DNA of 64,000 nt from positions 1-64,000 of the forward strand of contig JAALKI010000006.1 of NCBI GenBank assembly GCA_011088105.1, read 5' to 3'. Position 1 is the stretch's first letter, and every line of letters begins with the position of its first letter. A program made the translations under genes and the position numbers. The notes beneath the pieces were generated by a model, which worked only from the letters and a program-made list of their open reading frames with translations, made no database searches and was not told where the DNA came from. This DNA comes from Nitrospirota bacterium. Its GTDB lineage: Bacteria > Nitrospirota > Nitrospiria > Nitrospirales > UBA8639. Shown here in pieces: positions 1 through 64,000 of this stretch.

Positions 1-126
1 AAAAGGCCGGAAAACTCTATGTTGAACCTGTCCGCTTGACGGGGAAGCTTACAGCAAATCCGCAATCAGAATTTTAACACCTGTAATTTCTAAACTAACG
101 ACAACTGTTGTAAGTTATTGAAGGAT

Positions 127-201
127 TGGAGCGGGTGAGGAGATTCGAACTCCCGACCAACGGCTTGGGAAGCCGATGCGCTACCACTGCGCTACACCCG
201 C
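127..201 (-). tRNA. tRNA-Gly (anticodon CCC)
   Basis: Read on the minus strand, the segment folds as a complete cloverleaf: a 7-bp acceptor stem GCGGGTG/CACCCGC, a GCGC D stem, the anticodon loop TTCCCAA with anticodon CCC, and a T arm with the TTCGAAT loop. The 3' CCA is encoded at 127-129. The anticodon stem has one terminal U-U mismatch. It decodes GGG glycine codons. Confidence 0.95.
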
Positions 202-251
202 TCATTCAAAAAAGTCGCACACTTATGAATGTGGAGTCAAGGTTGAGTTGA

Positions 252-677
252 ATGTTATCAGATGAGATGACTCTCGGTGGCCTTTTCTTAAGTGCCTTAC
301 TCTCCTCGACGTTCTTCCCGGGTGGGTCAGAAGTCGTCTTAGCAGCGCTTGTTGCGCATAATACCCATGACCCATGGGTATTGCTCCTTGTGGCAACGGG
401 GGGGAATACCATCGGGAGCATGATAACCTGGGGAATGGGCTGGATGGTGAAGTGGTGGTATCCACTCTCGAGATTATCCAAACGGTTAGATGTTCGAGCT
501 GTAAGTCGATTACAACAATGGGGAAGTCCGGCGTTACTGTTTGCCTGGCTTCCTTTGGTGGGTGATCCCTTGTGTTTCGCCGCTGGATGGTTAGGCATGC
601 ATGGCTTGATGGCTTTAGTGTATATTGCCATTGGCAAAGCTGCGCGGTATGCGGTTATCGTCTGGGCGATGTGGTAA
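252..677 (+). CDS. YqaA/DedA-like inner-membrane protein
   Basis: This is a 141-residue, very hydrophobic protein with about four membrane segments. The N-terminal FFPGGSEVVL stretch and the GGNTIGS motif are typical of the small YqaA branch of the DedA/SNARE-associated family, whose members are about 140 residues, so it looks full length. DedA-type proteins act in the inner membrane in envelope or lipid-carrier homeostasis; the substrate of YqaA itself is not established. It stands alone, downstream of a tRNA gene on the opposite strand and convergent with the Nudix gene. The start is the first ATG in frame; an ATG five codons further in is possible. Confidence 0.8.
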   Translation: MLSDEMTLGGLFLSALLSSTFFPGGSEVVLAALVAHNTHDPWVLLLVATGGNTIGSMITWGMGWMVKWWYPLSRLSKRLDVRAVSRLQQWGSPALLFAWLPLVGDPLCFAAGWLGMHGLMALVYIAIGKAARYAVIVWAMW

Positions 678-702
678 GTATCAGTTGTGAACGAAGGATA
701 GA

Positions 703-1233
703 TTATCGATCGATCATGCTTCGGTGAACCTGGAATCGTCCGTCTTTTTTGTCCTGGCAATAGCGAGACAATCCTTCATGCATCACGTGGAAAGCTAGAT
801 TGTCCCAGGGAATGGCTTCCACGGGGAATAATCCTACCTCTAAACTTTCTTCGCCTGCGCCATAGTCGTTCGTTCGCATCGTTCCGCGAAACATGATATA
901 GACTTGACTGACGGATGGGATGCTAAACACACCGAATAAGGACGTGATGTCGACAACAGCCATCGCTTCTTCGAATGTTTCCCGTGCGGCGGCAGCTTCC
1001 AGTGTTTCGTGGTTTTCCATGAAACCGGCTGGAATGGTCCACAACCCAAGGCGTGGTTCGATCGCCCGCTTGCATAACAGAATGTCATTTTTCCATTCTG
1101 GAATGCACCCAACAACAATTTTTGGATTTTGATAATGAATCATTCCGCACTGCTCGCATACAAATCGAATAAATGCGTCCCCTACAGGGATTTTCCTTGT
1201 CACATGGTTGCCGCAATGGCTACAGAATTTCAT
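703..1233 (-). CDS. Nudix hydrolase with N-terminal zinc ribbon
   Basis: This 176-residue protein opens with a zinc ribbon (CSHC near residue 4 and CEQC near residue 26), followed by a Nudix domain. The Nudix box around residues 72-94 keeps the G-x5-E-x7-RE-x2-EE core, though the usual glycine after EE is a methionine. The layout resembles the NudC-like/ADP-ribose pyrophosphatase group, which hydrolyses nucleoside diphosphates linked to another moiety. It is shorter than true NADH pyrophosphatase (about 260 residues), so the exact substrate is unknown. The gene is transcribed away from the DegT-type aminotransferase gene. Confidence 0.85.
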   Translation of the reverse strand: MKFCSHCGNHVTRKIPVGDAFIRFVCEQCGMIHYQNPKIVVGCIPEWKNDILLCKRAIEPRLGLWTIPAGFMENHETLEAAAARETFEEAMAVVDITSLFGVFSIPSVSQVYIMFRGTMRTNDYGAGEESLEVGLFPVEAIPWDNLAFHVMHEGLSRYCQDKKDGRFQVHRSMIDR

Positions 1234-1366
1234 CGAATCAACCCTCGCTGAGCAGTTGTTGTTTTCTTAAAATGATACCACCTCGTCATTCTTGCTCACT
1301 GAGTAGAGATATGCTTCAATGCATGACCCTTTTCAAGCTTTTGGTCATAAGGAGAACGTCGAATTT

Positions 1367-2485
1367 ATGAACGTGCCATTTTTGGACTTGCAGATGCAAT
1401 TCAACCAGATCCGGTCGGAAATCATGTCGGCTATTGAGGCAGTGTGTGAGGAGCAACATTTTATCCTTGGTTCACGTGTCATCGAATTAGAACAGACCCT
1501 GGCTTCGTATATAGGGTGTGACTATGCCGTTGGTGTAGCGTCGGGCAGTGATGCTCTGCTCTTAGCATTGATGGCGGTTGATGTTCAACCTGGTGATGAA
1601 GTGGTCACTGTTCCGTTTACGTTTTTTTCTACGGCAAGTGTGATCTCTCGGTTGCAGGCGATCCCAGTATTCATCGATATTCGGCCTGATACCTTTCTCA
1701 TGGATCCCGCACAACTTGAAACAAGATTGACATCTCGAACCAAAGCCATTATCCCTGTCCATCTTTTTGGCCAATGTGCAGATATGGATGTGATCCTCGA
1801 TGTGGCGCACCGCAAAGGTATCCCCGTCATCGAAGATGCCTGCCAGGCTATCGGCGCGACCAGACGTGGCGTGCGGGCTGGTGCATGGGGCGTGGCAGGT
1901 TGTTTTAGTTTTTTTCCTTCAAAAAATTTAGGTGGTTTTGGCGATGGGGGTCTAATTACCACGAATGATCCCGATCTTCGCGATACGATCTCATCCTTAC
2001 GCGTTCATGTCAGCAGGTCGGGTTATGAACATGTCTGCATGGGGGTCAACAGTCGACTGGATGCGCTCCAAGCTGCTGTCTTGACCGTCAAATCCCGATA
2101 CCTCGATGTATGGAATGCAACGCGTCGAGCCCATGCTTCTCTCTATGCACAGTTGTTCGCAGAAGCGAACCTTTTGGATCGAGTGTCCCTTCCTTGGATT
2201 GAGCCTGGAAACGAATCCATCTTTCATCAATATACCATTCGAGCCAAGCATCGGGATCAACTGATGGCCTACCTGACACAGAAGGGAATTGGGCATCGGG
2301 TCTATTATCCGACCCCTCTTCACTTACAGGATTGTTATCGGCACCTTGGGTATGGTCCCGGGTCTTTCCCAGTTTCCGAATCCGCGGCTGACACCGTGCT
2401 GTCGCTTCCAATTTTTCCAGAATTATCCAAAGAGCAGATTGCCTATGTCGTGGGGACTATTCAGGATTTTTATCGTCTTGGTTGA
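1367..2485 (+). CDS. DegT/DnrJ/EryC1/StrS aminotransferase
   Basis: This is a PLP-dependent fold-type-I aminotransferase of the family that makes amino sugars for polysaccharides and glycosylated products. The N-terminal VPFLDLQ motif, the EDACQAIGA segment and the Schiff-base lysine in FFPSKNLGGFGDGG are all present. Length (372 residues) is normal. The frame opens earlier at 1319, but I prefer the ATG at 1367 because GGAG lies at 1351-1354 and the family consensus begins right after it. No other sugar genes are adjacent, so the nucleotide-sugar substrate cannot be named. Confidence 0.9.
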   Translation: MNVPFLDLQMQFNQIRSEIMSAIEAVCEEQHFILGSRVIELEQTLASYIGCDYAVGVASGSDALLLALMAVDVQPGDEVVTVPFTFFSTASVISRLQAIPVFIDIRPDTFLMDPAQLETRLTSRTKAIIPVHLFGQCADMDVILDVAHRKGIPVIEDACQAIGATRRGVRAGAWGVAGCFSFFPSKNLGGFGDGGLITTNDPDLRDTISSLRVHVSRSGYEHVCMGVNSRLDALQAAVLTVKSRYLDVWNATRRAHASLYAQLFAEANLLDRVSLPWIEPGNESIFHQYTIRAKHRDQLMAYLTQKGIGHRVYYPTPLHLQDCYRHLGYGPGSFPVSESAADTVLSLPIFPELSKEQIAYVVGTIQDFYRLG

Positions 2486-2605
2486 GTCACCGGCTGCTTG
2501 AGTAATCTGAGTGAGATTGAAAGGGATTGGCTCGTGCTATTGGGGTTGCCCTGAGCCGCCTTCGAAGGTAAGATGGTTCGTTTCATTTCTCTTGGAATAT
2601 GATCC

Positions 2606-3073
2606 ATGGATATTGGTCAGTCACACCCGGCAGGGGACATTCGAGGGTTACGGCATCTTGCTCTACATGTCACAGATCGAGCGCAATCTCAAACATTTTA
2701 CCAAACGATGTTTCAGATGCAGGTTGTCTGGCAGCCGGATGAATACAGTGTGTACTTGAGTTCTGGCACTGATAACCTTGCGCTTCATCAAATTTCTGAA
2801 AAAGACTGTGAACAGTACCGTGCCCGCTTCCCACAGTTTCTTGACCATTTTGGGTTTCTGGTGAATTCTCCGGAGGCCGTCGACCGGTTGTATCAATTTG
2901 TTCAAGCGCAAGGGGCAATGATCGTCAATCCACCCAAACAGCATCGAGACGGCAGTTATTCATTTTATTTAGCTGATCCAGATCAGATCACGATTCAAAT
3001 CCTGTTTGAACCAACCGTGAGCATGTTAACGCTTGATACATCAAGAAATGCCAGCATTGTCCCATCGAATTAA
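2606..3073 (+). CDS. VOC-superfamily (glyoxalase-like) protein
   Basis: This 155-residue protein has the paired beta-alpha-beta-beta-beta units of the vicinal-oxygen-chelate fold. Probable metal ligands are the histidine in LRHLALHV near residue 15, the DHFGF histidine near residue 82, and the glutamate in QILFEP near residue 135. The family includes glyoxalases, ring-cleavage dioxygenases and antibiotic-binding proteins; nothing in the sequence picks one. It is followed after 13 bases by the MBL-fold gene and may be co-transcribed with it. Confidence 0.8.
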   Translation: MDIGQSHPAGDIRGLRHLALHVTDRAQSQTFYQTMFQMQVVWQPDEYSVYLSSGTDNLALHQISEKDCEQYRARFPQFLDHFGFLVNSPEAVDRLYQFVQAQGAMIVNPPKQHRDGSYSFYLADPDQITIQILFEPTVSMLTLDTSRNASIVPSN

Positions 3074-3086
3074 CCGCTAAACGATC

Positions 3087-4712
3087 ATGTCAATTTGGGA
3101 TGTCTTAGGAGCCAATCAATACATTAGCCTTCACCCATGGGTGTGGGTGCAATTGGAAAGCTCCGAACCTCTCGGGCCGTTTCCGTATATTGGCGGTGTT
3201 GCGCCTGATGTCCTTTCCAGCCTTCATGAAGTCCATAGTATTCTTTTGAGTTCGCTTGAAACCGCGATTAGTGATGTATATGCCAAGCGTGCGCCGCTCG
3301 ATGATCCAGCGCTTCCTGGTCTCGTTGAAGATGCCTATACTGAGGTTGTTCAGTCACGACCACGGCTTCAATCCCACATTCGCTGTGGACGTCACCCTGA
3401 TGGGACCTTTTTCTGGGAATACCCTAAAGATCCGACGCAATCAGCGACGGTGTCCTATACAGGAATACGGATTTTTAATGCGGTGACTCGAGAAGCGATC
3501 CCTTTTGCCTTTGAGCTGCCTATGGCCGCAAGGGTTGGAACGCTGATGGGCTTTTTGAACGGACGACGAATGGTTTCAGAAATTCGAACGATTGCTACCG
3601 CCTCTGGCTACGAATGGGAACGTCATCTGACGCAAATTATCGAACTTCTGCACGCCCACGATTGTTTTGCTCTCTCTCCAACTGCATCAGTTGAAGCCCA
3701 CTGGGCTCGTGTAACTCAAGATCAAGATGTCATCCATCTGGGCCATGCCGCGCTGCTCTACCGACAGCAGAACCAATATTTTTGGTTCGATCCTTGGTTG
3801 ATGCCCTGGTTTGCAGAATCCCCGGTTCCTTCGTTGTGGACGTCGTTGCTGCCGCGGCCATCGGCCATTTTTTTAACCCATGATCATGATGATCATGTGG
3901 ATCCTCGGACACTTTTGCATGTTCCGAAGGACATCCCAATTATTGTGCCAAGTCGTAAGAACCGTGGCAGTTTTTATTATGATTACCTTTCTCTCATGCG
4001 AGAATTGGGCTTCACTCAAGTGATTGAGTTAGCCCATGGCGACACCTGGACGTTTGAGGGCGGTCAGGTGGTCGCGGTGCCCTTTTATGGAGAGGATCCT
4101 TGTGACTTAGGTTTGGCGCGAAATTGTTATTTGATTGCCGATCGAGGCTACCAGACCCTGGTCCATGCGGATAGTGGCCCAACAAATGATGGACGATCTG
4201 CCATCAAAGATAACGTGATCGAAGACCTTGTGGCACGATATGGACCTATATCAACAATCTTTGCCTCACAACAGCAATTACAAGAAGTTCGTACCTACTC
4301 AGCCCATGCCAGTCTTTCGCATCCGGGAAAATGGATGGAAGTTGGAGAAAATGGGTTTTTGACAAATCAATACCTGGCTGATCTCGCTTCTCATGCCAGT
4401 GCGAGGCTTTTAGTGTCCTATGCGACTGGTGGAGCGGAATGGTATCCGGACCATCTCTCCTTTATGTTTAGCCAGCGAAATCCGGCACGGACGGCCTTAT
4501 TGACGGCTCATTGGGAGCCACCAGAAGCATTAAAAGATCTTTTGGCTTCTCAAGATTGTGCGTACCATTTCGGTCATGCCCTGGATATTGTTCGGCATCA
4601 ATCTCAAGGTACGCCGCAAGTTGTGAATTCTGTAGAGTCACTCGCGCCATTGTCCTTGTACCAGCTTGACCATCGCATCCCGAATTTTCTTAAGTCACAT
4701 GTTCGTGAATAA
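3087..4712 (+). CDS. MBL-fold metallo-hydrolase with N-terminal extension
   Basis: This 541-residue protein has a C-terminal metallo-beta-lactamase fold. The HxHxDH metal site is visible in LTHDHDDHVD near residue 264, and VHADSG near residue 360 fits the later metal-binding strand. The region looks like the UlaG/CMP-Neu5Ac-hydroxylase-like branch. About 230 residues precede it. Within them, residues about 148-195 (a GTLMGFLNGRRMVSEI segment, then two helices and HDCFAL) resemble a PqqD-like winged helix. The physiological substrate is unknown. The start codon has only a weak ribosome binding site. Confidence 0.75.
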   Translation: MSIWDVLGANQYISLHPWVWVQLESSEPLGPFPYIGGVAPDVLSSLHEVHSILLSSLETAISDVYAKRAPLDDPALPGLVEDAYTEVVQSRPRLQSHIRCGRHPDGTFFWEYPKDPTQSATVSYTGIRIFNAVTREAIPFAFELPMAARVGTLMGFLNGRRMVSEIRTIATASGYEWERHLTQIIELLHAHDCFALSPTASVEAHWARVTQDQDVIHLGHAALLYRQQNQYFWFDPWLMPWFAESPVPSLWTSLLPRPSAIFLTHDHDDHVDPRTLLHVPKDIPIIVPSRKNRGSFYYDYLSLMRELGFTQVIELAHGDTWTFEGGQVVAVPFYGEDPCDLGLARNCYLIADRGYQTLVHADSGPTNDGRSAIKDNVIEDLVARYGPISTIFASQQQLQEVRTYSAHASLSHPGKWMEVGENGFLTNQYLADLASHASARLLVSYATGGAEWYPDHLSFMFSQRNPARTALLTAHWEPPEALKDLLASQDCAYHFGHALDIVRHQSQGTPQVVNSVESLAPLSLYQLDHRIPNFLKSHVRE

Positions 4713-4848
4713 GCATTGAAAACTATTCTTGGTACTCAGTCGTTCAGCGTCAGGAAGATAGCTATATAGAGCTTCTTGCCCATTAGGCTGCTCTTGTGGT
4801 AGGTCTAATAGGCCTGGAGATGAACCGTATAACCCTTCAAACTATTTC

Positions 4849-5574
4849 ATGATGCAAGACGAATTATTTGATCAGCCCTTTCCGGAGACCATTACGACTG
4901 TTGGTGTCAAGATTCGGGAAAATGGGGAAATTAAAAAAGCAAGAACAGAGGATCCCAGTCTTCAAGTTGGTGATCATATCATGCTACAGCTGGACAATGA
5001 ACTGACCTATGGCACAGTGCATCTCCCTCCTCAGACGATTCCATTTATGCCACCGATGCGGGTGATGAAGAGTGTACTTCGAAAAGCAACTGATCAAGAC
5101 ATCGCCACCATTACCGAGCAAAAACGATTGGCTCTTGATGGTTGGACATTTTGTCGGGAACGAGCTGTGGCCTTAGGGCTGGAAATGAAGTTGGTTGAGG
5201 TTTATGGCGCCATCCAAAAGCGGGTACTCACATTTCGCTATACATCGGAATCACGAGTGGATTTTCGACAATTAGTCAAAGACCTTGCACGACAATTCAG
5301 TTGTCGAATTGAAATGCGCCAAATTTCCTCACGTGATGAAGCCAGAGTCCTCAGTGGCGTGGATACTTGTGGGCTGGTCTTGTGCTGTGCGAGTTTTCTG
5401 ACGGATTTCAACCCTGTTAATGGTAAACTTGCCAAAGGGGAACGTTGGGGCACGCAGGACGGACATCGCATTGGAGTCTGTGGACGCCTAAAATGTTGTC
5501 TTCTATTTGAACAGGAAGACTTTCAACATAGCAGTTCTTCTCAGCTAACGCTGATCCAGCCAACACGGGCCTGA
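4849..5574 (+). CDS. PSP1-domain protein, RicT/YaaT-like
   Basis: This 241-residue protein belongs to the PSP1/YaaT family. The conserved cysteines in VLCCASF (about residues 177-179) and in GVCGRLKCC (about residues 207-213) match those that bind an iron-sulfur cluster in Bacillus RicT. RicT acts with RicA and RicF in RNA maturation; whether those partners exist here is unknown. The protein is somewhat shorter than Bacillus YaaT. The following DsrE-like gene begins 16 bases downstream, so the two are probably an operon. Confidence 0.8.
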   Translation: MMQDELFDQPFPETITTVGVKIRENGEIKKARTEDPSLQVGDHIMLQLDNELTYGTVHLPPQTIPFMPPMRVMKSVLRKATDQDIATITEQKRLALDGWTFCRERAVALGLEMKLVEVYGAIQKRVLTFRYTSESRVDFRQLVKDLARQFSCRIEMRQISSRDEARVLSGVDTCGLVLCCASFLTDFNPVNGKLAKGERWGTQDGHRIGVCGRLKCCLLFEQEDFQHSSSSQLTLIQPTRA

Positions 5575-5590
5575 CATCCCTCGTTGGAGA

Positions 5591-6025
5591 ATGTCCCGTG
5601 ACACCATGAACGAAACTCCCCGATTCGTTATTTATGCCCACAATGCAACGTATGATAAGCTGCATCAGGTTGCGACTATTGGGCTGACGGCTGCGGCCAT
5701 GGGCAAAGACGTGATTGTCGTCTTACTATTTTGGACAATTAAAAAGGTTGCAGAGGGACGGATCAATATGATCGATTTCCCACCGGAATACCAGAAGTAT
5801 AGTGAAGAAGTCGCGAGGCTTTTGCAGGAGCGAAAGATTCCCAGCATTGATGAAATGTTTAAAGAAGCGAAACAAGTTGGGCAGTTTCGTATCGTCGCAT
5901 GTAGTGCTGGTTTAGAATATATGGGAGTTGATACTGAATCAGTTGCCAGGCAGGTTGATGAAGTCATGGGGCTACCTGCGATTCTCACCATGGCGGCTGG
6001 CGCAGAGACGACATTGTTTATTTAA
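5591..6025 (+). CDS. DsrE-family protein
   Basis: This small cytosolic protein (144 residues from the first ATG) has the DsrE/DsrF-like fold: an N-terminal beta strand (FVIYAHNATYD), a glycine/alanine-rich helix (TIGLTAAAMGKDVIVV) and the cysteine in RIVACSAGLEYMGV near residue 102. DsrE-type proteins often carry sulfur as persulfide on a cysteine in this position, but many homologues have no known role. The ATG at 5591 lies only one base after GGAG, so the ATG at 5606 is an equally good start. Confidence 0.75.
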   Translation: MSRDTMNETPRFVIYAHNATYDKLHQVATIGLTAAAMGKDVIVVLLFWTIKKVAEGRINMIDFPPEYQKYSEEVARLLQERKIPSIDEMFKEAKQVGQFRIVACSAGLEYMGVDTESVARQVDEVMGLPAILTMAAGAETTLFI

Positions 6026-6052
6026 GGCCAGCCAGTTTGTCCTTTTGCTTCT

Positions 6053-6709
6053 CTAGCGTGACGATGTCACGCCAATTCGACTGCAATATTCACTGACAGG
6101 GCATTGACTACAGTGAGGGGAGAGTGGTCGACATAAATTTTGGCCAAAGGGGACAAGCCAATCATTAAAACGGATCCAATAGCGAGGGGGCAGTTTTGCA
6201 CGTAACACTTTCTCTGTTTCGTCAGGATTTCGAGTTTTCACATATCCCCATCGGTTAGAAATTCTGTGGACATGAATGTCTACACAAATTCCCGGTTTTC
6301 CATACCCGATAGTGACCACCAAGTTTGCGGTTTTCCTTCCTACCCCTGGTAACGTCAGCAAGTCTTCAAGGTCGCATGGAACGTCTGTATTGTATTCCGC
6401 AATCAACTTTTGACAAATGAGCCGAATCTGTTTCGCTTTGGTCCTATAAAACCCAACAGGGTAAATGGCTCGTTCCAACTGTGGAAGGGACAACTGTCCC
6501 ATTGAAGTGGGGTCTGTAGCCAAAGAAAATAATCGTTGGCAGGCTTGGGCTGTTGTATGATCTTGGGTGCGAAGGCTCAAAAGGCAAGCAATGAGCACTT
6601 GGAACGGGTCACGGGACTGATTGGCCACAACCCCGACGATGGGCTCTTTCCATTGGGTAATTTCTTTTTGAATCAGGCGAACCATCGCGTGAATATCTGA
6701 ATCACGCAT
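6053..6709 (-). CDS. nth: endonuclease III (DNA glycosylase/AP lyase)
   Basis: This 218-residue base-excision repair enzyme removes oxidised pyrimidines and cleaves the abasic site. All landmarks are present: the helix-hairpin-helix LPGVGRKTANLV near residue 125, the catalytic aspartate in VDIHVHR, the lysine of the GRKTA hairpin, and the C-terminal 4Fe-4S loop C-x6-C-x2-C-x5-C at about residues 194-210. Length is normal. It lies downstream of rpsU on the same strand, 64 bases away. Confidence 0.95.
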   Translation of the reverse strand: MRDSDIHAMVRLIQKEITQWKEPIVGVVANQSRDPFQVLIACLLSLRTQDHTTAQACQRLFSLATDPTSMGQLSLPQLERAIYPVGFYRTKAKQIRLICQKLIAEYNTDVPCDLEDLLTLPGVGRKTANLVVTIGYGKPGICVDIHVHRISNRWGYVKTRNPDETEKVLRAKLPPRYWIRFNDWLVPFGQNLCRPLSPHCSQCPVSEYCSRIGVTSSR

Positions 6710-6773
6710 AACAGCTTCTCTCTAAGAGAACGGTAAAGATGAGGGGATTAGAAAAGGAGGGGGATCAATATAC

Positions 6774-6968
6774 CTATCGTAAGGGACGCTTTGACAGCCA
6801 TTTTTGTCTGCGTCTGGCGGCTTCACGTTCCTTGACTTTTTTCTTGACGCTGGGCTTTTCATAAAAGCGGCGGCGTTTCAGCTCTCGAAACAACCCATCA
6901 GCCGCCAGCTTTTTTTTAGCGACCCGAAGGGCCTTTTCCACATTATTGTTAATGACTCGAATTTCCAT
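6774..6968 (-). CDS. rpsU: 30S ribosomal protein S21
   Basis: This 64-residue, strongly basic protein begins MEIRVINNNVEKALR and has the KRRRFYEKPSVKKK segment and arginine-rich tail of S21. S21 sits on the 30S platform near the anti-Shine-Dalgarno region and assists initiation. It lies between the pnt genes and nth, all on the minus strand. Confidence 0.95.
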   Translation of the reverse strand: MEIRVINNNVEKALRVAKKKLAADGLFRELKRRRFYEKPSVKKKVKEREAARRRQKWLSKRPLR

Positions 6969-7048
6969 TAGCGTAAATCCTATATCAAACGTATGAGGTC
7001 AACTTATGGACCATATCATAACTATATGGGAACCTACAAGCTGACAGC

Positions 7049-8440
7049 TCAATTTTCCTTAAGGCTCGAAATCATATCGAGCACCATCTTTTTGCCGTCG
7101 CCAAATAGCATCAAAGAATTATCTAAGGCAAAGAGAGGATTGGGGATACCCGCAAAACCAGGACTCAGACTTCTTTTAATAATGACCACGGTTCGCGCTT
7201 TATCAACATCAATAATGGGCATACCCGCAATGGGACTTGAGGGATCAGTTCGAGCCAGTGGATTGACCACATCGTTTGCTCCAAGAACGAGTGCGATGTC
7301 CACTTGATCAAATGAAGGATTGATGTCTTCCATCGACTTGAGTGATTCATAGGGGACGTCAGCCTCAGCAAGCAAGACATTCATGTGCCCCGGCATGCGA
7401 CCGGCCACAGGGTGAATCGCATATTCCACCTCAATCCCTCGTTCTTGGAGAAGCGCAGCTAAACTCGCAACAGGATGTTGGGCTTGAGAGACGGCCATAC
7501 CATAACCCGGAACAATGGCTACACGACGTGCGGCATCAAATAGAAGTGCCACTTCTTCAGGAGATGAAGACTTCACGCGACCGGCATAGACGTCATCTGC
7601 GGTGGCGCCTCCGCCTCCCACTGGTGCCAAGACACCAAACAGAACATTTGTCAGCGATCGATTCATAGCTTTGCACATAATTTGGGTCAGAATAATGCCT
7701 GAAGCGCCGACCAGCGATCCGGTAATAATAAGGACATTATTCGACAGCACAAAGCCAGTGGCTGCAGCAGCTAAACCGGAATAGGAATTCAGCAAGGCTA
7801 CAACGACCGGCATGTCTGCCCCACCAATGGGAATAACCAGTAAGATGCCGAGGACCGATGCGACGAGAACCAATAGCCCATACAGCAAGAAGTTACTTGG
7901 ATCGGCAATTACCCCGATGCTCAAACCAAGTGCAATGAGTGCAAGCAGGGTATTGATAACTTGCTGACCGGAGAAGAGAACAGCATTTTCACTAATCAGG
8001 CCACGTAGTTTCCCAAAGGCCACCAAGCTTCCCCAAAATGTGACGGCACCGATGATGGCTGATGCTGCTATAGCAATGGTGACTTGTGCTAACGGGGCCC
8101 CGGTTCCTAAGGTTGCTTCTATTAACGCTGCACCGGCTACTAAGACGGAAGCAATCCCTCCGAATCCATTGAATAAGGCAACTAATTCTGGCATATCAGT
8201 CATTTGAATCTTCACGGCCAGGGTCCCGCCCACAATGGCACCAAGAATGAGCCCGGCGATAATGACTTCAAAGCTGACAATATTGTGGTTGGCCAGTGTA
8301 ATGATCACGGCGATGAACATGCCCGTTGCGCCAAGCAGATTGCCCCGAACAGCTGTACGAGGGTGTGTGAGGCCCTTCAAGCCCAAAATGAAAAGGACGG
8401 AGGCGAGAAGATATCCAATGTTAATGATCAGGTCAGGCAT
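7049..8440 (-). CDS. pntB: NAD(P) transhydrogenase subunit beta
   Basis: This 463-residue protein has about eight or nine membrane helices over residues 1-260 (domain II), then the soluble NADP(H)-binding domain III. VPGYGMAVSQAQH (about residue 312) and GANDVVNPLARTDPSSPIAGMP (about residues 390-410) are signature segments of domain III. The complex transfers hydride between NADH and NADP+, driven by proton import. It is the last gene of pntAA-pntAB-pntB, three bases after pntAB. It should supply NADPH for biosynthesis, for example for a reductive carbon-fixation pathway. Confidence 0.95.
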   Translation of the reverse strand: MPDLIINIGYLLASVLFILGLKGLTHPRTAVRGNLLGATGMFIAVIITLANHNIVSFEVIIAGLILGAIVGGTLAVKIQMTDMPELVALFNGFGGIASVLVAGAALIEATLGTGAPLAQVTIAIAASAIIGAVTFWGSLVAFGKLRGLISENAVLFSGQQVINTLLALIALGLSIGVIADPSNFLLYGLLVLVASVLGILLVIPIGGADMPVVVALLNSYSGLAAAATGFVLSNNVLIITGSLVGASGIILTQIMCKAMNRSLTNVLFGVLAPVGGGGATADDVYAGRVKSSSPEEVALLFDAARRVAIVPGYGMAVSQAQHPVASLAALLQERGIEVEYAIHPVAGRMPGHMNVLLAEADVPYESLKSMEDINPSFDQVDIALVLGANDVVNPLARTDPSSPIAGMPIIDVDKARTVVIIKRSLSPGFAGIPNPLFALDNSLMLFGDGKKMVLDMISSLKEN

Positions 8441-8443
8441 GGG

Positions 8444-8725
8444 TTACGACTTTTTTTTAAACATTGCTAACATGCGGTTTGTGACGAGAAACCCACCAAC
8501 AACATTGATTGTGGCAAAGACGACGGCTAAGAATCCCAAGGTTGTTGTCAGCATAGTATGTTGAGAGCCTGCGGACAAAAGCGCTCCCACAACGGTAATG
8601 CCCGAGATGGCATTCGATCCTGACATTAATGGGGTGTGAAGAGTTGGTGGAATCTTCGTAATAATTTCAAAGCCAACAAAAATGGCCAGAACAAATATTG
8701 TGATTCCTGCAATCAACAGATCCAT
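8444..8725 (-). CDS. pntAB: NAD(P) transhydrogenase subunit alpha part 2
   Basis: This 93-residue membrane protein has three predicted helices. The segment TPLMSGSNAISGITVVGAL is the hallmark of the membrane part of the alpha subunit. In this organism alpha is split into a soluble and a membrane polypeptide, as in Rhodospirillum and many other bacteria, rather than fused as in E. coli. It lies between pntAA (15 bases) and pntB (3 bases), so the three are co-transcribed. Confidence 0.93.
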   Translation of the reverse strand: MDLLIAGITIFVLAIFVGFEIITKIPPTLHTPLMSGSNAISGITVVGALLSAGSQHTMLTTTLGFLAVVFATINVVGGFLVTNRMLAMFKKKS

Positions 8726-8740
8726 GAAATGATCCTCGTG

Positions 8741-9910
8741 CTATACGTGATGTTCTGCTGACGGATTGAGCAACTCGGCAACCCTAGCATTGACAATGTT
8801 CCCATCGGATGTGAGCATGGTTTCCCGGGTAATCTCATCTTCCATATTAATAGTCAGTTCACCTTTTTTAATGATGTGCAAGAGAAAGGTCGAAAGATTT
8901 TTAGCAAACATTTGACTGGCATGATAGGGAACAGTTGATACGAGGTTTTCCGGACCAATGATCGTTACCCCGTCGCTTACAATTGTCTGATCAGGCTTGG
9001 TGAGTTCGCAGTTTCCGCCTCGTTCAGCAGCGAGGTCTACGATGACGGATCCTGGTGCCATTTGTACAACCATGTCGGCTGTAATCAACACGGGAGCCTT
9101 TTTCCCTGGCACCGCAGCTGTTGTAATGACCACATCGCTAGCAGCGACGACTTTGCCCAAGAGTTCACGTTGACGGCGATAAAAATCTTCGTCTTGGGCT
9201 TTGGCATACCCACCCTTGTCCTCAGCCTCGCTTGTTTCTAAAGGAAGTTCGACAAATTTTGCCCCAAGGCTCAAAATTTGCTCTTTGACCGCGGGCCGAA
9301 GATCATAAGCTTCAACAGAAGCTCCCAAGCGGCGAGCCATCGAAATCGCTTGCAGGCCGGCTACTCCAGCGCCGATGATGAGCACCTTGGCTGGTGCCAC
9401 TGTTCCTGCGGCGGTCATCAGCATTGGAAACATTTTCGGGAGAGAATGTGCAGCGAGTAAGACCGCCTTATATCCGGCGATTGTGCCCATAGATGAGAGG
9501 ACATCCATGCTTTGCGCACGGGTGATCCGAGGCAATAATTCCAAGGCAAAGACCATGACCTTACGAGTGCTTAGATCATGGACAGTCTGAGGATGCGTTA
9601 ACGCATCACTCATGCCGACGACAAGCTGGCCTGACTGTAATAGGGGTAAATCAGCTTGACCCTGCTCGGGGTTTGCTCCAAGCATACGAATTTGGCCGAT
9701 GATCTGAGCGGATTCAAAAAGTTGGGCGCGAGATGTTGCAATGGTCGCACCCTTTTCAATGTATGCTTTATTGGGGTAGCCGGCTTCTATTCCTGCGCCG
9801 TCCTCAACCAGGACCTCTATCCCCTCTTTGGTCAAAGATGGAAGAACTGCAGGAATAAGCGCAACACGTCGTTCTCCCGGATAGGTTTCTTTTGGAATAC
9901 CAAGAATCAT
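8741..9910 (-). CDS. pntAA: NAD(P) transhydrogenase subunit alpha part 1
   Basis: This 389-residue soluble subunit (domain I) binds NAD(H). It starts with the alanine-dehydrogenase-like motif IPKETYPGERRVALIP, carries the Rossmann loop VLIIGAGVAGLQAI near residue 173 and the YRRQRELL mobile-loop segment near residue 225. It is the first gene of the operon. Length is typical of the split form of alpha. The 200 bases upstream show no obvious control element. Confidence 0.95.
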   Translation of the reverse strand: MILGIPKETYPGERRVALIPAVLPSLTKEGIEVLVEDGAGIEAGYPNKAYIEKGATIATSRAQLFESAQIIGQIRMLGANPEQGQADLPLLQSGQLVVGMSDALTHPQTVHDLSTRKVMVFALELLPRITRAQSMDVLSSMGTIAGYKAVLLAAHSLPKMFPMLMTAAGTVAPAKVLIIGAGVAGLQAISMARRLGASVEAYDLRPAVKEQILSLGAKFVELPLETSEAEDKGGYAKAQDEDFYRRQRELLGKVVAASDVVITTAAVPGKKAPVLITADMVVQMAPGSVIVDLAAERGGNCELTKPDQTIVSDGVTIIGPENLVSTVPYHASQMFAKNLSTFLLHIIKKGELTINMEDEITRETMLTSDGNIVNARVAELLNPSAEHHV

Positions 9911-10108
9911 AGTATGAAGATGCGAGTCGAGTGTTTCACAAAAAATGTTGTAAGTGACTATTTGAATTCATGCCGCATTCCAATTCTTCATCATGCGAAC
10001 CTGCAACCAGATACCATAACTATTTAGAAAGAATCAATGTGCCACCAGGGGAACGTCGGATGGTTCAAGTGGCCTATTAAAGATTCATAGTTGGTGAGAA
10101 GAAGCCGT

Positions 10109-11377
10109 TCAGGAATACAAATGTTCGACAATTTTCACGGTTTGATCCAGCATGGCCTGTGTGGTCGTATAGCAAGCGTGACCAAAAAGGTGGCTGCTCG
10201 GTATTGCTGCATGAGTGTGTTGATAGTCAATAAGGACGCAATGGCCATCATTGGCGCAGCGAGTGACTCGTCTGGCACATTCTAGCCAACGTTCAAATCC
10301 ATCATACGGTTCCAACAGTTCTTGTAAGGTAGCATTCACCTCCTGTTCGTGTGTAGCAGATGGAACCGTATCTGTGCCTGCCACAGCCAACTGTTGGACA
10401 TAGTCTCCTCCTAATAAAGCAGGCATTTCGTACGTTACTTGCGGCAAGTCCATTTTTGCCAACCAGTGTTTCCCATCGCTTCGAATAGGGCGATGATTTA
10501 CGATGTGGAGCAAGTGGTGAATGCCTGACGTATCCCATCCGTATCGAACAGGGGTCCCAAAGGTCACGATATCTAATACTGGATGATGTGCGTCATCAGC
10601 ATTGAGATGGCTGATCACCTGGCGTAAACGTTCAATGGCATCAATTGGAGTATGGTCTTGATCTTGTGCATAATATGATTCAAGGGTATCAATTAGCATC
10701 TCACGGCTGGATGATTCGCCAGAAGCTAGAAAGTTTGACAAAAGCGTCAGCACATGTCCGGCATGTCCAAACCCAAGTACTAACAGGCGATGGCCAGAAT
10801 CAAGAGAGAATTGTTTGGAAAGGGCAGCAAGGAAATTCAAAAAATCTAGGGTGCTTTCCACACGACCGATGTGGTGATGCCTTGAAGACCACAGGTATCG
10901 AAGACAAGGCAGAGAGGCAGATGTTCCTTGATTGAGGCCATTTTCCAAGGTATTGATATAGTTGGCTGTGATATTTCCTGTTTCGCCAACTAGGTCATCA
11001 ATACGAGATTTAAAGGTGTCTTCATTGGAAAACGGTGGAGAAAGCTGGGGATTTTGAAAGGGTAATTGGTAACTAGTCGGTCGAAGCAATGACAGGAGTG
11101 ATTCGAGCCCTGGAATTCCGCGAGAATATCCACGCTTTAGTCCACCAGCTTCATCAAGTCGGCCTGCGCCAAAAAGATCCGATCCAATCCAGGAGCCATA
11201 GACGCACACAATCGCTCGCACACCTGCCTTGGCCATGTTTGCTCCAGCTGCGGCCATCCCGTCCTGCCAAGCCTGTGATTCAGGTGATAGGTCCGACTCA
11301 AATGTATCGTAGCTTACCCGATCACCAGGATTTGATCGGGAATATTTCGCATGAGCAAAGTTATTGTCTGTGGGCAT
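10109..11377 (-). CDS. hypothetical protein, alpha/beta-hydrolase-like without nucleophile serine
   Basis: This 422-residue cytosolic protein is not one I recognise. Residues 197-216 (LLVLGFGHAGHVLTLLSNFL) look like the strand-elbow-helix of a lipase-type alpha/beta hydrolase. VTFGTPVRYG and the following His-rich stretch (HHLLHIVNH) near residues 290-310 resemble the lipase region after the acid residue. The elbow reads GHAGH, so the expected serine is alanine at residue 206. It may be a non-catalytic fold member. No signal peptide is visible. It stands between pntAA and the gamma-carbonic-anhydrase-like gene on the same strand. Confidence 0.6.
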   Translation of the reverse strand: MPTDNNFAHAKYSRSNPGDRVSYDTFESDLSPESQAWQDGMAAAGANMAKAGVRAIVCVYGSWIGSDLFGAGRLDEAGGLKRGYSRGIPGLESLLSLLRPTSYQLPFQNPQLSPPFSNEDTFKSRIDDLVGETGNITANYINTLENGLNQGTSASLPCLRYLWSSRHHHIGRVESTLDFLNFLAALSKQFSLDSGHRLLVLGFGHAGHVLTLLSNFLASGESSSREMLIDTLESYYAQDQDHTPIDAIERLRQVISHLNADDAHHPVLDIVTFGTPVRYGWDTSGIHHLLHIVNHRPIRSDGKHWLAKMDLPQVTYEMPALLGGDYVQQLAVAGTDTVPSATHEQEVNATLQELLEPYDGFERWLECARRVTRCANDGHCVLIDYQHTHAAIPSSHLFGHACYTTTQAMLDQTVKIVEHLYS

Positions 11378-11482
11378 TGTTCGCTTGGTTGGGGCAACGC
11401 ATCAGTTGTTCTCTTACGTTTCGAACTTTATCAAATCGTTGTGACTCATTCCAACTTGGAAGACGGTCAAATAAAAGGACCT

Positions 11483-12016
11483 TTACGGCTTGCTGGATGA
11501 GTTCTGGCTATCAATAAGATATTGTTTGGCATACTGGACGTAGTTTTGGGCGGATTGCTTGAGCCAGATGTGTTCGTCGTTCGTTAAGGGACGGATCACT
11601 TTTGCTGGAGAATCGAGAACAAGGCTTTGAGGGGGGATGATTGTTCGTTCAGTGACGAGAGCTCCTGCTCCGACAATACATTCCTCGCTAATCACCGCTC
11701 CATCCATAATGATGGCGCCCATGCCAATCAGTACACGGTCATTGACTGTGCACCCATGAAGGACGACATGATGGCCGACTGTGACATCGTCTCCGATGGA
11801 TAGGGGATAGGTATCGTGAGTGACATGAAGCAGACACAGGTCTTGAATATTGGTCCGGTGTCCAATATGAATCCAATGAACATCTCCACGAACAACGGAA
11901 TTGAACCATACGCTGGAATCAGGTCCAATCGTGACATCTCCGATGATCACGGCCGTCTCTTCAATGAAGACGTCGGGAGCAATAGTCGGCATCGTGCCGC
12001 GATAGGATTTGAGCAT
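11483..12016 (-). CDS. gamma-carbonic-anhydrase-like hexapeptide protein
   Basis: This 177-residue left-handed beta-helix protein belongs to the YrdA/PaaY group. Hexapeptide turns run through residues about 15-145. Histidines in LLHVTHD and VGHHVVLHG match the three zinc ligands at subunit interfaces of gamma-class enzymes. Some relatives hydrate CO2, others are thioesterases or of unknown role. The frame is open to 12043, but the ATG at 12016 is preceded by AAGGA at proper distance and avoids overlap with the upstream gene. Confidence 0.85.
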   Translation of the reverse strand: MLKSYRGTMPTIAPDVFIEETAVIIGDVTIGPDSSVWFNSVVRGDVHWIHIGHRTNIQDLCLLHVTHDTYPLSIGDDVTVGHHVVLHGCTVNDRVLIGMGAIIMDGAVISEECIVGAGALVTERTIIPPQSLVLDSPAKVIRPLTNDEHIWLKQSAQNYVQYAKQYLIDSQNSSSKP

Positions 12017-12017
12017 G

Positions 12018-12494
12018 CTATCCTTGAACGAAAATGGCTGCAATCACCAAGACCGTGAGTGCGGCAACGACTGTGATATAGACGGTGACACTTTTATCGC
12101 TGAGCCATGCCGTTTGCCAATCTTTCGGGTAGAGGGCCTTCCCAACTGTGTATAAGCCTTCATCATAAAGTCCCAAGACTCGTTCCATCTCAATCAGGGT
12201 TTGTTTTGCAATTCTATGGCGGTCACGCTGTTGAAGGATAAGATAGGCAAATAAGGCCGAAAAGAGTGCGACACCGGTGATGGCAAACACGCGAACCGTG
12301 GCATCGAGATAATGAGGCGAGGAGACGGTCATCATGGTAATTAACAATAGAACGAGAAAGGCGCTAGCAAAGGCGGTCAACCGCATCATTTGTTCACGAC
12401 GGCGAAAAACTTCTTCTTTATACCATGGGTACAACACGCGTAAAATTTCTAGCTGTTCTTCTCGTAAGGCTGTGGCTGTTTCCATCATGACCAT
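12018..12494 (-). CDS. hypothetical membrane protein with three predicted helices
   Basis: This 158-residue protein is not assigned to a family. It has a charged, helical N-terminus (residues 1-38, probably coiled coil), two adjacent membrane helices at about 40-60 and 68-88, a cytosolic helical segment, and a third helix at about 134-155. It ends one base before the start of the hexapeptide gene, so the two are probably translated from one message. Two other ATG codons lie within the first four residues. Confidence 0.65.
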   Translation of the reverse strand: MVMMETATALREEQLEILRVLYPWYKEEVFRRREQMMRLTAFASAFLVLLLITMMTVSSPHYLDATVRVFAITGVALFSALFAYLILQQRDRHRIAKQTLIEMERVLGLYDEGLYTVGKALYPKDWQTAWLSDKSVTVYITVVAALTVLVIAAIFVQG

Positions 12495-12530
12495 CCGATG
12501 ATTGAGAGTCGCGGCTCTCCTTGGCGTGGA

Positions 12531-13334
12531 TTAACGCGATGTCGGTGAATCAAGAAAATAGAAGTGATGTGTTGGCCCATGGCCATGACCAATTGACAGT
12601 CCATGCCGGATGGCTTCTGTAAGATATGTTTTGGCTGTGTCAATGGCATCAGGCAGGAGAGCGCCTCGAGCCAGGTGGGCAGCAATTGCAGAGGCATACG
12701 TGCACCCGGTGCCATGGGTATGGGGGGTGTCAATATAGTCTCCTTGATACATTCTGAAAAATCGACCATCGTAGAGCAGGTCTGTAGCTGGGCGTTCAAG
12801 AAGATGCCCTCCCTTGATCAAGACATGCCGACATCCCAACTGGTGAATAACTTTTGCGGCTGTTCGAGCGTCGGCAAGAGTGCGAATTGGCATGTTTGCC
12901 AAAATTTCGGCTTCCTGAATATTCGGTGTGAGCAAGAAGGCATGTGGAATTAAGTGAGATTTCAGAATGTCAATGGCGTCAGGTTGTAACAACGAATGAC
13001 CGCTTTTGGAAACCATAACTGGGTCAACAACCAAATGGGCGATCTCATGATGGGCCAGTTTGCGACTGACGGCTTCAATGATGTCGGTTGTGGCCAGCAT
13101 GCCAGTTTTGACAGTTGATACGGTAAAATCGTCAAAAATTGCGTCAATTTGGGCTTCAATAATAGTTGTCGGGAGATGATGGATAGCGGTGATGTTTGCG
13201 GTGTTTTGCGCAGTGATGGACGTAACCACTGACATGGCGTAGGTGCCATTAGCCGATAAGGCTTTGAGGTCAGCTTGGATGCCAGCGCCACCACTACAAT
13301 CAGAACCGGCGATTGTTAAGACTTGTGTGATCAT
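12531..13334 (-). CDS. thiD: hydroxymethylpyrimidine/phosphomethylpyrimidine kinase
   Basis: This 267-residue PfkB/ribokinase-like enzyme makes HMP-pyrophosphate for thiamine synthesis. The N-terminal AGSDCSGGAGIQADLK and the C-terminal HGTGCTYASAIAAHL (ATP/anion hole with the catalytic Cys) are diagnostic. The frame opens at 13382, but the conserved protein begins at the ATG at 13334. I see no THI-box (TPP riboswitch) upstream and no other thi genes nearby. Confidence 0.93.
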   Translation of the reverse strand: MITQVLTIAGSDCSGGAGIQADLKALSANGTYAMSVVTSITAQNTANITAIHHLPTTIIEAQIDAIFDDFTVSTVKTGMLATTDIIEAVSRKLAHHEIAHLVVDPVMVSKSGHSLLQPDAIDILKSHLIPHAFLLTPNIQEAEILANMPIRTLADARTAAKVIHQLGCRHVLIKGGHLLERPATDLLYDGRFFRMYQGDYIDTPHTHGTGCTYASAIAAHLARGALLPDAIDTAKTYLTEAIRHGLSIGHGHGPTHHFYFLDSPTSR

Positions 13335-13446
13335 GAAGAAATCATCAATGTTTCTATCCGCACGCAATTTACCATGGGGCAAAAGTATATTGGAAGGGTA
13401 TGATCCTTACGGAAAGGATAACGGGCATTGTCGGGTGCAAAGAGAG

Positions 13447-13491
13447 AAAAAGGTCACGGCCTTTCCGTTAGGAGGAGGGCGTGACCTTTTT
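13447..13491 (-). terminator. rho-independent terminator
   Basis: A perfect 12-bp inverted repeat (AAAAAGGTCACG at 13447-13458 and its complement at 13480-13491) encloses a 21-base loop. The A-run on one side and the T-run on the other make it able to act on either strand. On the minus strand it follows the small lipoprotein gene, which ends at 13540. Confidence 0.75.
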
Positions 13492-13539
13492 CATGTGCTT
13501 GATGAGTGTCGAGGACCAGCACTCATGCTAAAAGAAGCG

Positions 13540-13836
13540 TTACTTGCCGGGTACGGCAAGAATAGGCTGCCGGTTTTCATTGTCTCGTTGGCATGTCCGT
13601 TCGGCAATCATTCGTTGGCCATGTGTGGCATTCGAAGGAATGCGTGCCATACAAGCTTCCAAGGTATCTCCCTGGGTGCCAGCTGAGACTTCACTGGGGC
13701 CTGCCGCGGGAGTGGTTTCGGCCGATGAATGACTGTACCCATTTCCGGCTCCGCCATATTCTGCGCATCCGAAGACAAAGGCCATACAGGCAATGAGGGC
13801 TGTCAAGGACATCACTTGCCAGATACTGTGTTGCAT
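13540..13836 (-). CDS. small lipoprotein, unknown function
   Basis: This 98-residue protein has an N-terminal hydrophobic segment ending in a lipobox (FVFGC, cysteine near residue 24), so it is exported and lipid-anchored. The mature part is Gly/Ser/Ala-rich, then has a conserved-looking domain with two cysteines (EACMARI and AERTCQR) that could form a disulfide. The ATG at 13836 follows a strong AAGGAGG; the longer open frame to 13947 is not needed. A terminator follows the gene. Confidence 0.75.
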   Translation of the reverse strand: MQHSIWQVMSLTALIACMAFVFGCAEYGGAGNGYSHSSAETTPAAGPSEVSAGTQGDTLEACMARIPSNATHGQRMIAERTCQRDNENRQPILAVPGK

Positions 13837-13940
13837 AATCGTCAATCCTCCTTTTGGATGAATGTGTAGCAATAGAGTTGAGGAATGGCTAATGCCACCA
13901 AGTTTATAAGGAAAATCTCTAGGTAATGCAAGACGTTGGC

Positions 13941-13969
13941 TTGACACATGTGGGGTGAGTTGTTAGATT
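13941..13969 (+). promoter_or_regulatory. sigma-70-type promoter of glyQS
   Basis: A -35 box TTGACA (13941-13946), a 17-base spacer and a -10 box TAGATT (13964-13969) lie 95 bases before glyQ. The -10 box is inside a perfect 8+8-bp palindrome, AGTTGTTA-GATT-TAACAACT at 13958-13977, which could be an operator. Confidence 0.6.
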
Positions 13970-14063
13970 TAACAACTTCTGTCATGAGTCCTTGCGTGTT
14001 TCCCCCACCTTCGACAAATGTATGGTCGAAAAAACTGTTTTTGAAATATGGCGGGGCTGACCT

Positions 14064-14945
14064 GTGACCGTTCAGGATTTACTACTTTCCCTCCAACAGT
14101 TCTGGGCCGGTCATTCCTGTATCATTCAACAACCGTATGATCTTGAAAAAGGGGCAGGTACCTTTAATCCAGCCACTTTTCTCCGGGCGCTTGGTCCTGA
14201 ACCATGGCGTGCGGCCTACGTGGAGCCGTGTCGTCGGCCGACGGATGGACGATATGGCGACAATCCAAATCGTCTGCAACAGTACTTCCAATTTCAAGTT
14301 GTCTTAAAACCATGTCCAGATGAAGTGCAATCCCTCTATCTAGAGAGTCTGCAATGCTTAGGTATTAAACCTCAAAAACATGATATTCAGTTTGTCCAAG
14401 ATGATTGGGAGTCCCCAACATTGGGGGCTCGGGGGTTGGGTTGGGAGGTCCGATTAGATGGAATGGAAGTTACACAGTTTACTTACTTCCAAGAGACGGG
14501 CGGGCAAGTTCTTGATCCGGTCACGGTCGAATTAACCTATGGCACAGAACGCTTAGCCATGTACATCCAGGAAGTTGACAATGTCTATGATCTTGTCTGG
14601 GCAAAGGGTGTGACCTATGGAGAGCTGTATCACGAAGCCGAAGTGCAATTTTCCCATTACAACTTTGATATTGCCGATGTAGGGATGATCGGGACGACAT
14701 TTGAGTCGTTTGAAGCAGAATGCCAGAGAGTGCTCGCTGCAGGGTTTGTCTTACCTGCCTATGATTATTGTATGAAGACCTCTCATCTTTTTAATTTATT
14801 GGATGCGCGAGGAGCAATTAGCGTCACCGAACGAACAGGATATATCGCTCGTGTCAGAGCTTTGGCTCGGGGATGCGCAGCAGCCTATCTTGAACGTCGC
14901 GAGGCCTTAGGCTTTCCTTTGCTCCGTAAAAAAGTGAGGCAATGA
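14064..14945 (+). CDS. glyQ: glycyl-tRNA synthetase alpha subunit
   Basis: This 293-residue catalytic subunit of the alpha2beta2 bacterial-type GlyRS activates glycine and charges tRNA-Gly. The run [20 protein letters not shown] and the segment [18 protein letters not shown] are highly conserved family signatures. The start is GTG at 14064. The 3' end overlaps glyS by four bases (ATGA), giving translational coupling. Confidence 0.97.
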
Positions 14946-17116
14946 AACGTACTGCTGGGCTAGCATCATCAACGCGGACGAATTTTTTATTAGAAATTGG
15001 AACGGAGGAATTGCCTTGGCAGGTTATTGAACCGGCGTTAACGCAACTCGAACAGACCCTGGGTCTGTTACTGACCAAACATCGTGTGGGTTATGAACAG
15101 ATTCGGACGTTTGGTACTCCCCGCCGACTTGCTGTGTTCGTGGATGGTATAGCGTCGAAGCAAACCTCCGTACGACAAGAGCTCTTAGGGCCTCCCAAGG
15201 ATCGAGCTTATGACGTGCATGGAAGGCCAACCAAGATGGCAGAGGGGTTTGCTCGGTCTCAGGGGGTGCCAGTAGAAAAGCTAGAAGTGAAGCATACCCC
15301 GAAAGGTGAATATCTTTGCGCAATCAAAGAAGAAAAAGGCAGGACTACGAATAGTCTTTTGCGGGATTTACTTCCAGACCTTATTCAACAGATGTCGTTT
15401 CCCAAATCCATGAAGTGGAATAATACAGGGCTCCGTTTTGCCAGACCGATGAGATGGATTCTTGCTATGAACGGATCGACAGTCTTGAAAGTGAAGGTAG
15501 CGGGCCTCTCATCCGGTAATAGAACTTGGGGACATCGCTTTGGTCCTCGGCGTGCTCATGCACAGGATGGAATTATTCTCAAGTCTCCAGAGACCTATCT
15601 GACAACCTTGGAGCGTTACGGTGTCATTGTCGATCATCGTGTGCGTCGGGCGTATCTCGAATCGCGGTTGAGGGTCCTTGCTCGTTCAGCGAAAGGGACG
15701 ATCTATCAAGAGAATTACAATGCGTTGCTAGAACAGGCCACCTTTTCATTGGAATATCCGGGAGGACTTCTAGGACAATTTGATCCTCAATGCCTGATAC
15801 TGCCTCAAGAAGTCTTGATCGCTGCGATGAAAGAGCATCAGGGCTTTTTCTCACTTGTGGGGAAAGATGGGAAACTCCTCACACAGTTTCTTGCACCGAT
15901 CAACATGAAGTTATCTGATAAGGATATGGCCGTTATTCAAAAAGGGAACGAACGAGTTCTCGCGGCTAGGCTTGCTGATGCGCAATTCTATTTTCAGGAA
16001 GATCGGAAGATCACGCTCGTTGAACGAGTACAACTGTTAAAAAGCGTGACCTTTCATCAAAAACTTGGGTCACTCTATGAGAAGACCGAGCGAATGGTGA
16101 ATCTTGTCACCATACTTGCCGATTGGTGTGGGTGGGAATCCCTCAAAGAACCGTGCCGCCGGGCGGCATTGCTGAGCAAAGCAGATCTTACAACTGGGAT
16201 GGTTGGTGAGTTCCCGCTCCTCCAAGGCCTAATGGGGCGAGAGTATGCCCGGCATGAGGGAGAACGGGAGTCGATCTGTCTGGGCATTGGCGAACAGTAT
16301 CAACCACGCCATCCTGAGGACACTGTGCCGCAGAGCGCAATTGGTCTGCTTCTTTCGCTTGCTGACCGCTTGGACACGCTCACGGAATTTTTTCGAGCAG
16401 GGATTTTGCCATCTGGGTCTGAAGACCCTTTGGGGCTTCGGCGCCAAGCCTTTGGTATGGTTCGTCTCTTAATCGAAGGTCAATTGGATGTTGATCTTCT
16501 GGATATTATACGGCTAGGAGAGGGAGGTGAGAGGCTCGTTGGGTCCAAACCATCTGAAAGAAATAGGGTAGGAACAGGAAACAATAGAGCAACGGTGAAA
16601 GAGTTTGTCATAGAACGACTTCGATATTATGGCCGAATAGTCCATTGTTTACGGGATGATGTCATAGAGTCAGTCATCGCGGGATGTTCGGCTAATCAAT
16701 GCAACATCTTAGACCTGTTCTTGCGTATGCAAGCGATTCAGTCGGTAACACACGAAGAAGCCTTTGACCCATTGATGGTGGGCTATAAACGGGCTCATCG
16801 ACTGGTGGAAAAAGAACAGTGGACGACAGGAGCTGTGGACACAACGCTCTTTGAACATGAATCGGAGCATACATTACAGGCCATGGTGACGGAGGCAATG
16901 GAGACAGTGGCATCTACCTTGAATGCTCGAAACTATCATCTGGCCCTTCAAGCGCTGATCAATTTGAAACCAAGTATTGACGAATTTTTTAACAGCGTAT
17001 TAGTGAATGCGCTAGAATCGGCTATTCGAGCCAATCGTCTTTCCTTGCTCTATCGAGTGGATCGATTATTTGGCTTAGTGGCGGACTTTTCTCATATACA
17101 AGTGCAGGGGAAATAA
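14942..17116 (+). CDS. glyS: glycyl-tRNA synthetase beta subunit
   Basis: This 724-residue tRNA-binding subunit of the heterotetrameric GlyRS has the N-terminal [18 protein letters not shown] motif, a central HD-like region ([24 protein letters not shown]) and a C-terminal anticodon-binding-like domain. Length is slightly above the usual ~690. An insert near residues 520-545 ([16 protein letters not shown]) is not typical and may be a lineage-specific loop. Confidence 0.96.
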
Positions 17117-17237
17117 AGCGTATCGTCGTTGTTTTTTGATGGTCCATCGCTTCATGCTGGAGTCCATGCCTCTTTTGTCTAGCTGTAAAGGGAGGTGAAG
17201 GAGAAATGAGCTAAGTGTGGAGCTTGGGAGGCCACTG

Positions 17238-17684
17238 ATGGTTTCAGCAACTCGGGAAACACGAGTGTGGTGGTTTAGTCTGGGCGTCACGTTGTGTTTG
17301 ATCGTGTTGTGTAACGGCGTCTTGCTAGGGGGTGTTGTGGTGAGTGGCGTCAATTTGGAGCATATCTTGGCGCCACCAGAATTTTTTGATGCAGCAAAGG
17401 ATCAATGTGTCCGCGTTGCATGGACGCATGTGGTTGGGGTCGAAGGCCCAATGCGCGTGTGTTCTGAATGGCTCGTGCTTTCTGACCTGACAGGGCAGAC
17501 GCATGTCATTCGGGATGGCGAGCCACTGGTGTTGGGAAACGATGGTAAATTGTATTATGCCAGTGATCGCAACCGGGACTTTCGCCTGGCTGGACTTTTG
17601 CTATTTGTGGTAGTCGTGATATTTTCGGGTGTGAGGCTGAAGCGGTTTTTGATTGTGCGATATCGTGTCCGGCTTGATGGGTAA
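17238..17684 (+). CDS. hypothetical membrane protein
   Basis: This 148-residue protein has one membrane helix at about residues 13-35, an extracytoplasmic domain of roughly 80 residues with two cysteines (DQCVRVAW and MRVCSEW) that could pair, and a second helix near 117-135. I do not recognise the family. The ATG at 17238 has GGGAGG six bases upstream and is preferred over the GTG at 17217. It lies between glyS and ppdK on the same strand. Confidence 0.65.
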   Translation: MVSATRETRVWWFSLGVTLCLIVLCNGVLLGGVVVSGVNLEHILAPPEFFDAAKDQCVRVAWTHVVGVEGPMRVCSEWLVLSDLTGQTHVIRDGEPLVLGNDGKLYYASDRNRDFRLAGLLLFVVVVIFSGVRLKRFLIVRYRVRLDG

Positions 17685-17773
17685 CGTGTTAACTCTTCAG
17701 CACAGGTCCGGGATGTGTTGAGCAGTGGAACATGATGCATATTATGCCAGTTATCGTAAAGGAGAGATGAGGT

Positions 17774-20635
17774 ATGCGTAACAAAAAATTTGTCTATTAT
17801 TTTGGTGATGGCAAGGCCGAAGGGAAAGGCTCCATGAGAGAACTCCTGGGTGGAAAGGGGGCTGGGCTTGCCGAAATGACGAACCTCAAGATTTCCGTGC
17901 CACCTGGCATCACGATCACCACAGAAGCATGTTTGGAATATTTTAACGCAGGGCAGCAATATCCGGTAAAGATGTGGGAACAAACGCTCCAAGGTCTGAA
18001 ACGAATTGAACGAGCCATGAAGGCGGGATTTGGGGATCCGGCCAGTCCCTTGTTGGTCTCGGTACGATCCGGAGCGCGTGCCTCAATGCCCGGTATGATG
18101 GACACGGTCCTGAATTTGGGGCTCAACTCAAAAACCGTTAAAGGTTTGGCGGCCAAAACTAACAATGAGCGATTTGCCACGGATGCCTATCGACGCTTTA
18201 TCACAATGTTTGGTCACGTTGTGATGAACGTTCCTCGTGAAAAGTTTGAAACCATTCTGGATGAAAAAAAGAAAACCTGTCGGGTGAGCCAGGAAACCGA
18301 TCTTTCTGCGGAAGCCTTAACGGATCTCATTCGCCAGTTTAAACAGCTGGTTCGCCAAGAAACGCGTCAGGAATTTCCGGAAGATCCCTTTATTCAGCTT
18401 CAAATGGGGATTGATGCGGTGTTTCAATCTTGGTTTGGGGATCGAGCAAAGACCTATCGAAAAATTTATGACATCCCAGATTCGTGGGGGACCGCAGTGA
18501 ACATTATGGCCATGGTATTTGGCAATATGGGCGAAACGAGCGGAACGGGTGTGGCCTTTACCCGTGATCCTGCTTCTGGAAAGCGAACATTCTTTGGCGA
18601 ATGTCTTCTCAATGCCCAAGGGGAAGATGTCGTGGCAGGGATTCGTACACCGCTCCCGGTTCAAGCCTTAAAAGAAAAACTGCCCTCCGCGTATAAAGCG
18701 CTCATGGTTACCCAAAAAGCCCTCGAAAAACACTATCGGGACATGCAGGATTTAGAGTTTACCATTCAAGAAAAGAAACTCTACATGCTCCAAACCAGAG
18801 TGGGAAAACGAACGGGCATCGCCGCTGTTCGCACTGCTGTCGATATGGTCAAAGAGGGCTTGATCAGTAAAAAAGAAGCAGTGCAGCGTGTTGCGCCGGA
18901 ACAGTTAGCCCAATATCTCTACCCCATCTTTGAGCGGACAGCAGAAGAAGGCCGACAAGCTGTCGGTAAAGGATTGCCGGCAGGGCCTGGTGCAGCGGCG
19001 GGCAAGATTGCGTTGACCCCGGATCGAGCTGTGGAAATGAAAGCGCGCGGTGAGCGTGCCGTGTTAGTGAGGAAAGAGACAAGCCCAGATGATATTCATG
19101 GTATGCATGCGGCTGAAGGCTTTCTCACGGCGACGGGTGGGATGACCTCTCATGCCGCTGTGGTGGCTAGACAAATGGGAAAAGTCTGTGTTGCCGGGTG
19201 CGAAGCGGTTGAGGTCTTCGCAGATGGGAAACATGTTCGTATTGGAGCGCAACGCTTTCAAGAAGGTGATGACCTTTCGCTCAATGGATTTACAGGGCAG
19301 GTGTACGGTGGGGCTATTCCTGTGATGGATTCAGAGATTGTACAAGTGATTCAAGGCACGCTCTCGGCAGCACAGTCTGAAAAGTATCGGTACTTTTCTA
19401 CGCTCCTGAAGTGGGCAGATGAGTTTAGAGTGCTTCGTGTTCGTGCAAATGCCGATGTCCCAGAGCAGGCCAAGATTGCCAGAGGGTTTGGCGCTGAAGG
19501 CATTGGATTGTGTCGAACCGAACATATGTTTTTTACTGAAGAACGTGCGCCGATTATGCAGCGGATGATTATGGCATCAAGTCAGGAAGAACGGGAACGG
19601 TATCTTGAACAATTACTCCCGTTGCAAAAGCAGGATTTCATTGGGCTCTATCGAGAGATGAAAGGCTTTCCGGTCACGATTCGATTGCTTGATCCTCCGT
19701 TACATGAATTTCTTCCCAAACGCGAACAACTTATGGTGGAGATTGCCCGATTGGAACTGACCAAGAAAGATTCTGTGGCACTGGAAGAAAAACGACGAGT
19801 GTTGGCGAGGGTCGAGGAACTCCATGAATTCAATCCCATGTTAGGTCTTCGGGGTTGCCGGTTAGGGATTACCATGCCTGAGATTACACGGATGCAGGTG
19901 CGGGCCATTATCGAAGCGGCCTGTGAAGTGAAAAAAGAAGGCAAAACCATTGGGACGGAGATTATGGTTCCACTTGTTGGAATGTTGTCTGAAATCAAAG
20001 CGCAAAAGGACCTTGTCCGAGAAGTGGCGGCGGCGACGATGAAGCGTTATGGCGTCAAGTTGTCGTATCTTGTCGGAACCATGATTGAGTTGCCGCGTGC
20101 GGCGGTTTTAGCCAATCATATTGCCGAAGAAGCAGAGTTCTTTTCGTTCGGGACCAATGATTTGACCCAAACCACGTATGGGTTCTCACGGGATGATGCC
20201 GCCAAGTTTACGGGCTTCTATAGAGACAACAATCTCATGGACTTTGATCCCTTTACAGTCCTTGATCGTGAGGGGGTTGGAGCTGTGATGAAATTGGCTA
20301 TGGATGAAGGTCGCAAAACGCGTCCTGACATTAAACTCAGTATTTGCGGTGAACATGGAGGGGAGCCAAGTTCGGTGGAATTTTGTCATGAGTTAGGGCT
20401 CAATTATGTGAGTTGTTCTCCCTATCGCGTGTCAATTGCTCGATTGGCAGCCGCTCAAGCAGCCATCGCTGCGGATGACCAAAGAAGGGCCATCAAGAAA
20501 GCACCCAAAAAACAGATGAAGTCATCTCAACGACAAGCTCGTGCGGCTTCAGCCACAAAATCCAAGGCCGGTCGTGTGTCTTCAGGTAAGCAATCCTCCC
20601 ATTCAAAATCCCGCCCACGTTCAGTACGAAAGTGA
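17774..20635 (+). CDS. ppdK: pyruvate, phosphate dikinase
   Basis: This 953-residue enzyme interconverts pyruvate, ATP and Pi with phosphoenolpyruvate, AMP and PPi. The ATP-grasp domain is N-terminal. The swivelling phosphohistidine is H460 in GGMTSHAAVVARQMG, and the C-terminal TIM barrel carries the FGTNDLTQTTYG motif and the catalytic cysteine in SICGEHGGEP. RBS AAAGGAG precedes the ATG. The last ~45 residues are an added basic, Ser/Ala/Lys/Arg-rich tail. In autotrophs using the reductive TCA cycle the enzyme typically feeds pyruvate toward gluconeogenesis. Confidence 0.96.
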   Translation: MRNKKFVYYFGDGKAEGKGSMRELLGGKGAGLAEMTNLKISVPPGITITTEACLEYFNAGQQYPVKMWEQTLQGLKRIERAMKAGFGDPASPLLVSVRSGARASMPGMMDTVLNLGLNSKTVKGLAAKTNNERFATDAYRRFITMFGHVVMNVPREKFETILDEKKKTCRVSQETDLSAEALTDLIRQFKQLVRQETRQEFPEDPFIQLQMGIDAVFQSWFGDRAKTYRKIYDIPDSWGTAVNIMAMVFGNMGETSGTGVAFTRDPASGKRTFFGECLLNAQGEDVVAGIRTPLPVQALKEKLPSAYKALMVTQKALEKHYRDMQDLEFTIQEKKLYMLQTRVGKRTGIAAVRTAVDMVKEGLISKKEAVQRVAPEQLAQYLYPIFERTAEEGRQAVGKGLPAGPGAAAGKIALTPDRAVEMKARGERAVLVRKETSPDDIHGMHAAEGFLTATGGMTSHAAVVARQMGKVCVAGCEAVEVFADGKHVRIGAQRFQEGDDLSLNGFTGQVYGGAIPVMDSEIVQVIQGTLSAAQSEKYRYFSTLLKWADEFRVLRVRANADVPEQAKIARGFGAEGIGLCRTEHMFFTEERAPIMQRMIMASSQEERERYLEQLLPLQKQDFIGLYREMKGFPVTIRLLDPPLHEFLPKREQLMVEIARLELTKKDSVALEEKRRVLARVEELHEFNPMLGLRGCRLGITMPEITRMQVRAIIEAACEVKKEGKTIGTEIMVPLVGMLSEIKAQKDLVREVAAATMKRYGVKLSYLVGTMIELPRAAVLANHIAEEAEFFSFGTNDLTQTTYGFSRDDAAKFTGFYRDNNLMDFDPFTVLDREGVGAVMKLAMDEGRKTRPDIKLSICGEHGGEPSSVEFCHELGLNYVSCSPYRVSIARLAAAQAAIAADDQRRAIKKAPKKQMKSSQRQARAASATKSKAGRVSSGKQSSHSKSRPRSVRK

Positions 20636-21756
20636 AAGATCAGCTCACTGATCGCTATTTCATGAAATGTGTTCTTCGGCTTGCAGCCAAGGGGCGTGGC
20701 TCCACGAGCCCAAATCCCATGGTTGGAGCTATTGTCGTGGCTGATGGCCAAGTCGTTGCACAAAGCTATCATGCCAAGGTTGGCGGCCCGCATGCCGAAG
20801 TCCTAGCTCTTAAACATGCCGGCGAGGCAGCACATGGGGCGACTTTGTATGTGAATCTAGAACCATGTTGTCACATCAATAAACGAACACCTCCTTGTGT
20901 GCCGAGTATCATGACTTCGGGAATTCGTCGCGTAGTTATCGGCGTGCAAGATCCAAACCCGCTGGTGCAGGGACAAGGTATTCGTCGGCTTCAAAAATCT
21001 GGGATCATCGTGGATGTAGGGTGTCTCGAAAGCGAGGCTGCTCGACTCAATGAAGGATATGGTCATTGGATTCGGACGAGACAGCCTTTTGTCATCCTGA
21101 AGGCGGCCATGACACTGGATGGAAAAATTGCGACGGCTAGTGGTGAATCCAAATGGATCACCGGTGAGCAAGCGAGAAAACATGTCCACAGAACTCGAAG
21201 CCAAGTGGATGCTATTTTGGTAGGGATCAGCACGATCCTCAAGGACGATCCACACTTGACGGTACGAGGTCTTTCTCAGTCTTCAATTCGTCAACCATTG
21301 AGAATTGTGTTGGATAGTCGGCTTCGCATTCCACTGAGAGCCAATATACTGAAATCAGAGAGTGGAATGGGGGTCCTTGTTGCCACCACGGCTAAGGCAT
21401 CCGTACAGCGCCTGAATAAACTTCGTTCCAAAGGGGTGACCGTGTGGGTGTTACCATCACGAAAAGGGCATGTGTCACTACCAATATTATTGAAACGATT
21501 GGGGGCTACGGATATTACCTCTGTCTTGGTTGAAGGAGGAAGTGAAGTCAATGCCAGCTTCATACAATCTCGTCTCGTTCATCAAGTCATGTTGTATGTT
21601 GCCCCAAAATTGTTGGGTGGCGATGACGCCAAAAATCTGATTGGTGGAACATCGCCAAAACGATTACTGCAAACTGTATCGCTAATGAATAGACAGATAC
21701 GGCAAATGGGTGAGGATTTTCTCATTACTGGCGTTCCACAATACCATGCATCGTGA
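20632..21756 (+). CDS. ribD: bifunctional riboflavin deaminase/reductase RibD
   Basis: This 374-residue enzyme combines an N-terminal pyrimidine deaminase with a C-terminal NADPH-dependent reductase, two steps of riboflavin synthesis. Zinc ligands are the histidine of PHAEVLAL and the cysteines of EPCCHINKRTPPC. The reductase half starts near KAAMTLDGKIATASGES. The GTG start at 20632 overlaps the ppdK stop, which implies coupled translation; an ATG at 20662 is an alternative. No FMN riboswitch is visible. Confidence 0.93.
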   Translation: MKDQLTDRYFMKCVLRLAAKGRGSTSPNPMVGAIVVADGQVVAQSYHAKVGGPHAEVLALKHAGEAAHGATLYVNLEPCCHINKRTPPCVPSIMTSGIRRVVIGVQDPNPLVQGQGIRRLQKSGIIVDVGCLESEAARLNEGYGHWIRTRQPFVILKAAMTLDGKIATASGESKWITGEQARKHVHRTRSQVDAILVGISTILKDDPHLTVRGLSQSSIRQPLRIVLDSRLRIPLRANILKSESGMGVLVATTAKASVQRLNKLRSKGVTVWVLPSRKGHVSLPILLKRLGATDITSVLVEGGSEVNASFIQSRLVHQVMLYVAPKLLGGDDAKNLIGGTSPKRLLQTVSLMNRQIRQMGEDFLITGVPQYHAS

Positions 21757-21976
21757 TCATGGAAACCAAAAGATTGCAACTCAGTATCCCAAGCGTCTCC
21801 TGGCACTTTCACCGAAAGATCCAACTGTCCATGCATTGCTCCAACAGTTGTAAAAATCATGAGAAAACTGATACTGCGGACAGTATGAAACCCATAGGAT
21901 GTTTTGCTACTCTCCTCCGCCAGCCTTCATTAAGTATTTCAAAAGTTTTTTCACCAAAAGGAAATGATTCATCGGC

Positions 21977-22960
21977 ATGACACTGTCCACTAAAGTTCTT
22001 CTCGGACTAGCCCTTGGCATAGGTACAGGGGTGTTCTTGGGAGAAATAGCAGCACCCCTTCAGATCGTCGGAGAGGTGTTCATTCAGCTTCTACAAATGA
22101 CCGTTCTTCCCTACGTTGTAGCTTCGTTGATTGTTGGTTTAGGACGTTTGACCTATGGGGAGGCGATTGCCCTTGCAAAGACAGGGGGAACACTGCTTTT
22201 GGTATTATGGGCGTTTACCCTTAGTTTGGTGATCCTGATGCCTCTGATGTTTCCGAATTGGGAAACCGCGTCACTTTTCAGCACAACATTGGTCGAAGAA
22301 AAAAAACCATTTAATTTCGTGGAGCTCTACATTCCTGCGAATCCGTTTTATTCCTTGGCCAACAATTTGGTGCCAGCGGTGGTGTTATTTAGCATGGTCA
22401 TGGGTATTGCACTGATAGGAGTCCAGAAAAAAGAGCTGTTGCTCGAACCCCTCTCGGTTTTGGTTAATGTGCTCATGAAAATTACTGGGTTTGTCGTGCA
22501 GTTAGCGCCTTTCGGAATCTTTGCAATTGCCGCGAGTGCGGCAGGGACTATGAACGTGGAAGAAGTGGGGCGATGGCAAATATACTTGCTGGCATATGTC
22601 GTTGTTTGGGCTTTGTTGACATTTTGGGTGTTGCCGGCTTTCGTGACTAGCTTGACGCCACTGACCTATCGAGATGTGCTTGGACATACCAAGGATGTTC
22701 TCATTACGGCCTTTGCAACCGGAAATCTCTTAATTGTGCTTCCCATGTTAGTAGAAAAGAGTAAAGAGCTGTTGGCAAAATATGATCTTCGCACAGAAGA
22801 AGCTCATTCGGCCGTGGGCGTGATTGTGCCTACGGCATTTACCTTTCCCAATTGCGGCAAACTTTTGACCTTGAGCTTTATTCTGTTCGCCGGGTGGTTT
22901 GCAGATGTTCCAATAGCGATCCAGGAATATCCGGCTTTTCTCTCAGTGGGGGCTCTTTAG
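21977..22960 (+). CDS. dicarboxylate/amino acid:cation symporter (SDF family), N-terminal part of frameshifted fusion
   Basis: These 327 residues cover most of a DAACS/GltP-type transporter, with about seven membrane helices. The conserved VIVPTAFTFPNCGK segment, equivalent to the substrate-binding hairpin, lies near residue 281. The frame stops at TAG 22958-22960. The natural continuation (LFSFFGSVPVAIPF...) lies in the next frame and joins the downstream gene. The shift maps to the G5 run at 22948-22952. Neighbouring sequence identity of the two halves shows one gene broken by a single base. Confidence 0.8.
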   Translation: MTLSTKVLLGLALGIGTGVFLGEIAAPLQIVGEVFIQLLQMTVLPYVVASLIVGLGRLTYGEAIALAKTGGTLLLVLWAFTLSLVILMPLMFPNWETASLFSTTLVEEKKPFNFVELYIPANPFYSLANNLVPAVVLFSMVMGIALIGVQKKELLLEPLSVLVNVLMKITGFVVQLAPFGIFAIAASAAGTMNVEEVGRWQIYLLAYVVVWALLTFWVLPAFVTSLTPLTYRDVLGHTKDVLITAFATGNLLIVLPMLVEKSKELLAKYDLRTEEAHSAVGVIVPTAFTFPNCGKLLTLSFILFAGWFADVPIAIQEYPAFLSVGAL

Positions 22961-22994
22961 CTTTTTTGGCAGTGTTCCTGTAGCCATTCCTTTT

Positions 22995-24128
22995 TTGCTG
23001 GATCTCTTCCGCATTCCCACGGATATGTTTCAGCTCTTTCTAGTGAGCGATGTCCTCATTTCTCGTTTTGGAACCCAATTGGCGGCTTTGCATACTTTGG
23101 TTTTAGCGCTGTTAGGTCCTTTTGCCCTGAGCAAGCGCTTGAATGTGCAATGGAAAAATCTGCTGCGTTATGCCGTCGTCACGGTGGTGGTATGTGGGAT
23201 AAGTGTGGCAGGGACAGTGTTCCTCTTGGGTGCAGCGCCCGAGCCGGATTACACGAAATACCGGACCTTTGCGCAAAAGGACTTTTTACATGACTCGGTC
23301 TTAGTAAAGGGCATCAAGCCGTTATCGATGGAATCGTTGCAAAGTAACCTTAAGTTACCCAGGCTTCAAATCATTAAAGAACGAGGGGTGATACGAGTGG
23401 GGTACATGAAAGATACTTTGCCCTTGGCATTTTTTAATTCAGATGGACAATTAGTCGGTTTGGGGGTGGAACTGGCGCATCTGTTAGCCAGAGAGCTGAA
23501 TGTGAGCCTCGAATTTGTCCTTGTGAATCGAGAAACAATGGCCATGGCATTGAATGATGGCCGATGTGATGTGGTGGTATCTGGGATAGTAGCGACGCCC
23601 CAACACGTGCAAGTCATTGACTTTTCTGCCGCCTTTATGGATGCCACCTTTGCCTTTATCGTCCAGGATTATCTTCGACATGAATTTGGAAGTTGGGAGG
23701 ACGTAAAAAAAATGAAGGGCCTTAAGGTTGGGCTTCCCAGCAAGTCTCCCTGTTTTACCGCATTACTGCGTGAAGAGTTGCCCCAGGCTTCAGTAATATC
23801 TCTTGAGTCGGCACGCGAATTTTTTACAGACCAGCAACGTATGATTGATGCTCTCGTTTATGGGGCAGAGCAAGGATCGGCTTGGACATTAATATATCCA
23901 GAATTTGCCGTGGTGGTCCCACGTCCCATTCCGTTAACAGCTCCTGTTGTGTTTCCATTACCGCTGGAAGAAAGAGAATTAGCCGATTTTGTCAATACCT
24001 GGATCGCGTTAAAGAAAAAGGATGGAACGATGCATCGTCTGTTTGCTCATTGGATTCAAGGTCAGGAAACGGGAGAACAAGAACCTCGGTGGTCCATCAT
24101 CCGCAATGTCCTCCATTGGGTCAAATAA
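22995..24128 (+). CDS. C-terminal part of SDF transporter fused to family-3 solute-binding domain
   Basis: This 377-residue frame starts inside the last transporter helices (IPFLLDLFRIPTDMFQL) and ends with a periplasmic binding protein domain of the SBP_bac_3 type from about residue 118 (RGVIRVGYMKDTLPLAFFNSDGQ, then LVGLGVELAHLLARELNV). With the preceding frame it forms a ~717-residue transporter whose own C-terminus carries the ligand-binding domain. TTG at 22995 is only the first start-like codon after the shift; no ribosome binding site is present, so it is probably not a separate gene. Confidence 0.8.
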   Translation: MLDLFRIPTDMFQLFLVSDVLISRFGTQLAALHTLVLALLGPFALSKRLNVQWKNLLRYAVVTVVVCGISVAGTVFLLGAAPEPDYTKYRTFAQKDFLHDSVLVKGIKPLSMESLQSNLKLPRLQIIKERGVIRVGYMKDTLPLAFFNSDGQLVGLGVELAHLLARELNVSLEFVLVNRETMAMALNDGRCDVVVSGIVATPQHVQVIDFSAAFMDATFAFIVQDYLRHEFGSWEDVKKMKGLKVGLPSKSPCFTALLREELPQASVISLESAREFFTDQQRMIDALVYGAEQGSAWTLIYPEFAVVVPRPIPLTAPVVFPLPLEERELADFVNTWIALKKKDGTMHRLFAHWIQGQETGEQEPRWSIIRNVLHWVK

Positions 24129-24221
24129 CGATGCACCATGTGTTTTAGCACTTGATTTCCCAAAAATGGTTTCAAAGCAACAGATCAGAGTATTGATTTC
24201 CTTAATCGCGAAGGTCTTTTT

Positions 24222-26450
24222 TTGAGAAAACTCGTTTCTAGCATAATTTTTGCGTTTTCCGTTTTCATTCTAGGGGTTGCCCAAAGCCAAGCGTATGATT
24301 ACCCTCTGAGTGATCCTTTTGTCGCCACAGTGGTGGGGACTCCGAATGCGTACAAAGCTGACCTGCCTCCTGACATTCCGACAAAAAATTTAGAGTTGGT
24401 CGTTTTTGAAGAACGAGAGGCCCCGGATGTGCTCTGGCATAGTCAAGCCCTACGCTATTCTCTCGTTCGACAAGACCACCCGGCTCCGTTAATTTTTGTG
24501 ATTGCGGGTACTGGGGCTGGGTACAACTCACCAAAAATGCAAATGCTCCAACGAGCATTTTATCAAGCCGGCTTTCATGTGCTGTCGCTCTCGTCCCCTA
24601 CTCATCCGAATTTCATGGTGTCCGCTTCCACCACAGGCGTTCCTGGGCATTTCATGGAAGATGCGCAGGATTTGTACCGGGTGATGGTGTTGGCTTGGTT
24701 GCAGATCCAGAAGGAGATTGAGGTCACGGAATTTTATCTGACTGGATATAGTCTGGGGGCTGCGCAGGCAGCCTTTGTGGCTCAATTGGATGAAGGCCGC
24801 GGCACATTTCAGTTTGAAAAAGCATTGTTGATTAACCCACCGGTGAGTTTGTATACATCGGCGTTGATTCTTGATGAGATGTTGACCCAAAATCTCTCAG
24901 ACGATCCCGAAAGTGTCCACCAGTTTTTCGATCAGACATTTCAAACCTTTTCAGAAGTGTATCAAACTGGGGATTTTGTGAATTTTGGCAGTGAATTTCT
25001 TTATGCGGCGTATAAACAAAAGTCTCCTTCACAGGAAAAGATAGCCGCACTGATCGGCATTGATTTTCGGATGTCCTCTGCCAGTATGGTTTTCACGTCC
25101 GATGTGTTAATCAATGCTGGATATATCAAACCCAAAGACCTCAAACTCTCCTCCACAGATACCCTGACAGATTATTATAAAGTCTCAGTTCGTGTGAGTT
25201 TTCGTGAGTATTTTGAAGACCTGTTTTCTCCGTATTTTCAAAGACGGTATCCTGGTTTAAATGAAAGGATGTTGATTCGCAATCTGAGTCTGCGGTCCAT
25301 AGAACCCTATTTGCGGCGAGCTACGGAGCTCGCAGTGGTTCATAATGCCGATGATCTCATTCTGGGCCCCGGTGAATTATCCTACCTCCAGGATGTCTTT
25401 GGGACTCGTGCCAAGGTGTATCCGAAAGGCGGCCACTGCGGAAATATTGACCATCGTGACAACGTGGCGTACATGGTTAATTTCTTCCAAGGCCAGACGG
25501 GGTCGGCAACGTCTTCAGATCCGGGTCCTCTCGTTCACCCTGTAAACAAGACGACCAACTCAAAAAATCACAATCTGCATGAGTCAATGGAGTTGGCCCA
25601 TTTTGTTTCCACGCCCTCTTCCGTCATCACTTCCGAACCAGTATTGAATCAACATATCGAACGAAATCGTCTACGGTCTCAAACTGCTGAACACATTGCA
25701 TCGCCGATTGAACAAGAAGAGTTGTACTTCGAATCCATCAAACCAGGCAGGTCTTTGGGAAATCAGACATCTGAAAATCGAAATCTGCTCGTTCAGGAGG
25801 ACAACGCACCGCATTCCAATCGTTCTTTAACCAATGAGCCCCAAAAGCCAGTCAGTAAAATTGTGAAATCTGATGCACGCTATGCCATTGATATCTATGA
25901 CCCTTGGGAAGGGTTTAACCGAACCATGTATAATTTTAACGCTCAACTTGATGACTATGTCTTTCTGCCGGTCGTCTCTGGGTATGAAGCGGTTATGCCT
26001 GACTATGTGGAAGATCGGATTTCTAACTTTTTTTCGAATATCGATGATATCAGAAATTTATTAAATGCTTTGTTGCAGCTCAAGCCAGAGGTCACTCTTA
26101 GAACTGCAGGTCGATTTCTCGTTAATTCGACGGTGGGCCTCGGAGGGCTGTGGGACCATGCAACTGGCTGGGGGCTACCGCAACAGACAGAAGACTTCGG
26201 TCAAACCCTTGGTCATTATGGAGTCGGTAATGGTCAATACGTAGTATTGCCCATTTTCGGGCCTTCTAATTTGCGTGACACTTCCGGGTTTGCCGTTGAT
26301 AAAGTGGCCCAATATTTTTACCTCTATGTGCCCGTGAATTTGAACAACACACCCGAATTTGGTCTTCCCTACTCCTTCATGAATTCCATCGACAGCCGAC
26401 ACAAAATAAGTTTTCGCTATAAGGCCCGTCAATTGGAAATCGAGAAGTAG
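24222..26450 (+). CDS. exported serine hydrolase fused to MlaA/VacJ domain
   Basis: This 742-residue protein has a signal peptide (residues 1-24, VAQSQA before the cleavage site) and no lipobox. An alpha/beta-hydrolase domain follows, with nucleophile elbow GYSLG (S177), acid D377 or D378, and H405 in GGHCGN. A ~130-residue polar linker (about 420-550) leads to an MlaA domain from DPWEGFNRTMYNFN (about residue 559) to the end. MlaA is the outer-membrane component that removes misplaced phospholipids; a fused lipase/esterase could cleave them. The start is TTG with a poor ribosome binding site. Confidence 0.85.
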   Translation: MRKLVSSIIFAFSVFILGVAQSQAYDYPLSDPFVATVVGTPNAYKADLPPDIPTKNLELVVFEEREAPDVLWHSQALRYSLVRQDHPAPLIFVIAGTGAGYNSPKMQMLQRAFYQAGFHVLSLSSPTHPNFMVSASTTGVPGHFMEDAQDLYRVMVLAWLQIQKEIEVTEFYLTGYSLGAAQAAFVAQLDEGRGTFQFEKALLINPPVSLYTSALILDEMLTQNLSDDPESVHQFFDQTFQTFSEVYQTGDFVNFGSEFLYAAYKQKSPSQEKIAALIGIDFRMSSASMVFTSDVLINAGYIKPKDLKLSSTDTLTDYYKVSVRVSFREYFEDLFSPYFQRRYPGLNERMLIRNLSLRSIEPYLRRATELAVVHNADDLILGPGELSYLQDVFGTRAKVYPKGGHCGNIDHRDNVAYMVNFFQGQTGSATSSDPGPLVHPVNKTTNSKNHNLHESMELAHFVSTPSSVITSEPVLNQHIERNRLRSQTAEHIASPIEQEELYFESIKPGRSLGNQTSENRNLLVQEDNAPHSNRSLTNEPQKPVSKIVKSDARYAIDIYDPWEGFNRTMYNFNAQLDDYVFLPVVSGYEAVMPDYVEDRISNFFSNIDDIRNLLNALLQLKPEVTLRTAGRFLVNSTVGLGGLWDHATGWGLPQQTEDFGQTLGHYGVGNGQYVVLPIFGPSNLRDTSGFAVDKVAQYFYLYVPVNLNNTPEFGLPYSFMNSIDSRHKISFRYKARQLEIEK

Positions 26451-26568
26451 AGTGCTCTCTGTAAAAGGAAAAGTGATCCTGAAATGACAATGGTTGTAAA
26501 GGCTATTCTGTTAAAACCAAAATATAGACATTTGAGGTATCGAGAGTATAGATCGGAGGTGTTCTCCA

Positions 26569-27240
26569 ATTCGGTTTAATGCCATCACTTGTCTTCTCGG
26601 GTGCATGCTTGCATTTGGGGGCTGTGAAACATCTTACCAGGCCAAGCAGGTCAAACCATCGGGGTTTCTTGATTATTCTCTTCTCCGAAAAGGTGGAGAA
26701 GGGGAAGCCTTGTATGTGTACCGCAACCCCAAAGCCGATTTTTCGACGTACGACAAAGTTCTCTTTGATAAGGTCATGGTCTGGCGAGGGAAAGGATCAA
26801 CCCTCAATGATTTTTCCCAAGAAGATCTGCAATGTTTAGGAAGCCTCCTGCGGAATAAGGTTCTGGCTGCACTCTCTTCTGATTATGAAATTGTATACGA
26901 ATCTGGACCAGGCGTGATGCGGATTCAAGTCGCCTTAACCGAACTAGAAAAATCATCCACGGTGATGGATACAATCTCCACAGTATTGCCCGCTGCTTTA
27001 GCACTCTCGGAAGTGAAACGAGTTACAACCGGAACGCATGCGTTTGTTGGCAAAGCCAGTATCGAAGGGAAAATTACGGATGGTCAAACAGGAGAACTCC
27101 TTCTCGCGGCTGTTGATCGTCGAACAGGTGGAAAACGCCTTGAAGGTAAAACGTCTTCCCTGCACCAAGTAGAAGAAATTTATCAATTTTGGGCAGATCG
27201 CCTCAGTCAAAGGCTCAGGGAGTGGCGTATTCATAAATGA
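26569..27240 (+). CDS. DUF3313-type lipoprotein, copy 1
   Basis: This is one of four paralogues in the window. The mature domain has the family hallmarks GFL-DYSLLRKGGEGEALYVYRNP, GPGVMRIQVALTE, FVGKASIEGKITD and LLAAVDRRTGG. The first ATG (26605) cuts the signal peptide. Reading on upstream in frame gives MRFNAITCLLGCMLAFGGC, a clean lipoprotein signal, if translation starts at ATT 26569, nine bases after GGAGG at 26555-26559. Function of the family is unknown; the proteins are expected at the outer membrane. Confidence 0.75.
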   Translation: MRFNAITCLLGCMLAFGGCETSYQAKQVKPSGFLDYSLLRKGGEGEALYVYRNPKADFSTYDKVLFDKVMVWRGKGSTLNDFSQEDLQCLGSLLRNKVLAALSSDYEIVYESGPGVMRIQVALTELEKSSTVMDTISTVLPAALALSEVKRVTTGTHAFVGKASIEGKITDGQTGELLLAAVDRRTGGKRLEGKTSSLHQVEEIYQFWADRLSQRLREWRIHK

Positions 27241-27303
27241 AAGGATTTTCTCTGTAACATAAACGATAGAAAATTACTCGCTTCTAGGAATAGGAATCTT
27301 TGG

Positions 27304-28118
27304 ATGCAAAAATCTACTTCCAAAATATGCCGCTGGTTTTTTCCCTCAAGAGCCAGAAACCATCATTGGAATGCCCTAATAATTCTGTCAGCAGCCGTTT
27401 TCTCATTTGTGGGGTGTGCGAGTGTAGAAACCCAGACTTATCCTCAATTGCTCTGGAATAAATCCCTAACCAAACCCGAACGGCTACTTATCTATGACTT
27501 TGCTATTTCTCCTGACCAGATTCAAATCGATGAGGGATTCGGTGCTGATATCACCAAATTGGTAAAAGGAGCAGAAGGAAATCCGAAAAAAACAAATTGA
27601 ACTTGAGGTGGGAGGGAAAGTTGCGAGGGCTTTATCAGAGAATTTAGTAAAAAATTTGGCGGTTATGGCATTCTTGCCAGGTGAGTATCTGAAAACCCTC
27701 CGCTCAGCAAAGAAAACTTATTGGTGGTCAAAGGCCGATTTTTGTCCATCGACGAAGGCAATATGACTCAACGGATGGTGATTGGATTTGGTTTAGGCCG
27801 AAGTGTGGTGAAAGCTCAAGGTCAAGCCTACGAAGTGACTCCTCTTGGAACACGACTCATATCGGAGTTTGAGTCGGAGGTAAAGAGCGGACGGAAACCG
27901 GGAATGGGTCCGATGGTCGGAGTAGGGGCCGCAGCAGGAAGTATTGCAACATCGGCCGCTGTCAGTGGTGACTCGGGATCACGTCCGAAGTGGCCGATGC
28001 GTTACCGTTTTCAGCCAGTCTCGAAGCCAATGTCCAAAAAATGGCCGAGGAACTGGCTGAAAAGGGAGCCAAGTTTTATGTCAAACAGGGTTGGTTACCC
28101 CCACAAGTTCTGGAATAG
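27304..28118 (+). pseudogene. DUF4410-type lipoprotein, three frameshifts
   Basis: Three reading frames must be joined to restore one protein. The N-terminus has a signal peptide with lipobox SFVGC and the segment LLIYDFAISPDQ. After the A7 run at 27586-27592 the frame continues as KKQIELEVGGKVARALSENL. A second shift near 27692-27696 leads to NPPLSKENLLVVKGRFLSIDEGN, and a third near 27975-27986 leads to EVADALPFSASLEANVQKMA and ends at TAG 28118. The shape matches DUF4410 proteins. Three lesions in 800 bases suggest decay, although indel errors cannot be excluded. Confidence 0.75.
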
Positions 28119-28163
28119 GCTTTGCTCTTAACTCAAAACCCAATAGACGTTTGGGAGAATAGT

Positions 28164-28889
28164 ATGGCTAAGAATAGTTTTAAAAAAGAATGGTTCTGGA
28201 AGAGGCCTTCTTGGAATTTGAACCAATGGGGCATGCTCTTTATGTTAGGAATTGCCTGTCTGACAGGGTGTAGTGACACTCACCAAGCCAGGGATGTCCA
28301 CCTTTCCGGATTCTTGGGTGATTATTCTTTGCTTCAGCCGGGCGGGGACGGTGAAGCTCTTCTCACCTACCGAAATCCCAAAGCGGATTTTTCTAAGTAT
28401 CGAAAAGTATATGTTGATCCGATCATGGTGTGGCGATGGACAGAATCGGACTCAAGCAAGGTTTCGCAAGAAGACCTTCAACGGTTGGCTAATGAACTCC
28501 GATCAAAAATAATATGGAAGCTGAATCAAGACTATATTATGGTTCCTTCGCTCGGACCGGAAATGATGCGAATCCAAGTTGTCCTTACTGAAGCCACCCA
28601 ATCGAACGTGGCTATGGATATCTTCTCAACGCTTATGCCTGGAGGACGACTCGTCACAGGCACGCAACAACTAGCCACAGGAACCCAAGCGTTTGTGGGC
28701 CGTGCCAGTATCGAAGGAAAGATTACAGATTCTCAAAGCGGAGAGATCTTACTGGCCGCTGTCGATCGACGGGCAGGCGGGAGAACACTCGATGGTTCTA
28801 TGGATTCCTGGGATGACGTTAGGCAAGCCTTTGAACATTGGGCTGTACGGTTAAGTCAAAAGCTTCAGCAATTACGAACCGAAAACTAA
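28164..28889 (+). CDS. DUF3313-type lipoprotein, copy 2
   Basis: This 241-residue paralogue of the 26569 gene has a signal peptide ending in lipobox CLTGC (cysteine near residue 36). The mature domain carries GFLGDYSLLQPGGDGEALLTYRNP, FVGRASIEGKITD and LLAAVDRRAGG. The ATG at 28164 follows GGGAGA; the open frame extends 14 codons further upstream without need. Identity to copy 1 is obvious along the whole length. It is the last gene before the octaheme cytochrome, separated by about 225 bases. Confidence 0.85.
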   Translation: MAKNSFKKEWFWKRPSWNLNQWGMLFMLGIACLTGCSDTHQARDVHLSGFLGDYSLLQPGGDGEALLTYRNPKADFSKYRKVYVDPIMVWRWTESDSSKVSQEDLQRLANELRSKIIWKLNQDYIMVPSLGPEMMRIQVVLTEATQSNVAMDIFSTLMPGGRLVTGTQQLATGTQAFVGRASIEGKITDSQSGEILLAAVDRRAGGRTLDGSMDSWDDVRQAFEHWAVRLSQKLQQLRTEN

Positions 28890-29115
28890 TCACTGCCCGC
28901 TAATTCCAAATATTTTTCTTCATAAAGAATCCTGCAGGGCTTTTTTTCGGCTGACCTTTATAGGATTTCTCACCTTTCCTTAACTTCTAAAAGCCGCAGA
29001 CAAAATTCTTCCGCGTCTTATTTGCATCAGAGATAGCCAATCTCTAAAATCGAGAGTAAAAATTCCCATAACCCTACCCCCGACCGTTAAGTTAAATTAC
29101 CCTGGAGGAATAGTC

Positions 29116-30621
29116 ATGGAAACAGTCAGGAACTCCAATTCCCTCATAATGATACTTCGTTCTGGGATGGCTGCCTCTCTTTTGGTGGTTCTTGGAATGG
29201 TTATTTTTCTTGTGCAGCCAAGCGAGGCCCCAGCCGCTCGCCCAGCGGGTGAATATGGCAAGGATTGGGGTGACCCAAAGGGTGAGGAATGTGTGGGTTG
29301 TCACCGAAAACATACGCCGGGGCTCTATGCTGAATGGAATAAGAGCAACCACGGCCAACGGGGCGTGAATTGCTTGGATTGCCACAAGGCAGAAGGGAAT
29401 GACAAAGATGCCTTTAGGCACAAGGGACAGTTGATTTCTGTCATCGTCACCCCCAAGGACTGTGCTCGGTGCCACACGAAAGAGTTTGAGGAAATGGATG
29501 GCTCTCACCATGCCAAGGCTGCGGAAATTCTGGCTTCCTTGGATAATCTCCTTGGTGAGGTTGTGGGCGGTCCAGCTGCAGTAAACGCTGGGTGTCGCCA
29601 GTGTCACGGCTCCATCATTGAAATCGGTGAAGATGGGAAACCGCTTCCCACCACGTGGCCCAACACGGGGATTGGTCGTATTAATCCCGATGGGTCAAAG
29701 GGGTCTTGTACAGCGTGCCATGGGCGGCACCGGTTCTCCAAAGCGCAGGCACGTACACCAGATACCTGTGGCAAATGCCATGTGGGTCCTGATCATCCAC
29801 AAATTGAGGTGTATAACGAGTCGAAACATGGTGTCATCTACCATGCCAAAGTTCACGAGATGAATCTCAAGTCAGATAAATGGGAAACTGGTGTCGACTA
29901 CTCGGCGGCACCAACCTGTGCCACCTGTCATATGAGTGCAGGCGGAGGGGAAAAGCCAACGCACAATGTTGGTGACCGAATCTCATGGACGTTGCGTCCA
30001 CCGATTTCTGTGAAAAATAACCTGGTCCGCCTCCAAGATGGAAATGAGTTTGATGTCCCGGAAGGCACGTCTCTCCCCAAGGTTGGGTCGAAAGCCAAGG
30101 GTTCGAATGTTGTGGAAGTTCTCACCTGGAAAGAACGGCGTCTGAAAATGCAGAACGTGTGTACCGCTTGTCATACCGATTCTGTGATTTTAGGGCATTA
30201 CAACCAATTCGATAAGGTCGTTGATCTTTACAATGAGAAGTTCGCAAAGCCTCTTGCGGCTATCATGGGTGAGTTAAAGAAATCAGGAACGATTACGAAA
30301 AGCCCGTTTGACGATAAGATCGAATGGATATGGTGGGAGATCTGGCATCATGAAGGACGCCGTGCACGACATGGTGCATCCATGAGTGGTCCAGATTACA
30401 CATGGTGGCATGGTATGTATGAAGTCGCCAAGCACACGTACTTTGAGTTTATCCCGGAATTAAAGGAAATTGCTGGAGAAGCAGAAGCTAAGAAACTGCT
30501 TCATACATACTTGAAGCCTATTCCAGGACATGACTGGTATTTTAATGGCATGAGTAAAGAGCAAATTAACAAAGTTCGGCAGGGGTTCGAATCTCGGTAT
30601 GGGAAAGGATCAATGAAATGA
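29116..30621 (+). CDS. octaheme cytochrome c, hydroxylamine-oxidoreductase-like
   Basis: This 501-residue exported protein has a signal segment (residues ~17-40) and eight CxxCH motifs, at residues 59, 86, 116, 160, 198, 218, 268 and 349, the spacing of the HAO/octaheme nitrite-reductase superfamily. In HAO the fourth heme is catalytic. The C-terminal block HEGRRARHGASMSGPDYTWWHG contains Y428, the residue to compare with the heme-crosslinking tyrosine of true HAO. Possible reactions are hydroxylamine oxidation, or nitrite/hydroxylamine reduction. A good RBS (GGAGG) precedes the ATG. A NapC-type partner follows after 19 bases. Confidence 0.9.
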   Translation: METVRNSNSLIMILRSGMAASLLVVLGMVIFLVQPSEAPAARPAGEYGKDWGDPKGEECVGCHRKHTPGLYAEWNKSNHGQRGVNCLDCHKAEGNDKDAFRHKGQLISVIVTPKDCARCHTKEFEEMDGSHHAKAAEILASLDNLLGEVVGGPAAVNAGCRQCHGSIIEIGEDGKPLPTTWPNTGIGRINPDGSKGSCTACHGRHRFSKAQARTPDTCGKCHVGPDHPQIEVYNESKHGVIYHAKVHEMNLKSDKWETGVDYSAAPTCATCHMSAGGGEKPTHNVGDRISWTLRPPISVKNNLVRLQDGNEFDVPEGTSLPKVGSKAKGSNVVEVLTWKERRLKMQNVCTACHTDSVILGHYNQFDKVVDLYNEKFAKPLAAIMGELKKSGTITKSPFDDKIEWIWWEIWHHEGRRARHGASMSGPDYTWWHGMYEVAKHTYFEFIPELKEIAGEAEAKKLLHTYLKPIPGHDWYFNGMSKEQINKVRQGFESRYGKGSMK

Positions 30622-30640
30622 CCGCAAAGGCATCTATCAA

Positions 30641-31243
30641 ATGATTGCCAAATTGTGGCAATGGTTTTGGCGCCCCACAAGTCGATACACCTGGGGAAGT
30701 ATTTTTATCGTCGGTGGAATCGCGGGGATCCTTTTCTGGGGTGCATTCAACACGGCCATGGAACAGTCCAACACACTCTGGTTTTGTACGTCTTGCCACG
30801 CGATGGAAAATTTTGTACTGCCGGAATACAAGCAATCGATACATTACAGCAATGCTGCAGGTGTCCGAGCGATTTGTTCGGATTGCCACGTGCCTAAAGA
30901 ATGGGGCCCCAAAGTCATTCGCAAAATCAAGGCCACTGGCGAACTGTGGGGTTGGGTCACTCAGGCCATTCGGACACGTGAGAAATTTGAAGCCATGCGC
31001 GAAAAACTCGCTGTGAAAGTGTGGTTAGAGATGAAAGCCAACGATTCCCATGAATGCCGAAATTGCCATTCCTATGAAGCCATGGATTTCCATGCCCAAG
31101 GTCTCATCGCCCAACGTGATATGCAAAAGGCGATGAAGCAAGGCAAAACCTGCATCGATTGTCACAAAGGTGTTGGCCATCAACTTCCTGAAGGGTATGA
31201 AGCAGACTCCGTTATCTACAAAGAAGATATGGGAAAACTCTGA
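30641..31243 (+). CDS. NapC/NirT-type membrane-anchored tetraheme cytochrome c
   Basis: This 200-residue protein has one N-terminal membrane anchor (about residues 17-38) and four CxxCH motifs at residues 49, 79, 139 and 171, the pattern of the NapC/NrfH/cM552 family. Such proteins pass electrons between the quinone pool and a periplasmic multiheme enzyme. Its place directly after the octaheme gene makes it the likely membrane partner, as CycX is for epsilon-type Hao or cM552 for HAO of ammonia oxidisers. Direction of electron flow cannot be read from the sequence. Confidence 0.9.
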   Translation: MIAKLWQWFWRPTSRYTWGSIFIVGGIAGILFWGAFNTAMEQSNTLWFCTSCHAMENFVLPEYKQSIHYSNAAGVRAICSDCHVPKEWGPKVIRKIKATGELWGWVTQAIRTREKFEAMREKLAVKVWLEMKANDSHECRNCHSYEAMDFHAQGLIAQRDMQKAMKQGKTCIDCHKGVGHQLPEGYEADSVIYKEDMGKL

Positions 31244-31307
31244 ATGATGAAGCGATGGGCTAGGTCCGCAGGGTTTCTATAGATAACCATTGCTGAGGAG
31301 AGGGTTC

Positions 31308-32552
31308 ATGCTTGAAGAGACACAATATTATTTTAACCAGGCAGCGGATGTTCTTGGTTTGTCGGAAAAAGTCAGGCGTATACTTTTAACACCCTTTCGG
31401 GTCATTAAAGTTGAAATCATTACCGAAGACGACCAGGGACAGCTGATGCACCATCTTGGATACCGAATCCAACATAATAAAGTGAGAGGACCCATGAAAG
31501 GTGGGTTGCGATTTCATCCCACTGTTAATGAGGATCATGCTGCGAGCCTGGCAAGTCTCATGACGTGGAAAACAGCGGTCGTCGATCTCCCATTTGGTGG
31601 AGCCAAAGGTGGAATTAATTGTGATCCTACAATGATGAGTGAACGAGCCTTACATGCGGTGACTCGGAAATTTGTGGAACAGATTAAAGAAGTGATTGGA
31701 CCAACCCTGGATATCCCCGCGCCGGATGTCAATACGACGCCAAAAGTTATGGGATGGATTATGGATGAATATTCGAAGTATGCCGGCTTTTCTCCCGGTG
31801 TGGTCACCGGCAAACCCTTGCACCTCTTTGGATCTCCTGGTCGCGAAGAAGCCACGGGCCGAGGGCTGATGATTGTTCTTCAAGAGGCGCTCAAAGACCG
31901 GGGGCAAGTTTTATCGAATATGACTGTGGCCATGCAGGGATTCGGTAATGTTGGGAGCCATGCGGCACGATTGTTGGCGGCCGAAGGTGCCAAAATTGTC
32001 GCAGTGGGTGATCATAAGGGTGGAGTCAGCCGTGCAGATGGATTGCCTGTTGGCGATCTGATTGATTGGGTTCAGGAACACCGAACGGTACAAGGATTTC
32101 CAGGTGGGAATGCCTGTGCCGGTTCGGACGTTTTAACCTGGAAGGCTGATGTGTTGATCCCTGCTGCCTTGGGGGATGTCTTAACGAAAGACAATGCTCA
32201 TGAAGTACAGGCGAAGATTATACTTGAAGGGGCGAATGGGCCAACGACACCGGAAGCCAATGAAATTTTACAAAAACGAAATGTGTTGATTATTCCGGAT
32301 ATCTTGGCCAACGCGGGTGGCGTGACGGTCAGCTATTTCGAATGGGCTCAGAACATTCAACAATTTCGGTGGGAAACTGAACAGGTTCAGAAAGAGCTGT
32401 CTAAGATCATGCGCAAAGCCTACCGAGACGTGACTGAATTAGCCAAAGAGAAAAAAGTAGACTTGCGAACGGCCGCGTTTCTTTTAGGAATTCGTCGTGT
32501 TGGACAGGCTGCGCTCTCTCGAGTGCATATCAGTGAAGATATTCAGTTTTGA
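31308..32552 (+). CDS. gdhA: glutamate dehydrogenase
   Basis: This 414-residue Glu/Leu/Phe/Val dehydrogenase interconverts 2-oxoglutarate plus ammonium with glutamate. The substrate site is in KGGLRFHP and the catalytic lysine in PFGGAKGGI; the Rossmann motif is GFGNVGSHAARLL near residue 217. The ATG at 31308 has GAGGAGAGG upstream; the frame opens earlier at a TTG. It lies 64 bases after the tetraheme gene on the same strand, which suggests that ammonium made or handled by the cytochromes is coupled to assimilation. Confidence 0.93.
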   Translation: MLEETQYYFNQAADVLGLSEKVRRILLTPFRVIKVEIITEDDQGQLMHHLGYRIQHNKVRGPMKGGLRFHPTVNEDHAASLASLMTWKTAVVDLPFGGAKGGINCDPTMMSERALHAVTRKFVEQIKEVIGPTLDIPAPDVNTTPKVMGWIMDEYSKYAGFSPGVVTGKPLHLFGSPGREEATGRGLMIVLQEALKDRGQVLSNMTVAMQGFGNVGSHAARLLAAEGAKIVAVGDHKGGVSRADGLPVGDLIDWVQEHRTVQGFPGGNACAGSDVLTWKADVLIPAALGDVLTKDNAHEVQAKIILEGANGPTTPEANEILQKRNVLIIPDILANAGGVTVSYFEWAQNIQQFRWETEQVQKELSKIMRKAYRDVTELAKEKKVDLRTAAFLLGIRRVGQAALSRVHISEDIQF

Positions 32553-32640
32553 GACGTGCATGATCAACTGACAAACGGTGAAAACAGCAGTCGAACACAT
32601 TCCTCTAATCAACGAACACCCTTCTTCTAATATTGGGATA

Positions 32641-32700
32641 TATGGTTTAGTGCATTTTGGTTTTTGCTCTCATCGCTTGCCAACAGGCTAAACCGAAAAC
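32641..32700 (+). pseudogene. remnant of lipoprotein gene start (copy of 34331 gene)
   Basis: This stretch aligns without gaps to 34330-34386, the start of the lipoprotein gene at 34331, with about eight mismatches in 54 bases. It keeps the lipobox (LIACQQAKP) but has a TAG as third codon and breaks off at the 3' end of the minus-strand gene. It is the leftover of a duplication. Confidence 0.6.
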
Positions 32701-32701
32701 A

Positions 32702-33793
32702 TTAATCTTTTTCAACCCGATCTCGAATGGTTTTGAAGAGGTTTTCAACGATGGGTCCCATAATGGCCCGAGCTGCTGCATCTTTGATTGAGGATCCGAA
32801 CCCCCCGATGTAATCGGTTGAGATGCGATAGACGTAAATCAGGACCGTCCCCTCTTCTACCGGCAAGGCTCCAGCCACCGTTTGCAAGTTGTTGTATTCA
32901 TGGCTCGCGTAGTAATGGCGTTCAGAGGCCACATAAGCACCTTCGATAAAAAGCAACATGTTGTGCATCAAGATCAACGTGGGGCGTCTGAATACCTCGA
33001 TGTTGACCCAGTAGAACCGATCCTCAAATCCTTTGGCGTCGATGGCCGGATAATTGAGAAGGATCTTATAGAATAAGGGGATGGTTTTGCGTAAGACCTT
33101 CGATTCATTCGTGGCCAGAGTGAGTTCCTGCCCAGGGCTCAGCTGCTCACCATCTCCTCTATCGTAGGGGGCGATTCCTGCCAAACCCTTTCCCCGATAG
33201 GCCTGGTATCGCGCAAACAACATGCTCTTGAGAGATTCTTCGACCTGTTTTTTGGATTGATTGGATGCTTCGAGTTGAGATTTTAGGGCTTGAAAAGCGG
33301 CAATTTCGTTTTTGGCCAGATTCAGGTTGCCACCTGGTTCTGCGTTCAGAAAAGCGTTTGCCTCTTCTATTCCGTTGGGTTGAAGCACTAACCCTGCAAA
33401 GTCTTCCAGGTTTCCTGTTCCTGTTATCTGGCCATAGGCTTTCACCGAATCAATGACCTTAAACTCTGTGACCTGGCGGAAGGATTCGGCCAGGTCCTCA
33501 GGTCTTTTCTTGACCAGTACAACCAGACCAACGACGAGTTCTCGGTCAGAAGCTCTACTTGTTGTCCAATTAACAATTTCACCTTTCAGGATTTTTAGTT
33601 TTGTATCCTCTGGTAAATCTAACAAATGAAACACTTTTTCTGCGGTTGGCATGGCCAACGCGTTTCTGATGGAGTCACATGGGACAAAGCTGACTCCCAA
33701 AATACTAATTAAGAGAAAACTGCGCCAAAGGCTCTGAGAAGAGTGTTTGAACCGGTTAGATTGAGCAAGTCTAGAGAACGAATGATCTATCAT
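32702..33793 (-). CDS. hypothetical exported protein
   Basis: This 363-residue protein has an N-terminal hydrophobic segment at about residues 23-48, probably a signal peptide (ISILGVSFVPCDSIRNALA). The mature part is alpha/beta with no membrane helix. Residues 270-330 (FYWVNIEVFRRPTLILMHNMLL, then VLIYVYRISTDYIGGFGSS) might be a beta-rich ligand-binding domain. I do not recognise the family. It is the only minus-strand gene between 13,900 and 46,000, in the midst of plus-strand envelope genes. Confidence 0.65.
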   Translation of the reverse strand: MIDHSFSRLAQSNRFKHSSQSLWRSFLLISILGVSFVPCDSIRNALAMPTAEKVFHLLDLPEDTKLKILKGEIVNWTTSRASDRELVVGLVVLVKKRPEDLAESFRQVTEFKVIDSVKAYGQITGTGNLEDFAGLVLQPNGIEEANAFLNAEPGGNLNLAKNEIAAFQALKSQLEASNQSKKQVEESLKSMLFARYQAYRGKGLAGIAPYDRGDGEQLSPGQELTLATNESKVLRKTIPLFYKILLNYPAIDAKGFEDRFYWVNIEVFRRPTLILMHNMLLFIEGAYVASERHYYASHEYNNLQTVAGALPVEEGTVLIYVYRISTDYIGGFGSSIKDAAARAIMGPIVENLFKTIRDRVEKD

Positions 33794-34330
33794 TGAGTTT
33801 TACCTCTTCAATCAACCTCAAGGATCGAATGGTTAAGTGTTCGGATCTTTTTGTCAACTTCCTTTCTCACGACGATCTGTTTCTCGCCTACAGTCTGTGG
33901 TACATAGGTATGACATGAATCCGTCAACAAAGCCTGCCGGATTTGGTGTGGGGCTACAACAATTCTGCATTTCCCACAGACGCGTGTGCTCTGTCAAAAA
34001 TAACAGTTTCTTGTTACTTAGGCGTCATGCTAATTTTTTCGGGGTATTCCTAATCGAAACTTCCCGGAATCTATCAGATTCAGTACAATCTCGTTGCCCG
34101 AAAGGGACGCCCCCTTCTTGACACGGCATCAATCAGTACATGGAACAATCTTCTGTTTATTCTCTTGAGTCCTGTGATATAGCAACCATACCATTGAGCC
34201 CGTGGGCTATTCTTTTTGTTGAGTAATGTGTCGAACTGGAGCAGAAGTGAAAAAAGGTGTCAAAGAAAGTAGGTCTGGTAAGAAAGAAAGAGGTTCCTGG
34301 CATTCCACTTCTTATTTAAGATTAGGCTAT
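33794..34330. other. intergenic region without recognisable gene
   Basis: About 540 bases lie between a minus-strand and a plus-strand gene. It must hold both divergent promoters, but I see no convincing -35/-10 pair. One open frame of 94 codons on the plus strand (33837-34121) has no ribosome binding site and no protein-like character. Confidence 0.5.
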
Positions 34331-34834
34331 ATGATTTGGTTTATTCTGATTTTTGTTCTCATCGGTTGCCAACAGGCTAAACCAAGCCTGACCTACAATT
34401 CTTTACTGGATGAACCCGTTCAATCGCGAACACAACCAGCTGCTCTGAGCCAGAAATCGAGCAAAGCCCTTATTCAAGAAGGATTTGTGAAAATCGGGTA
34501 CATCGATCTTCGTATATTGAAAGAGAGTTGTCGACGGTATCTTTTAGGTGGGGAAGATGTTCGGGAAGTTTGTGAAGTCAGTGAAGTCAGTCCTCAGTCA
34601 GACCCTATCCCATGGTTATTGCGAAAAGGTGGTGAAGTGGGCGGGGATCTCATCGTGCTTGAATTTGAAACATCATATATGGAACGCATGGATATGCTGG
34701 GTATTGATGCGTATTACACAAAAGAATTTTCTCTTGTGACTGCTGCTGTCTGGCGACAAACTGATGGACAATCGAAAAGACCGACTTCTTTCCCTGGCAG
34801 GACCGCGAGATGGAAGGCGAATCTAACTGAGTAA
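34331..34834 (+). CDS. lipoprotein, unknown function
   Basis: This 167-residue protein has a lipoprotein signal peptide (MIWFILIFVLIGC, cysteine at residue 13). The mature domain (FVKIGYIDLRILKESCRRYL, then a Ser/Val/Glu-rich stretch and VGGDLIVLEFET) resembles small periplasmic lipoproteins of unknown role. The frame is open from 34226, but the decayed copy at 32641 aligns from this ATG, which supports the start. It lies 20 bases upstream of the porin gene. Confidence 0.65.
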   Translation: MIWFILIFVLIGCQQAKPSLTYNSLLDEPVQSRTQPAALSQKSSKALIQEGFVKIGYIDLRILKESCRRYLLGGEDVREVCEVSEVSPQSDPIPWLLRKGGEVGGDLIVLEFETSYMERMDMLGIDAYYTKEFSLVTAAVWRQTDGQSKRPTSFPGRTARWKANLTE

Positions 34835-34853
34835 GTAGTTAGCCGCAAGAAAG

Positions 34854-36221
34854 ATGGACAGTTTTGGACGATATAGAACTCTGAACCTTACGACGATTGT
34901 TATTAGCCTCGTCTTCATGTGGGCACCAACGGTTAGTGCACATCAGGAGAAAGAAATCGAAGAGCTCAAGGCACACATTGAGGCTCTGCAGCAACGAGTT
35001 GAACAACTTGAAGGTCAGCGTGATCCACAACTGTCTTCCGCTGTTCCCTCAGTGTCAACTACCGTGGATTCAGGAAAACCTCAGAACGATAAAGGAACCG
35101 AGAAGACCATGGCCTTACCTATTGTCCTTGGGGATTTTCCTGGTTCTTATAAAGTGCCCGGGTCTGATATCTCGGTAAAAGTTGGAGGGTACGTCAAACT
35201 TGATTTCATTAAAGACCTTGATTTCATTCCGAGTGGAGACACCTTTGTTCAAACACAGATTCCAGTGGATGGCACACCAAATGCGAGAAAAGAAGGTGAA
35301 GCTCGTTTCACAGCTCGCCAATCTCGAATCAATTTCGATGCTCGAACTTCATCACCGTTTGGAGGGTTTCGGGCTTTTCTAGAATGGGATTTTTTTGGAT
35401 CCAGCAATTCAGATTTTCTCCTCAGGCATGCCTTTGGTCAACTTGGGAAACTGACCGCAGGTCAAACGTGGTCGACATTTGTGGATATTTCGGCCTGGCC
35501 TGAATCACTTGGGTACGAGGGACCAGATGCAGGTATCTTTGCTCGTCAGGGGCAAATTCGTTGGACTCAACCGGTAGGAGACAGTACCACCGTGGCCGTG
35601 TCTATTGAAAATCCGAGTGGAGATTTTAGTGACCCTGTTCCGGGTGTTGATACCAGTGATGCCCTGAACCAGTGGCCGGATGTTGCGGCGCATGTTCGGG
35701 AACAAGGACCCTGGGGGCACCTTCAACTGGGTGGGTTGGTTCGCGAAATTCAGTTCGATAATGGAATGGGGCAATCTGGAGACGTAGTTGGCTGGGGAGT
35801 TACGTTTAGTGGAAGAATTTACATGCTTGGAAAAGATAACATCCACTTTCAGGGAACCTATGGTGATGGGGTTGGCCGGTATATTCAGGGTTTGATTGGT
35901 GCCCGCTCCGATGCTGCTCCCACGGGATCGGGAAAATTCGAAACGATAGCAGCCCATGCCGCGTTTGCTGGCTATCAGCATTGGTGGACGGATACACTTC
36001 GTTCGAATATTGGAGGAGCCTATGGTGAAATTGACAATCTGGGAGGGCAGCCTGGCACGGCGATTAAGAATTTTCAGTCTGCAGGAGTCAATCTTGTCTG
36101 GAATATTATTCCACGGATGACGGTCGGCGTTCAGTTTGCTTGGGCTCGTAACGAACTAAAGGATGGGCGAGATGGGATTGGTCGGCGCATTCAAACCTCG
36201 ACGCAATTTAATTTTGATTAG
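34854..36221 (+). CDS. DcaP-like trimeric outer-membrane porin
   Basis: This 455-residue protein has a signal peptide (cut after about residue 29, VSAHQ), a coiled coil at residues 30-58 (heptad-like EIEELKAHIEALQQRVEQLE) and a 16-strand-type beta barrel with typical GGYVKLDFIKD, RQSRINFDAR and GQTWSTFVD blocks. DcaP porins take up dicarboxylates or other anions across the outer membrane, with the coiled coil facing the periplasm. The C-terminus ends FNFD rather than with a terminal aromatic residue. It shares the direction of the nearby lipoprotein genes. Confidence 0.85.
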   Translation: MDSFGRYRTLNLTTIVISLVFMWAPTVSAHQEKEIEELKAHIEALQQRVEQLEGQRDPQLSSAVPSVSTTVDSGKPQNDKGTEKTMALPIVLGDFPGSYKVPGSDISVKVGGYVKLDFIKDLDFIPSGDTFVQTQIPVDGTPNARKEGEARFTARQSRINFDARTSSPFGGFRAFLEWDFFGSSNSDFLLRHAFGQLGKLTAGQTWSTFVDISAWPESLGYEGPDAGIFARQGQIRWTQPVGDSTTVAVSIENPSGDFSDPVPGVDTSDALNQWPDVAAHVREQGPWGHLQLGGLVREIQFDNGMGQSGDVVGWGVTFSGRIYMLGKDNIHFQGTYGDGVGRYIQGLIGARSDAAPTGSGKFETIAAHAAFAGYQHWWTDTLRSNIGGAYGEIDNLGGQPGTAIKNFQSAGVNLVWNIIPRMTVGVQFAWARNELKDGRDGIGRRIQTSTQFNFD

Positions 36222-36275
36222 AGGACTCTCCATAAAGTTTCTCAGTCTCGGGATTCAACGAGCCGAAGGTTTCTT

Positions 36276-36722
36276 TTGTCGAAGCCCTTTTTGTCCAGGA
36301 AAAGAACCGGGCTCTTGCTCTCGAAACCTGGCGAAGGGGCTGTCTGCCTGACCAAGTCTTTGCTGGATGGGGTGTTGCCGATGCAATGGTGGTCGTTTGC
36401 TGGTGATGATGATCGAAAAGAAACGAGCCAGATGAACATGGAGTATTTTATTCAATACAAATTGGGTGGCAAAGCGATGTGGCAGATTGGTATGGCGCCT
36501 AATATTCGAGTGAATTGGTTTGCTGATGCCGGGAACAAATACACGGTTCCTATTGGTATTGGTGTGAACCAGATGGTGAAATTTGGTAAAGTTCCAGCCA
36601 GGGTTGCGTTTGAAGTGCAGTGGTTTCCTGTAAGGCCGGATGCGCTGGCGCCCAATTGGACCTTCCGCGTGGCCGTGATCCCGGTCATCCCGAATCTGGT
36701 GAAATTTTGGTCGTATCTGTAG
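36276..36722 (+). pseudogene. C-terminal fragment of outer-membrane transporter
   Basis: The frame begins with residues that look out of frame, but from about residue 55 (MEYFIQYKLGGKAMWQIGMAP, then NKYTVPIGIGVNQMVKFGKVPARV, then an aromatic barrel end) it matches the last ~100 residues of a beta-barrel transporter of the 'neuromedin U'-like/phenol-meta family. Nothing resembling the missing N-terminal two thirds lies upstream, where the DcaP gene ends. It is a truncated remnant, not a gene with a start. Confidence 0.6.
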
Positions 36723-36787
36723 GTAAAGTCAGGAAGGATATGAGAGAGGCAAGAACCCCGACCGTTCCATGAAGAAAAGGAGAATTC

Positions 36788-37510
36788 ATGCTAAACAATC
36801 GACTGATATTTCAAAGCCTCATTGCTCTAGTCCTGGTAAGCATCGTTGCAGGGTGTGCTCCGACTCGGCAAGCGCGATCTGTTGAAAAGACAGGGTTTCT
36901 TGGTGACTACTCTATGCTGCGTGAAGGAGAACGTGGAGAAGCCTTGATGATTTACCGGAACTCCGGCACCGACTGGGCCTCCTATCATAAAGTCATCCTG
37001 AACCCGGTCACCGTTTGGCTCGGCAAGGATTCCCATATGGAATATGTCAGTGCCATAGATCGCCAACGTTTGGCCGACGACCTCTGGTCCAAGCTGCTGG
37101 CGGTTTTGGAGCAAGATTATCAAATTGTCCACAAGGCTGGTCCAGGTGTCATGCGTGTGCAGGTCGCGATAACTGAAGCAGAAGAGTCTACAATGGGACT
37201 TGATACCGTCTCTTCAATTGTTCCGCAGATGCGAGCATTATCAGAGATCAAGTATCTAGCTACGGGGACTGCTGGATTCGTTGGAAAAGCTAGCGCTGAA
37301 GCAAAAGTCACGGATGCGCAGTCTGGGGATTTATTGTTGGCTGCGGTGGATCGGCGAGCCGGTTCGAAAAGTATCGGTGGGTCGTTGAACACCTGGAATG
37401 ATGTTGAAGAGACATATCAACATTGGGCTTATCAGACGCGCTATCGGCTGTGTAAGTTGCGAGGGGAAAGCAACTGTATCAAACCAGAAGATGTGAAGGA
37501 GAATGAATAA
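36788..37510 (+). CDS. DUF3313-type lipoprotein, copy 3
   Basis: This 240-residue paralogue has a lipoprotein signal (lipobox VAGC, cysteine near residue 23). The domain keeps GFLGDYSMLREGERGEALMIYRN, GPGVMRVQVAITEAEES and LLAAVDRRAGSKS. A C-terminal extra of about 15 residues ends in acidic KENE. AAAAGGAG stands seven bases before the ATG. It follows the transporter remnant by 65 bases. Confidence 0.85.
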   Translation: MLNNRLIFQSLIALVLVSIVAGCAPTRQARSVEKTGFLGDYSMLREGERGEALMIYRNSGTDWASYHKVILNPVTVWLGKDSHMEYVSAIDRQRLADDLWSKLLAVLEQDYQIVHKAGPGVMRVQVAITEAEESTMGLDTVSSIVPQMRALSEIKYLATGTAGFVGKASAEAKVTDAQSGDLLLAAVDRRAGSKSIGGSLNTWNDVEETYQHWAYQTRYRLCKLRGESNCIKPEDVKENE

Positions 37511-37766
37511 CAGACTTATGGTCATGGGAAGACTTTGGATAGTCTGGATGCCATGAAATCGTGCCGGCAACTTTTTAACAGCCTACCTAAAAGAAGCGGC
37601 AATCTGACGATATGCAAGTTCCTTTAAGCAGGCATGATAAGGGAATTGATCATAGTAAACGTGATTGCGAATCTTGTAAGATTTTACTCAAATCTATAGG
37701 GACAATCAGGACAAATTTGAGAGCGCCAAGAAGCGGTGTTATTTTACTAAGAGTAAGGAGACTTTC

Positions 37767-38408
37767 ATGATGAGGAACATTAAAATTGCCATAGTATGGC
37801 TACTTATTGGTCTCACGCCGGTTTTGATTTCTGGTTGTGCGACCCCGGCTGCCCAGACAGGATTTCTGAAAGATTACTCGAACTTGAAACCCCATCCGGA
37901 CATCGATGGGCGTCATCGGTATATCAATCCCAATATAAACATTGGCGACTATTCCAATTTTATGGTGGACCCTGTTGCGGTGAATCTATCTGATAAGGGA
38001 AAAGAACGAGGAATTGATCAAGAGAAGTTGGGTGAGCTGGCTCAATATTTCCATCAACAAATTGTGGAGCAACTCGAAATAGACTATCGAGTCGTGAAAA
38101 GTGGAGGTCCGGGTGTTGCCCGTGTGCGTGCCTCCATCTCCGATATTGTGAGAACCAAAGTCGCGTTAAATATCCATCCTGGGACCAAGATGACCGGCGT
38201 GGGTTTAGGCGAAGCGGGAATGGAAGCGGAAGTGGTCGATTCAGTCACCGGCAAAACCATTGCCGCGGCCATTGATCATCAGTCAGGGTCCAGACTGGAT
38301 ATTCTAGGTGGTCTTCAATTTTACGGCAATGCCAAATCGATCATGGACAATTGGGCTGAAGACCTGAAGAAATTCATTGATAAGGCTCACGGGAAGTTAT
38401 CTGAATAA
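37767..38408 (+). CDS. DUF3313-type lipoprotein, copy 4 (divergent)
   Basis: This 213-residue protein has the lipobox LISGC (cysteine near residue 24) and GFLKDYSNLKPHPDIDGRHRYINP, GPGVARVRASISDI, and a C-terminal AAIDHQSGSRL. It is the most diverged of the four and lacks the FVGKASxE motif. Start ATG 37767 or 37770 after TAAGGAG. Downstream lies the accessory region. Confidence 0.82.
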   Translation: MMRNIKIAIVWLLIGLTPVLISGCATPAAQTGFLKDYSNLKPHPDIDGRHRYINPNINIGDYSNFMVDPVAVNLSDKGKERGIDQEKLGELAQYFHQQIVEQLEIDYRVVKSGGPGVARVRASISDIVRTKVALNIHPGTKMTGVGLGEAGMEAEVVDSVTGKTIAAAIDHQSGSRLDILGGLQFYGNAKSIMDNWAEDLKKFIDKAHGKLSE

Positions 38409-38717
38409 CTGCCAGTCGTGATATTGCAACAAGAAGCACAGACAGTTTCTAAAGATAGAATAGGTTCTGTGTGGATGGCTAGTAGGTGCGAAGAGGGCTC
38501 CTGTTAGGGGGCGCCTGACGACAAACGCTGATTCAGTTCTAAGCGGAGGTAGACCAATCACCGGGGGCAGATCAGCAGCCTTCGGGGCAACACGGAATGT
38601 GTTGAACCATAGTTTTGCTATGATGTGAGGAGGGTTGTGCAAATGGGGTAGCCCGGTACTTCATCACTCTATGGAATGGCCCTGAACGCTTGATTCTGGA
38701 TCGGCATCCTCACTGCA
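38409..38717. other. intergenic region without recognisable gene
   Basis: About 310 bases between the fourth DUF3313 gene and the attC-like element. I see no open frame with a ribosome binding site and no clear repeat in this stretch. Confidence 0.4.
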
Positions 38718-38778
38718 TCTAACAATTGGGTCAACCAGGAGGCTCATAACGTTGTGCTTCTTACCCTAAACGTTAGGT
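38718..38778 (+). repeat. attC-like recombination site (single)
   Basis: The 61-base stretch begins TCTAACAATTGGGTCAACC, close to the 5' end of class 1 integron attC sites (TCTAACAATTCGTTCAAGCC), and ends AAACGTTAGGT. The outer box CTAAC pairs with GTTAG, and the inner box TTGGGT pairs with ACCCTAA with one extrahelical T, the R/L arrangement of attC. No integrase gene or second copy is seen nearby, so this is a candidate only. Confidence 0.4.
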
Positions 38779-38803
38779 CTCACGGAACTCCCTCCAAGGT
38801 TTG

Positions 38804-38842
38804 TTGTGCCGTGAATTTTATTTGTATATACTTTGGCTATAC
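38804..38842 (+). promoter_or_regulatory. mazEF promoter and likely operator
   Basis: A possible -35 TTGTGC (38804-38809) and -10 TATACT (38827-38832) are 17 bases apart. An inverted repeat GTATA-N9-TATAC (38824-38842), with the palindrome GTATATAC inside, overlaps the -10. Antitoxins of this kind repress their own promoter, so this is a reasonable operator. Confidence 0.45.
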
Positions 38843-38868
38843 ATTTACTTCTCAAGAGGAGAGAGATC

Positions 38869-39117
38869 ATGGTGACCAAAGTGCAAAAATGGGGCAACAG
38901 CCAAGGCCTCCGGTTCCCCAAGGCTTTGTTAGAGGATGCACATGTGAAAGTAGGCGATGCCGTTCATGTGTCGGTCCAAGGCCAGAAGATTATTATCGAA
39001 CCACTAAAAAAGATCCGCGGCAAATACGACTTGAGGGCTTTGGTGTCAAAGGTGCCCAAAGGCTATCAGGTAGAAGAAGTGGCGTGGGGGACCCCTCTAG
39101 GGAAGGAAGAATGGTAA
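38869..39117 (+). CDS. mazE: MazE-like antitoxin (AbrB-type)
   Basis: This 82-residue protein has an N-terminal SpoVT/AbrB swapped-hairpin DNA-binding domain (VQKWGNSQGLRFPKALLEDA) and a flexible C-terminal tail that would bind the toxin. The ATG at 38869 follows GAGGAGAG; the open frame begins earlier. The stop codon abuts the toxin start codon, so both are translated from one message. It neutralises MazF and represses its own operon. Confidence 0.88.
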   Translation: MVTKVQKWGNSQGLRFPKALLEDAHVKVGDAVHVSVQGQKIIIEPLKKIRGKYDLRALVSKVPKGYQVEEVAWGTPLGKEEW

Positions 39118-39462
39118 ATGCCGTCCTATATCCCGCAAAAGGGAGATGTTGTCATCTTGAACTTCGATCCTCAGTCTGGCCATGAACAAAAAGGCCGGCG
39201 TCCTGCCTTAGTCGTGAGCAACACGTTGTTCAATAAGCATACTGGCCTTGCCATGGTATGCCCTATCACCAACACGAATAGGAATTACCCCTTTCACGTG
39301 AAACTGCCAGACCAATCATCTCTGAGTGGGTTCATTATGGTCGAACAGATCAAAGCGGTTGATTACAGAAGGCGGAAAGTTAAATTCGTAGAAAGCGCTC
39401 ATCAGGTTGTTCTCAGTGAGGTTCTTGGTATTTTGGATGCTTGCCTGTATCAAGAAGTCTAA
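39118..39462 (+). CDS. mazF: MazF/PemK-type endoribonuclease toxin
   Basis: This 114-residue protein has the CcdB/PemK barrel, with KGRRPALVVS around residue 27 and VCPITNTNR around residue 47, which hold the arginine and threonine used in RNA cleavage. It cuts mRNA at short single-strand motifs; the motif cannot be predicted. It directly follows mazE. Such modules are common in integron cassettes and genomic islands, which fits the attC-like element upstream. Confidence 0.9.
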   Translation: MPSYIPQKGDVVILNFDPQSGHEQKGRRPALVVSNTLFNKHTGLAMVCPITNTNRNYPFHVKLPDQSSLSGFIMVEQIKAVDYRRRKVKFVESAHQVVLSEVLGILDACLYQEV

Positions 39463-39534
39463 ACATGAAGTGGAGTGTGGGGCTTCTTTTCGTTCCGTCC
39501 CTTATGTTAATCGTTTGCGGCTAAGAAGAACAGG

Positions 39535-39809
39535 AGTATCGAATATAAAGTCAACACTCGGATACAACAGATCAATTTATTGAGTTATTGCGTCATTCTA
39601 CTCTTGGAAAGCGGAGGCCAATCGACGATTGTGGGTGCATGGAAGGGATGACAAAAAACAGCAATTTTATGGTGACAGTCTGGGCTGAGGAAGAACTCAT
39701 TGGCATTGCTTGTTCAATGAAGGATTTCCATTATGCTTGTTATCTTTCCGATCTTGCGGTTTGTAAAGAATGTCACGAGATTGGCGTTGTCAAAAACCTG
39801 TTTTTGTGA
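39535..39809 (+). pseudogene. GNAT acetyltransferase remnant
   Basis: The frame matches a small GNAT acetyltransferase (RRPIDD, WAEEELIGIACSMKDFHYACYLSDLAV). The N-terminus (IEYKVNTR at about 39540) is in another frame, so there is a shift near 39570. After the SDLAV strand the acetyl-CoA-binding RxxGxG loop is degraded and a stop follows. The start ATG and the last third of the domain are missing. Confidence 0.6.
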
Positions 39810-39902
39810 AGAGAAAAAGAATTTTTTGAGGTCCATGGTTCAGCTACAGTAACTTGTTATTGAGGAAAAAGGCTTTTCTCAGGCAGGCAAGCAAGGAAGA
39901 CG

Positions 39903-40517
39903 GTGATCCGAATTTTGTTGGAAGCACTCATTGCATGTCATAATTGTGATTTGCTGCACCAGCGTCGGTTTTTGCAACATGGCGAATGGGCAAGCTGTAC
40001 ACGCTGTGGCGCTTGCCTCTACCAGCACAAACAAGATAGCCTGAATCGCACGCTGAGTCTTACCCTATCTTCCTTCATTCTCATCATTGGTGCGAATGTC
40101 TTTCCTTTCATGACCTTTAAGTTGCAAGGTCGGGTGCAAGAAGCCCTTTTGCTAACAGGTGTTCAAGAGCTCTATCTGCAAGAAATGGGGGTCCTGGCTA
40201 TACTGGTCTTGGCAGTAGGGGTCCTGTTTCCATTACTCAAAATCTTCGGTATCCTGTATGTTCTACTCCCCTTGAAGTTAGGAAGGCGGTCCTGGAAGGC
40301 TATTCCAGTGTTTCGATTTGTGGAAACGCTTCACCCGTGGGCCATGATGGAAGTGTACCTCCTTGGTGTAATTGTTGCCTATGTGAAATTGGTCGATTTC
40401 GCCACCATTGTTTTGGGATCTTCTCTCTATGCATTTGTTGGCCTTATTCTCACCATGGCTGCTGCCGATGCTTTTATGGACTCTGAGTCTATCTGGGATG
40501 AGTTGGAGGTCTCATGA
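39903..40517 (+). CDS. pqiA: PqiA-type membrane protein, first half
   Basis: This 204-residue protein has a zinc ribbon (CHNCDLLHQ near residue 13, CTRCGACL near residue 32) and four membrane helices. E. coli PqiA (about 417 residues) contains two such units; here each unit is its own gene. PqiA sits in the inner membrane of the Pqi system for lipid movement between the two membranes. Start GTG at 39903. The next gene overlaps by four bases (ATGA). Confidence 0.88.
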   Translation: MIRILLEALIACHNCDLLHQRRFLQHGEWASCTRCGACLYQHKQDSLNRTLSLTLSSFILIIGANVFPFMTFKLQGRVQEALLLTGVQELYLQEMGVLAILVLAVGVLFPLLKIFGILYVLLPLKLGRRSWKAIPVFRFVETLHPWAMMEVYLLGVIVAYVKLVDFATIVLGSSLYAFVGLILTMAAADAFMDSESIWDELEVS

Positions 40518-41158
40518 GTAGCCTTGCATTGACAGCGGCTCGCGCTTCGTTGCTGAGCTGTCATATGTGTCATAGGCTCAACACAAGCTCTCCTCCATTG
40601 AGTGCCGATTCCACCGTGTGTTGTTCGAGGTGTGGAATGGAACTGCATAGCCGAAAGCCCAATAGTTTGGCTCGTGCATGGGCGCTAACCCTCGCAGCAA
40701 TGATTTTGTATGTTCCCGCGAATATCCTGCCGATTATGACGGTGATTTCCTGGGGAGAAGGGGAACCGGATACCATATTGAGTGGAGTTATTGCACTTAT
40801 CGAGGCAGATATGTTGCCCATTGCGGCGTTAGTCTTCTTTGCCAGTATCACGGTTCCTGTCTTAAAACTTCTCTCCATTATCTATTTATTACTCTCCGTG
40901 CAAACCCACTCCACGTGGCGTCTTAAGGACCGCACGACTCTCTATCGGCTGACAGAAGGAATCGGTCGCTGGTCCATGATTGATATTTTTATGATTTCTA
41001 TCCTTGCTGCACTTGTCAAACTTGAGGCGATTGCAACGATCGAAGCCGGCCCTGGAGCAGTGTGTTTTGCTGCTGTCGTGGTCCTCACGATGTTCGCCGC
41101 TGAGAGTTTTGACCCACGACTTATTTGGGATGTGACGGAGCAAGCCTCCCATGACTGA
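40514..41158 (+). CDS. pqiA: PqiA-type membrane protein, second half
   Basis: This 214-residue protein has a zinc ribbon (CHMCHRLN and CSRCGMEL) and four membrane helices, the second repeat unit of PqiA. The segment PADILPIM-like (ANILPIMTVISWGEGEPDTILSG) is characteristic. It overlaps both neighbours (4 and 8 bases), so the four pqi genes form one tight operon. Confidence 0.88.
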   Translation: MSSLALTAARASLLSCHMCHRLNTSSPPLSADSTVCCSRCGMELHSRKPNSLARAWALTLAAMILYVPANILPIMTVISWGEGEPDTILSGVIALIEADMLPIAALVFFASITVPVLKLLSIIYLLLSVQTHSTWRLKDRTTLYRLTEGIGRWSMIDIFMISILAALVKLEAIATIEAGPGAVCFAAVVVLTMFAAESFDPRLIWDVTEQASHD

Positions 41159-42737
41159 AAAAGATCTTGGCATTGATCCCGACAGTGAGTTGCCTCCTGT
41201 GGCGGTTGAAAAGCGACAGCATCTTTCCTTGGTTTGGCTCATCCCCCTCATCGCAATCCTCATTGGTGTATGGTTAGCTTATAAGACCGTTAATGAGCGA
41301 GGCCCCGTGGTGACGATTTCGTTTAAAGAAGGCTCAGGGCTGGAGGCTGGAAAAACCAAGATCAAGTATCGGGCAGTTGAGGTCGGACAGATTGAAAAAG
41401 TTGAAATCAAGGAGGATTTGTCGGGTGTGGTTGTCACGGCTGCGCTCGTTCATGGAACGGAACCGCATTTAACAGAGAATACAAAGTTTTGGGTGGTTCG
41501 CCCACGGGTAGGTGTTGGAGGGATATCGGGATTAGAGACAATCGTGTCAGGGGCCTATATTGATATCGACCTTCTGCCTGGAACTCCTGCAAGAGAGTTT
41601 AAAGGACTTGAAACTCCTCCACTCGTCAAATCATTTGATCCCGGAACGCAATATGTGTTGAAGGCGAAGAAACTCGGTTCGGCGTATGATGGATCGCCAG
41701 TATATCTTCGTGACATCCAAGTTGGAGAAATTCTTTCCCATGAATTAGCTGCTGATAATGAAAGTGTTCTTCTCCATATCTTTATTAAATCGCCGCATGA
41801 TCAACGTGTGACAACCGGTACGCGTTTTTGGGAAGCCAGTGGCTTGGATGTTTCCATTAATGCAGAGGGTGTCAATGTCCAAATGGCATCGCTGGCTTCC
41901 CTGCTTGCTGGTGGAGTGGCATTTGACACTCCTGTTGGTCAAGGTCAAAACCAACCCAGTCAAGACGGTGCAGCGTTCCCACTGTATGAAAGCTTTAAAA
42001 GTATTCGGGAATCGTCTTTTGTTCGGAAGGTCCCATATCTGATGTATTTTGATGGATCAGTGCGTGGATTGACAGTTGGGGCTCCTGTTGACTTCAGGGG
42101 AATTCGAGTTGGAACTGTGACGGATGTCAAGATGGAATTAAATCCTGAAACACTTAAGTTACGTATTCCCGTTATGGTGGAACTTGAGCCGGAGCGGGTT
42201 ATCGCCACGGACGTTGCTGAATCTTTGATAGAATATGACGTTGTCGGCAAACTTATTCAACGCGGGTTGAGAGCCCAACTCCAAATGAGTAGTTTGCTTA
42301 CGGGGCAACTGTTTGTTTCCCTTGAATTGTACCCCGATCTTCCTAGGAAGAGCCTCGTGATGACTGAGGGTATTCCTATATTTCCGACGGTACCTTCCAG
42401 TATGGATGCGTTACGCCGGACTCTCACGGATGTCGTGGACAAGATTGGCAAACTTCCTCTAGATAAAATCACCTATGAACTATTAGAAACCATCAAAGGG
42501 GCCAAACGATTCACGAATTCTCGAGAGTTGGGTGCCTCTGTGAAATCAATGAATTCGCTCTTAAAAGATCTTCGAACGCTCGCGCATCGATTGGACAAAC
42601 GCGTTGGCACATTGACGGCCAGCACAGAAGAAGGGATGAAGCAACTCTCTGCGACAGCACGGTCAGTCCGTATTCTTTCTGAATATCTCGAACGGCATCC
42701 TGAGGCTCTTCTTCATGGAAAAGGGTCAGGAAAATAA
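41151..42737 (+). CDS. pqiB: PqiB, MCE-domain lipid-transfer protein
   Basis: This 528-residue protein has one N-terminal membrane helix (about residues 25-45, LSLVWLIPLIAILIGVWLAY) followed by three MCE domains and a C-terminal helical stretch. In E. coli, PqiB forms a hexameric syringe-like tunnel across the periplasm for phospholipids. Length is near that of E. coli PqiB (546). It overlaps the previous gene by eight bases; pqiC follows after nine. Confidence 0.92.
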   Translation: MTEKDLGIDPDSELPPVAVEKRQHLSLVWLIPLIAILIGVWLAYKTVNERGPVVTISFKEGSGLEAGKTKIKYRAVEVGQIEKVEIKEDLSGVVVTAALVHGTEPHLTENTKFWVVRPRVGVGGISGLETIVSGAYIDIDLLPGTPAREFKGLETPPLVKSFDPGTQYVLKAKKLGSAYDGSPVYLRDIQVGEILSHELAADNESVLLHIFIKSPHDQRVTTGTRFWEASGLDVSINAEGVNVQMASLASLLAGGVAFDTPVGQGQNQPSQDGAAFPLYESFKSIRESSFVRKVPYLMYFDGSVRGLTVGAPVDFRGIRVGTVTDVKMELNPETLKLRIPVMVELEPERVIATDVAESLIEYDVVGKLIQRGLRAQLQMSSLLTGQLFVSLELYPDLPRKSLVMTEGIPIFPTVPSSMDALRRTLTDVVDKIGKLPLDKITYELLETIKGAKRFTNSRELGASVKSMNSLLKDLRTLAHRLDKRVGTLTASTEEGMKQLSATARSVRILSEYLERHPEALLHGKGSGK

Positions 42738-42746
42738 AGGGAGCAC

Positions 42747-43385
42747 ATGACCAACCCAAAGAAGATGTATACTGGCCGTATACTGCAAGTCCTGTTACTC
42801 AGCACACTTGTGGGATGTGCAGAAACGGCTCCAACAAAATTTTACCTCCTAAATTCTCTTGCCAGTCCATCTAATAATGTTGCGTCGTCGGTCGAATCAG
42901 TTACGCCAGTTGTCGGGGTGGGCCCGATAGATTTTCCTGACTATCTAGATCGGCCGCAAATCATGAGTCGAATCGGTCCGAACGAATTGACCATCCAAGA
43001 GTTTCAACGGTGGGCCGAACCGCTGAAAGATAACTTTTCGAATGTCTTGGCTGAAAATCTTTCCATTCTTCTGCAAACGAATCAGGTAGAAGTTCATCCT
43101 TGGAGAGGTGTACAACCTCGGGATTATCAGATTCAGATTACAGTTACGCGGTTTGACAGTGACCTCAGCGGGCGAACTTTTTTAAGCGCGAGGTGGAAAA
43201 TTCTGTCAAATGAAAAAGAGCCTGTCTTAGTCGTTCGGCAAGTACAGCTCATCCAAGAATCGGTCAGCCAGGACTTTGCAGATGTTATAGCGGCCATGAG
43301 CCAAAATGTTGCAGACTTGAGCCGTGAGATCGCTGATGCACTCAAGGTCCTTCCTCTCAATAGGGTTCCACCCTCCGCGATGTGA
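42747..43385 (+). CDS. pqiC: PqiC, outer-membrane lipoprotein of the Pqi system
   Basis: This 212-residue lipoprotein (lipobox STLVGC, cysteine near residue 24) of the DUF330/PqiC family has the FYLLNSL start and the DFPDYLDRPQIMSR segment. It anchors the PqiB tunnel at the outer membrane. Its last 35 codons and the following spacer are repeated, in decayed form, at 49360-49481. Confidence 0.9.
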   Translation: MTNPKKMYTGRILQVLLLSTLVGCAETAPTKFYLLNSLASPSNNVASSVESVTPVVGVGPIDFPDYLDRPQIMSRIGPNELTIQEFQRWAEPLKDNFSNVLAENLSILLQTNQVEVHPWRGVQPRDYQIQITVTRFDSDLSGRTFLSARWKILSNEKEPVLVVRQVQLIQESVSQDFADVIAAMSQNVADLSREIADALKVLPLNRVPPSAM

Positions 43386-43460
43386 AGCCGGAATAAAACG
43401 CGCATAGCCTTGGAGGGACTTTCTTTTCCATGTTTATGAGTTAATCGTCGGAGAAATCAT

Positions 43461-44318
43461 ATGATGCTTCAACTTCAACGTGTCATGGTTTTCATTGTTC
43501 TTTTGGCCTGGACCGCTTGTTCAGCGACTCAAGGGTCTTCTACGGCTTTGAAATTGGAGCATCAAAAATCCGCGAAGCCCCACGCGGAACGTGGTCGTTC
43601 CCCAAGTAATCACCAATTTGCCAACGGTCATTGGAGCTACCAAGGCGTGGAAGGGCCAGACCATTGGGCGATGCTCAAACCATCATATATGACCTGCGAG
43701 ACCGGTAGGCAACAATCGCCGATCAATATTGTCATGCCTCATGCTGGGTATAACCAAGAAAACCTTGAATTTCACTACAAACCGACACCATTAATAATTC
43801 GGAATAATGGGCACACTATTCAAGTGAACTATCAAAAAGGAAGTTTTTTTCGATTGAACGGTCGGTCATATAAATTGCGGCAATTTCATTTTCACGATCC
43901 CAGTGAACACCATATAGATGGAAAGGCGTATCCTATGGAAATGCACTTAGTCCATCAAGATGAGAAAGGTCATATCGTGGTGATTGGGGTGCTGTTGACT
44001 TTTGGGAAGGAAAATCCTGCCTTTGCACGTGTGGGAGATTGGCTGCAAGCGCATATAGGGCATCGTTTTCCTGCTCAAGGTCAGGAAGTAAGCACTGATT
44101 TGACTTTTGATCTTATGGATGTCTTGCCTGATACAATACACCATTTTTCCTATCATGGATCACTGACTACGCCACCTTGTTCTGAAGGAGTTCAATGGGT
44201 CATTCTGAAGGTGCCTATGAAAATATCGAAAAAGCAGGCTGATCGCTTTATCACAACGATTGGTCAGAATGCCAGGCCGATTCAACCTCTTAACTACCGG
44301 GATGTCCAGGAAAACTGA
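43461..44318 (+). CDS. alpha-carbonic anhydrase, lipoprotein
   Basis: This 285-residue enzyme interconverts CO2 and bicarbonate in the periplasm. It has a lipobox (LAWTAC, cysteine near residue 20), the substrate-pocket motif QQSPINI, zinc ligands in LRQFHFHDPSEHH and MEMHLVHQD, and the SLTTPPCSEGVQW block. Start ATG at 43461 after GGAG. In an autotroph it could secure bicarbonate supply. A decayed second copy lies at about 49490-49880. Confidence 0.93.
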   Translation: MMLQLQRVMVFIVLLAWTACSATQGSSTALKLEHQKSAKPHAERGRSPSNHQFANGHWSYQGVEGPDHWAMLKPSYMTCETGRQQSPINIVMPHAGYNQENLEFHYKPTPLIIRNNGHTIQVNYQKGSFFRLNGRSYKLRQFHFHDPSEHHIDGKAYPMEMHLVHQDEKGHIVVIGVLLTFGKENPAFARVGDWLQAHIGHRFPAQGQEVSTDLTFDLMDVLPDTIHHFSYHGSLTTPPCSEGVQWVILKVPMKISKKQADRFITTIGQNARPIQPLNYRDVQEN

Positions 44319-44449
44319 TGCGAGTCACAGCTGAGGAATTTGTCGAACTAACCATCACGCCAGGGGAAAGGGGAAAAGAGGTGAGAGAGATCGTGAGATG
44401 GATTCTAGCCTCATTGCCTCTAACCCCAAAAGGGTAGAGAAAAAGTACG

Positions 44450-44992
44450 ATGGTTGTACGGACAGGTCGATATGTCAATAAATATGCATGTTTCCTACTT
44501 ATTCTTTTGCTTATGCCCTCGAGCCTTCTTGCAGTTTCGTCCATCGATGATCTTCAAGATTTGACGGGTGGGGTCATTCCGCTCCTTTCATATGACACAA
44601 GAGAAGGAGGAGAATTATTCTCCAATGGCCGTCTTTCCTCTCGTGGACGTGTTTCCTACTTCGTTCGTGTCAAGAACCAGTCTGGTGATCCTATCCAAGC
44701 TGATTCCTTGATCGTTGTCGTCCAGAAAATTCAAGAGAGGGCGAGACTCCGAGATGTTACATCGGACCTTGGTCTTCCAGGTGCCGATGGTCATACCAAA
44801 GAAGGGCACCCATACTTTTATGTGTCACTCAATAACAAGCTGACTCTAGAGCCCTATGGAGAAAGTGAATCTTTTCGACTTGAAATCAAGAATCCCAACT
44901 TGTTTCGCCTTTATCCGCCTGTGTTGCGAGTTCGCGGAATCCGGTTGACGCCTACTCAGGTATACCAAAATGCACTCAATACCAATGATTAG
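44450..44992 (+). CDS. hypothetical exported protein
   Basis: This 180-residue protein has a signal peptide (LLILLLMPSSLLAV, cut near residue 29). The mature part is beta-rich, with a region near residues 60-95 (RVSYFVRVKNQSGDPIQADSLIVVV) that looks like an Ig-like or fibronectin-like strand pattern. I know no family for it. It overlaps the open frame of the next gene. Confidence 0.6.
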   Translation: MVVRTGRYVNKYACFLLILLLMPSSLLAVSSIDDLQDLTGGVIPLLSYDTREGGELFSNGRLSSRGRVSYFVRVKNQSGDPIQADSLIVVVQKIQERARLRDVTSDLGLPGADGHTKEGHPYFYVSLNNKLTLEPYGESESFRLEIKNPNLFRLYPPVLRVRGIRLTPTQVYQNALNTND

Positions 44993-45020
44993 GGAGTTAA
45001 CTGGCCTTATTAATCTGAAG

Positions 45021-46064
45021 ATGAGACTCATGGACCAACTTAAAAAGAGCACAGAAGCTTTCCTGCTTATCATAGTCATACACTTTAGTCTTGTCCTTGT
45101 CGCATGGGGAGAGCCAGCGATGATGAGTCCCCCTCCGGTGAGTGGTCGAACTGTTTCTCCGGAGACCATTGTTCCAGCTGATGTCCTAGCTCGTGTTCAA
45201 TGGTTTCGTGAAGAACTGGAAACCGTTCGGTTCGAGATGGGAAAGCCAAAGCAACCATATAGTACGCCAATGGCTACAGATGCCTTGCCGCATGAAGTGT
45301 ATTTTCAATCGGTCACGTTATTCATCAAGGCCGACCGTCTTGCGTTGGAGTTAACAGGGAGTACAGGGCTAAGACCTCGACCAATTGCCTCCTCAGACAT
45401 TCGTCCCTATCACAACTGGATGTTAGTCACGGCTGCTTACGATCGGCTAATGGTTATTAAGAACGAATTGGGAATTCTCGAGACGGTTTCTGAAAAAGTG
45501 CATCCGCCGTCAACGAAGCCAACCGAAGTCGGACGAGCCATCGTGCAAGCGAGTCGGCAGCTCAACTTGATGCTTCAGAGGCGCTTTTCTTCAAGTGATG
45601 TATTTCAGCAAATTTCGTGGGGTATTCAATATGCCGAAGCTTTGCTCGCTCGGTTTCCCGGTTCTATGCCTTCTTTTTCCTCCCCGTCCTTTGAACGAGG
45701 GAAGCACCCTGGTGAAGTCTTTCTTCGGTTGATCGAGTGCTTTGCCCGGGTGGAGGAAATTGCTCGCCTCTCGGGAATGACCGTTCTCCATCTAGATGAG
45801 AAAGCTGCAGGGGAAGCCGTACGCGATTTTGACGTCCATCCTAGCGACGTCTACGATCTGGCCACCCTTCTTGTCTCCGATCTGACTTATCTGTACGGAA
45901 AACTGAAAGACACTGTGCCCATTCCGTCAGTTCCTTTCCCTGGAAGAAAATTTCCTTCTCATGTCTACCAACAAGCCGGAGTTCTTTTGACGCAACTTCG
46001 CGAATTGGAGAAAAAAGTTAGCGCAAACCCCAATTGGATCTATCAAACGAAACTTCCCAAATAA
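45021..46064 (+). CDS. hypothetical exported protein, helical repeats
   Basis: This 347-residue protein has a hydrophobic N-terminus (STEAFLLIIVIHFSLVLVAWGEP) that acts as signal peptide. The remainder is mostly helical, with repeated RP-rich segments (for example PHEVYFQSVTLFIKADRLALEL and PGEVFLRLIECFARVEEIARL). These similar 'xEV(Y/F)...' units suggest at least three internal repeats. No family recognised. ATG 45021 is chosen for signal-peptide shape; the frame opens at 44970. Confidence 0.55.
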   Translation: MRLMDQLKKSTEAFLLIIVIHFSLVLVAWGEPAMMSPPPVSGRTVSPETIVPADVLARVQWFREELETVRFEMGKPKQPYSTPMATDALPHEVYFQSVTLFIKADRLALELTGSTGLRPRPIASSDIRPYHNWMLVTAAYDRLMVIKNELGILETVSEKVHPPSTKPTEVGRAIVQASRQLNLMLQRRFSSSDVFQQISWGIQYAEALLARFPGSMPSFSSPSFERGKHPGEVFLRLIECFARVEEIARLSGMTVLHLDEKAAGEAVRDFDVHPSDVYDLATLLVSDLTYLYGKLKDTVPIPSVPFPGRKFPSHVYQQAGVLLTQLRELEKKVSANPNWIYQTKLPK

Positions 46065-46095
46065 TGGCTGCTACTTGGTTATTAAGTTGAATGAT

Positions 46096-46384
46096 TCAGC
46101 GGTTCCTTTTTTCTATGAGAAGGGCTGCCGCCCTTTTGGCAACCTTGTCGGTAGCAGGTTGTTGGGAGACCTGCGCGGTAACAATCACTCCTTCAAGTAA
46201 GAGGGCAATTTCCTCGGCTAGTTTGTTAGAGTCTCGTTCCACAGCTTGTTGACAAAGTTCTTGAATATATCTATTCATCAGACGCTTGATTTGATGCAGA
46301 TAGGCTGAATTTAAGTATCTCTTTCGGAATATTCTCTGGTCACGTTGATAAACATACAGCCGTAGAAATCATCTTTTTTAAATC
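46096..46384 (-). pseudogene. TetR regulator remnant (copy A)
   Basis: The last ~95 codons of a TetR-type regulator align to the intact gene at 49977-50555. This copy has an in-frame TAA after SERDT, a frameshift just before RLMNRYIQELCQ, and no N-terminal half. The homology ends in the KK-DFYGCMF segment, where IS1 sequence begins, so an insertion cut the gene. Confidence 0.75.
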
Positions 46385-46830
46385 GGTATTGTTAAATATA
46401 GGATATATTTTCGTTCCCCGTTCCATTGTGCCATTAACCGCATGACCGAATACCGCAACATGGGTTTCGCTTTTGCTGAAACATTTCATTTTCCGACGGA
46501 AGCGTGCCAGAAAATGTCGAAACAAACAATTGTAGCCTTACACGGTGTATGTTTCGGTCTTGCATTGCCTGTGTTTCTCTGAGGGGACAAATTGCTTATA
46601 GGGTTCCCAAGAGTCGGTCATGACAGCCGCAATTATTGGACTCTCGATAGCCGCCCATAATCGTGCTTCGGTCACAACGCCTCGGGTGCCAGTGACAACA
46701 TAGAGGAAGCGGTTCCCAAGTTGATCAACAGTAATCCAGACCCAGCAATAGTTTTTATGCCCCACGTAGCTATGCAATTCATCGAGTTCGACGATCTGAG
46801 CGACTTCCTCCTTTTTTTACATGACAACGT
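46385..46830 (-). mobile_element. IS1-family transposase remnant
   Basis: The minus strand encodes an IS1 InsB-like C-terminal domain: ELDELHSYVGHK, WVWITVDQLGNRFLYVV, VMTDSWEPYKQFVP, and the final LARFRRKMKCFSKS. One in-frame TAA sits between ETYTV and GYNCLF. The N-terminal part is missing, and I cannot see terminal repeats. It is inserted into the TetR remnant. Confidence 0.75.
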
Positions 46831-47643
46831 ATTGGGATAGCACCGATATTCCTGGCCCCTCGTAGACACGGTCTTTGAGGCGTTGCTCAATGGTCTCAGA
46901 AGTATAAATAGACGCGTCATAGACAACCACAAGACTTTCATCGCCCGGTTGTAAAAAGGTCTGTTTGCCGAATTCTGTATACCGTGTGGCTCCGATGCTT
47001 ATGATGGCGTATTCTGGATAACTGGCCTGTCGAATCAGTTCTGCAATCGATTCTAGTGAACCTTCATCAATTTGAGCATTCATTCTCTCAATGATCCATT
47101 CTTGTAAGACCTCGTAAAATAGCTGTACCCCAGAACAGGACTATTAATTCCATAGGTATGGAATTGTTCCTCTCGCCTTAAGAAGGAAGCAACATGAAAT
47201 GGGTCCATGACCCCTCCGCATGTAAAGCGATCGATGTCAATCAGGGTTTGCGACAAGCCTTTCGAGTGGCATCCCCAGTTTTTCTTTTCACTAATTTTGT
47301 GCGCGCTTGTTTTTCTAATCGAGCAGTCATTAGCCGCAGCAAACTTCACTGGACGGAGGTCGTGGACTGTATGTTTCTGGTAGCCCAGCTGACAGATGAG
47401 GGCTATTTCGGGTTCTATTTGCACGTGGCTACCGTCGTGAGGGCAGGTAAGGTGTGTAGACGAAATCGGATAGGTGCTCAGAAACGAAGAGGTATATCCC
47501 GGGACATAAAAGGGAAACAACCCTTTTGGCTGATGGTTGTCAATGACTTGGATATGGACAAACTCCTGAGCTTCTCCTGCCTGTTCTAAATGTCCAGTGA
47601 AATTCCCAACCACTCCAAGCCCGATCATGCGTTGAAGATCCAT
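46817..47643 (-). pseudogene. DUF5718-type protein, frameshifted
   Basis: Two frames make one protein. The first (ATG 47643 after AAAGG) reads MIGLGVVGNFTGHLEQAGEAQ, ISEKKNWGCHSKG, then leaves the family pattern after GYSYF. The second continues with LQEWIIERMNAQ, ISIGATRYTEFGKQTFLQPGDES and VVVYDAS. The shift is at the run of four A (plus strand) at 47116-47119. The C-terminus ends at the IS1 junction. The family is widespread but functionally unknown. Confidence 0.65.
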
Positions 47644-47679
47644 GCGATACCTTTTGACGTGCTCTGTCTTTGCTGACAA

Positions 47680-48069
47680 CGTGTTCTTTGCTATTGTACC
47701 TCAGCTTCACGTGTTCATACAGCTCGGCGGGCAGACTGATGCTAAAAGATTACCGACTGTGAGAAGCACGGAGCTTCGTCACCGATGATCACAATACTCA
47801 CAATCATCAACCCGATGCAGCCACGTAGGTACTTCTGTGAGATGTTCCAGGATAGACTATTCTAGCAAATTTGATATGCAATGGCTGGCTATACTTCATC
47901 TTGTGATGGGTTGGCTTCTTGGATCCGTGGCACCCAATTCGTTAGGCTGCATCTCTCACCAAAAAGGAGACTGTAGGATTTTCTGGAAATCAAATCGTTT
48001 CTCTCATTGGGTATGTGAACAAAACAGTGATAGCATGTGACGCAACTATGACAGTCACAAAGTTTTAGG
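47680..48069. other. stretch without recognisable gene
   Basis: About 390 bases between the DUF5718 remnant and the rhodanese fragment. I find no open frame with protein-like content and no clear signal. Confidence 0.4.
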
Positions 48070-48159
48070 TCGCTTTTCCGTGTACATCAATCAAGACTAG
48101 GCCTTCTCGCCCTAGATTTTGTGCCAATGTTTCAGTGTCGATGAAATAGAGACTTGTCA
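48070..48159 (-). pseudogene. rhodanese-like 5' fragment
   Basis: The minus strand from ATG 48159 reads MTSLYFIDTETLAQNLG, then LVLIDV, the beginning of a rhodanese-like domain, and stops after about 30 codons. An open frame further upstream on the minus strand (48173 to about 48345, with APYVFTIYERSFPLN) may be the tail of another lost gene. Confidence 0.4.
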
Positions 48160-48345
48160 TACGTGTATCCTTTTATCCAAGGGTTGTGTGATTGGGGAGC
48201 GGCAGTTGTCCTTCAGGTGGACTTGCACATCCTCTGTGTGGCGTAATCGGTTGGGCGTCGAGAATCTCTGCCAAATTGGTATTTAACGGGAATGACCGCT
48301 CATAAATGGTAAAGACATAGGGGGCATTAGTCCGTAACTCATATT

Positions 48346-49171
48346 TTTCTAGCTTCGATAACTATTTCAAAGAATTAGAGTGTCGTGCTACGGATCGAAA
48401 TAACTTTCCTGTCACATTTAATGAAAATACGTTGTATCACTTTCAAGTAACCTTCAGTCCCAATCAGGCTGAAAAAGGGAAACGGCCTAAAGAGGCTGCT
48501 GTGTTTTTTGGATTTACTGGGAAATATCGAAAGGATTATACCCGGCCTCCTCAAGAGAAAGAGAGCATTGGCCCTGGTACATCAGGGATTGAACTCCTTG
48601 GACATCTCATGGAACTCACACCTGGTCCGCTCAAGAAATTTGTCAAAAACAACTCAATGCCCAAGTCAAAAAACTCTTTCAATATGAATTCACGGGAACG
48701 TTTCAAGAAATCTTCCGCGATGAAAAAACCAAGGGGGAAGTCTTTGCTTCTGGGATTGGCATTTCTCCCTCGAGCGCCTTAGAGGTGATTGATATTGCGT
48801 TGCGCACGTATGAAGATTTCAACACTATTATGCCTGTTCTGATTACTTTGCGGTTTGTGAAAGGCACCAAGGCTACGCTCGGATTCACCAAATATAAACC
48901 GACCTGCGTCATCGAACTAGATGGTTTAAACACTCAAAACATGCAGGAGTACGTCAACTTGGTATGGGAACTCGTTGAACAAGCCGGCATCCCTTTTACC
49001 ATGCATTGGGGGAAATTTAATGAACATTTGAATTCGAAGCGCATTAAAGCTATGTATGGTCCCAAGCGAACCCAATGGATTAAAAGTCGAGAGACGCTCT
49101 TGAGTGCTGAGGTTAGGCGGGTCTTTACGAATGATTTTTTGAAGCGAGTAGGGCTGTGCAATATAAATTGA
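48346..49171 (+). pseudogene. FAD-linked oxidase, C-terminal part, frameshifted
   Basis: The first frame (FKELECRATDRNNFPVTFNEN to VKNN) and the second (QLNAQVKKLFQYEF to the end at 49171, with RFVKGTKATLGFTKY and MHWGKFNEHLN) join across the A5 run at 48645-48649. Together they match the C-terminal half of aldonolactone/sugar-oxidase-type flavoproteins. The N-terminal FAD-binding half is missing, so the gene is dead even if the frameshift is an error. Confidence 0.65.
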
Positions 49172-49359
49172 GGACTCCCCGTTAAGAAAGTAGATGCTCA
49201 ACAATAGACAATAAGTGCTTCCTTTGCTTTCATAAACTTGGCCATGTGACGATCAAGCATGTTGAACAACTATTGAACCATCGTCCACGGGAGTATTGAC
49301 ACTCTCTTCCCCCGTACGAAGTCTTTCGCAAAGCCTGTGGTGCACTTCAGGATTGAATG

Positions 49360-49481
49360 TGGCCAGGTCTTTGCCGATATCATCGCGGTCATGAGCCAAA
49401 ACATTGCAGGCTTGAGCCATCAGATCTCGGATGCACTCAAGGCCCTTCCCCTCAAGAGAGTCCCGCCTTCCGCAATGTGAA
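49360..49481 (+). pseudogene. pqiC 3'-end remnant (copy B)
   Basis: It aligns with 43264-43385 of pqiC and keeps the stop codon: VFADIIAVMSQNIAGLSHQISDALK in this copy. Nothing of the rest of pqiC is present upstream, where the FAD-oxidase fragment ends. Confidence 0.7.
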
Positions 49482-49489
49482 GCTGGAAG

Positions 49490-49880
49490 AGAATGTGCAT
49501 AGCCCAGAGAGGGCTGCCTTTTGCTATGTGGATATGTTAATTGTTCGAAAATTTACGATGCGTCAACTGCAATGTGTCATTGTGTGCATGGCTTTTGTTG
49601 CCTTGACCACTTGTGCAGTTACGCAAGAAGCTCCGATTATTATGGAAGAGGCGTCTGTGTCTGCTACTTAGCCTTATGGAGAACGTGACCGTTTTTCAAA
49701 CGATCACCAGTTTCAGATGTGCGTTGGGAATATCAAGGCGTAGAGGGGCTCAACCATTGGGCCAATGCTCTATCCCTCATATATGACCGGTGAAGCAAGC
49801 AGGCAACAATCACCGATCAACGTTTGGTCAGAATGCTCGTCCAGTTTAACTACTTCGAGGACGAGACCTTCAGGAAGAGT
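49490..49880 (+). pseudogene. alpha-carbonic anhydrase remnant (copy B)
   Basis: The spacer after pqiC, the lipoprotein signal region (MRQLQCVIVCMAFVALTTC) and the QGVEG-HW ... QQSPIN segment of the 43461 gene are recognisable, followed directly by QNARP-type sequence from the C-terminus. About 530 bases between these motifs are deleted and there is a stop at 49671. It is a dead copy. Confidence 0.7.
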
Positions 49881-49976
49881 AGTTTCGCATAACTCAGATG
49901 CACCAGAAAGAGGTCCAGCAAAGGCTTTTCCGCTTTCATTGATTCAGAAGCAGATATTGAGAGATTTTGGCATTGG

Positions 49977-50555
49977 TCAACAGCTTCTTTTGTCTATGAG
50001 GATGGCTGCTACCCTTTTGGCAATCTTAGCCGCAGTGGGTTGTTGAGAAACTTGCGCAGTGACGATGGCCCCTTCGAGTAAGAGGGCAATTTCCTCGGCG
50101 AGTTTGTTAGGTTCCCGCGCCATGAACTTTTGACAAAGTTCTTGAATATACCCATTCATCAGCCGCTTGTATTCGATGCAGATATGTCGAATTGAAGCAT
50201 CATTTTTTGAATATTCTCCCGTCGCATTGATAAACATGCAGCCATAGAAATTTTCTTTTTTGAACCATTTTTCGGCGACATCAAAGATAGCCAGAAGGCG
50301 TGTCTTGGGTGTCCGGGCCTGCCTGTCAACTTGCCTCATAAATTCATTACGAAATCTGTCTGCATAGTGGTGTAACGTTGCCAGAATAAGTTCTTCTTTT
50401 GAGCGGAAATGCGTGTAGAGGGTCTTTTTCGTCACGCCAGACCGTTCTGCAATGGTGTCAATCCCTGTGGCATGAAAGCCATCCTTTGCAAATAGCTCGA
50501 TTGCGGTTTCGATCAATTGTGTTCTTTTCGAGGAAGCTTCAGATTTTTTTCTCAT
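49977..50555 (-). CDS. TetR/AcrR-family repressor
   Basis: This 192-residue regulator has an N-terminal helix-turn-helix (AIELFAKDGFHATGIDTIAERSGVTKKTLYTHF) and a C-terminal ligand-binding domain with a cysteine in NFYGCMFINA. The ATG at 50555 sits directly beside an operator (50558-50579), so it is probably autoregulated. It diverges from the YHS gene. The frame is open four codons further, to 50567. This is the intact member of the duplicated tetR pair. Confidence 0.9.
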   Translation of the reverse strand: MRKKSEASSKRTQLIETAIELFAKDGFHATGIDTIAERSGVTKKTLYTHFRSKEELILATLHHYADRFRNEFMRQVDRQARTPKTRLLAIFDVAEKWFKKENFYGCMFINATGEYSKNDASIRHICIEYKRLMNGYIQELCQKFMAREPNKLAEEIALLLEGAIVTAQVSQQPTAAKIAKRVAAILIDKRSC

Positions 50556-50557
50556 AT

Positions 50558-50579
50558 AAGTATACAAATTTGTTTACTT
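50558..50579. promoter_or_regulatory. TetR operator 1
   Basis: Palindrome AAGTATAC-AAATTT-GTTTACTT, with one mismatch between the arms, lies immediately upstream of the tetR start. It matches operator 2 at 50736-50757 in 20 of 22 positions. Confidence 0.75.
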
Positions 50580-50726
50580 AAATATCGTTGCTTGTTTTTC
50601 AGGATACTCAAAGAACGTTAGAGGAATGTAATATACATACTATTTTAAAATCAATAAAAATAGGGAAAATTCATTTTTTGAGGAAAGTGAAAAATAGTTG
50701 TAATGAAGACTCACTTCAGTTGACTA

Positions 50727-50756
50727 TTGCCTATAAAGTATACAGATTTGTATACT
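50727..50756 (+). promoter_or_regulatory. promoter of YHS gene
   Basis: TTGCCT (50727-50732), an 18-base spacer and TATACT (50751-50756) form a plausible sigma-70 promoter 36 bases before the YHS start codon. Operator 2 covers the -10 box and most of the spacer, which would allow repression by TetR. Confidence 0.5.
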
Positions 50757-50757
50757 T
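50736..50757. promoter_or_regulatory. TetR operator 2
   Basis: Perfect palindrome AAGTATAC-AGATTT-GTATACTT with 8-bp arms. It lies between the divergent tetR and YHS genes and overlaps the promoter of the latter. Confidence 0.8.
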
Positions 50758-50791
50758 ATAAAAACTGTTAACCTCAAAAAGGAGATTTATT

Positions 50792-51253
50792 ATGAAATTG
50801 ATGAACGTATCATGCATGCCAGCACTCGTCCTATTTCTGGCATTTGTCGCGACCCCGGCCTTTGGCCAGGATTACACTCAAAGTACACCAGGGATTAGTG
50901 GTTATGACCCTGTTGCGTACTTCACAGAGGGTGCCTCTCAACGTGGGAGCGGGTATCACGTGGCCGATTACAAGGGTGTTACGTATGCATTTGTGAGTGC
51001 AGAGACCAAAAAAATGTTCGAAGCCAATCCCGAAAAGTACATCCCCGCTTATGGGGGGTGGTGTGCCTATGGCATGGCGGTTGGCAAGAAGTTTGTTGCC
51101 GATCCAGAGGTGTGGAAAATCGTTGAAGGAAAGCTTTATCTGAATTTAGACAAAGGTATTCAAGGTAAGTGGAATCAGGATATCCCTGGCCATATCAAAA
51201 AGGGAGACGTGAATTGGGCTGAGATCAAGGACAAGGCCCCATCTGATTTATAA
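50792..51253 (+). CDS. exported YHS-domain protein
   Basis: This 153-residue protein has a signal peptide cut after about residue 25 (TPAFGQ) and a YHS domain (GYDPVAYFTEG, FVSAETKKMFEANPEKYIPAYGGWCAYGMA). YHS domains are often found with metal-handling proteins; this periplasmic subgroup has no proven role. RBS AAAGGAG precedes the ATG. A TetR repressor is encoded divergently and two operators lie in between, so it is likely induced by the ligand of that repressor. Confidence 0.88.
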   Translation: MKLMNVSCMPALVLFLAFVATPAFGQDYTQSTPGISGYDPVAYFTEGASQRGSGYHVADYKGVTYAFVSAETKKMFEANPEKYIPAYGGWCAYGMAVGKKFVADPEVWKIVEGKLYLNLDKGIQGKWNQDIPGHIKKGDVNWAEIKDKAPSDL

Positions 51254-51262
51254 TGCAAACAT

Positions 51263-51296
51263 AACAGGCCTGTGGTGCTTTGCCCACAGGCCTGTT
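51263..51296 (+). terminator. hairpin after YHS gene
   Basis: A perfect 13-bp stem (AACAGGCCTGTGG/CCACAGGCCTGTT) with an 8-base loop lies 10 bases after the YHS stop codon. No U-run follows, so it may be a weak or factor-dependent terminator or an mRNA-stabilising hairpin. Confidence 0.55.
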
Positions 51297-51941
51297 GGAT
51301 GACACAACAAAATTCTAGCAATCATGACGAGTCCTAAACATAGGACAAATGGTCTATTCAAAGTTTTTGTCTCTACTCAATTCATGCACTCGAATTGAAG
51401 ATTATACAAGCTCCATAGTTTCTCGTTGAGTTGATGCTTTTCCACAAATATATACAGTTCTTATTCCGTATCAATATGCCGCCGCCTATCTGAATGCTGT
51501 TTTGGATGTATTCTTGAGAGAACAGAATGAATCACAACTGAGAAAATTCAAAATACATAGATGACACGTATGAATCTTTTCTGCTTGGCGATGACTTTGT
51601 CGCTGGTGGGTCTTATGTATATGGAATTTTTGTGAGATATATGACAAATGATCTCTGGAGAAAAACTTAGTTAATGTAGCTCATTGGATGATGAAGCTAC
51701 GGAAGTTTGATTGACGGAACGTCATTTCAGGAGAGGTGATGATTAGCCGTAGGACGTGCTCTTCTCTAGGGTTGTCAATGCTGCGAGTTATGGTGGTAGT
51801 ATGGTGTTCGAGAAAGCCCTTTCTGTCATTTCCTAAGAATGATGAAGGGCAATTTGCTAGAGGAATCCCTAAACACGTCTTCAATGACGTGCCATCTTGG
51901 GCCAATGCACATTCCTCAACGATGACAGTTTCGTAAATTTC
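51297..51941. other. long intergenic region
   Basis: About 645 A/T-richer bases with no open frame that looks coding on either strand and no clear remnant. Possibly further gene debris. Confidence 0.45.
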
Positions 51942-52262
51942 ATGATCAAATTTTTTGTTTCTCCAGCGCTCGTAGAAGTGGAAATGCTCAAAGAAATGCT
52001 AGAGCATGATGGCATTCCATGTACTGTCAAAAATCAACGAGGGTCATCACTAGCTGGGGAAGTGCCCTTTGCCGAAGTATTTCCCGAACTATGGATTTTG
52101 AATGACAATGATCTTCCCAGGGCCCAAGAATTCTTGAAGAACTGGCGTGAAGCTCAACCGGCAGACGTGACGGCTTGGACCTGTTCGCGTTGTGGGGAAG
52201 TCCATGCCAAAGATTTTACGGCATGCTGGGAATGTGGGCATGATCGGCAAAATGCAACCTAA
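51942..52262 (+). CDS. DUF2007-type protein with C-terminal zinc ribbon
   Basis: This 106-residue protein has an N-terminal DUF2007 domain (alpha-beta, LVEVEMLKEMLEHDGIPCTV) and a C-terminal zinc ribbon with CSRCG near residue 85 and CWECG near residue 97. DUF2007 proteins are thought to bind small signals or nucleotides, without proof. ATG 51942 begins the conserved domain; the frame opens 15 codons earlier. It converges with the Aas-like gene. Confidence 0.8.
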   Translation: MIKFFVSPALVEVEMLKEMLEHDGIPCTVKNQRGSSLAGEVPFAEVFPELWILNDNDLPRAQEFLKNWREAQPADVTAWTCSRCGEVHAKDFTACWECGHDRQNAT

Positions 52263-52282
52263 CCCCAGGTTGACGCCTGATT

Positions 52283-55200
52283 CTAATGATTAGGGGTTGG
52301 TCTTAATGCTTCGATCGCGATGCGTTTGAGTGCGCGCAGGTCCAATTTGCCTGTTCCGAGCAACGGAATCTGTTCCACTTTGATAAACGCGTCTTTGCGA
52401 GGGATAAACAAATTTGGTAATCCACTAGCTGCGGCTTTTTCTATAAGATCTGGGATGCTTGTTTCATCCAATGTATGAAGCACTACGAGTTGTTCCCCTT
52501 TCTTTTCGTCCGGGATAGAGGTGACTGCCAGCACTTGTGTCTCTGCATTGGCTACTTGATGCAACACGTCTTCTACTTTCCCATGAGGGACCATTTCCCC
52601 GCCAATTTTGGCAAAACGGGAGAGGCGATCCATAATGGTGAGGAATCCGTCTTCATCGAGATTCGCCATGTCCCCGGTGATGTACCATCCCTCATGCATA
52701 GCCTTAGCGGTTAGGTCTTCACGGCCGAGGTACCCTTGCATGACATTTGGTCCCTTGACCAACAACATGCCGGCTTTCCCTACGGGAAGTTGTTCAAACG
52801 TATCGAGATCGACGACTCGCACGGATACACCGGGCAAGGGTTGCCCCACAGTGCCACGACGTGAAGCCGGTTGGTGAAATCCAGCAGCGCGAAAGTCTGG
52901 GCAGTTCACAGAAATCACGGGTGAACATTCGGTTACACCGTAGCCTTCAATAGGACGGATACCAAATTTATCCTCAAACGCTTGCGCGAGCCGGTCTGGT
53001 AGTTTTTCAGCGCCAGTCAACACAATGCGAACTGATCCGAATTGATCTGATGTGCAACGGCGCAGATAGAGTTGCAAAAAAGTGGGGGTTGCAATGAGTA
53101 TGGTCACCCGTTGCTTATGAATCAATGTCCCTATGGCACCGGCGTCCAATGGTGTTGGGTGATACACCACACCGACTCCATGATTAACCGCAAGCCAAAT
53201 AGTGGCTAAATACCCGAAGGAATGAAAAAATGGTAGGATCCCTAATAGCCGATCGTTGGGGCCTACGTGAAATACTTGCGCCACTCCCGCTACGTTGGAG
53301 TCCACACTGAAATGGCTGAGCATGACGCCTTTGGGTTCTCCGGTACTTCCGCTGTTGAAAATAATCGTTGCCAGGTCGTCCATCTGTGGTCGACAAGTTG
53401 ACCCTGCCATGCGTTCCAACATAGCAATGGGAGCAAAAAGAGCAAGGCACAACGCTTTAATTCGTTCTACGGTTCTGATGGATTTGCGAATCTCATCGAT
53501 CCAAAGAATCTTGATCCCTGTAGGCAGTTCAAGGTTTGCTTTCTCGACAAAGAGTTGACTGGTTACAATCGTATCGAGGTGGGCTTGTTTGGCTGCGGCC
53601 TCCATGCCACTTTGCCCTGTCGTGTAATTCAAATTGACGGTGGTCCGACCGGACAGTGTCGCCGCCAGATTGACCAAAACCCCACCGACGCTAGGTGGAA
53701 GCAAGATCCCTACGGTATGGTGGGTGCCCCAATGAGGACGAAACGCGCGAGCGAGGGCGATTGCGCCGATGAGCGATTCCATGCACGATACCTTCGGTCG
53801 GGTTATGTCTCCAAAAGCAAAGCGAAAAGGATGACAGCGAGCCGCTCGAACGAATGAATGGTGCAAGGGACGCCGATTGGGCTTTCGATAGGTCCATGCA
53901 GCTTCTCCCAATTCTTGCACAACCTGGCGAACTTCGGGCGCTGCCGTTGTTGACGGCATCGGCATACCATAGGAAATTGTGACGGGGTAGGGAAGGCGTT
54001 CAGGCCATTTCGTGATAAATCGATTGCCAATAAAACTAAAGATGCTGCCCCACACTCGATCGAGATGCACAGGAATGATAGGAGTTTCTCGACCTTTCAG
54101 AATACGTTCAAATCCCTGACGAAATGACAGCAGGTTTCCTGTCCGTGTGATTTGTCCCTCTGGAAAGAGACACACTAATTCACCGGCATCTAAACGGCGT
54201 CCAGCTTCACGAAGAGCATGCAGAATTTCTTTTGGTGATCCTTTTGATGAAATCGGAATGGCACCCATCGTTCGAGCGAGCCAGTTGAATAGAGGGTGCT
54301 CGTAATAGTGTTGATCGACAATGTAGCGAATGGGACGATCGACACTTGCCAGGAGTAACAACCCATCGATAAATGACACATGGTTGGGTAGCAGCAATGC
54401 TCCGTCATGTTCTGGTACATGATCCCGGCCGATGACCTGAAGCCGGTACAGGGTGTGAGTGATCAGGAAGAGCACCATTCGGACAAAGGTTTCGGGCATG
54501 AGCCGTAGGGCCCAGGTCGTTAACAGTGCTGTCGACACTCCCGAAGCCATGAGAATGCCACTGGCATTGAGACCTAGCTGAGAGAGTGCACCCGCGATTA
54601 ATGATCCTGCGATGACTCCGCTGAAGACAAAGGTATTGCTAAATGCAATAACGGCACCTCGTCGATCTTCAGGAGCGCGCCACTGGATTAATGAATTGAT
54701 GGGCACCACAATAAACCCACTCGACAATCCGAGCCAGGTCATGCCCACCAAAGTACCGAACAACCCGGGGCTGATCGTGCCAAGTAGAAAGAGGCCGAGG
54801 GTGAGTCCAATAGCTCCGAGCGGAATATGTCCGACTTCAACCTTCGAATGAGAAAGTTTGCCGGCTAAGACCGATCCAATCCCCACACCAATTCCAAACG
54901 TTGCCAATGGCAACCCGGACAAGGCGTCGGCCAACTGCAACACTGCCTTCGCGTATACGAGAATGTCTTGCCCAACGAGACTGGCGATTGTCCAGTATCC
55001 GATGTTGCCACAAATCCCTAACCGCAACACTCGATCGGCCTGAACTGCATTCCATGCCCCTTGGAGTGTAAAACGGAGTCCTCCTTCTTCCCGGGCGCGT
55101 GGCACCCTGGGTAGTTGCCAGGAAGCCCAGAGACCAATAACCGAGAACGCTAACAATCCAAGTCCTCCCAACCACGGAGAAGCCTCAGTAAACTGCAGCA

Positions 55201-55699
55201 GAATGCCTCCCATAGCTGTGCCGCCGATGATAGCGAGAAAGGTCCATAACTCTATCTGTGCATTACCTGCGGATAATCGTTCATGCGGAAGCAACTCTGG
55301 CAAGATGCCATACTTGGCTGGGCCAAACAGTGCACTCTGAACACCCATTCCTCCCAAGACAATGAGTGGAAGGACTCCACCTGATGGATTGAGGAACAAG
55401 GCTAACGTTCCCAAGGCCATCAGGATCACTTCGACCGATTTCATAACCACGATAACGGAACGCTTGCTAAACCGATCCGAAAAGACACCAGCAAAAATAG
55501 AAACGAGAGCAAGTGGTAAGGTGAAGACGATAAACGTGAGGGTTGTTTGGGCTTGGGAGGCTGCTTCAAATTCCGGGCCGGCTCCCATTTGCGAAGCCAA
55601 CTGCTTGATGGTTAACAAGGCAACCATCAATTTCCAGGCATTGTCATTAAACGCACCAAAAAACTGGGCAATGAGAAGACCGCGAAGGGGGGAGGGCAT
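52283..55699 (-). CDS. LplT-PlsC-acyl-ACP synthetase fusion (Aas-type)
   Basis: This 1138-residue protein has three parts. Residues 1-~410 are a major-facilitator permease of the lysophospholipid flippase (LplT) type. About 425-620 form a PlsC acyltransferase with NHVSFID (HxxxxD) and FPEGQITRTG. The rest is an AMP-binding acyl-ACP/CoA ligase with NSGSTGEPKGVML. In E. coli LplT and Aas are separate proteins that take up and re-acylate lysophospholipids; here one protein contains both. It stands alone and is convergent with the DUF2007 gene. Confidence 0.92.
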   Translation of the reverse strand: MPSPLRGLLIAQFFGAFNDNAWKLMVALLTIKQLASQMGAGPEFEAASQAQTTLTFIVFTLPLALVSIFAGVFSDRFSKRSVIVVMKSVEVILMALGTLALFLNPSGGVLPLIVLGGMGVQSALFGPAKYGILPELLPHERLSAGNAQIELWTFLAIIGGTAMGGILLQFTEASPWLGGLGLLAFSVIGLWASWQLPRVPRAREEGGLRFTLQGAWNAVQADRVLRLGICGNIGYWTIASLVGQDILVYAKAVLQLADALSGLPLATFGIGVGIGSVLAGKLSHSKVEVGHIPLGAIGLTLGLFLLGTISPGLFGTLVGMTWLGLSSGFIVVPINSLIQWRAPEDRRGAVIAFSNTFVFSGVIAGSLIAGALSQLGLNASGILMASGVSTALLTTWALRLMPETFVRMVLFLITHTLYRLQVIGRDHVPEHDGALLLPNHVSFIDGLLLLASVDRPIRYIVDQHYYEHPLFNWLARTMGAIPISSKGSPKEILHALREAGRRLDAGELVCLFPEGQITRTGNLLSFRQGFERILKGRETPIIPVHLDRVWGSIFSFIGNRFITKWPERLPYPVTISYGMPMPSTTAAPEVRQVVQELGEAAWTYRKPNRRPLHHSFVRAARCHPFRFAFGDITRPKVSCMESLIGAIALARAFRPHWGTHHTVGILLPPSVGGVLVNLAATLSGRTTVNLNYTTGQSGMEAAAKQAHLDTIVTSQLFVEKANLELPTGIKILWIDEIRKSIRTVERIKALCLALFAPIAMLERMAGSTCRPQMDDLATIIFNSGSTGEPKGVMLSHFSVDSNVAGVAQVFHVGPNDRLLGILPFFHSFGYLATIWLAVNHGVGVVYHPTPLDAGAIGTLIHKQRVTILIATPTFLQLYLRRCTSDQFGSVRIVLTGAEKLPDRLAQAFEDKFGIRPIEGYGVTECSPVISVNCPDFRAAGFHQPASRRGTVGQPLPGVSVRVVDLDTFEQLPVGKAGMLLVKGPNVMQGYLGREDLTAKAMHEGWYITGDMANLDEDGFLTIMDRLSRFAKIGGEMVPHGKVEDVLHQVANAETQVLAVTSIPDEKKGEQLVVLHTLDETSIPDLIEKAAASGLPNLFIPRKDAFIKVEQIPLLGTGKLDLRALKRIAIEALRPTPNH

Positions 55700-56279
55700 T
55701 TGTGAAGTATTTGGCTATTGCTTGGTTAGTTGTTCTGAATGGAAAGAAGAGCCCAATGTTGGATAATCCAAAGCCTGTTTGTGATTAAATTTTCCATGAA
55801 GTCCGGTCAGTGTCTGCATCATTCTGCTCATGTTGCTGAAATAACGCAAACTCTATGCCGAAAAGAACATTCATCATGAAAGTCTCATGATTTCTGTGTT
55901 TTTGAATCAATAGAGTAAGAATGTTATGGCTTGTGATTCATTTGTGCTCTAATCTCGATGGCCCCGAAAGCTTGAGACGTCGATATCTCTCCTTCAGAGA
56001 CACTAATTGAAAAGCCGCAAACGTTCCTAGACGTTCCTAAACTTAAATCGTCGCCTAGTAGGTCGTGCATTTCTTTTTCATCCTTATAAAACTGACCGTG
56101 GAAGGGCCATTCGGTTGAAAGTATGGCATCAGCGCGCGGTCTCTGGATGCTAGGAGGTTTAGCATGATATTCTAGCCGCCCTTTTGGGTAATCATCATCG
56201 GATCCAAAAGTAACGTAGAATATGACCAAACAGACCGGACAACCTGTACCCATGAGTTAGTGGATGGATAAGGAATCAT
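55700..56279. other. intergenic region, possible small ORF
   Basis: About 580 bases separate two divergent genes. A minus-strand open frame of 109 codons (55924-56253) has a protein-like composition but no ribosome binding site and no family likeness; I do not call it a gene. No clear promoter pair found. Confidence 0.35.
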
Positions 56280-57782
56280 ATGGCTGAGCACTTTCGATTC
56301 GGAGATTACCAACATGAGTTGGGATACGGGCATGATGAAGTGAGTTTCAATGCCCTGACCCCAAAACTACAACGGGATTTGGAAGGTCGTCTGATCCCCT
56401 ATCAGCCAACTCCGATAAAACTTATGTCAAAGGAAGTTTTCAAGCTCCTGCAGCCGTATGTTTCGGTTCGTTTCATGGAGCAAGTGAAATCGGTCATACC
56501 CTTGGCCTTGTATTTGGCATTGTTCCAAATCTTGATTCTTCGCCAATTGGTGGAAGACTCCTGGGTTATCACTGGTGGTCTGTTTGCCGTGATCGTTGGG
56601 TTGATGTTTTTTATGGAAGGTCTCAAGCTGGGCCTGATGCCGTTCGGGACGGTGATTGGCAAGCGTTTACCGCAAAAATCACCTTTGCCCATGGTGCTAT
56701 TTATCACGCTTCTTCTCGGAATCGGGGTGACCTTTGCCGAACCCGCGATCGGCGCCTTAAAGGCAGCTGGCCAAAAGGTAGCGGTGGAACGTGCGCCGTA
56801 TTTGTTCGCTCTGCTCAATGACTGGTCGGAACTTCTCGTCTTGGTGATCGGGTTTAGCGTTGGATTTGCAGCGGTCATAGGGACGTTGCGGTTTCTGTAT
56901 GGCTGGAGTCTCAAACCTCTCATTTATATTTCCTTAGGTTCAGTGCTGGGCTTGACTCTCTATGGCGCATTTGATCCTGAGTTGACCAAGATCCTCGGTT
57001 TGGCTTGGGATGCTGGTGCAGTGACGACCGGACCGGTTACAGTGCCGCTGGTCTTGTTCCTATTTGTGTTACTCCGGCTAGTCCTTAAAGAAACGCTCAA
57101 AAACATGGGCGAGATTGTGTATGGAATCGGTCTGACGATCATTGGAATGTGTCTGTTTAACGCGGGACTTACCTATGGTCTTTCAAAATTAGGCGGTAAT
57201 GTTGGGAGTCTTGTGCCCGCTGCGTTTATGGAGCTCTCCACTGTCCCATTATCTCCTCTTTATATTTATGTAGTGGGCTTAGTGCTTTCATTGGTGTTTG
57301 CCTTTGGGCTGGGCTATGGCGCCACGGTTGCCGAGCCGGCCCTGAACGCGCTTGGTACCACTGCCCAAAGTCTTACCAATGGTGTGTTCAAGAAAAAAAC
57401 GTTGATTGCCGCGGTCTCTCTTGGCGTGGCAATCGGTATTGCCATTGGTTTGGCCAAGCTCATTTTCAATCTTCCGTTAGTATGGTTGATCATGCCTGGT
57501 TACGTTCTGGCTTTGGTATTGACCTATTTTTCAAGTGAAACATTTGTCAATGTGGCTTGGGATAGTGCCGGTGTCACCACCGGTCCGATCACCGTTCCTC
57601 TTGTGTTGGCCATGGGTCTCGGGTTTGGCAATGCCACGAATGCGGTAGAAGGCTTTGGCATTCTCTCCATGGCATCCATTGGCCCAATTCTTACGGTTTT
57701 GGCGACTGGTCTGCTCTCTGATTACAACGCGAGGAACGAGGCGCTGGCAGTAACTAAAGCCTCAGGGATACCACACGTTTAG
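56280..57782 (+). CDS. DUF1538 membrane protein
   Basis: This 500-residue protein has about 12-13 membrane helices arranged as two repeats. Each repeat contains an AEPA(I/L).AL motif (FAEPAIGALKAAGQ near residue 155 and VAEPALNALGTTAQ near residue 350) and a DAGAVTTGPVTVPL-type motif (near 246 and 430). Length is as for the full double-domain family. Two PII-like proteins follow, 17 and 14 bases apart, so a regulated ion or metabolite transporter is likely. Confidence 0.88.
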   Translation: MAEHFRFGDYQHELGYGHDEVSFNALTPKLQRDLEGRLIPYQPTPIKLMSKEVFKLLQPYVSVRFMEQVKSVIPLALYLALFQILILRQLVEDSWVITGGLFAVIVGLMFFMEGLKLGLMPFGTVIGKRLPQKSPLPMVLFITLLLGIGVTFAEPAIGALKAAGQKVAVERAPYLFALLNDWSELLVLVIGFSVGFAAVIGTLRFLYGWSLKPLIYISLGSVLGLTLYGAFDPELTKILGLAWDAGAVTTGPVTVPLVLFLFVLLRLVLKETLKNMGEIVYGIGLTIIGMCLFNAGLTYGLSKLGGNVGSLVPAAFMELSTVPLSPLYIYVVGLVLSLVFAFGLGYGATVAEPALNALGTTAQSLTNGVFKKKTLIAAVSLGVAIGIAIGLAKLIFNLPLVWLIMPGYVLALVLTYFSSETFVNVAWDSAGVTTGPITVPLVLAMGLGFGNATNAVEGFGILSMASIGPILTVLATGLLSDYNARNEALAVTKASGIPHV

Positions 57783-57799
57783 GGAGGATCGACGGTATT

Positions 57800-58162
57800 A
57801 TGAGTGAAACAATCACATACTTAACGGATGTGGCCATGATTACCTGTGTCGTGCAAAGCGGTGATGCTGATGATATTGTGAAAGCTGCGAGAGAAGCAGG
57901 GGCAACCGCTGCCTTAGTGTATCATGGCAGGGGGACTGGAATACGCGAACGATTAGGATTATTGGGAATAGCTATTGATGCCGAGAAAGATATTGTCACT
58001 GTTTTGGTCTCCTCTGATCAGCGTGAAATTGTGGCCGATAGAATTTTTCATGCTGGTCATTTTGATACCCCGGCCAGAGGATTTCTGTGCATCACTCCTT
58101 TGGAAAAGGCGGCAACTTATATTCCACAGAGCGTGAAAGATCGATTGACTAAAAAGGAATAA
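57800..58162 (+). CDS. PII-like signalling protein 1
   Basis: This 120-residue protein has the ferredoxin-like PII fold: strand MITCVV, helix, GATAALVYHGRGTG, IVTVLV. The T-loop is short and lacks the usual tyrosine for uridylylation. It likely binds a nucleotide and controls the DUF1538 protein encoded upstream. Confidence 0.8.
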   Translation: MSETITYLTDVAMITCVVQSGDADDIVKAAREAGATAALVYHGRGTGIRERLGLLGIAIDAEKDIVTVLVSSDQREIVADRIFHAGHFDTPARGFLCITPLEKAATYIPQSVKDRLTKKE

Positions 58163-58176
58163 AGACGAGAGCGCTT

Positions 58177-58560
58177 GTGAGTGAAGAACAAGAATACGGA
58201 GAATCGTTACTCCTTGAGGCCACCCAGGTCATTACATGCGTGTTACCGGATGATGGCAGCGACAGGTTGTTGCTGCTGGCCTTACGGAGTGAAAAAGGCA
58301 TCACAAGAGCTCACAGTGTTCCTTGCCGAGGGCATGCTGCATTGCGAGGTGTATCGACCAAGGGGGGCCATTTGCCCGAACCTACTCTGGTGAAGATGGT
58401 GAACGTGGTAGTGGATGAGGAGAATGCAGAATCCCTTTTTGTTTACATCTTCGAAAAAGCAAACATAGGTCGACTAGGGGGAGGTATCATCTTCTTGAGC
58501 GAATCCATTGTCTCCACAGCCTTCTCCCTTCCCGAAGATATCCCAGCGGAGAAAAGCTAG
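58177..58560 (+). CDS. PII-like signalling protein 2
   Basis: This 127-residue protein is a diverged PII-like subunit: TQVITCVLPDDG, the segment ITRAHSVPCRGHAAL where PII has its GATxxxVRG motif, and VVVDEENAESLFVYIFEKA. The start is GTG. It belongs to the DUF1538 operon and may form mixed trimers with the previous protein, which is inference. Confidence 0.7.
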   Translation: MSEEQEYGESLLLEATQVITCVLPDDGSDRLLLLALRSEKGITRAHSVPCRGHAALRGVSTKGGHLPEPTLVKMVNVVVDEENAESLFVYIFEKANIGRLGGGIIFLSESIVSTAFSLPEDIPAEKS

Positions 58561-58642
58561 GGCCAGACACTCAGCCCAGGTAAACACCAGTTTGGTGGAT
58601 AGGTTTCTATCCAAAGATTTCTCAAAACAGTGAAAAGCCTAT

Positions 58643-60478
58643 CTAGGAATTTTGTCCTCGGATGACTAAGACTCCCAGCCAACCCAAAAACACAATGATG
58701 CCGATATTGAGAGTCGTGTCGAGTAAATTTTGGCCGGCAGTCAATTTTCCGGTTTCTTGAGACTCCATAAGCGATCTGACCCACACTGATGGCAGAATGG
58801 GATCGGGTGGTTCAAGGTTGCCAATAGCCTTGGCTAAAGCATCGGCCTGTTCAACGGTCAATGGAGGATTTTGGGTCAGCAAAGCGGCGGCAGGTCCTCC
58901 CCCCAGCGGACCAGGCGCGAAAGAAGGCGAGGGCCCGGCAAGGACAACCTGAACTCCCACGGTATCGATTTCCCCAGCTTGCCCTGGATAGCTCCCACTT
59001 GGAATTCGGACAGGTGACAAATAAGGCGGAAGATTTTGTATTAATTCCTTGGGGAGTGAATGTAAGGTTAGATTCTTGTCAATAAAGGCTTGGGCAATCT
59101 CGGCCTCTCCCGAAACGGTAAAAATCAAGGCACCATCTATTTCTTTGGTTTTTAACTTCTTTACGAGTTCCTCGTCTTTTGCAAAGATGACAGGTTCCTT
59201 ATGAACGGTTTGAAGAACCATTGAAGCTAATCGAGCACGTGCACTGCCGCTCACGCTCACCCCAATTTTCCCAGATAAAACGTCTTGGGGTGTTTCTTGT
59301 TCTCCTCTTCGAATAAGGTGGAGATAGGCGCTGCCTAAAACAGCAGCCGCTTCAATTCGATTGTCCCGTTCACCAAACAGTTGGTCCTTGGTTTTTGGGA
59401 AAAATCGATCTGCGCCAATGATAGCTAATCGAGCTTTTCCTTGAGCGACAGCCTCTACGGCGTCCTCAGTTTTAGAAAGAATGACTTGGTGGTCCGGGAA
59501 GACCTCTCGAACGACACGGACAACAAACGTTGTCAGGCCTCCAAACCGCTCAGGCGAATCAAGGGCAATGATCATTTCCGCCTTTCGACTGACGGATAAG
59601 GAATCTGTCTCTACTATCTTGGCATCTCGAAGAAAGCGAAAAGCCACCACCTCTGGAGGAAGGCCTTCAATGTCAACTTGATAGTTTAAGTCCTGCATGG
59701 TTTTTGGAGTGAGGTGGCCATGTAACCGACCTAGGGCATCAACGACGTGGGGACGAGTCGTCATGGTATCCGCAAGTGTTATCATGGCGGCATCGTACCG
59801 TGGGAAGAAATCCAGGTCGTCGGTAAGAACGGTAAGGGAGATGTCTCGAAGAGCACCATCGGTTGCGCGAATGATGGCCACGTCCGCTAACCCGTCATGA
59901 AGAGCCAAAAGGCGTTTAAAGGAATCATCAATGAGCAAGGTTTCTCCGCGAAGCCGAACTCCATAATGACGAAGGAGTGCTGGGAGACCAGTCACGGGCT
60001 GGCGGAAGTACGTGCTCGAGGATGTGATTTTCACCCCTCCTTCGAGTTTATTCAAATCTGTGATACGTTGGAGATTCAAGCTCTTTGCCTTGGTTTCTGG
60101 AACCACAAGCACATAGCCATTTTCGAATCCCAACACGTCCAGCCATTGGAACCCTAAGGGCTCATATAGTTTCTGCACTTCCGCTAAGGATCCTTTCTGT
60201 GTTGGCGCAACGTGACGCTGGAACATGTACCCGAAGGCCGAATAATCCACGACAAGTTCGATACGTTTTGCCACGAGGCTTCCAGCACAGTCATAAGAAT
60301 TTTGGCATTTCACCATTTGAACCGGCACATTCGTGGTGCCCTCGATAATGTGACGAGCCATCTGAGCGACAATTGCTTGTTCGGTTGTCGGAGGCAAACC
60401 AATGGAGAGAGGACTTTGGCTTGGCTGGCATGCAGCAATGAGCAGGCTCAGCGCTAAGAGCAACCCACTCCTTTTCAT
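58643..60478 (-). CDS. lipoprotein with two tandem solute-binding domains and C-terminal membrane helix
   Basis: This 611-residue protein has a lipobox (LLIAAC, cysteine at residue 17). Residues ~25-290 resemble an OpuAC-type glycine betaine/choline-binding domain (SIGLPPTTEQAIVAQMARHI at its start). Residues ~308-540 resemble a phosphonate/NMT1-type binding domain (YHLxRRGEQETPQDVLSGKIGV). A membrane helix at about 585-605 ends the protein. It follows a BCCT transporter with an ATGA overlap when that gene's frameshift is repaired. Confidence 0.75.
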   Translation of the reverse strand: MKRSGLLLALSLLIAACQPSQSPLSIGLPPTTEQAIVAQMARHIIEGTTNVPVQMVKCQNSYDCAGSLVAKRIELVVDYSAFGYMFQRHVAPTQKGSLAEVQKLYEPLGFQWLDVLGFENGYVLVVPETKAKSLNLQRITDLNKLEGGVKITSSSTYFRQPVTGLPALLRHYGVRLRGETLLIDDSFKRLLALHDGLADVAIIRATDGALRDISLTVLTDDLDFFPRYDAAMITLADTMTTRPHVVDALGRLHGHLTPKTMQDLNYQVDIEGLPPEVVAFRFLRDAKIVETDSLSVSRKAEMIIALDSPERFGGLTTFVVRVVREVFPDHQVILSKTEDAVEAVAQGKARLAIIGADRFFPKTKDQLFGERDNRIEAAAVLGSAYLHLIRRGEQETPQDVLSGKIGVSVSGSARARLASMVLQTVHKEPVIFAKDEELVKKLKTKEIDGALIFTVSGEAEIAQAFIDKNLTLHSLPKELIQNLPPYLSPVRIPSGSYPGQAGEIDTVGVQVVLAGPSPSFAPGPLGGGPAAALLTQNPPLTVEQADALAKAIGNLEPPDPILPSVWVRSLMESQETGKLTAGQNLLDTTLNIGIIVFLGWLGVLVIRGQNS

Positions 60479-60496
60479 GGCTTCTCCTTCTCTTTC

Positions 60497-61993
60497 TCAC
60501 CACGAAGAGCGATAAGCAAGGACCCGATTTGAAGCAGAATGATCAGCGTAAATGGGATGGCTCCGATGAACGCGACTGTACGAACGGCTTCCACGTTTCC
60601 TGATAAGGTCAAGGCTGTCCCCAAGCCACCCAGAGCGGCCCCCCCAAGCAAGCTTTTGTCTGACTGATGGATTCAATGACCCCTGGCTTGTAAACATTCC
60701 CAGGACATAGGCAGCACTGACCACGCTCGTGACGAGGAAGATAAAAGAGAGCACCAAGGCCGTTCCATTGAGCACACCGGAAAGTGGTAGTCGATCGAAT
60801 AACGCAAACAGTGCGGTACTAACGTCTTCGCGGACCAATTTCACAATTCCTCCCTGTCCATGTAGCTCTTCATACAGCCCGGTACCGCCAAAGATGGAAA
60901 ACCAGAGGACTGAAAAGAGTGAAGGAACAAACAGCACGCCAATGACAAATTCTCGAATTGTCCTTCCCCGACTGATGCGAGCGATAAACACACCGACAAA
61001 TGGAGCCCAAGCGATCCACCAAAACCAATAGGTCAACGTCCAGTTCTGGAGCCATGGGCCGATATCGGTAAAGGGAAAAAGCTGAAAGCTGAGGGCGACG
61101 ACGCCGGTGATGTAATCACCAAATGCGGTAACGAACGTGCGTAGCAGAAAAGCTGTCGGCCCGGCGAACAATACAAACAGCATGACGAGAATCGCGATGA
61201 TCATGTTCCCATTGCTCAGCCATTTCACACCTTTATCAAGATCTGTCACCAAGGGAACCATATAGCAGATGATGAGGATGGCAAGAATGCTAGCTGTCAT
61301 CATAGTTGATTGGAGGTCTGTTCCCACAAGGACGTGCAATCCACTTTGAAGTTGGAACACACCCAACCCAATGGACCCGGCCACACCCAAGGCTACAGCG
61401 ATTACGGCAAAGAGGTCAGCCAACCAAGCAGTCGGATTGACCCACTTTCCGGACAAAGCACTTCGAAGCGGAGCCCCGGGTAAATAGGGCGTCCCCTTTC
61501 GAAAACCAAAATAGGCAAGAACAAGGGCTCCGACGCAGTACACCGCCCAGGCATGGAGAGCCCAATGAAACAGCGTAATTGTCATGGCCTGTCGTGCGGC
61601 TGGCGGGGTCCCTGGTGGATTGCCTGGGGCTCCGGAAAAATGCATCAATGGTTCTGCAACGCCCCAAAACAACAGGCCCACTCCCATTCCCGCGGCAAAC
61701 AACATTGCGAGCCAAGAAGGATATGAAAATTCGGGTTTATCGTCTGCACTGCCCAGTTTGATGTTTCCATAGCGACCGAAGGCGAGCCAGAGCACCAGAA
61801 TTAAGAGGGTCGTCACCGTAGCCATGAAAAACCAGTCCAAGGCTCTGAAAACCGTCGAAAGTATGAGTCCGGCACCACTGGCCATTCCCGCAGGGTCAAG
61901 AATTCCCCCCAGCGCCACGAGTGCACAAATCGGAAGGGCAATCTGAAACAAGCCTCCTCGCTTTTTGCTCTTGTGCTGTGTTGTTGAAGACAT
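60497..61993 (-). CDS. BCCT-family transporter, C-terminus frameshifted
   Basis: This frame is a 498-residue carrier for betaine, choline, carnitine or similar trimethylammonium compounds, with 12 membrane helices. Signature segments are GMGVGLLFWGVAEPL near residue 100 and the tryptophan-rich WTLTYWFWWIAWAPFVG near residue 320. From about residue 443 the sequence becomes unlike the family. Moving one base at the C7 run 60639-60645 restores a normal end (AALGGLGTALTLSGNVEAV..., ending KEKEKP), with stop at 60475 overlapping the ATG of the binding-protein gene. Confidence 0.88.
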   Translation of the reverse strand: MSSTTQHKSKKRGGLFQIALPICALVALGGILDPAGMASGAGLILSTVFRALDWFFMATVTTLLILVLWLAFGRYGNIKLGSADDKPEFSYPSWLAMLFAAGMGVGLLFWGVAEPLMHFSGAPGNPPGTPPAARQAMTITLFHWALHAWAVYCVGALVLAYFGFRKGTPYLPGAPLRSALSGKWVNPTAWLADLFAVIAVALGVAGSIGLGVFQLQSGLHVLVGTDLQSTMMTASILAILIICYMVPLVTDLDKGVKWLSNGNMIIAILVMLFVLFAGPTAFLLRTFVTAFGDYITGVVALSFQLFPFTDIGPWLQNWTLTYWFWWIAWAPFVGVFIARISRGRTIREFVIGVLFVPSLFSVLWFSIFGGTGLYEELHGQGGIVKLVREDVSTALFALFDRLPLSGVLNGTALVLSFIFLVTSVVSAAYVLGMFTSQGSLNPSVRQKLAWGGRSGWLGDSLDLIRKRGSRSYSRVHRSHPIYADHSASNRVLAYRSSW

Positions 61994-62027
61994 AAAAAAG
62001 AATCTGCTGTCCTCTTTTCACGGGAAT

Positions 62028-62903
62028 TTATTTTAGCGCTTCTGCTCCACCGACAATATCCATGAGTTCTTTGGTAATGGCCTCTTGACGCCCCTTGTTA
62101 TATTGGAGGCTAAGTTTCTTAATAAGTTCACCTGCGTTGCGAGTGGCACCATCCATGGCAGCCATGCGTGCTGCTTGTTCGGCTGCCAATGATTCCAACA
62201 GAATGCGATACACTTGGGCCTGAGCATATTTTGGCAACAAGCTCCTCACCAAGTCCTCCTGATTGGGTTCATACAGATAGCCCCTCCCGCTGGATGGCGC
62301 CTCTACCATGCCGAATTCTTCTAGAGGTTCGATAGGAATCATTTTCTCGACAACCACCAGCTGTTGGGCAACGGATTTAAACTCGTTATAGACGACATAT
62401 CCCTCATCAAATATACCACTCTCAAAAGCTTCCACCGCCTCCAATCCAATTTCGAGGGCGTGCTCATAGGTTAACCGCTCAAATACATCAACATTTGGAT
62501 CGCGAAGAGGCCAGTGACGCCGACGAAAAAATTCATTCCCTTTCCGGCCAACGACTCCGACAATCACCTTTGTCCCCTTCTTCTCACAATCCTGGATAAC
62601 CTGGAAAGCTTTGCGAAAAACATTCATATTAAATGCCCCGCACAGTCCGCGGTCGCTCGAAATCACTGTCACCTGAATGGTCCGGACCGTACGCCTTTGG
62701 AACAAGGGGTGTGCTGATTGATTCACACGACCGCTCAGGTTGGCAAGCACACGGCGCAATTCTTGCCCATAAGGACGAAAGGCCAAAATTCGTTGCTGGG
62801 CCCGATGGAGCTTAGATGCGGCCACCAACTTCATGGCTTTCGTGATTTTTTGTGTGTTCTTGACGGTGCCTATCTTACGACGCAAATCTTGAAGATTTGC
62901 CAT
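62028..62903 (-). CDS. atpG: ATP synthase F1 gamma subunit
   Basis: This 291-residue central stalk protein has the N-terminal KIGTVKNTQKITKAMKLVAASK, the SDRGLCGAFN motif near residue 86, and the C-terminal MAAMDGATRNAGELI helix. Length is normal. Only gamma is in view; no other atp gene lies in the 1,000 bases on either side, so the operon is split or the gene was relocated. Confidence 0.96.
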   Translation of the reverse strand: MANLQDLRRKIGTVKNTQKITKAMKLVAASKLHRAQQRILAFRPYGQELRRVLANLSGRVNQSAHPLFQRRTVRTIQVTVISSDRGLCGAFNMNVFRKAFQVIQDCEKKGTKVIVGVVGRKGNEFFRRRHWPLRDPNVDVFERLTYEHALEIGLEAVEAFESGIFDEGYVVYNEFKSVAQQLVVVEKMIPIEPLEEFGMVEAPSSGRGYLYEPNQEDLVRSLLPKYAQAQVYRILLESLAAEQAARMAAMDGATRNAGELIKKLSLQYNKGRQEAITKELMDIVGGAEALK

Positions 62904-62994
62904 CCCCTTCCCTCCAATATCTACAATGCGGTCGTTCGAATTTAACCATGATCTTGTGATAATTCTAATGCCTTTATCATGGCAAAGCTATTTT

Positions 62995-63243
62995 TTATAA
63001 CACTTTACTTCCCTGTTCACAAAACGGGAACTCGAACAGTTCGAGATGGTACTGTTTACAGGTTATCCGCTTCTGTGGAGCTCTTTCGTCGCTTGGTCGG
63101 CACACGCTCCGATGTTGCCGAAGCCAGCGGTAAAGGGTATTCTCTCCGATCTGAAAGATTTCACAAGGGGTACCCCGTGACCCGCCCTTGAGGACAAAGG
63201 CGACTGGGCGTTCTCGTAAGTCAACACTGTAGGTATTGCTCAT
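62995..63243 (-). mobile_element. IS630-type transposase N-terminal remnant
   Basis: From ATG 63243 the minus strand reads YSVDLRERPVAFVLKGGSRG, then EIFQIGENTLYRWLRQHR, the N-terminal helix-turn-helix of IS630-family transposases. After about residue 45 the sequence departs from the family and the catalytic part is absent. A truncated element. Confidence 0.5.
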
Positions 63244-63318
63244 GCCTCAGAGTCTAGCCAATATATCCACTAGTTAAAAGTTAAAATACTATAAAACCAA
63301 TTGAACCCGCGTTCGAAA

Positions 63319-63459
63319 TGTCTAATGTAAAGTCCGAATCCTATGACACCGCTCGTCAATATATGATTTGCCTTGATCCGGAGGATTTTGAACTGGATGA
63401 GCGACTGGCTCAATTGGCCAGTATCACCAAGCTTTCCTCCCGGGAGTTTCAAGAGTGAT
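63319..63459 (+). pseudogene. small open frame with internal stop, unknown
   Basis: A 46-codon frame (MSNVKSESYDTARQYMICLDPEDFELDERL...) ends at TGA, yet the same frame runs on for about 50 more codons (FAYVVEDEKKRKL...). It may be a small broken gene. No ribosome binding site and no family recognised. Confidence 0.2.
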
Positions 63460-63697
63460 TTGCGTATGTCGTCGAAGACGAAAAGAAGAGGAAGTTAAAG
63501 AATCAGCGGGAGTCGAGCAGTTATCTGAATTTTTCTCAGGTGCACCTCTCGCCCTTGAGAGTAACGTCGTTCTTGACCTTTTTGGATACTCCTGTTTGCT
63601 AGCCTTCACAAATTCTCATTGCTATTGAACAAGTTCTAGGGGCGCAGTTAGTATCGCTGCGTAAGAGCTTAAGCAAGGGATCCCAGGAAATATCTGC

Positions 63698-64000
63698 ATG
63701 TTGTCCCGTTACGGGAGAATTTTCCTCATAACGCTCCTTCTACTCTTTGTCTGGTGGTGGCTTCCCGGGGCATCAGGCATAGGGCAAGAACATACCACCC
63801 CTGCGAATGTACCAACCTTGGATTCTCAAAGTATTCCGTCTTCCATTACCCAACGCACGACAAATCCGGAAGAGGAACATGGAGAAGGCCACGTCGATCC
63901 CTTTTCATTTGTCCTTTTACAGTTAGCTCTGATTACTCTATTCGCCATGTTAGGCCGTTGGGCCGCTGAAAAATTCAATCAACCCTCAGTATTGGGGGAA
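63698..64000 (+). CDS. cation/proton antiporter, N-terminal part (cut by window end)
   Basis: The first 101 codons are present. There is a signal-like segment, a 40-residue polar stretch rich in Thr/Pro, then the first membrane helix (VLLQLALITLFAMLGRWAAEKFNQPSVLGE), which matches the start of CPA2/KefB-type antiporters. Such proteins exchange Na+ or K+ for H+ in the inner membrane. The rest lies beyond the window. Confidence 0.75.
   Translation, partial: MLSRYGRIFLITLLLLFVWWWLPGASGIGQEHTTPANVPTLDSQSIPSSITQRTTNPEEEHGEGHVDPFSFVLLQLALITLFAMLGRWAAEKFNQPSVLGE

Follow-up and report, generated by a model that had tools for sequence, protein, structure and literature searches.

Two copies of a pqiC, alpha-carbonic anhydrase and tetR block in a Nitrospirota bacterium, probably an old local duplication returned to single copy

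How does a bacterial chromosome come to carry the same run of genes twice, with a single functional copy of every gene remaining? The question is raised by a locus of a draft Nitrospirota genome (2.6 Mb, 70 contigs, 97.6% complete), where the end of pqiC, an alpha-carbonic anhydrase gene (CA) and a tetR gene occur on the left as copy A and on the right as copy B; pqiC-A, CA-A and tetR-B are intact and their partners are broken. The window analysed here comprises the first 64,000 positions of a contig of 98.7 kb. A preliminary description had read the locus as a duplicated block with complementary decay, and the duplicated block itself proved to be real: positions 43267-43726 match 49362-49820 at 71% identity (466 columns, E 6e-59) and 46106-46382 match 49987-50264 at 80% identity (279 columns, E 4e-67), both on the same strand, collinear and far above chance expectation. 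A search beyond the edges of these stretches gave no residual homology between the copies. The offset from A to B amounts to about 6094 bp at pqiC/CA and about 3881 bp at tetR, because copy A alone holds a 180-aa and a 364-aa gene. We consider an old, direct local duplication of at least the pqiC 3' end, CA and tetR, followed by an ordinary return to single copy, to be the probable origin of this arrangement (features in Table 1).

Table 1. Features of the duplicated locus, in window coordinates.
Feature	Position	Strand	Evidence
pqiC-A, intact	42747-43385	+	PF03886, 3e-42
Left homologous segment of copy A: end of pqiC, intergene and 5' portion of CA	43267-43726	+	match to 49362-49820
CA-A, alpha-carbonic anhydrase, intact, 285 aa	43461-44318	+	PF00194, 2.3e-48
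Gene pair of copy A only (180 aa, 364 aa), without Pfam match	44450-46064	+	ORFs between CA and tetR
tetR-A remnant: C-terminal half with a stop and a frameshift	46096-46384	-	80% to 49977-50264
IS1-family remnant, 3' half	46385-46802	-	PF03400, 2.2e-6, above cut-off
DUF5718 gene, split over two frames	46817-47679	-	PF18985, 1.4e-63 and 1.5e-27
284-bp copy of contig C12:25886-26169 of the same genome	48066-48349		95% identity
FAD-linked oxidase 3' fragment (ALO family), frameshifted	48362-49171	+	PF04030, 7.8e-5, just under cut-off
IS30-like transposase C-terminal tail, one internal stop, tentative	49240-49356	+	38-aa C-terminus alignment
pqiC-B tail, last 38 codons and stop	49362-49480	+	98/119 bases identical to A
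CA-B pseudogene: 530-base deletion, two stops, frameshift	49558-49886	+	alignment to CA-A
tetR-B, intact, 196 aa	49977-50567	-	PF00440, 2e-17
Putative TetR operator 1	50558-50579		22-bp palindrome
Putative TetR operator 2, upstream of YHS gene	50736-50757		22-bp palindrome
Gene for a YHS-domain protein, divergent from tetR-B	50792-51253	+	NF041384, 3.8e-42

The gene names given in the preliminary description hold by profile matches to all three intact genes, and every lesion it had listed could be found again: the stop, frameshift and IS1 fragment of tetR-A, the bare tail of pqiC-B and the 530-base deletion of CA-B. pqiC-A, by its PF03886 match the gene of a PqiC-type lipoprotein, is the last gene of a pqiA-pqiA-pqiB-pqiC operon (39903-43385), for which the NCBIfam profiles gave a match to PqiB and a weak one, below cut-off, to pqiC. 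In CA-A the PF00194 match spans residues 65-284 and HFH and EMHLVH motifs are visible in the translation; the domain is that of an alpha-carbonic anhydrase with zinc-binding histidines. CA-B is without the counterpart of A positions ~43727-44256. Ahead of this gap its reading frame is shifted once and interrupted by two TAG codons, and 3' of the gap anhydrase sequence can still be recognised by comparison with the tails of CA-A and of the gene in relative G016 (0 of 1000 shuffles). A second, divergent alpha-carbonic anhydrase gene (~50% identity) lies at the end of another contig (C52:26496-27131; L096:17497-18135).

tetR-A retains roughly codons 102-196, in which a TAA codon and a shift by one base break the frame. 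For tetR-B, which matches its orthologues in 17 relatives at 61-69%, translation more likely begins from the ATG at 50555. In a tree with these 17 relatives the two copies are sisters (UFBoot 100), with a branch of 0.25 for the pseudogene and of 0.07 for the intact copy, i.e. about 3.5 times longer. Third codon positions hold 24 of the 42 differences between the tetR copies (P 0.0013 against an even spread) and 12 of the 21 between the pqiC tails, so that at least one copy of each must have been under selection; the data hold no evidence for either gene that both were. A branch-specific codon model did not separate a neutral from a constrained tetR-A (lnL -943.8 free, -944.9 with omega fixed at 1, 2 lnL difference 2.3, with unstable branch estimates), and the stop-free last 64 codons of tetR-A are uninformative, since P is 0.23-0.49 under neutrality.

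The inner edges of the two copies are still readable. The IS1-family remnant next to tetR-A is 78-80% identical to three longer IS copies in relatives, and all three alignments end at 46385. In the longer copies the inverted terminal repeat begins with GGCATTGTTAATTT or near it, the window from 46385 reads GGTATTGTTAAAT, and tetR homology extends to 46384. The remnant comprises a DDE transposase domain and a terminal inverted repeat, with one end only left. Since tetR homology stops exactly at this terminal repeat, the sequence evidently records an IS1-family insertion that cut tetR-A. On the other side, 38 aa of 49240-49356 can be aligned to the C-terminal end of a transposase of the IS30 family (0 of 5000 shuffles), and this tail ends 5 bp before the start of pqiC-B, which suggests that an IS30-like element caused that edge. 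Profile searches of the stretch, which retains only these C-terminal 38 aa of the transposase, gave no Pfam or NCBIfam match, a plasmid search with the tail returned nothing useful, and the best match in a phage collection (E 4) served only as an IS30 yardstick.

Between these edges, 46385-49361 is a 3 kb mosaic of IS remnants and gene fragments. The split of the DUF5718 gene is probably one frameshift, and the gene has no match among 59 relatives. The 284-bp piece shared with contig C12, which spans the start of a rhodanese-like gene and the end of a cytochrome-like gene, is a recent copy. The oxidase fragment is 80% identical in nucleotides and 87% in protein to a gene of relative G013, where it is intact. 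The 180- and 364-aa genes within copy A form a conserved pair elsewhere in several relatives; no trace of them was found on searching copy B, and the data are compatible with gain by A or loss by B alike.

To the right of tetR-B, two AAGTATACARATTTGTATACTT-type palindromes lie between it and the YHS gene (0.00 expected by chance in the window); the genome has no third one even when up to 3 mismatches are allowed. Most relatives with a tetR-YHS pair have a similar palindrome between the two genes, and the YHS gene adjoins tetR in G006, G008, G011 and G017. TetR-B therefore likely represses its own and the YHS gene's promoters through these putative operators, an arrangement like that of other TetR repressors with a divergent target. 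The preliminary description had called the pqiC end, the anhydrase and tetR a unit that occurs twice; because the putative operators flank only the tetR-YHS intergene, the three are neighbours and no functional unit. If TetR-B acts only on itself and the YHS gene, the loss of tetR-A would not matter to the anhydrase or pqiC.

The origin of the two copies can be weighed against these data. Since the tetR copies are sisters at full support, the duplication most likely arose inside this lineage and not by the merging of two strains. The junction of two strains or species in one contig during assembly, which a draft in many contigs might invite, is highly improbable, since collapsed strains would be more alike than 71-80%, GC is even (0.45-0.49), contamination of the genome is 0.34%, the locus lies within a single 98.7 kb contig and the lesions are typical of pseudogenes. 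A more serious but still unlikely reading is that one block, B or A, arrived by horizontal transfer from a related species and recombined beside the resident one, so that the 20-29% divergence between the copies would be species divergence. It draws on the partly foreign debris around copy B, namely the oxidase fragment and the DUF5718 gene, and on a four-point test of the CA core, in which A groups with the anhydrases of G001 and G016 to the exclusion of B (A pairs with one or the other at bootstrap 0.66-0.93), as would be seen if the two anhydrase copies predated that split or if B came from elsewhere. However, this core comprises 99 bp only and CA-B is a fast pseudogene, so that long-branch attraction offers a fair explanation; the test contradicts weakly what the tetR tree supports, namely that each copy is the other's closest relative. 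At their 5' ends, moreover, CA-A resembles CA-B and is unlike the genes of G001 and G016, and this common 5' end and the linkage of pqiC to CA, present in A and B, were met in no relative and the linkage in no other genome searched, which again argues for duplication. A scan of named genomes found only distant anhydrases (41-43%).

Both truncations could also stem from one event, if a tandem duplication had its breakpoints inside pqiC and tetR, in which case no decay of pqiC-B or tetR-A would be required. It is indeed precisely at their inner ends that the copies are truncated, as this would predict, but each edge has its own local cause in the IS1 terminal repeat at tetR-A and the IS30-like tail at pqiC-B, and the 3 kb of debris would need to fall exactly at the joint. 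We consider such an origin quite improbable and, with the IS1 terminal repeat lying exactly at the edge of tetR-A, have set it aside as the source of both truncations.

For an old local duplication with subsequent loss, we infer a tandem geometry at the start and the following order of events. A segment with at least the pqiC 3' end, CA and tetR would have been copied beside itself in direct orientation. In copy A, an IS1-family element would then have entered tetR, with the rest of tetR and half of the element being lost later; in copy B, a presumed IS30-like element would mark the edge inside pqiC, and the anhydrase would have lost 530 bp and acquired stops and a frameshift. The space between the copies would have been filled by gene fragments of foreign and of internal origin. 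The result would be two separate systems: to the left, pqiABC together with an anhydrase of the surface or the periplasm, and to the right, a TetR protein that represses its own promoter and that of the YHS gene.

What remains of the proposed complementary loss is duplication followed by loss, to which the same gene order, the sister relation of the tetR copies and the common CA 5' end all point. The notion of a neat reciprocal decay is overstated. Because both truncations are the inner edges of one IS-bounded, debris-filled gap, the outer genes, pqiC on the left and tetR on the right, are whole largely through geometry, and only for the anhydrase was the choice of copy free. Furthermore, nothing in the data points to a pqiC-B that was complete at any time. 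A single ancestral block, or pqiC-CA or CA-tetR neighbours, were found in none of the relatives searched; none of these belongs to the same genus, so that the absence is no disproof.

In the duplication-random loss model (TDRL/DRL) of gene-order change, as set out for animal mitochondria (PMC5745709), a block is duplicated and either copy of each gene is then lost. The present block was likewise duplicated and lost one copy per gene; unlike the mitochondrial cases covered there, its losses are bounded by IS elements and the functional gene order is altered only in spacing. In its IS1-family and IS30-like remnants, frameshifts, internal deletion and fragments, the locus does not differ in substance from decay in other IS-rich bacterial genomes. 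No new mechanism is involved, the case being one of ordinary duplication and differential loss. Its value lies in a return of a duplicated block to single copy that is dated by divergence, in a bacterium outside the usual models and with the IS boundaries at the inner edges still legible. As by-products, it yields a regulatory module of tetR and the YHS gene, with its two putative operators, and the probable relocation of an anhydrase gene.

The latter emerges from a third anhydrase relic, an 81-bp 3' end at contig C57:71474-71554 (L094:7474-7554). In G001 and G016 the anhydrase gene is followed by a 160-aa gene, whose orthologue here lies at 72678-73157 of the contig, about 1.1 kb downstream of the relic and with a DUF3313 gene between them. 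With the relic lying near the orthologue of the 160-aa gene, the anhydrase gene probably moved from the relic site (near 71474), its probable ancestral position, to its present place next to pqiC, and did so ahead of the duplication. A rather improbable account of that movement is that short pieces of the chromosome were copied repeatedly: the gene would have gone from the relic site to behind pqiC and on to copy B, and the same process would have brought the C12 piece into the debris. The G001 anhydrase is itself broken by a frameshift near codon 157 (L097:7425-8142). In addition, several lipoprotein-like paralogues share a GFLxDYSxL motif close to the N-terminus, at 26605-27240, 28122-28889, 36788-37510, 37767-38408 and L094:7763-8494; 36788-37510 and L094:7763-8494 match DUF3313, and the others were recognised by eye only.
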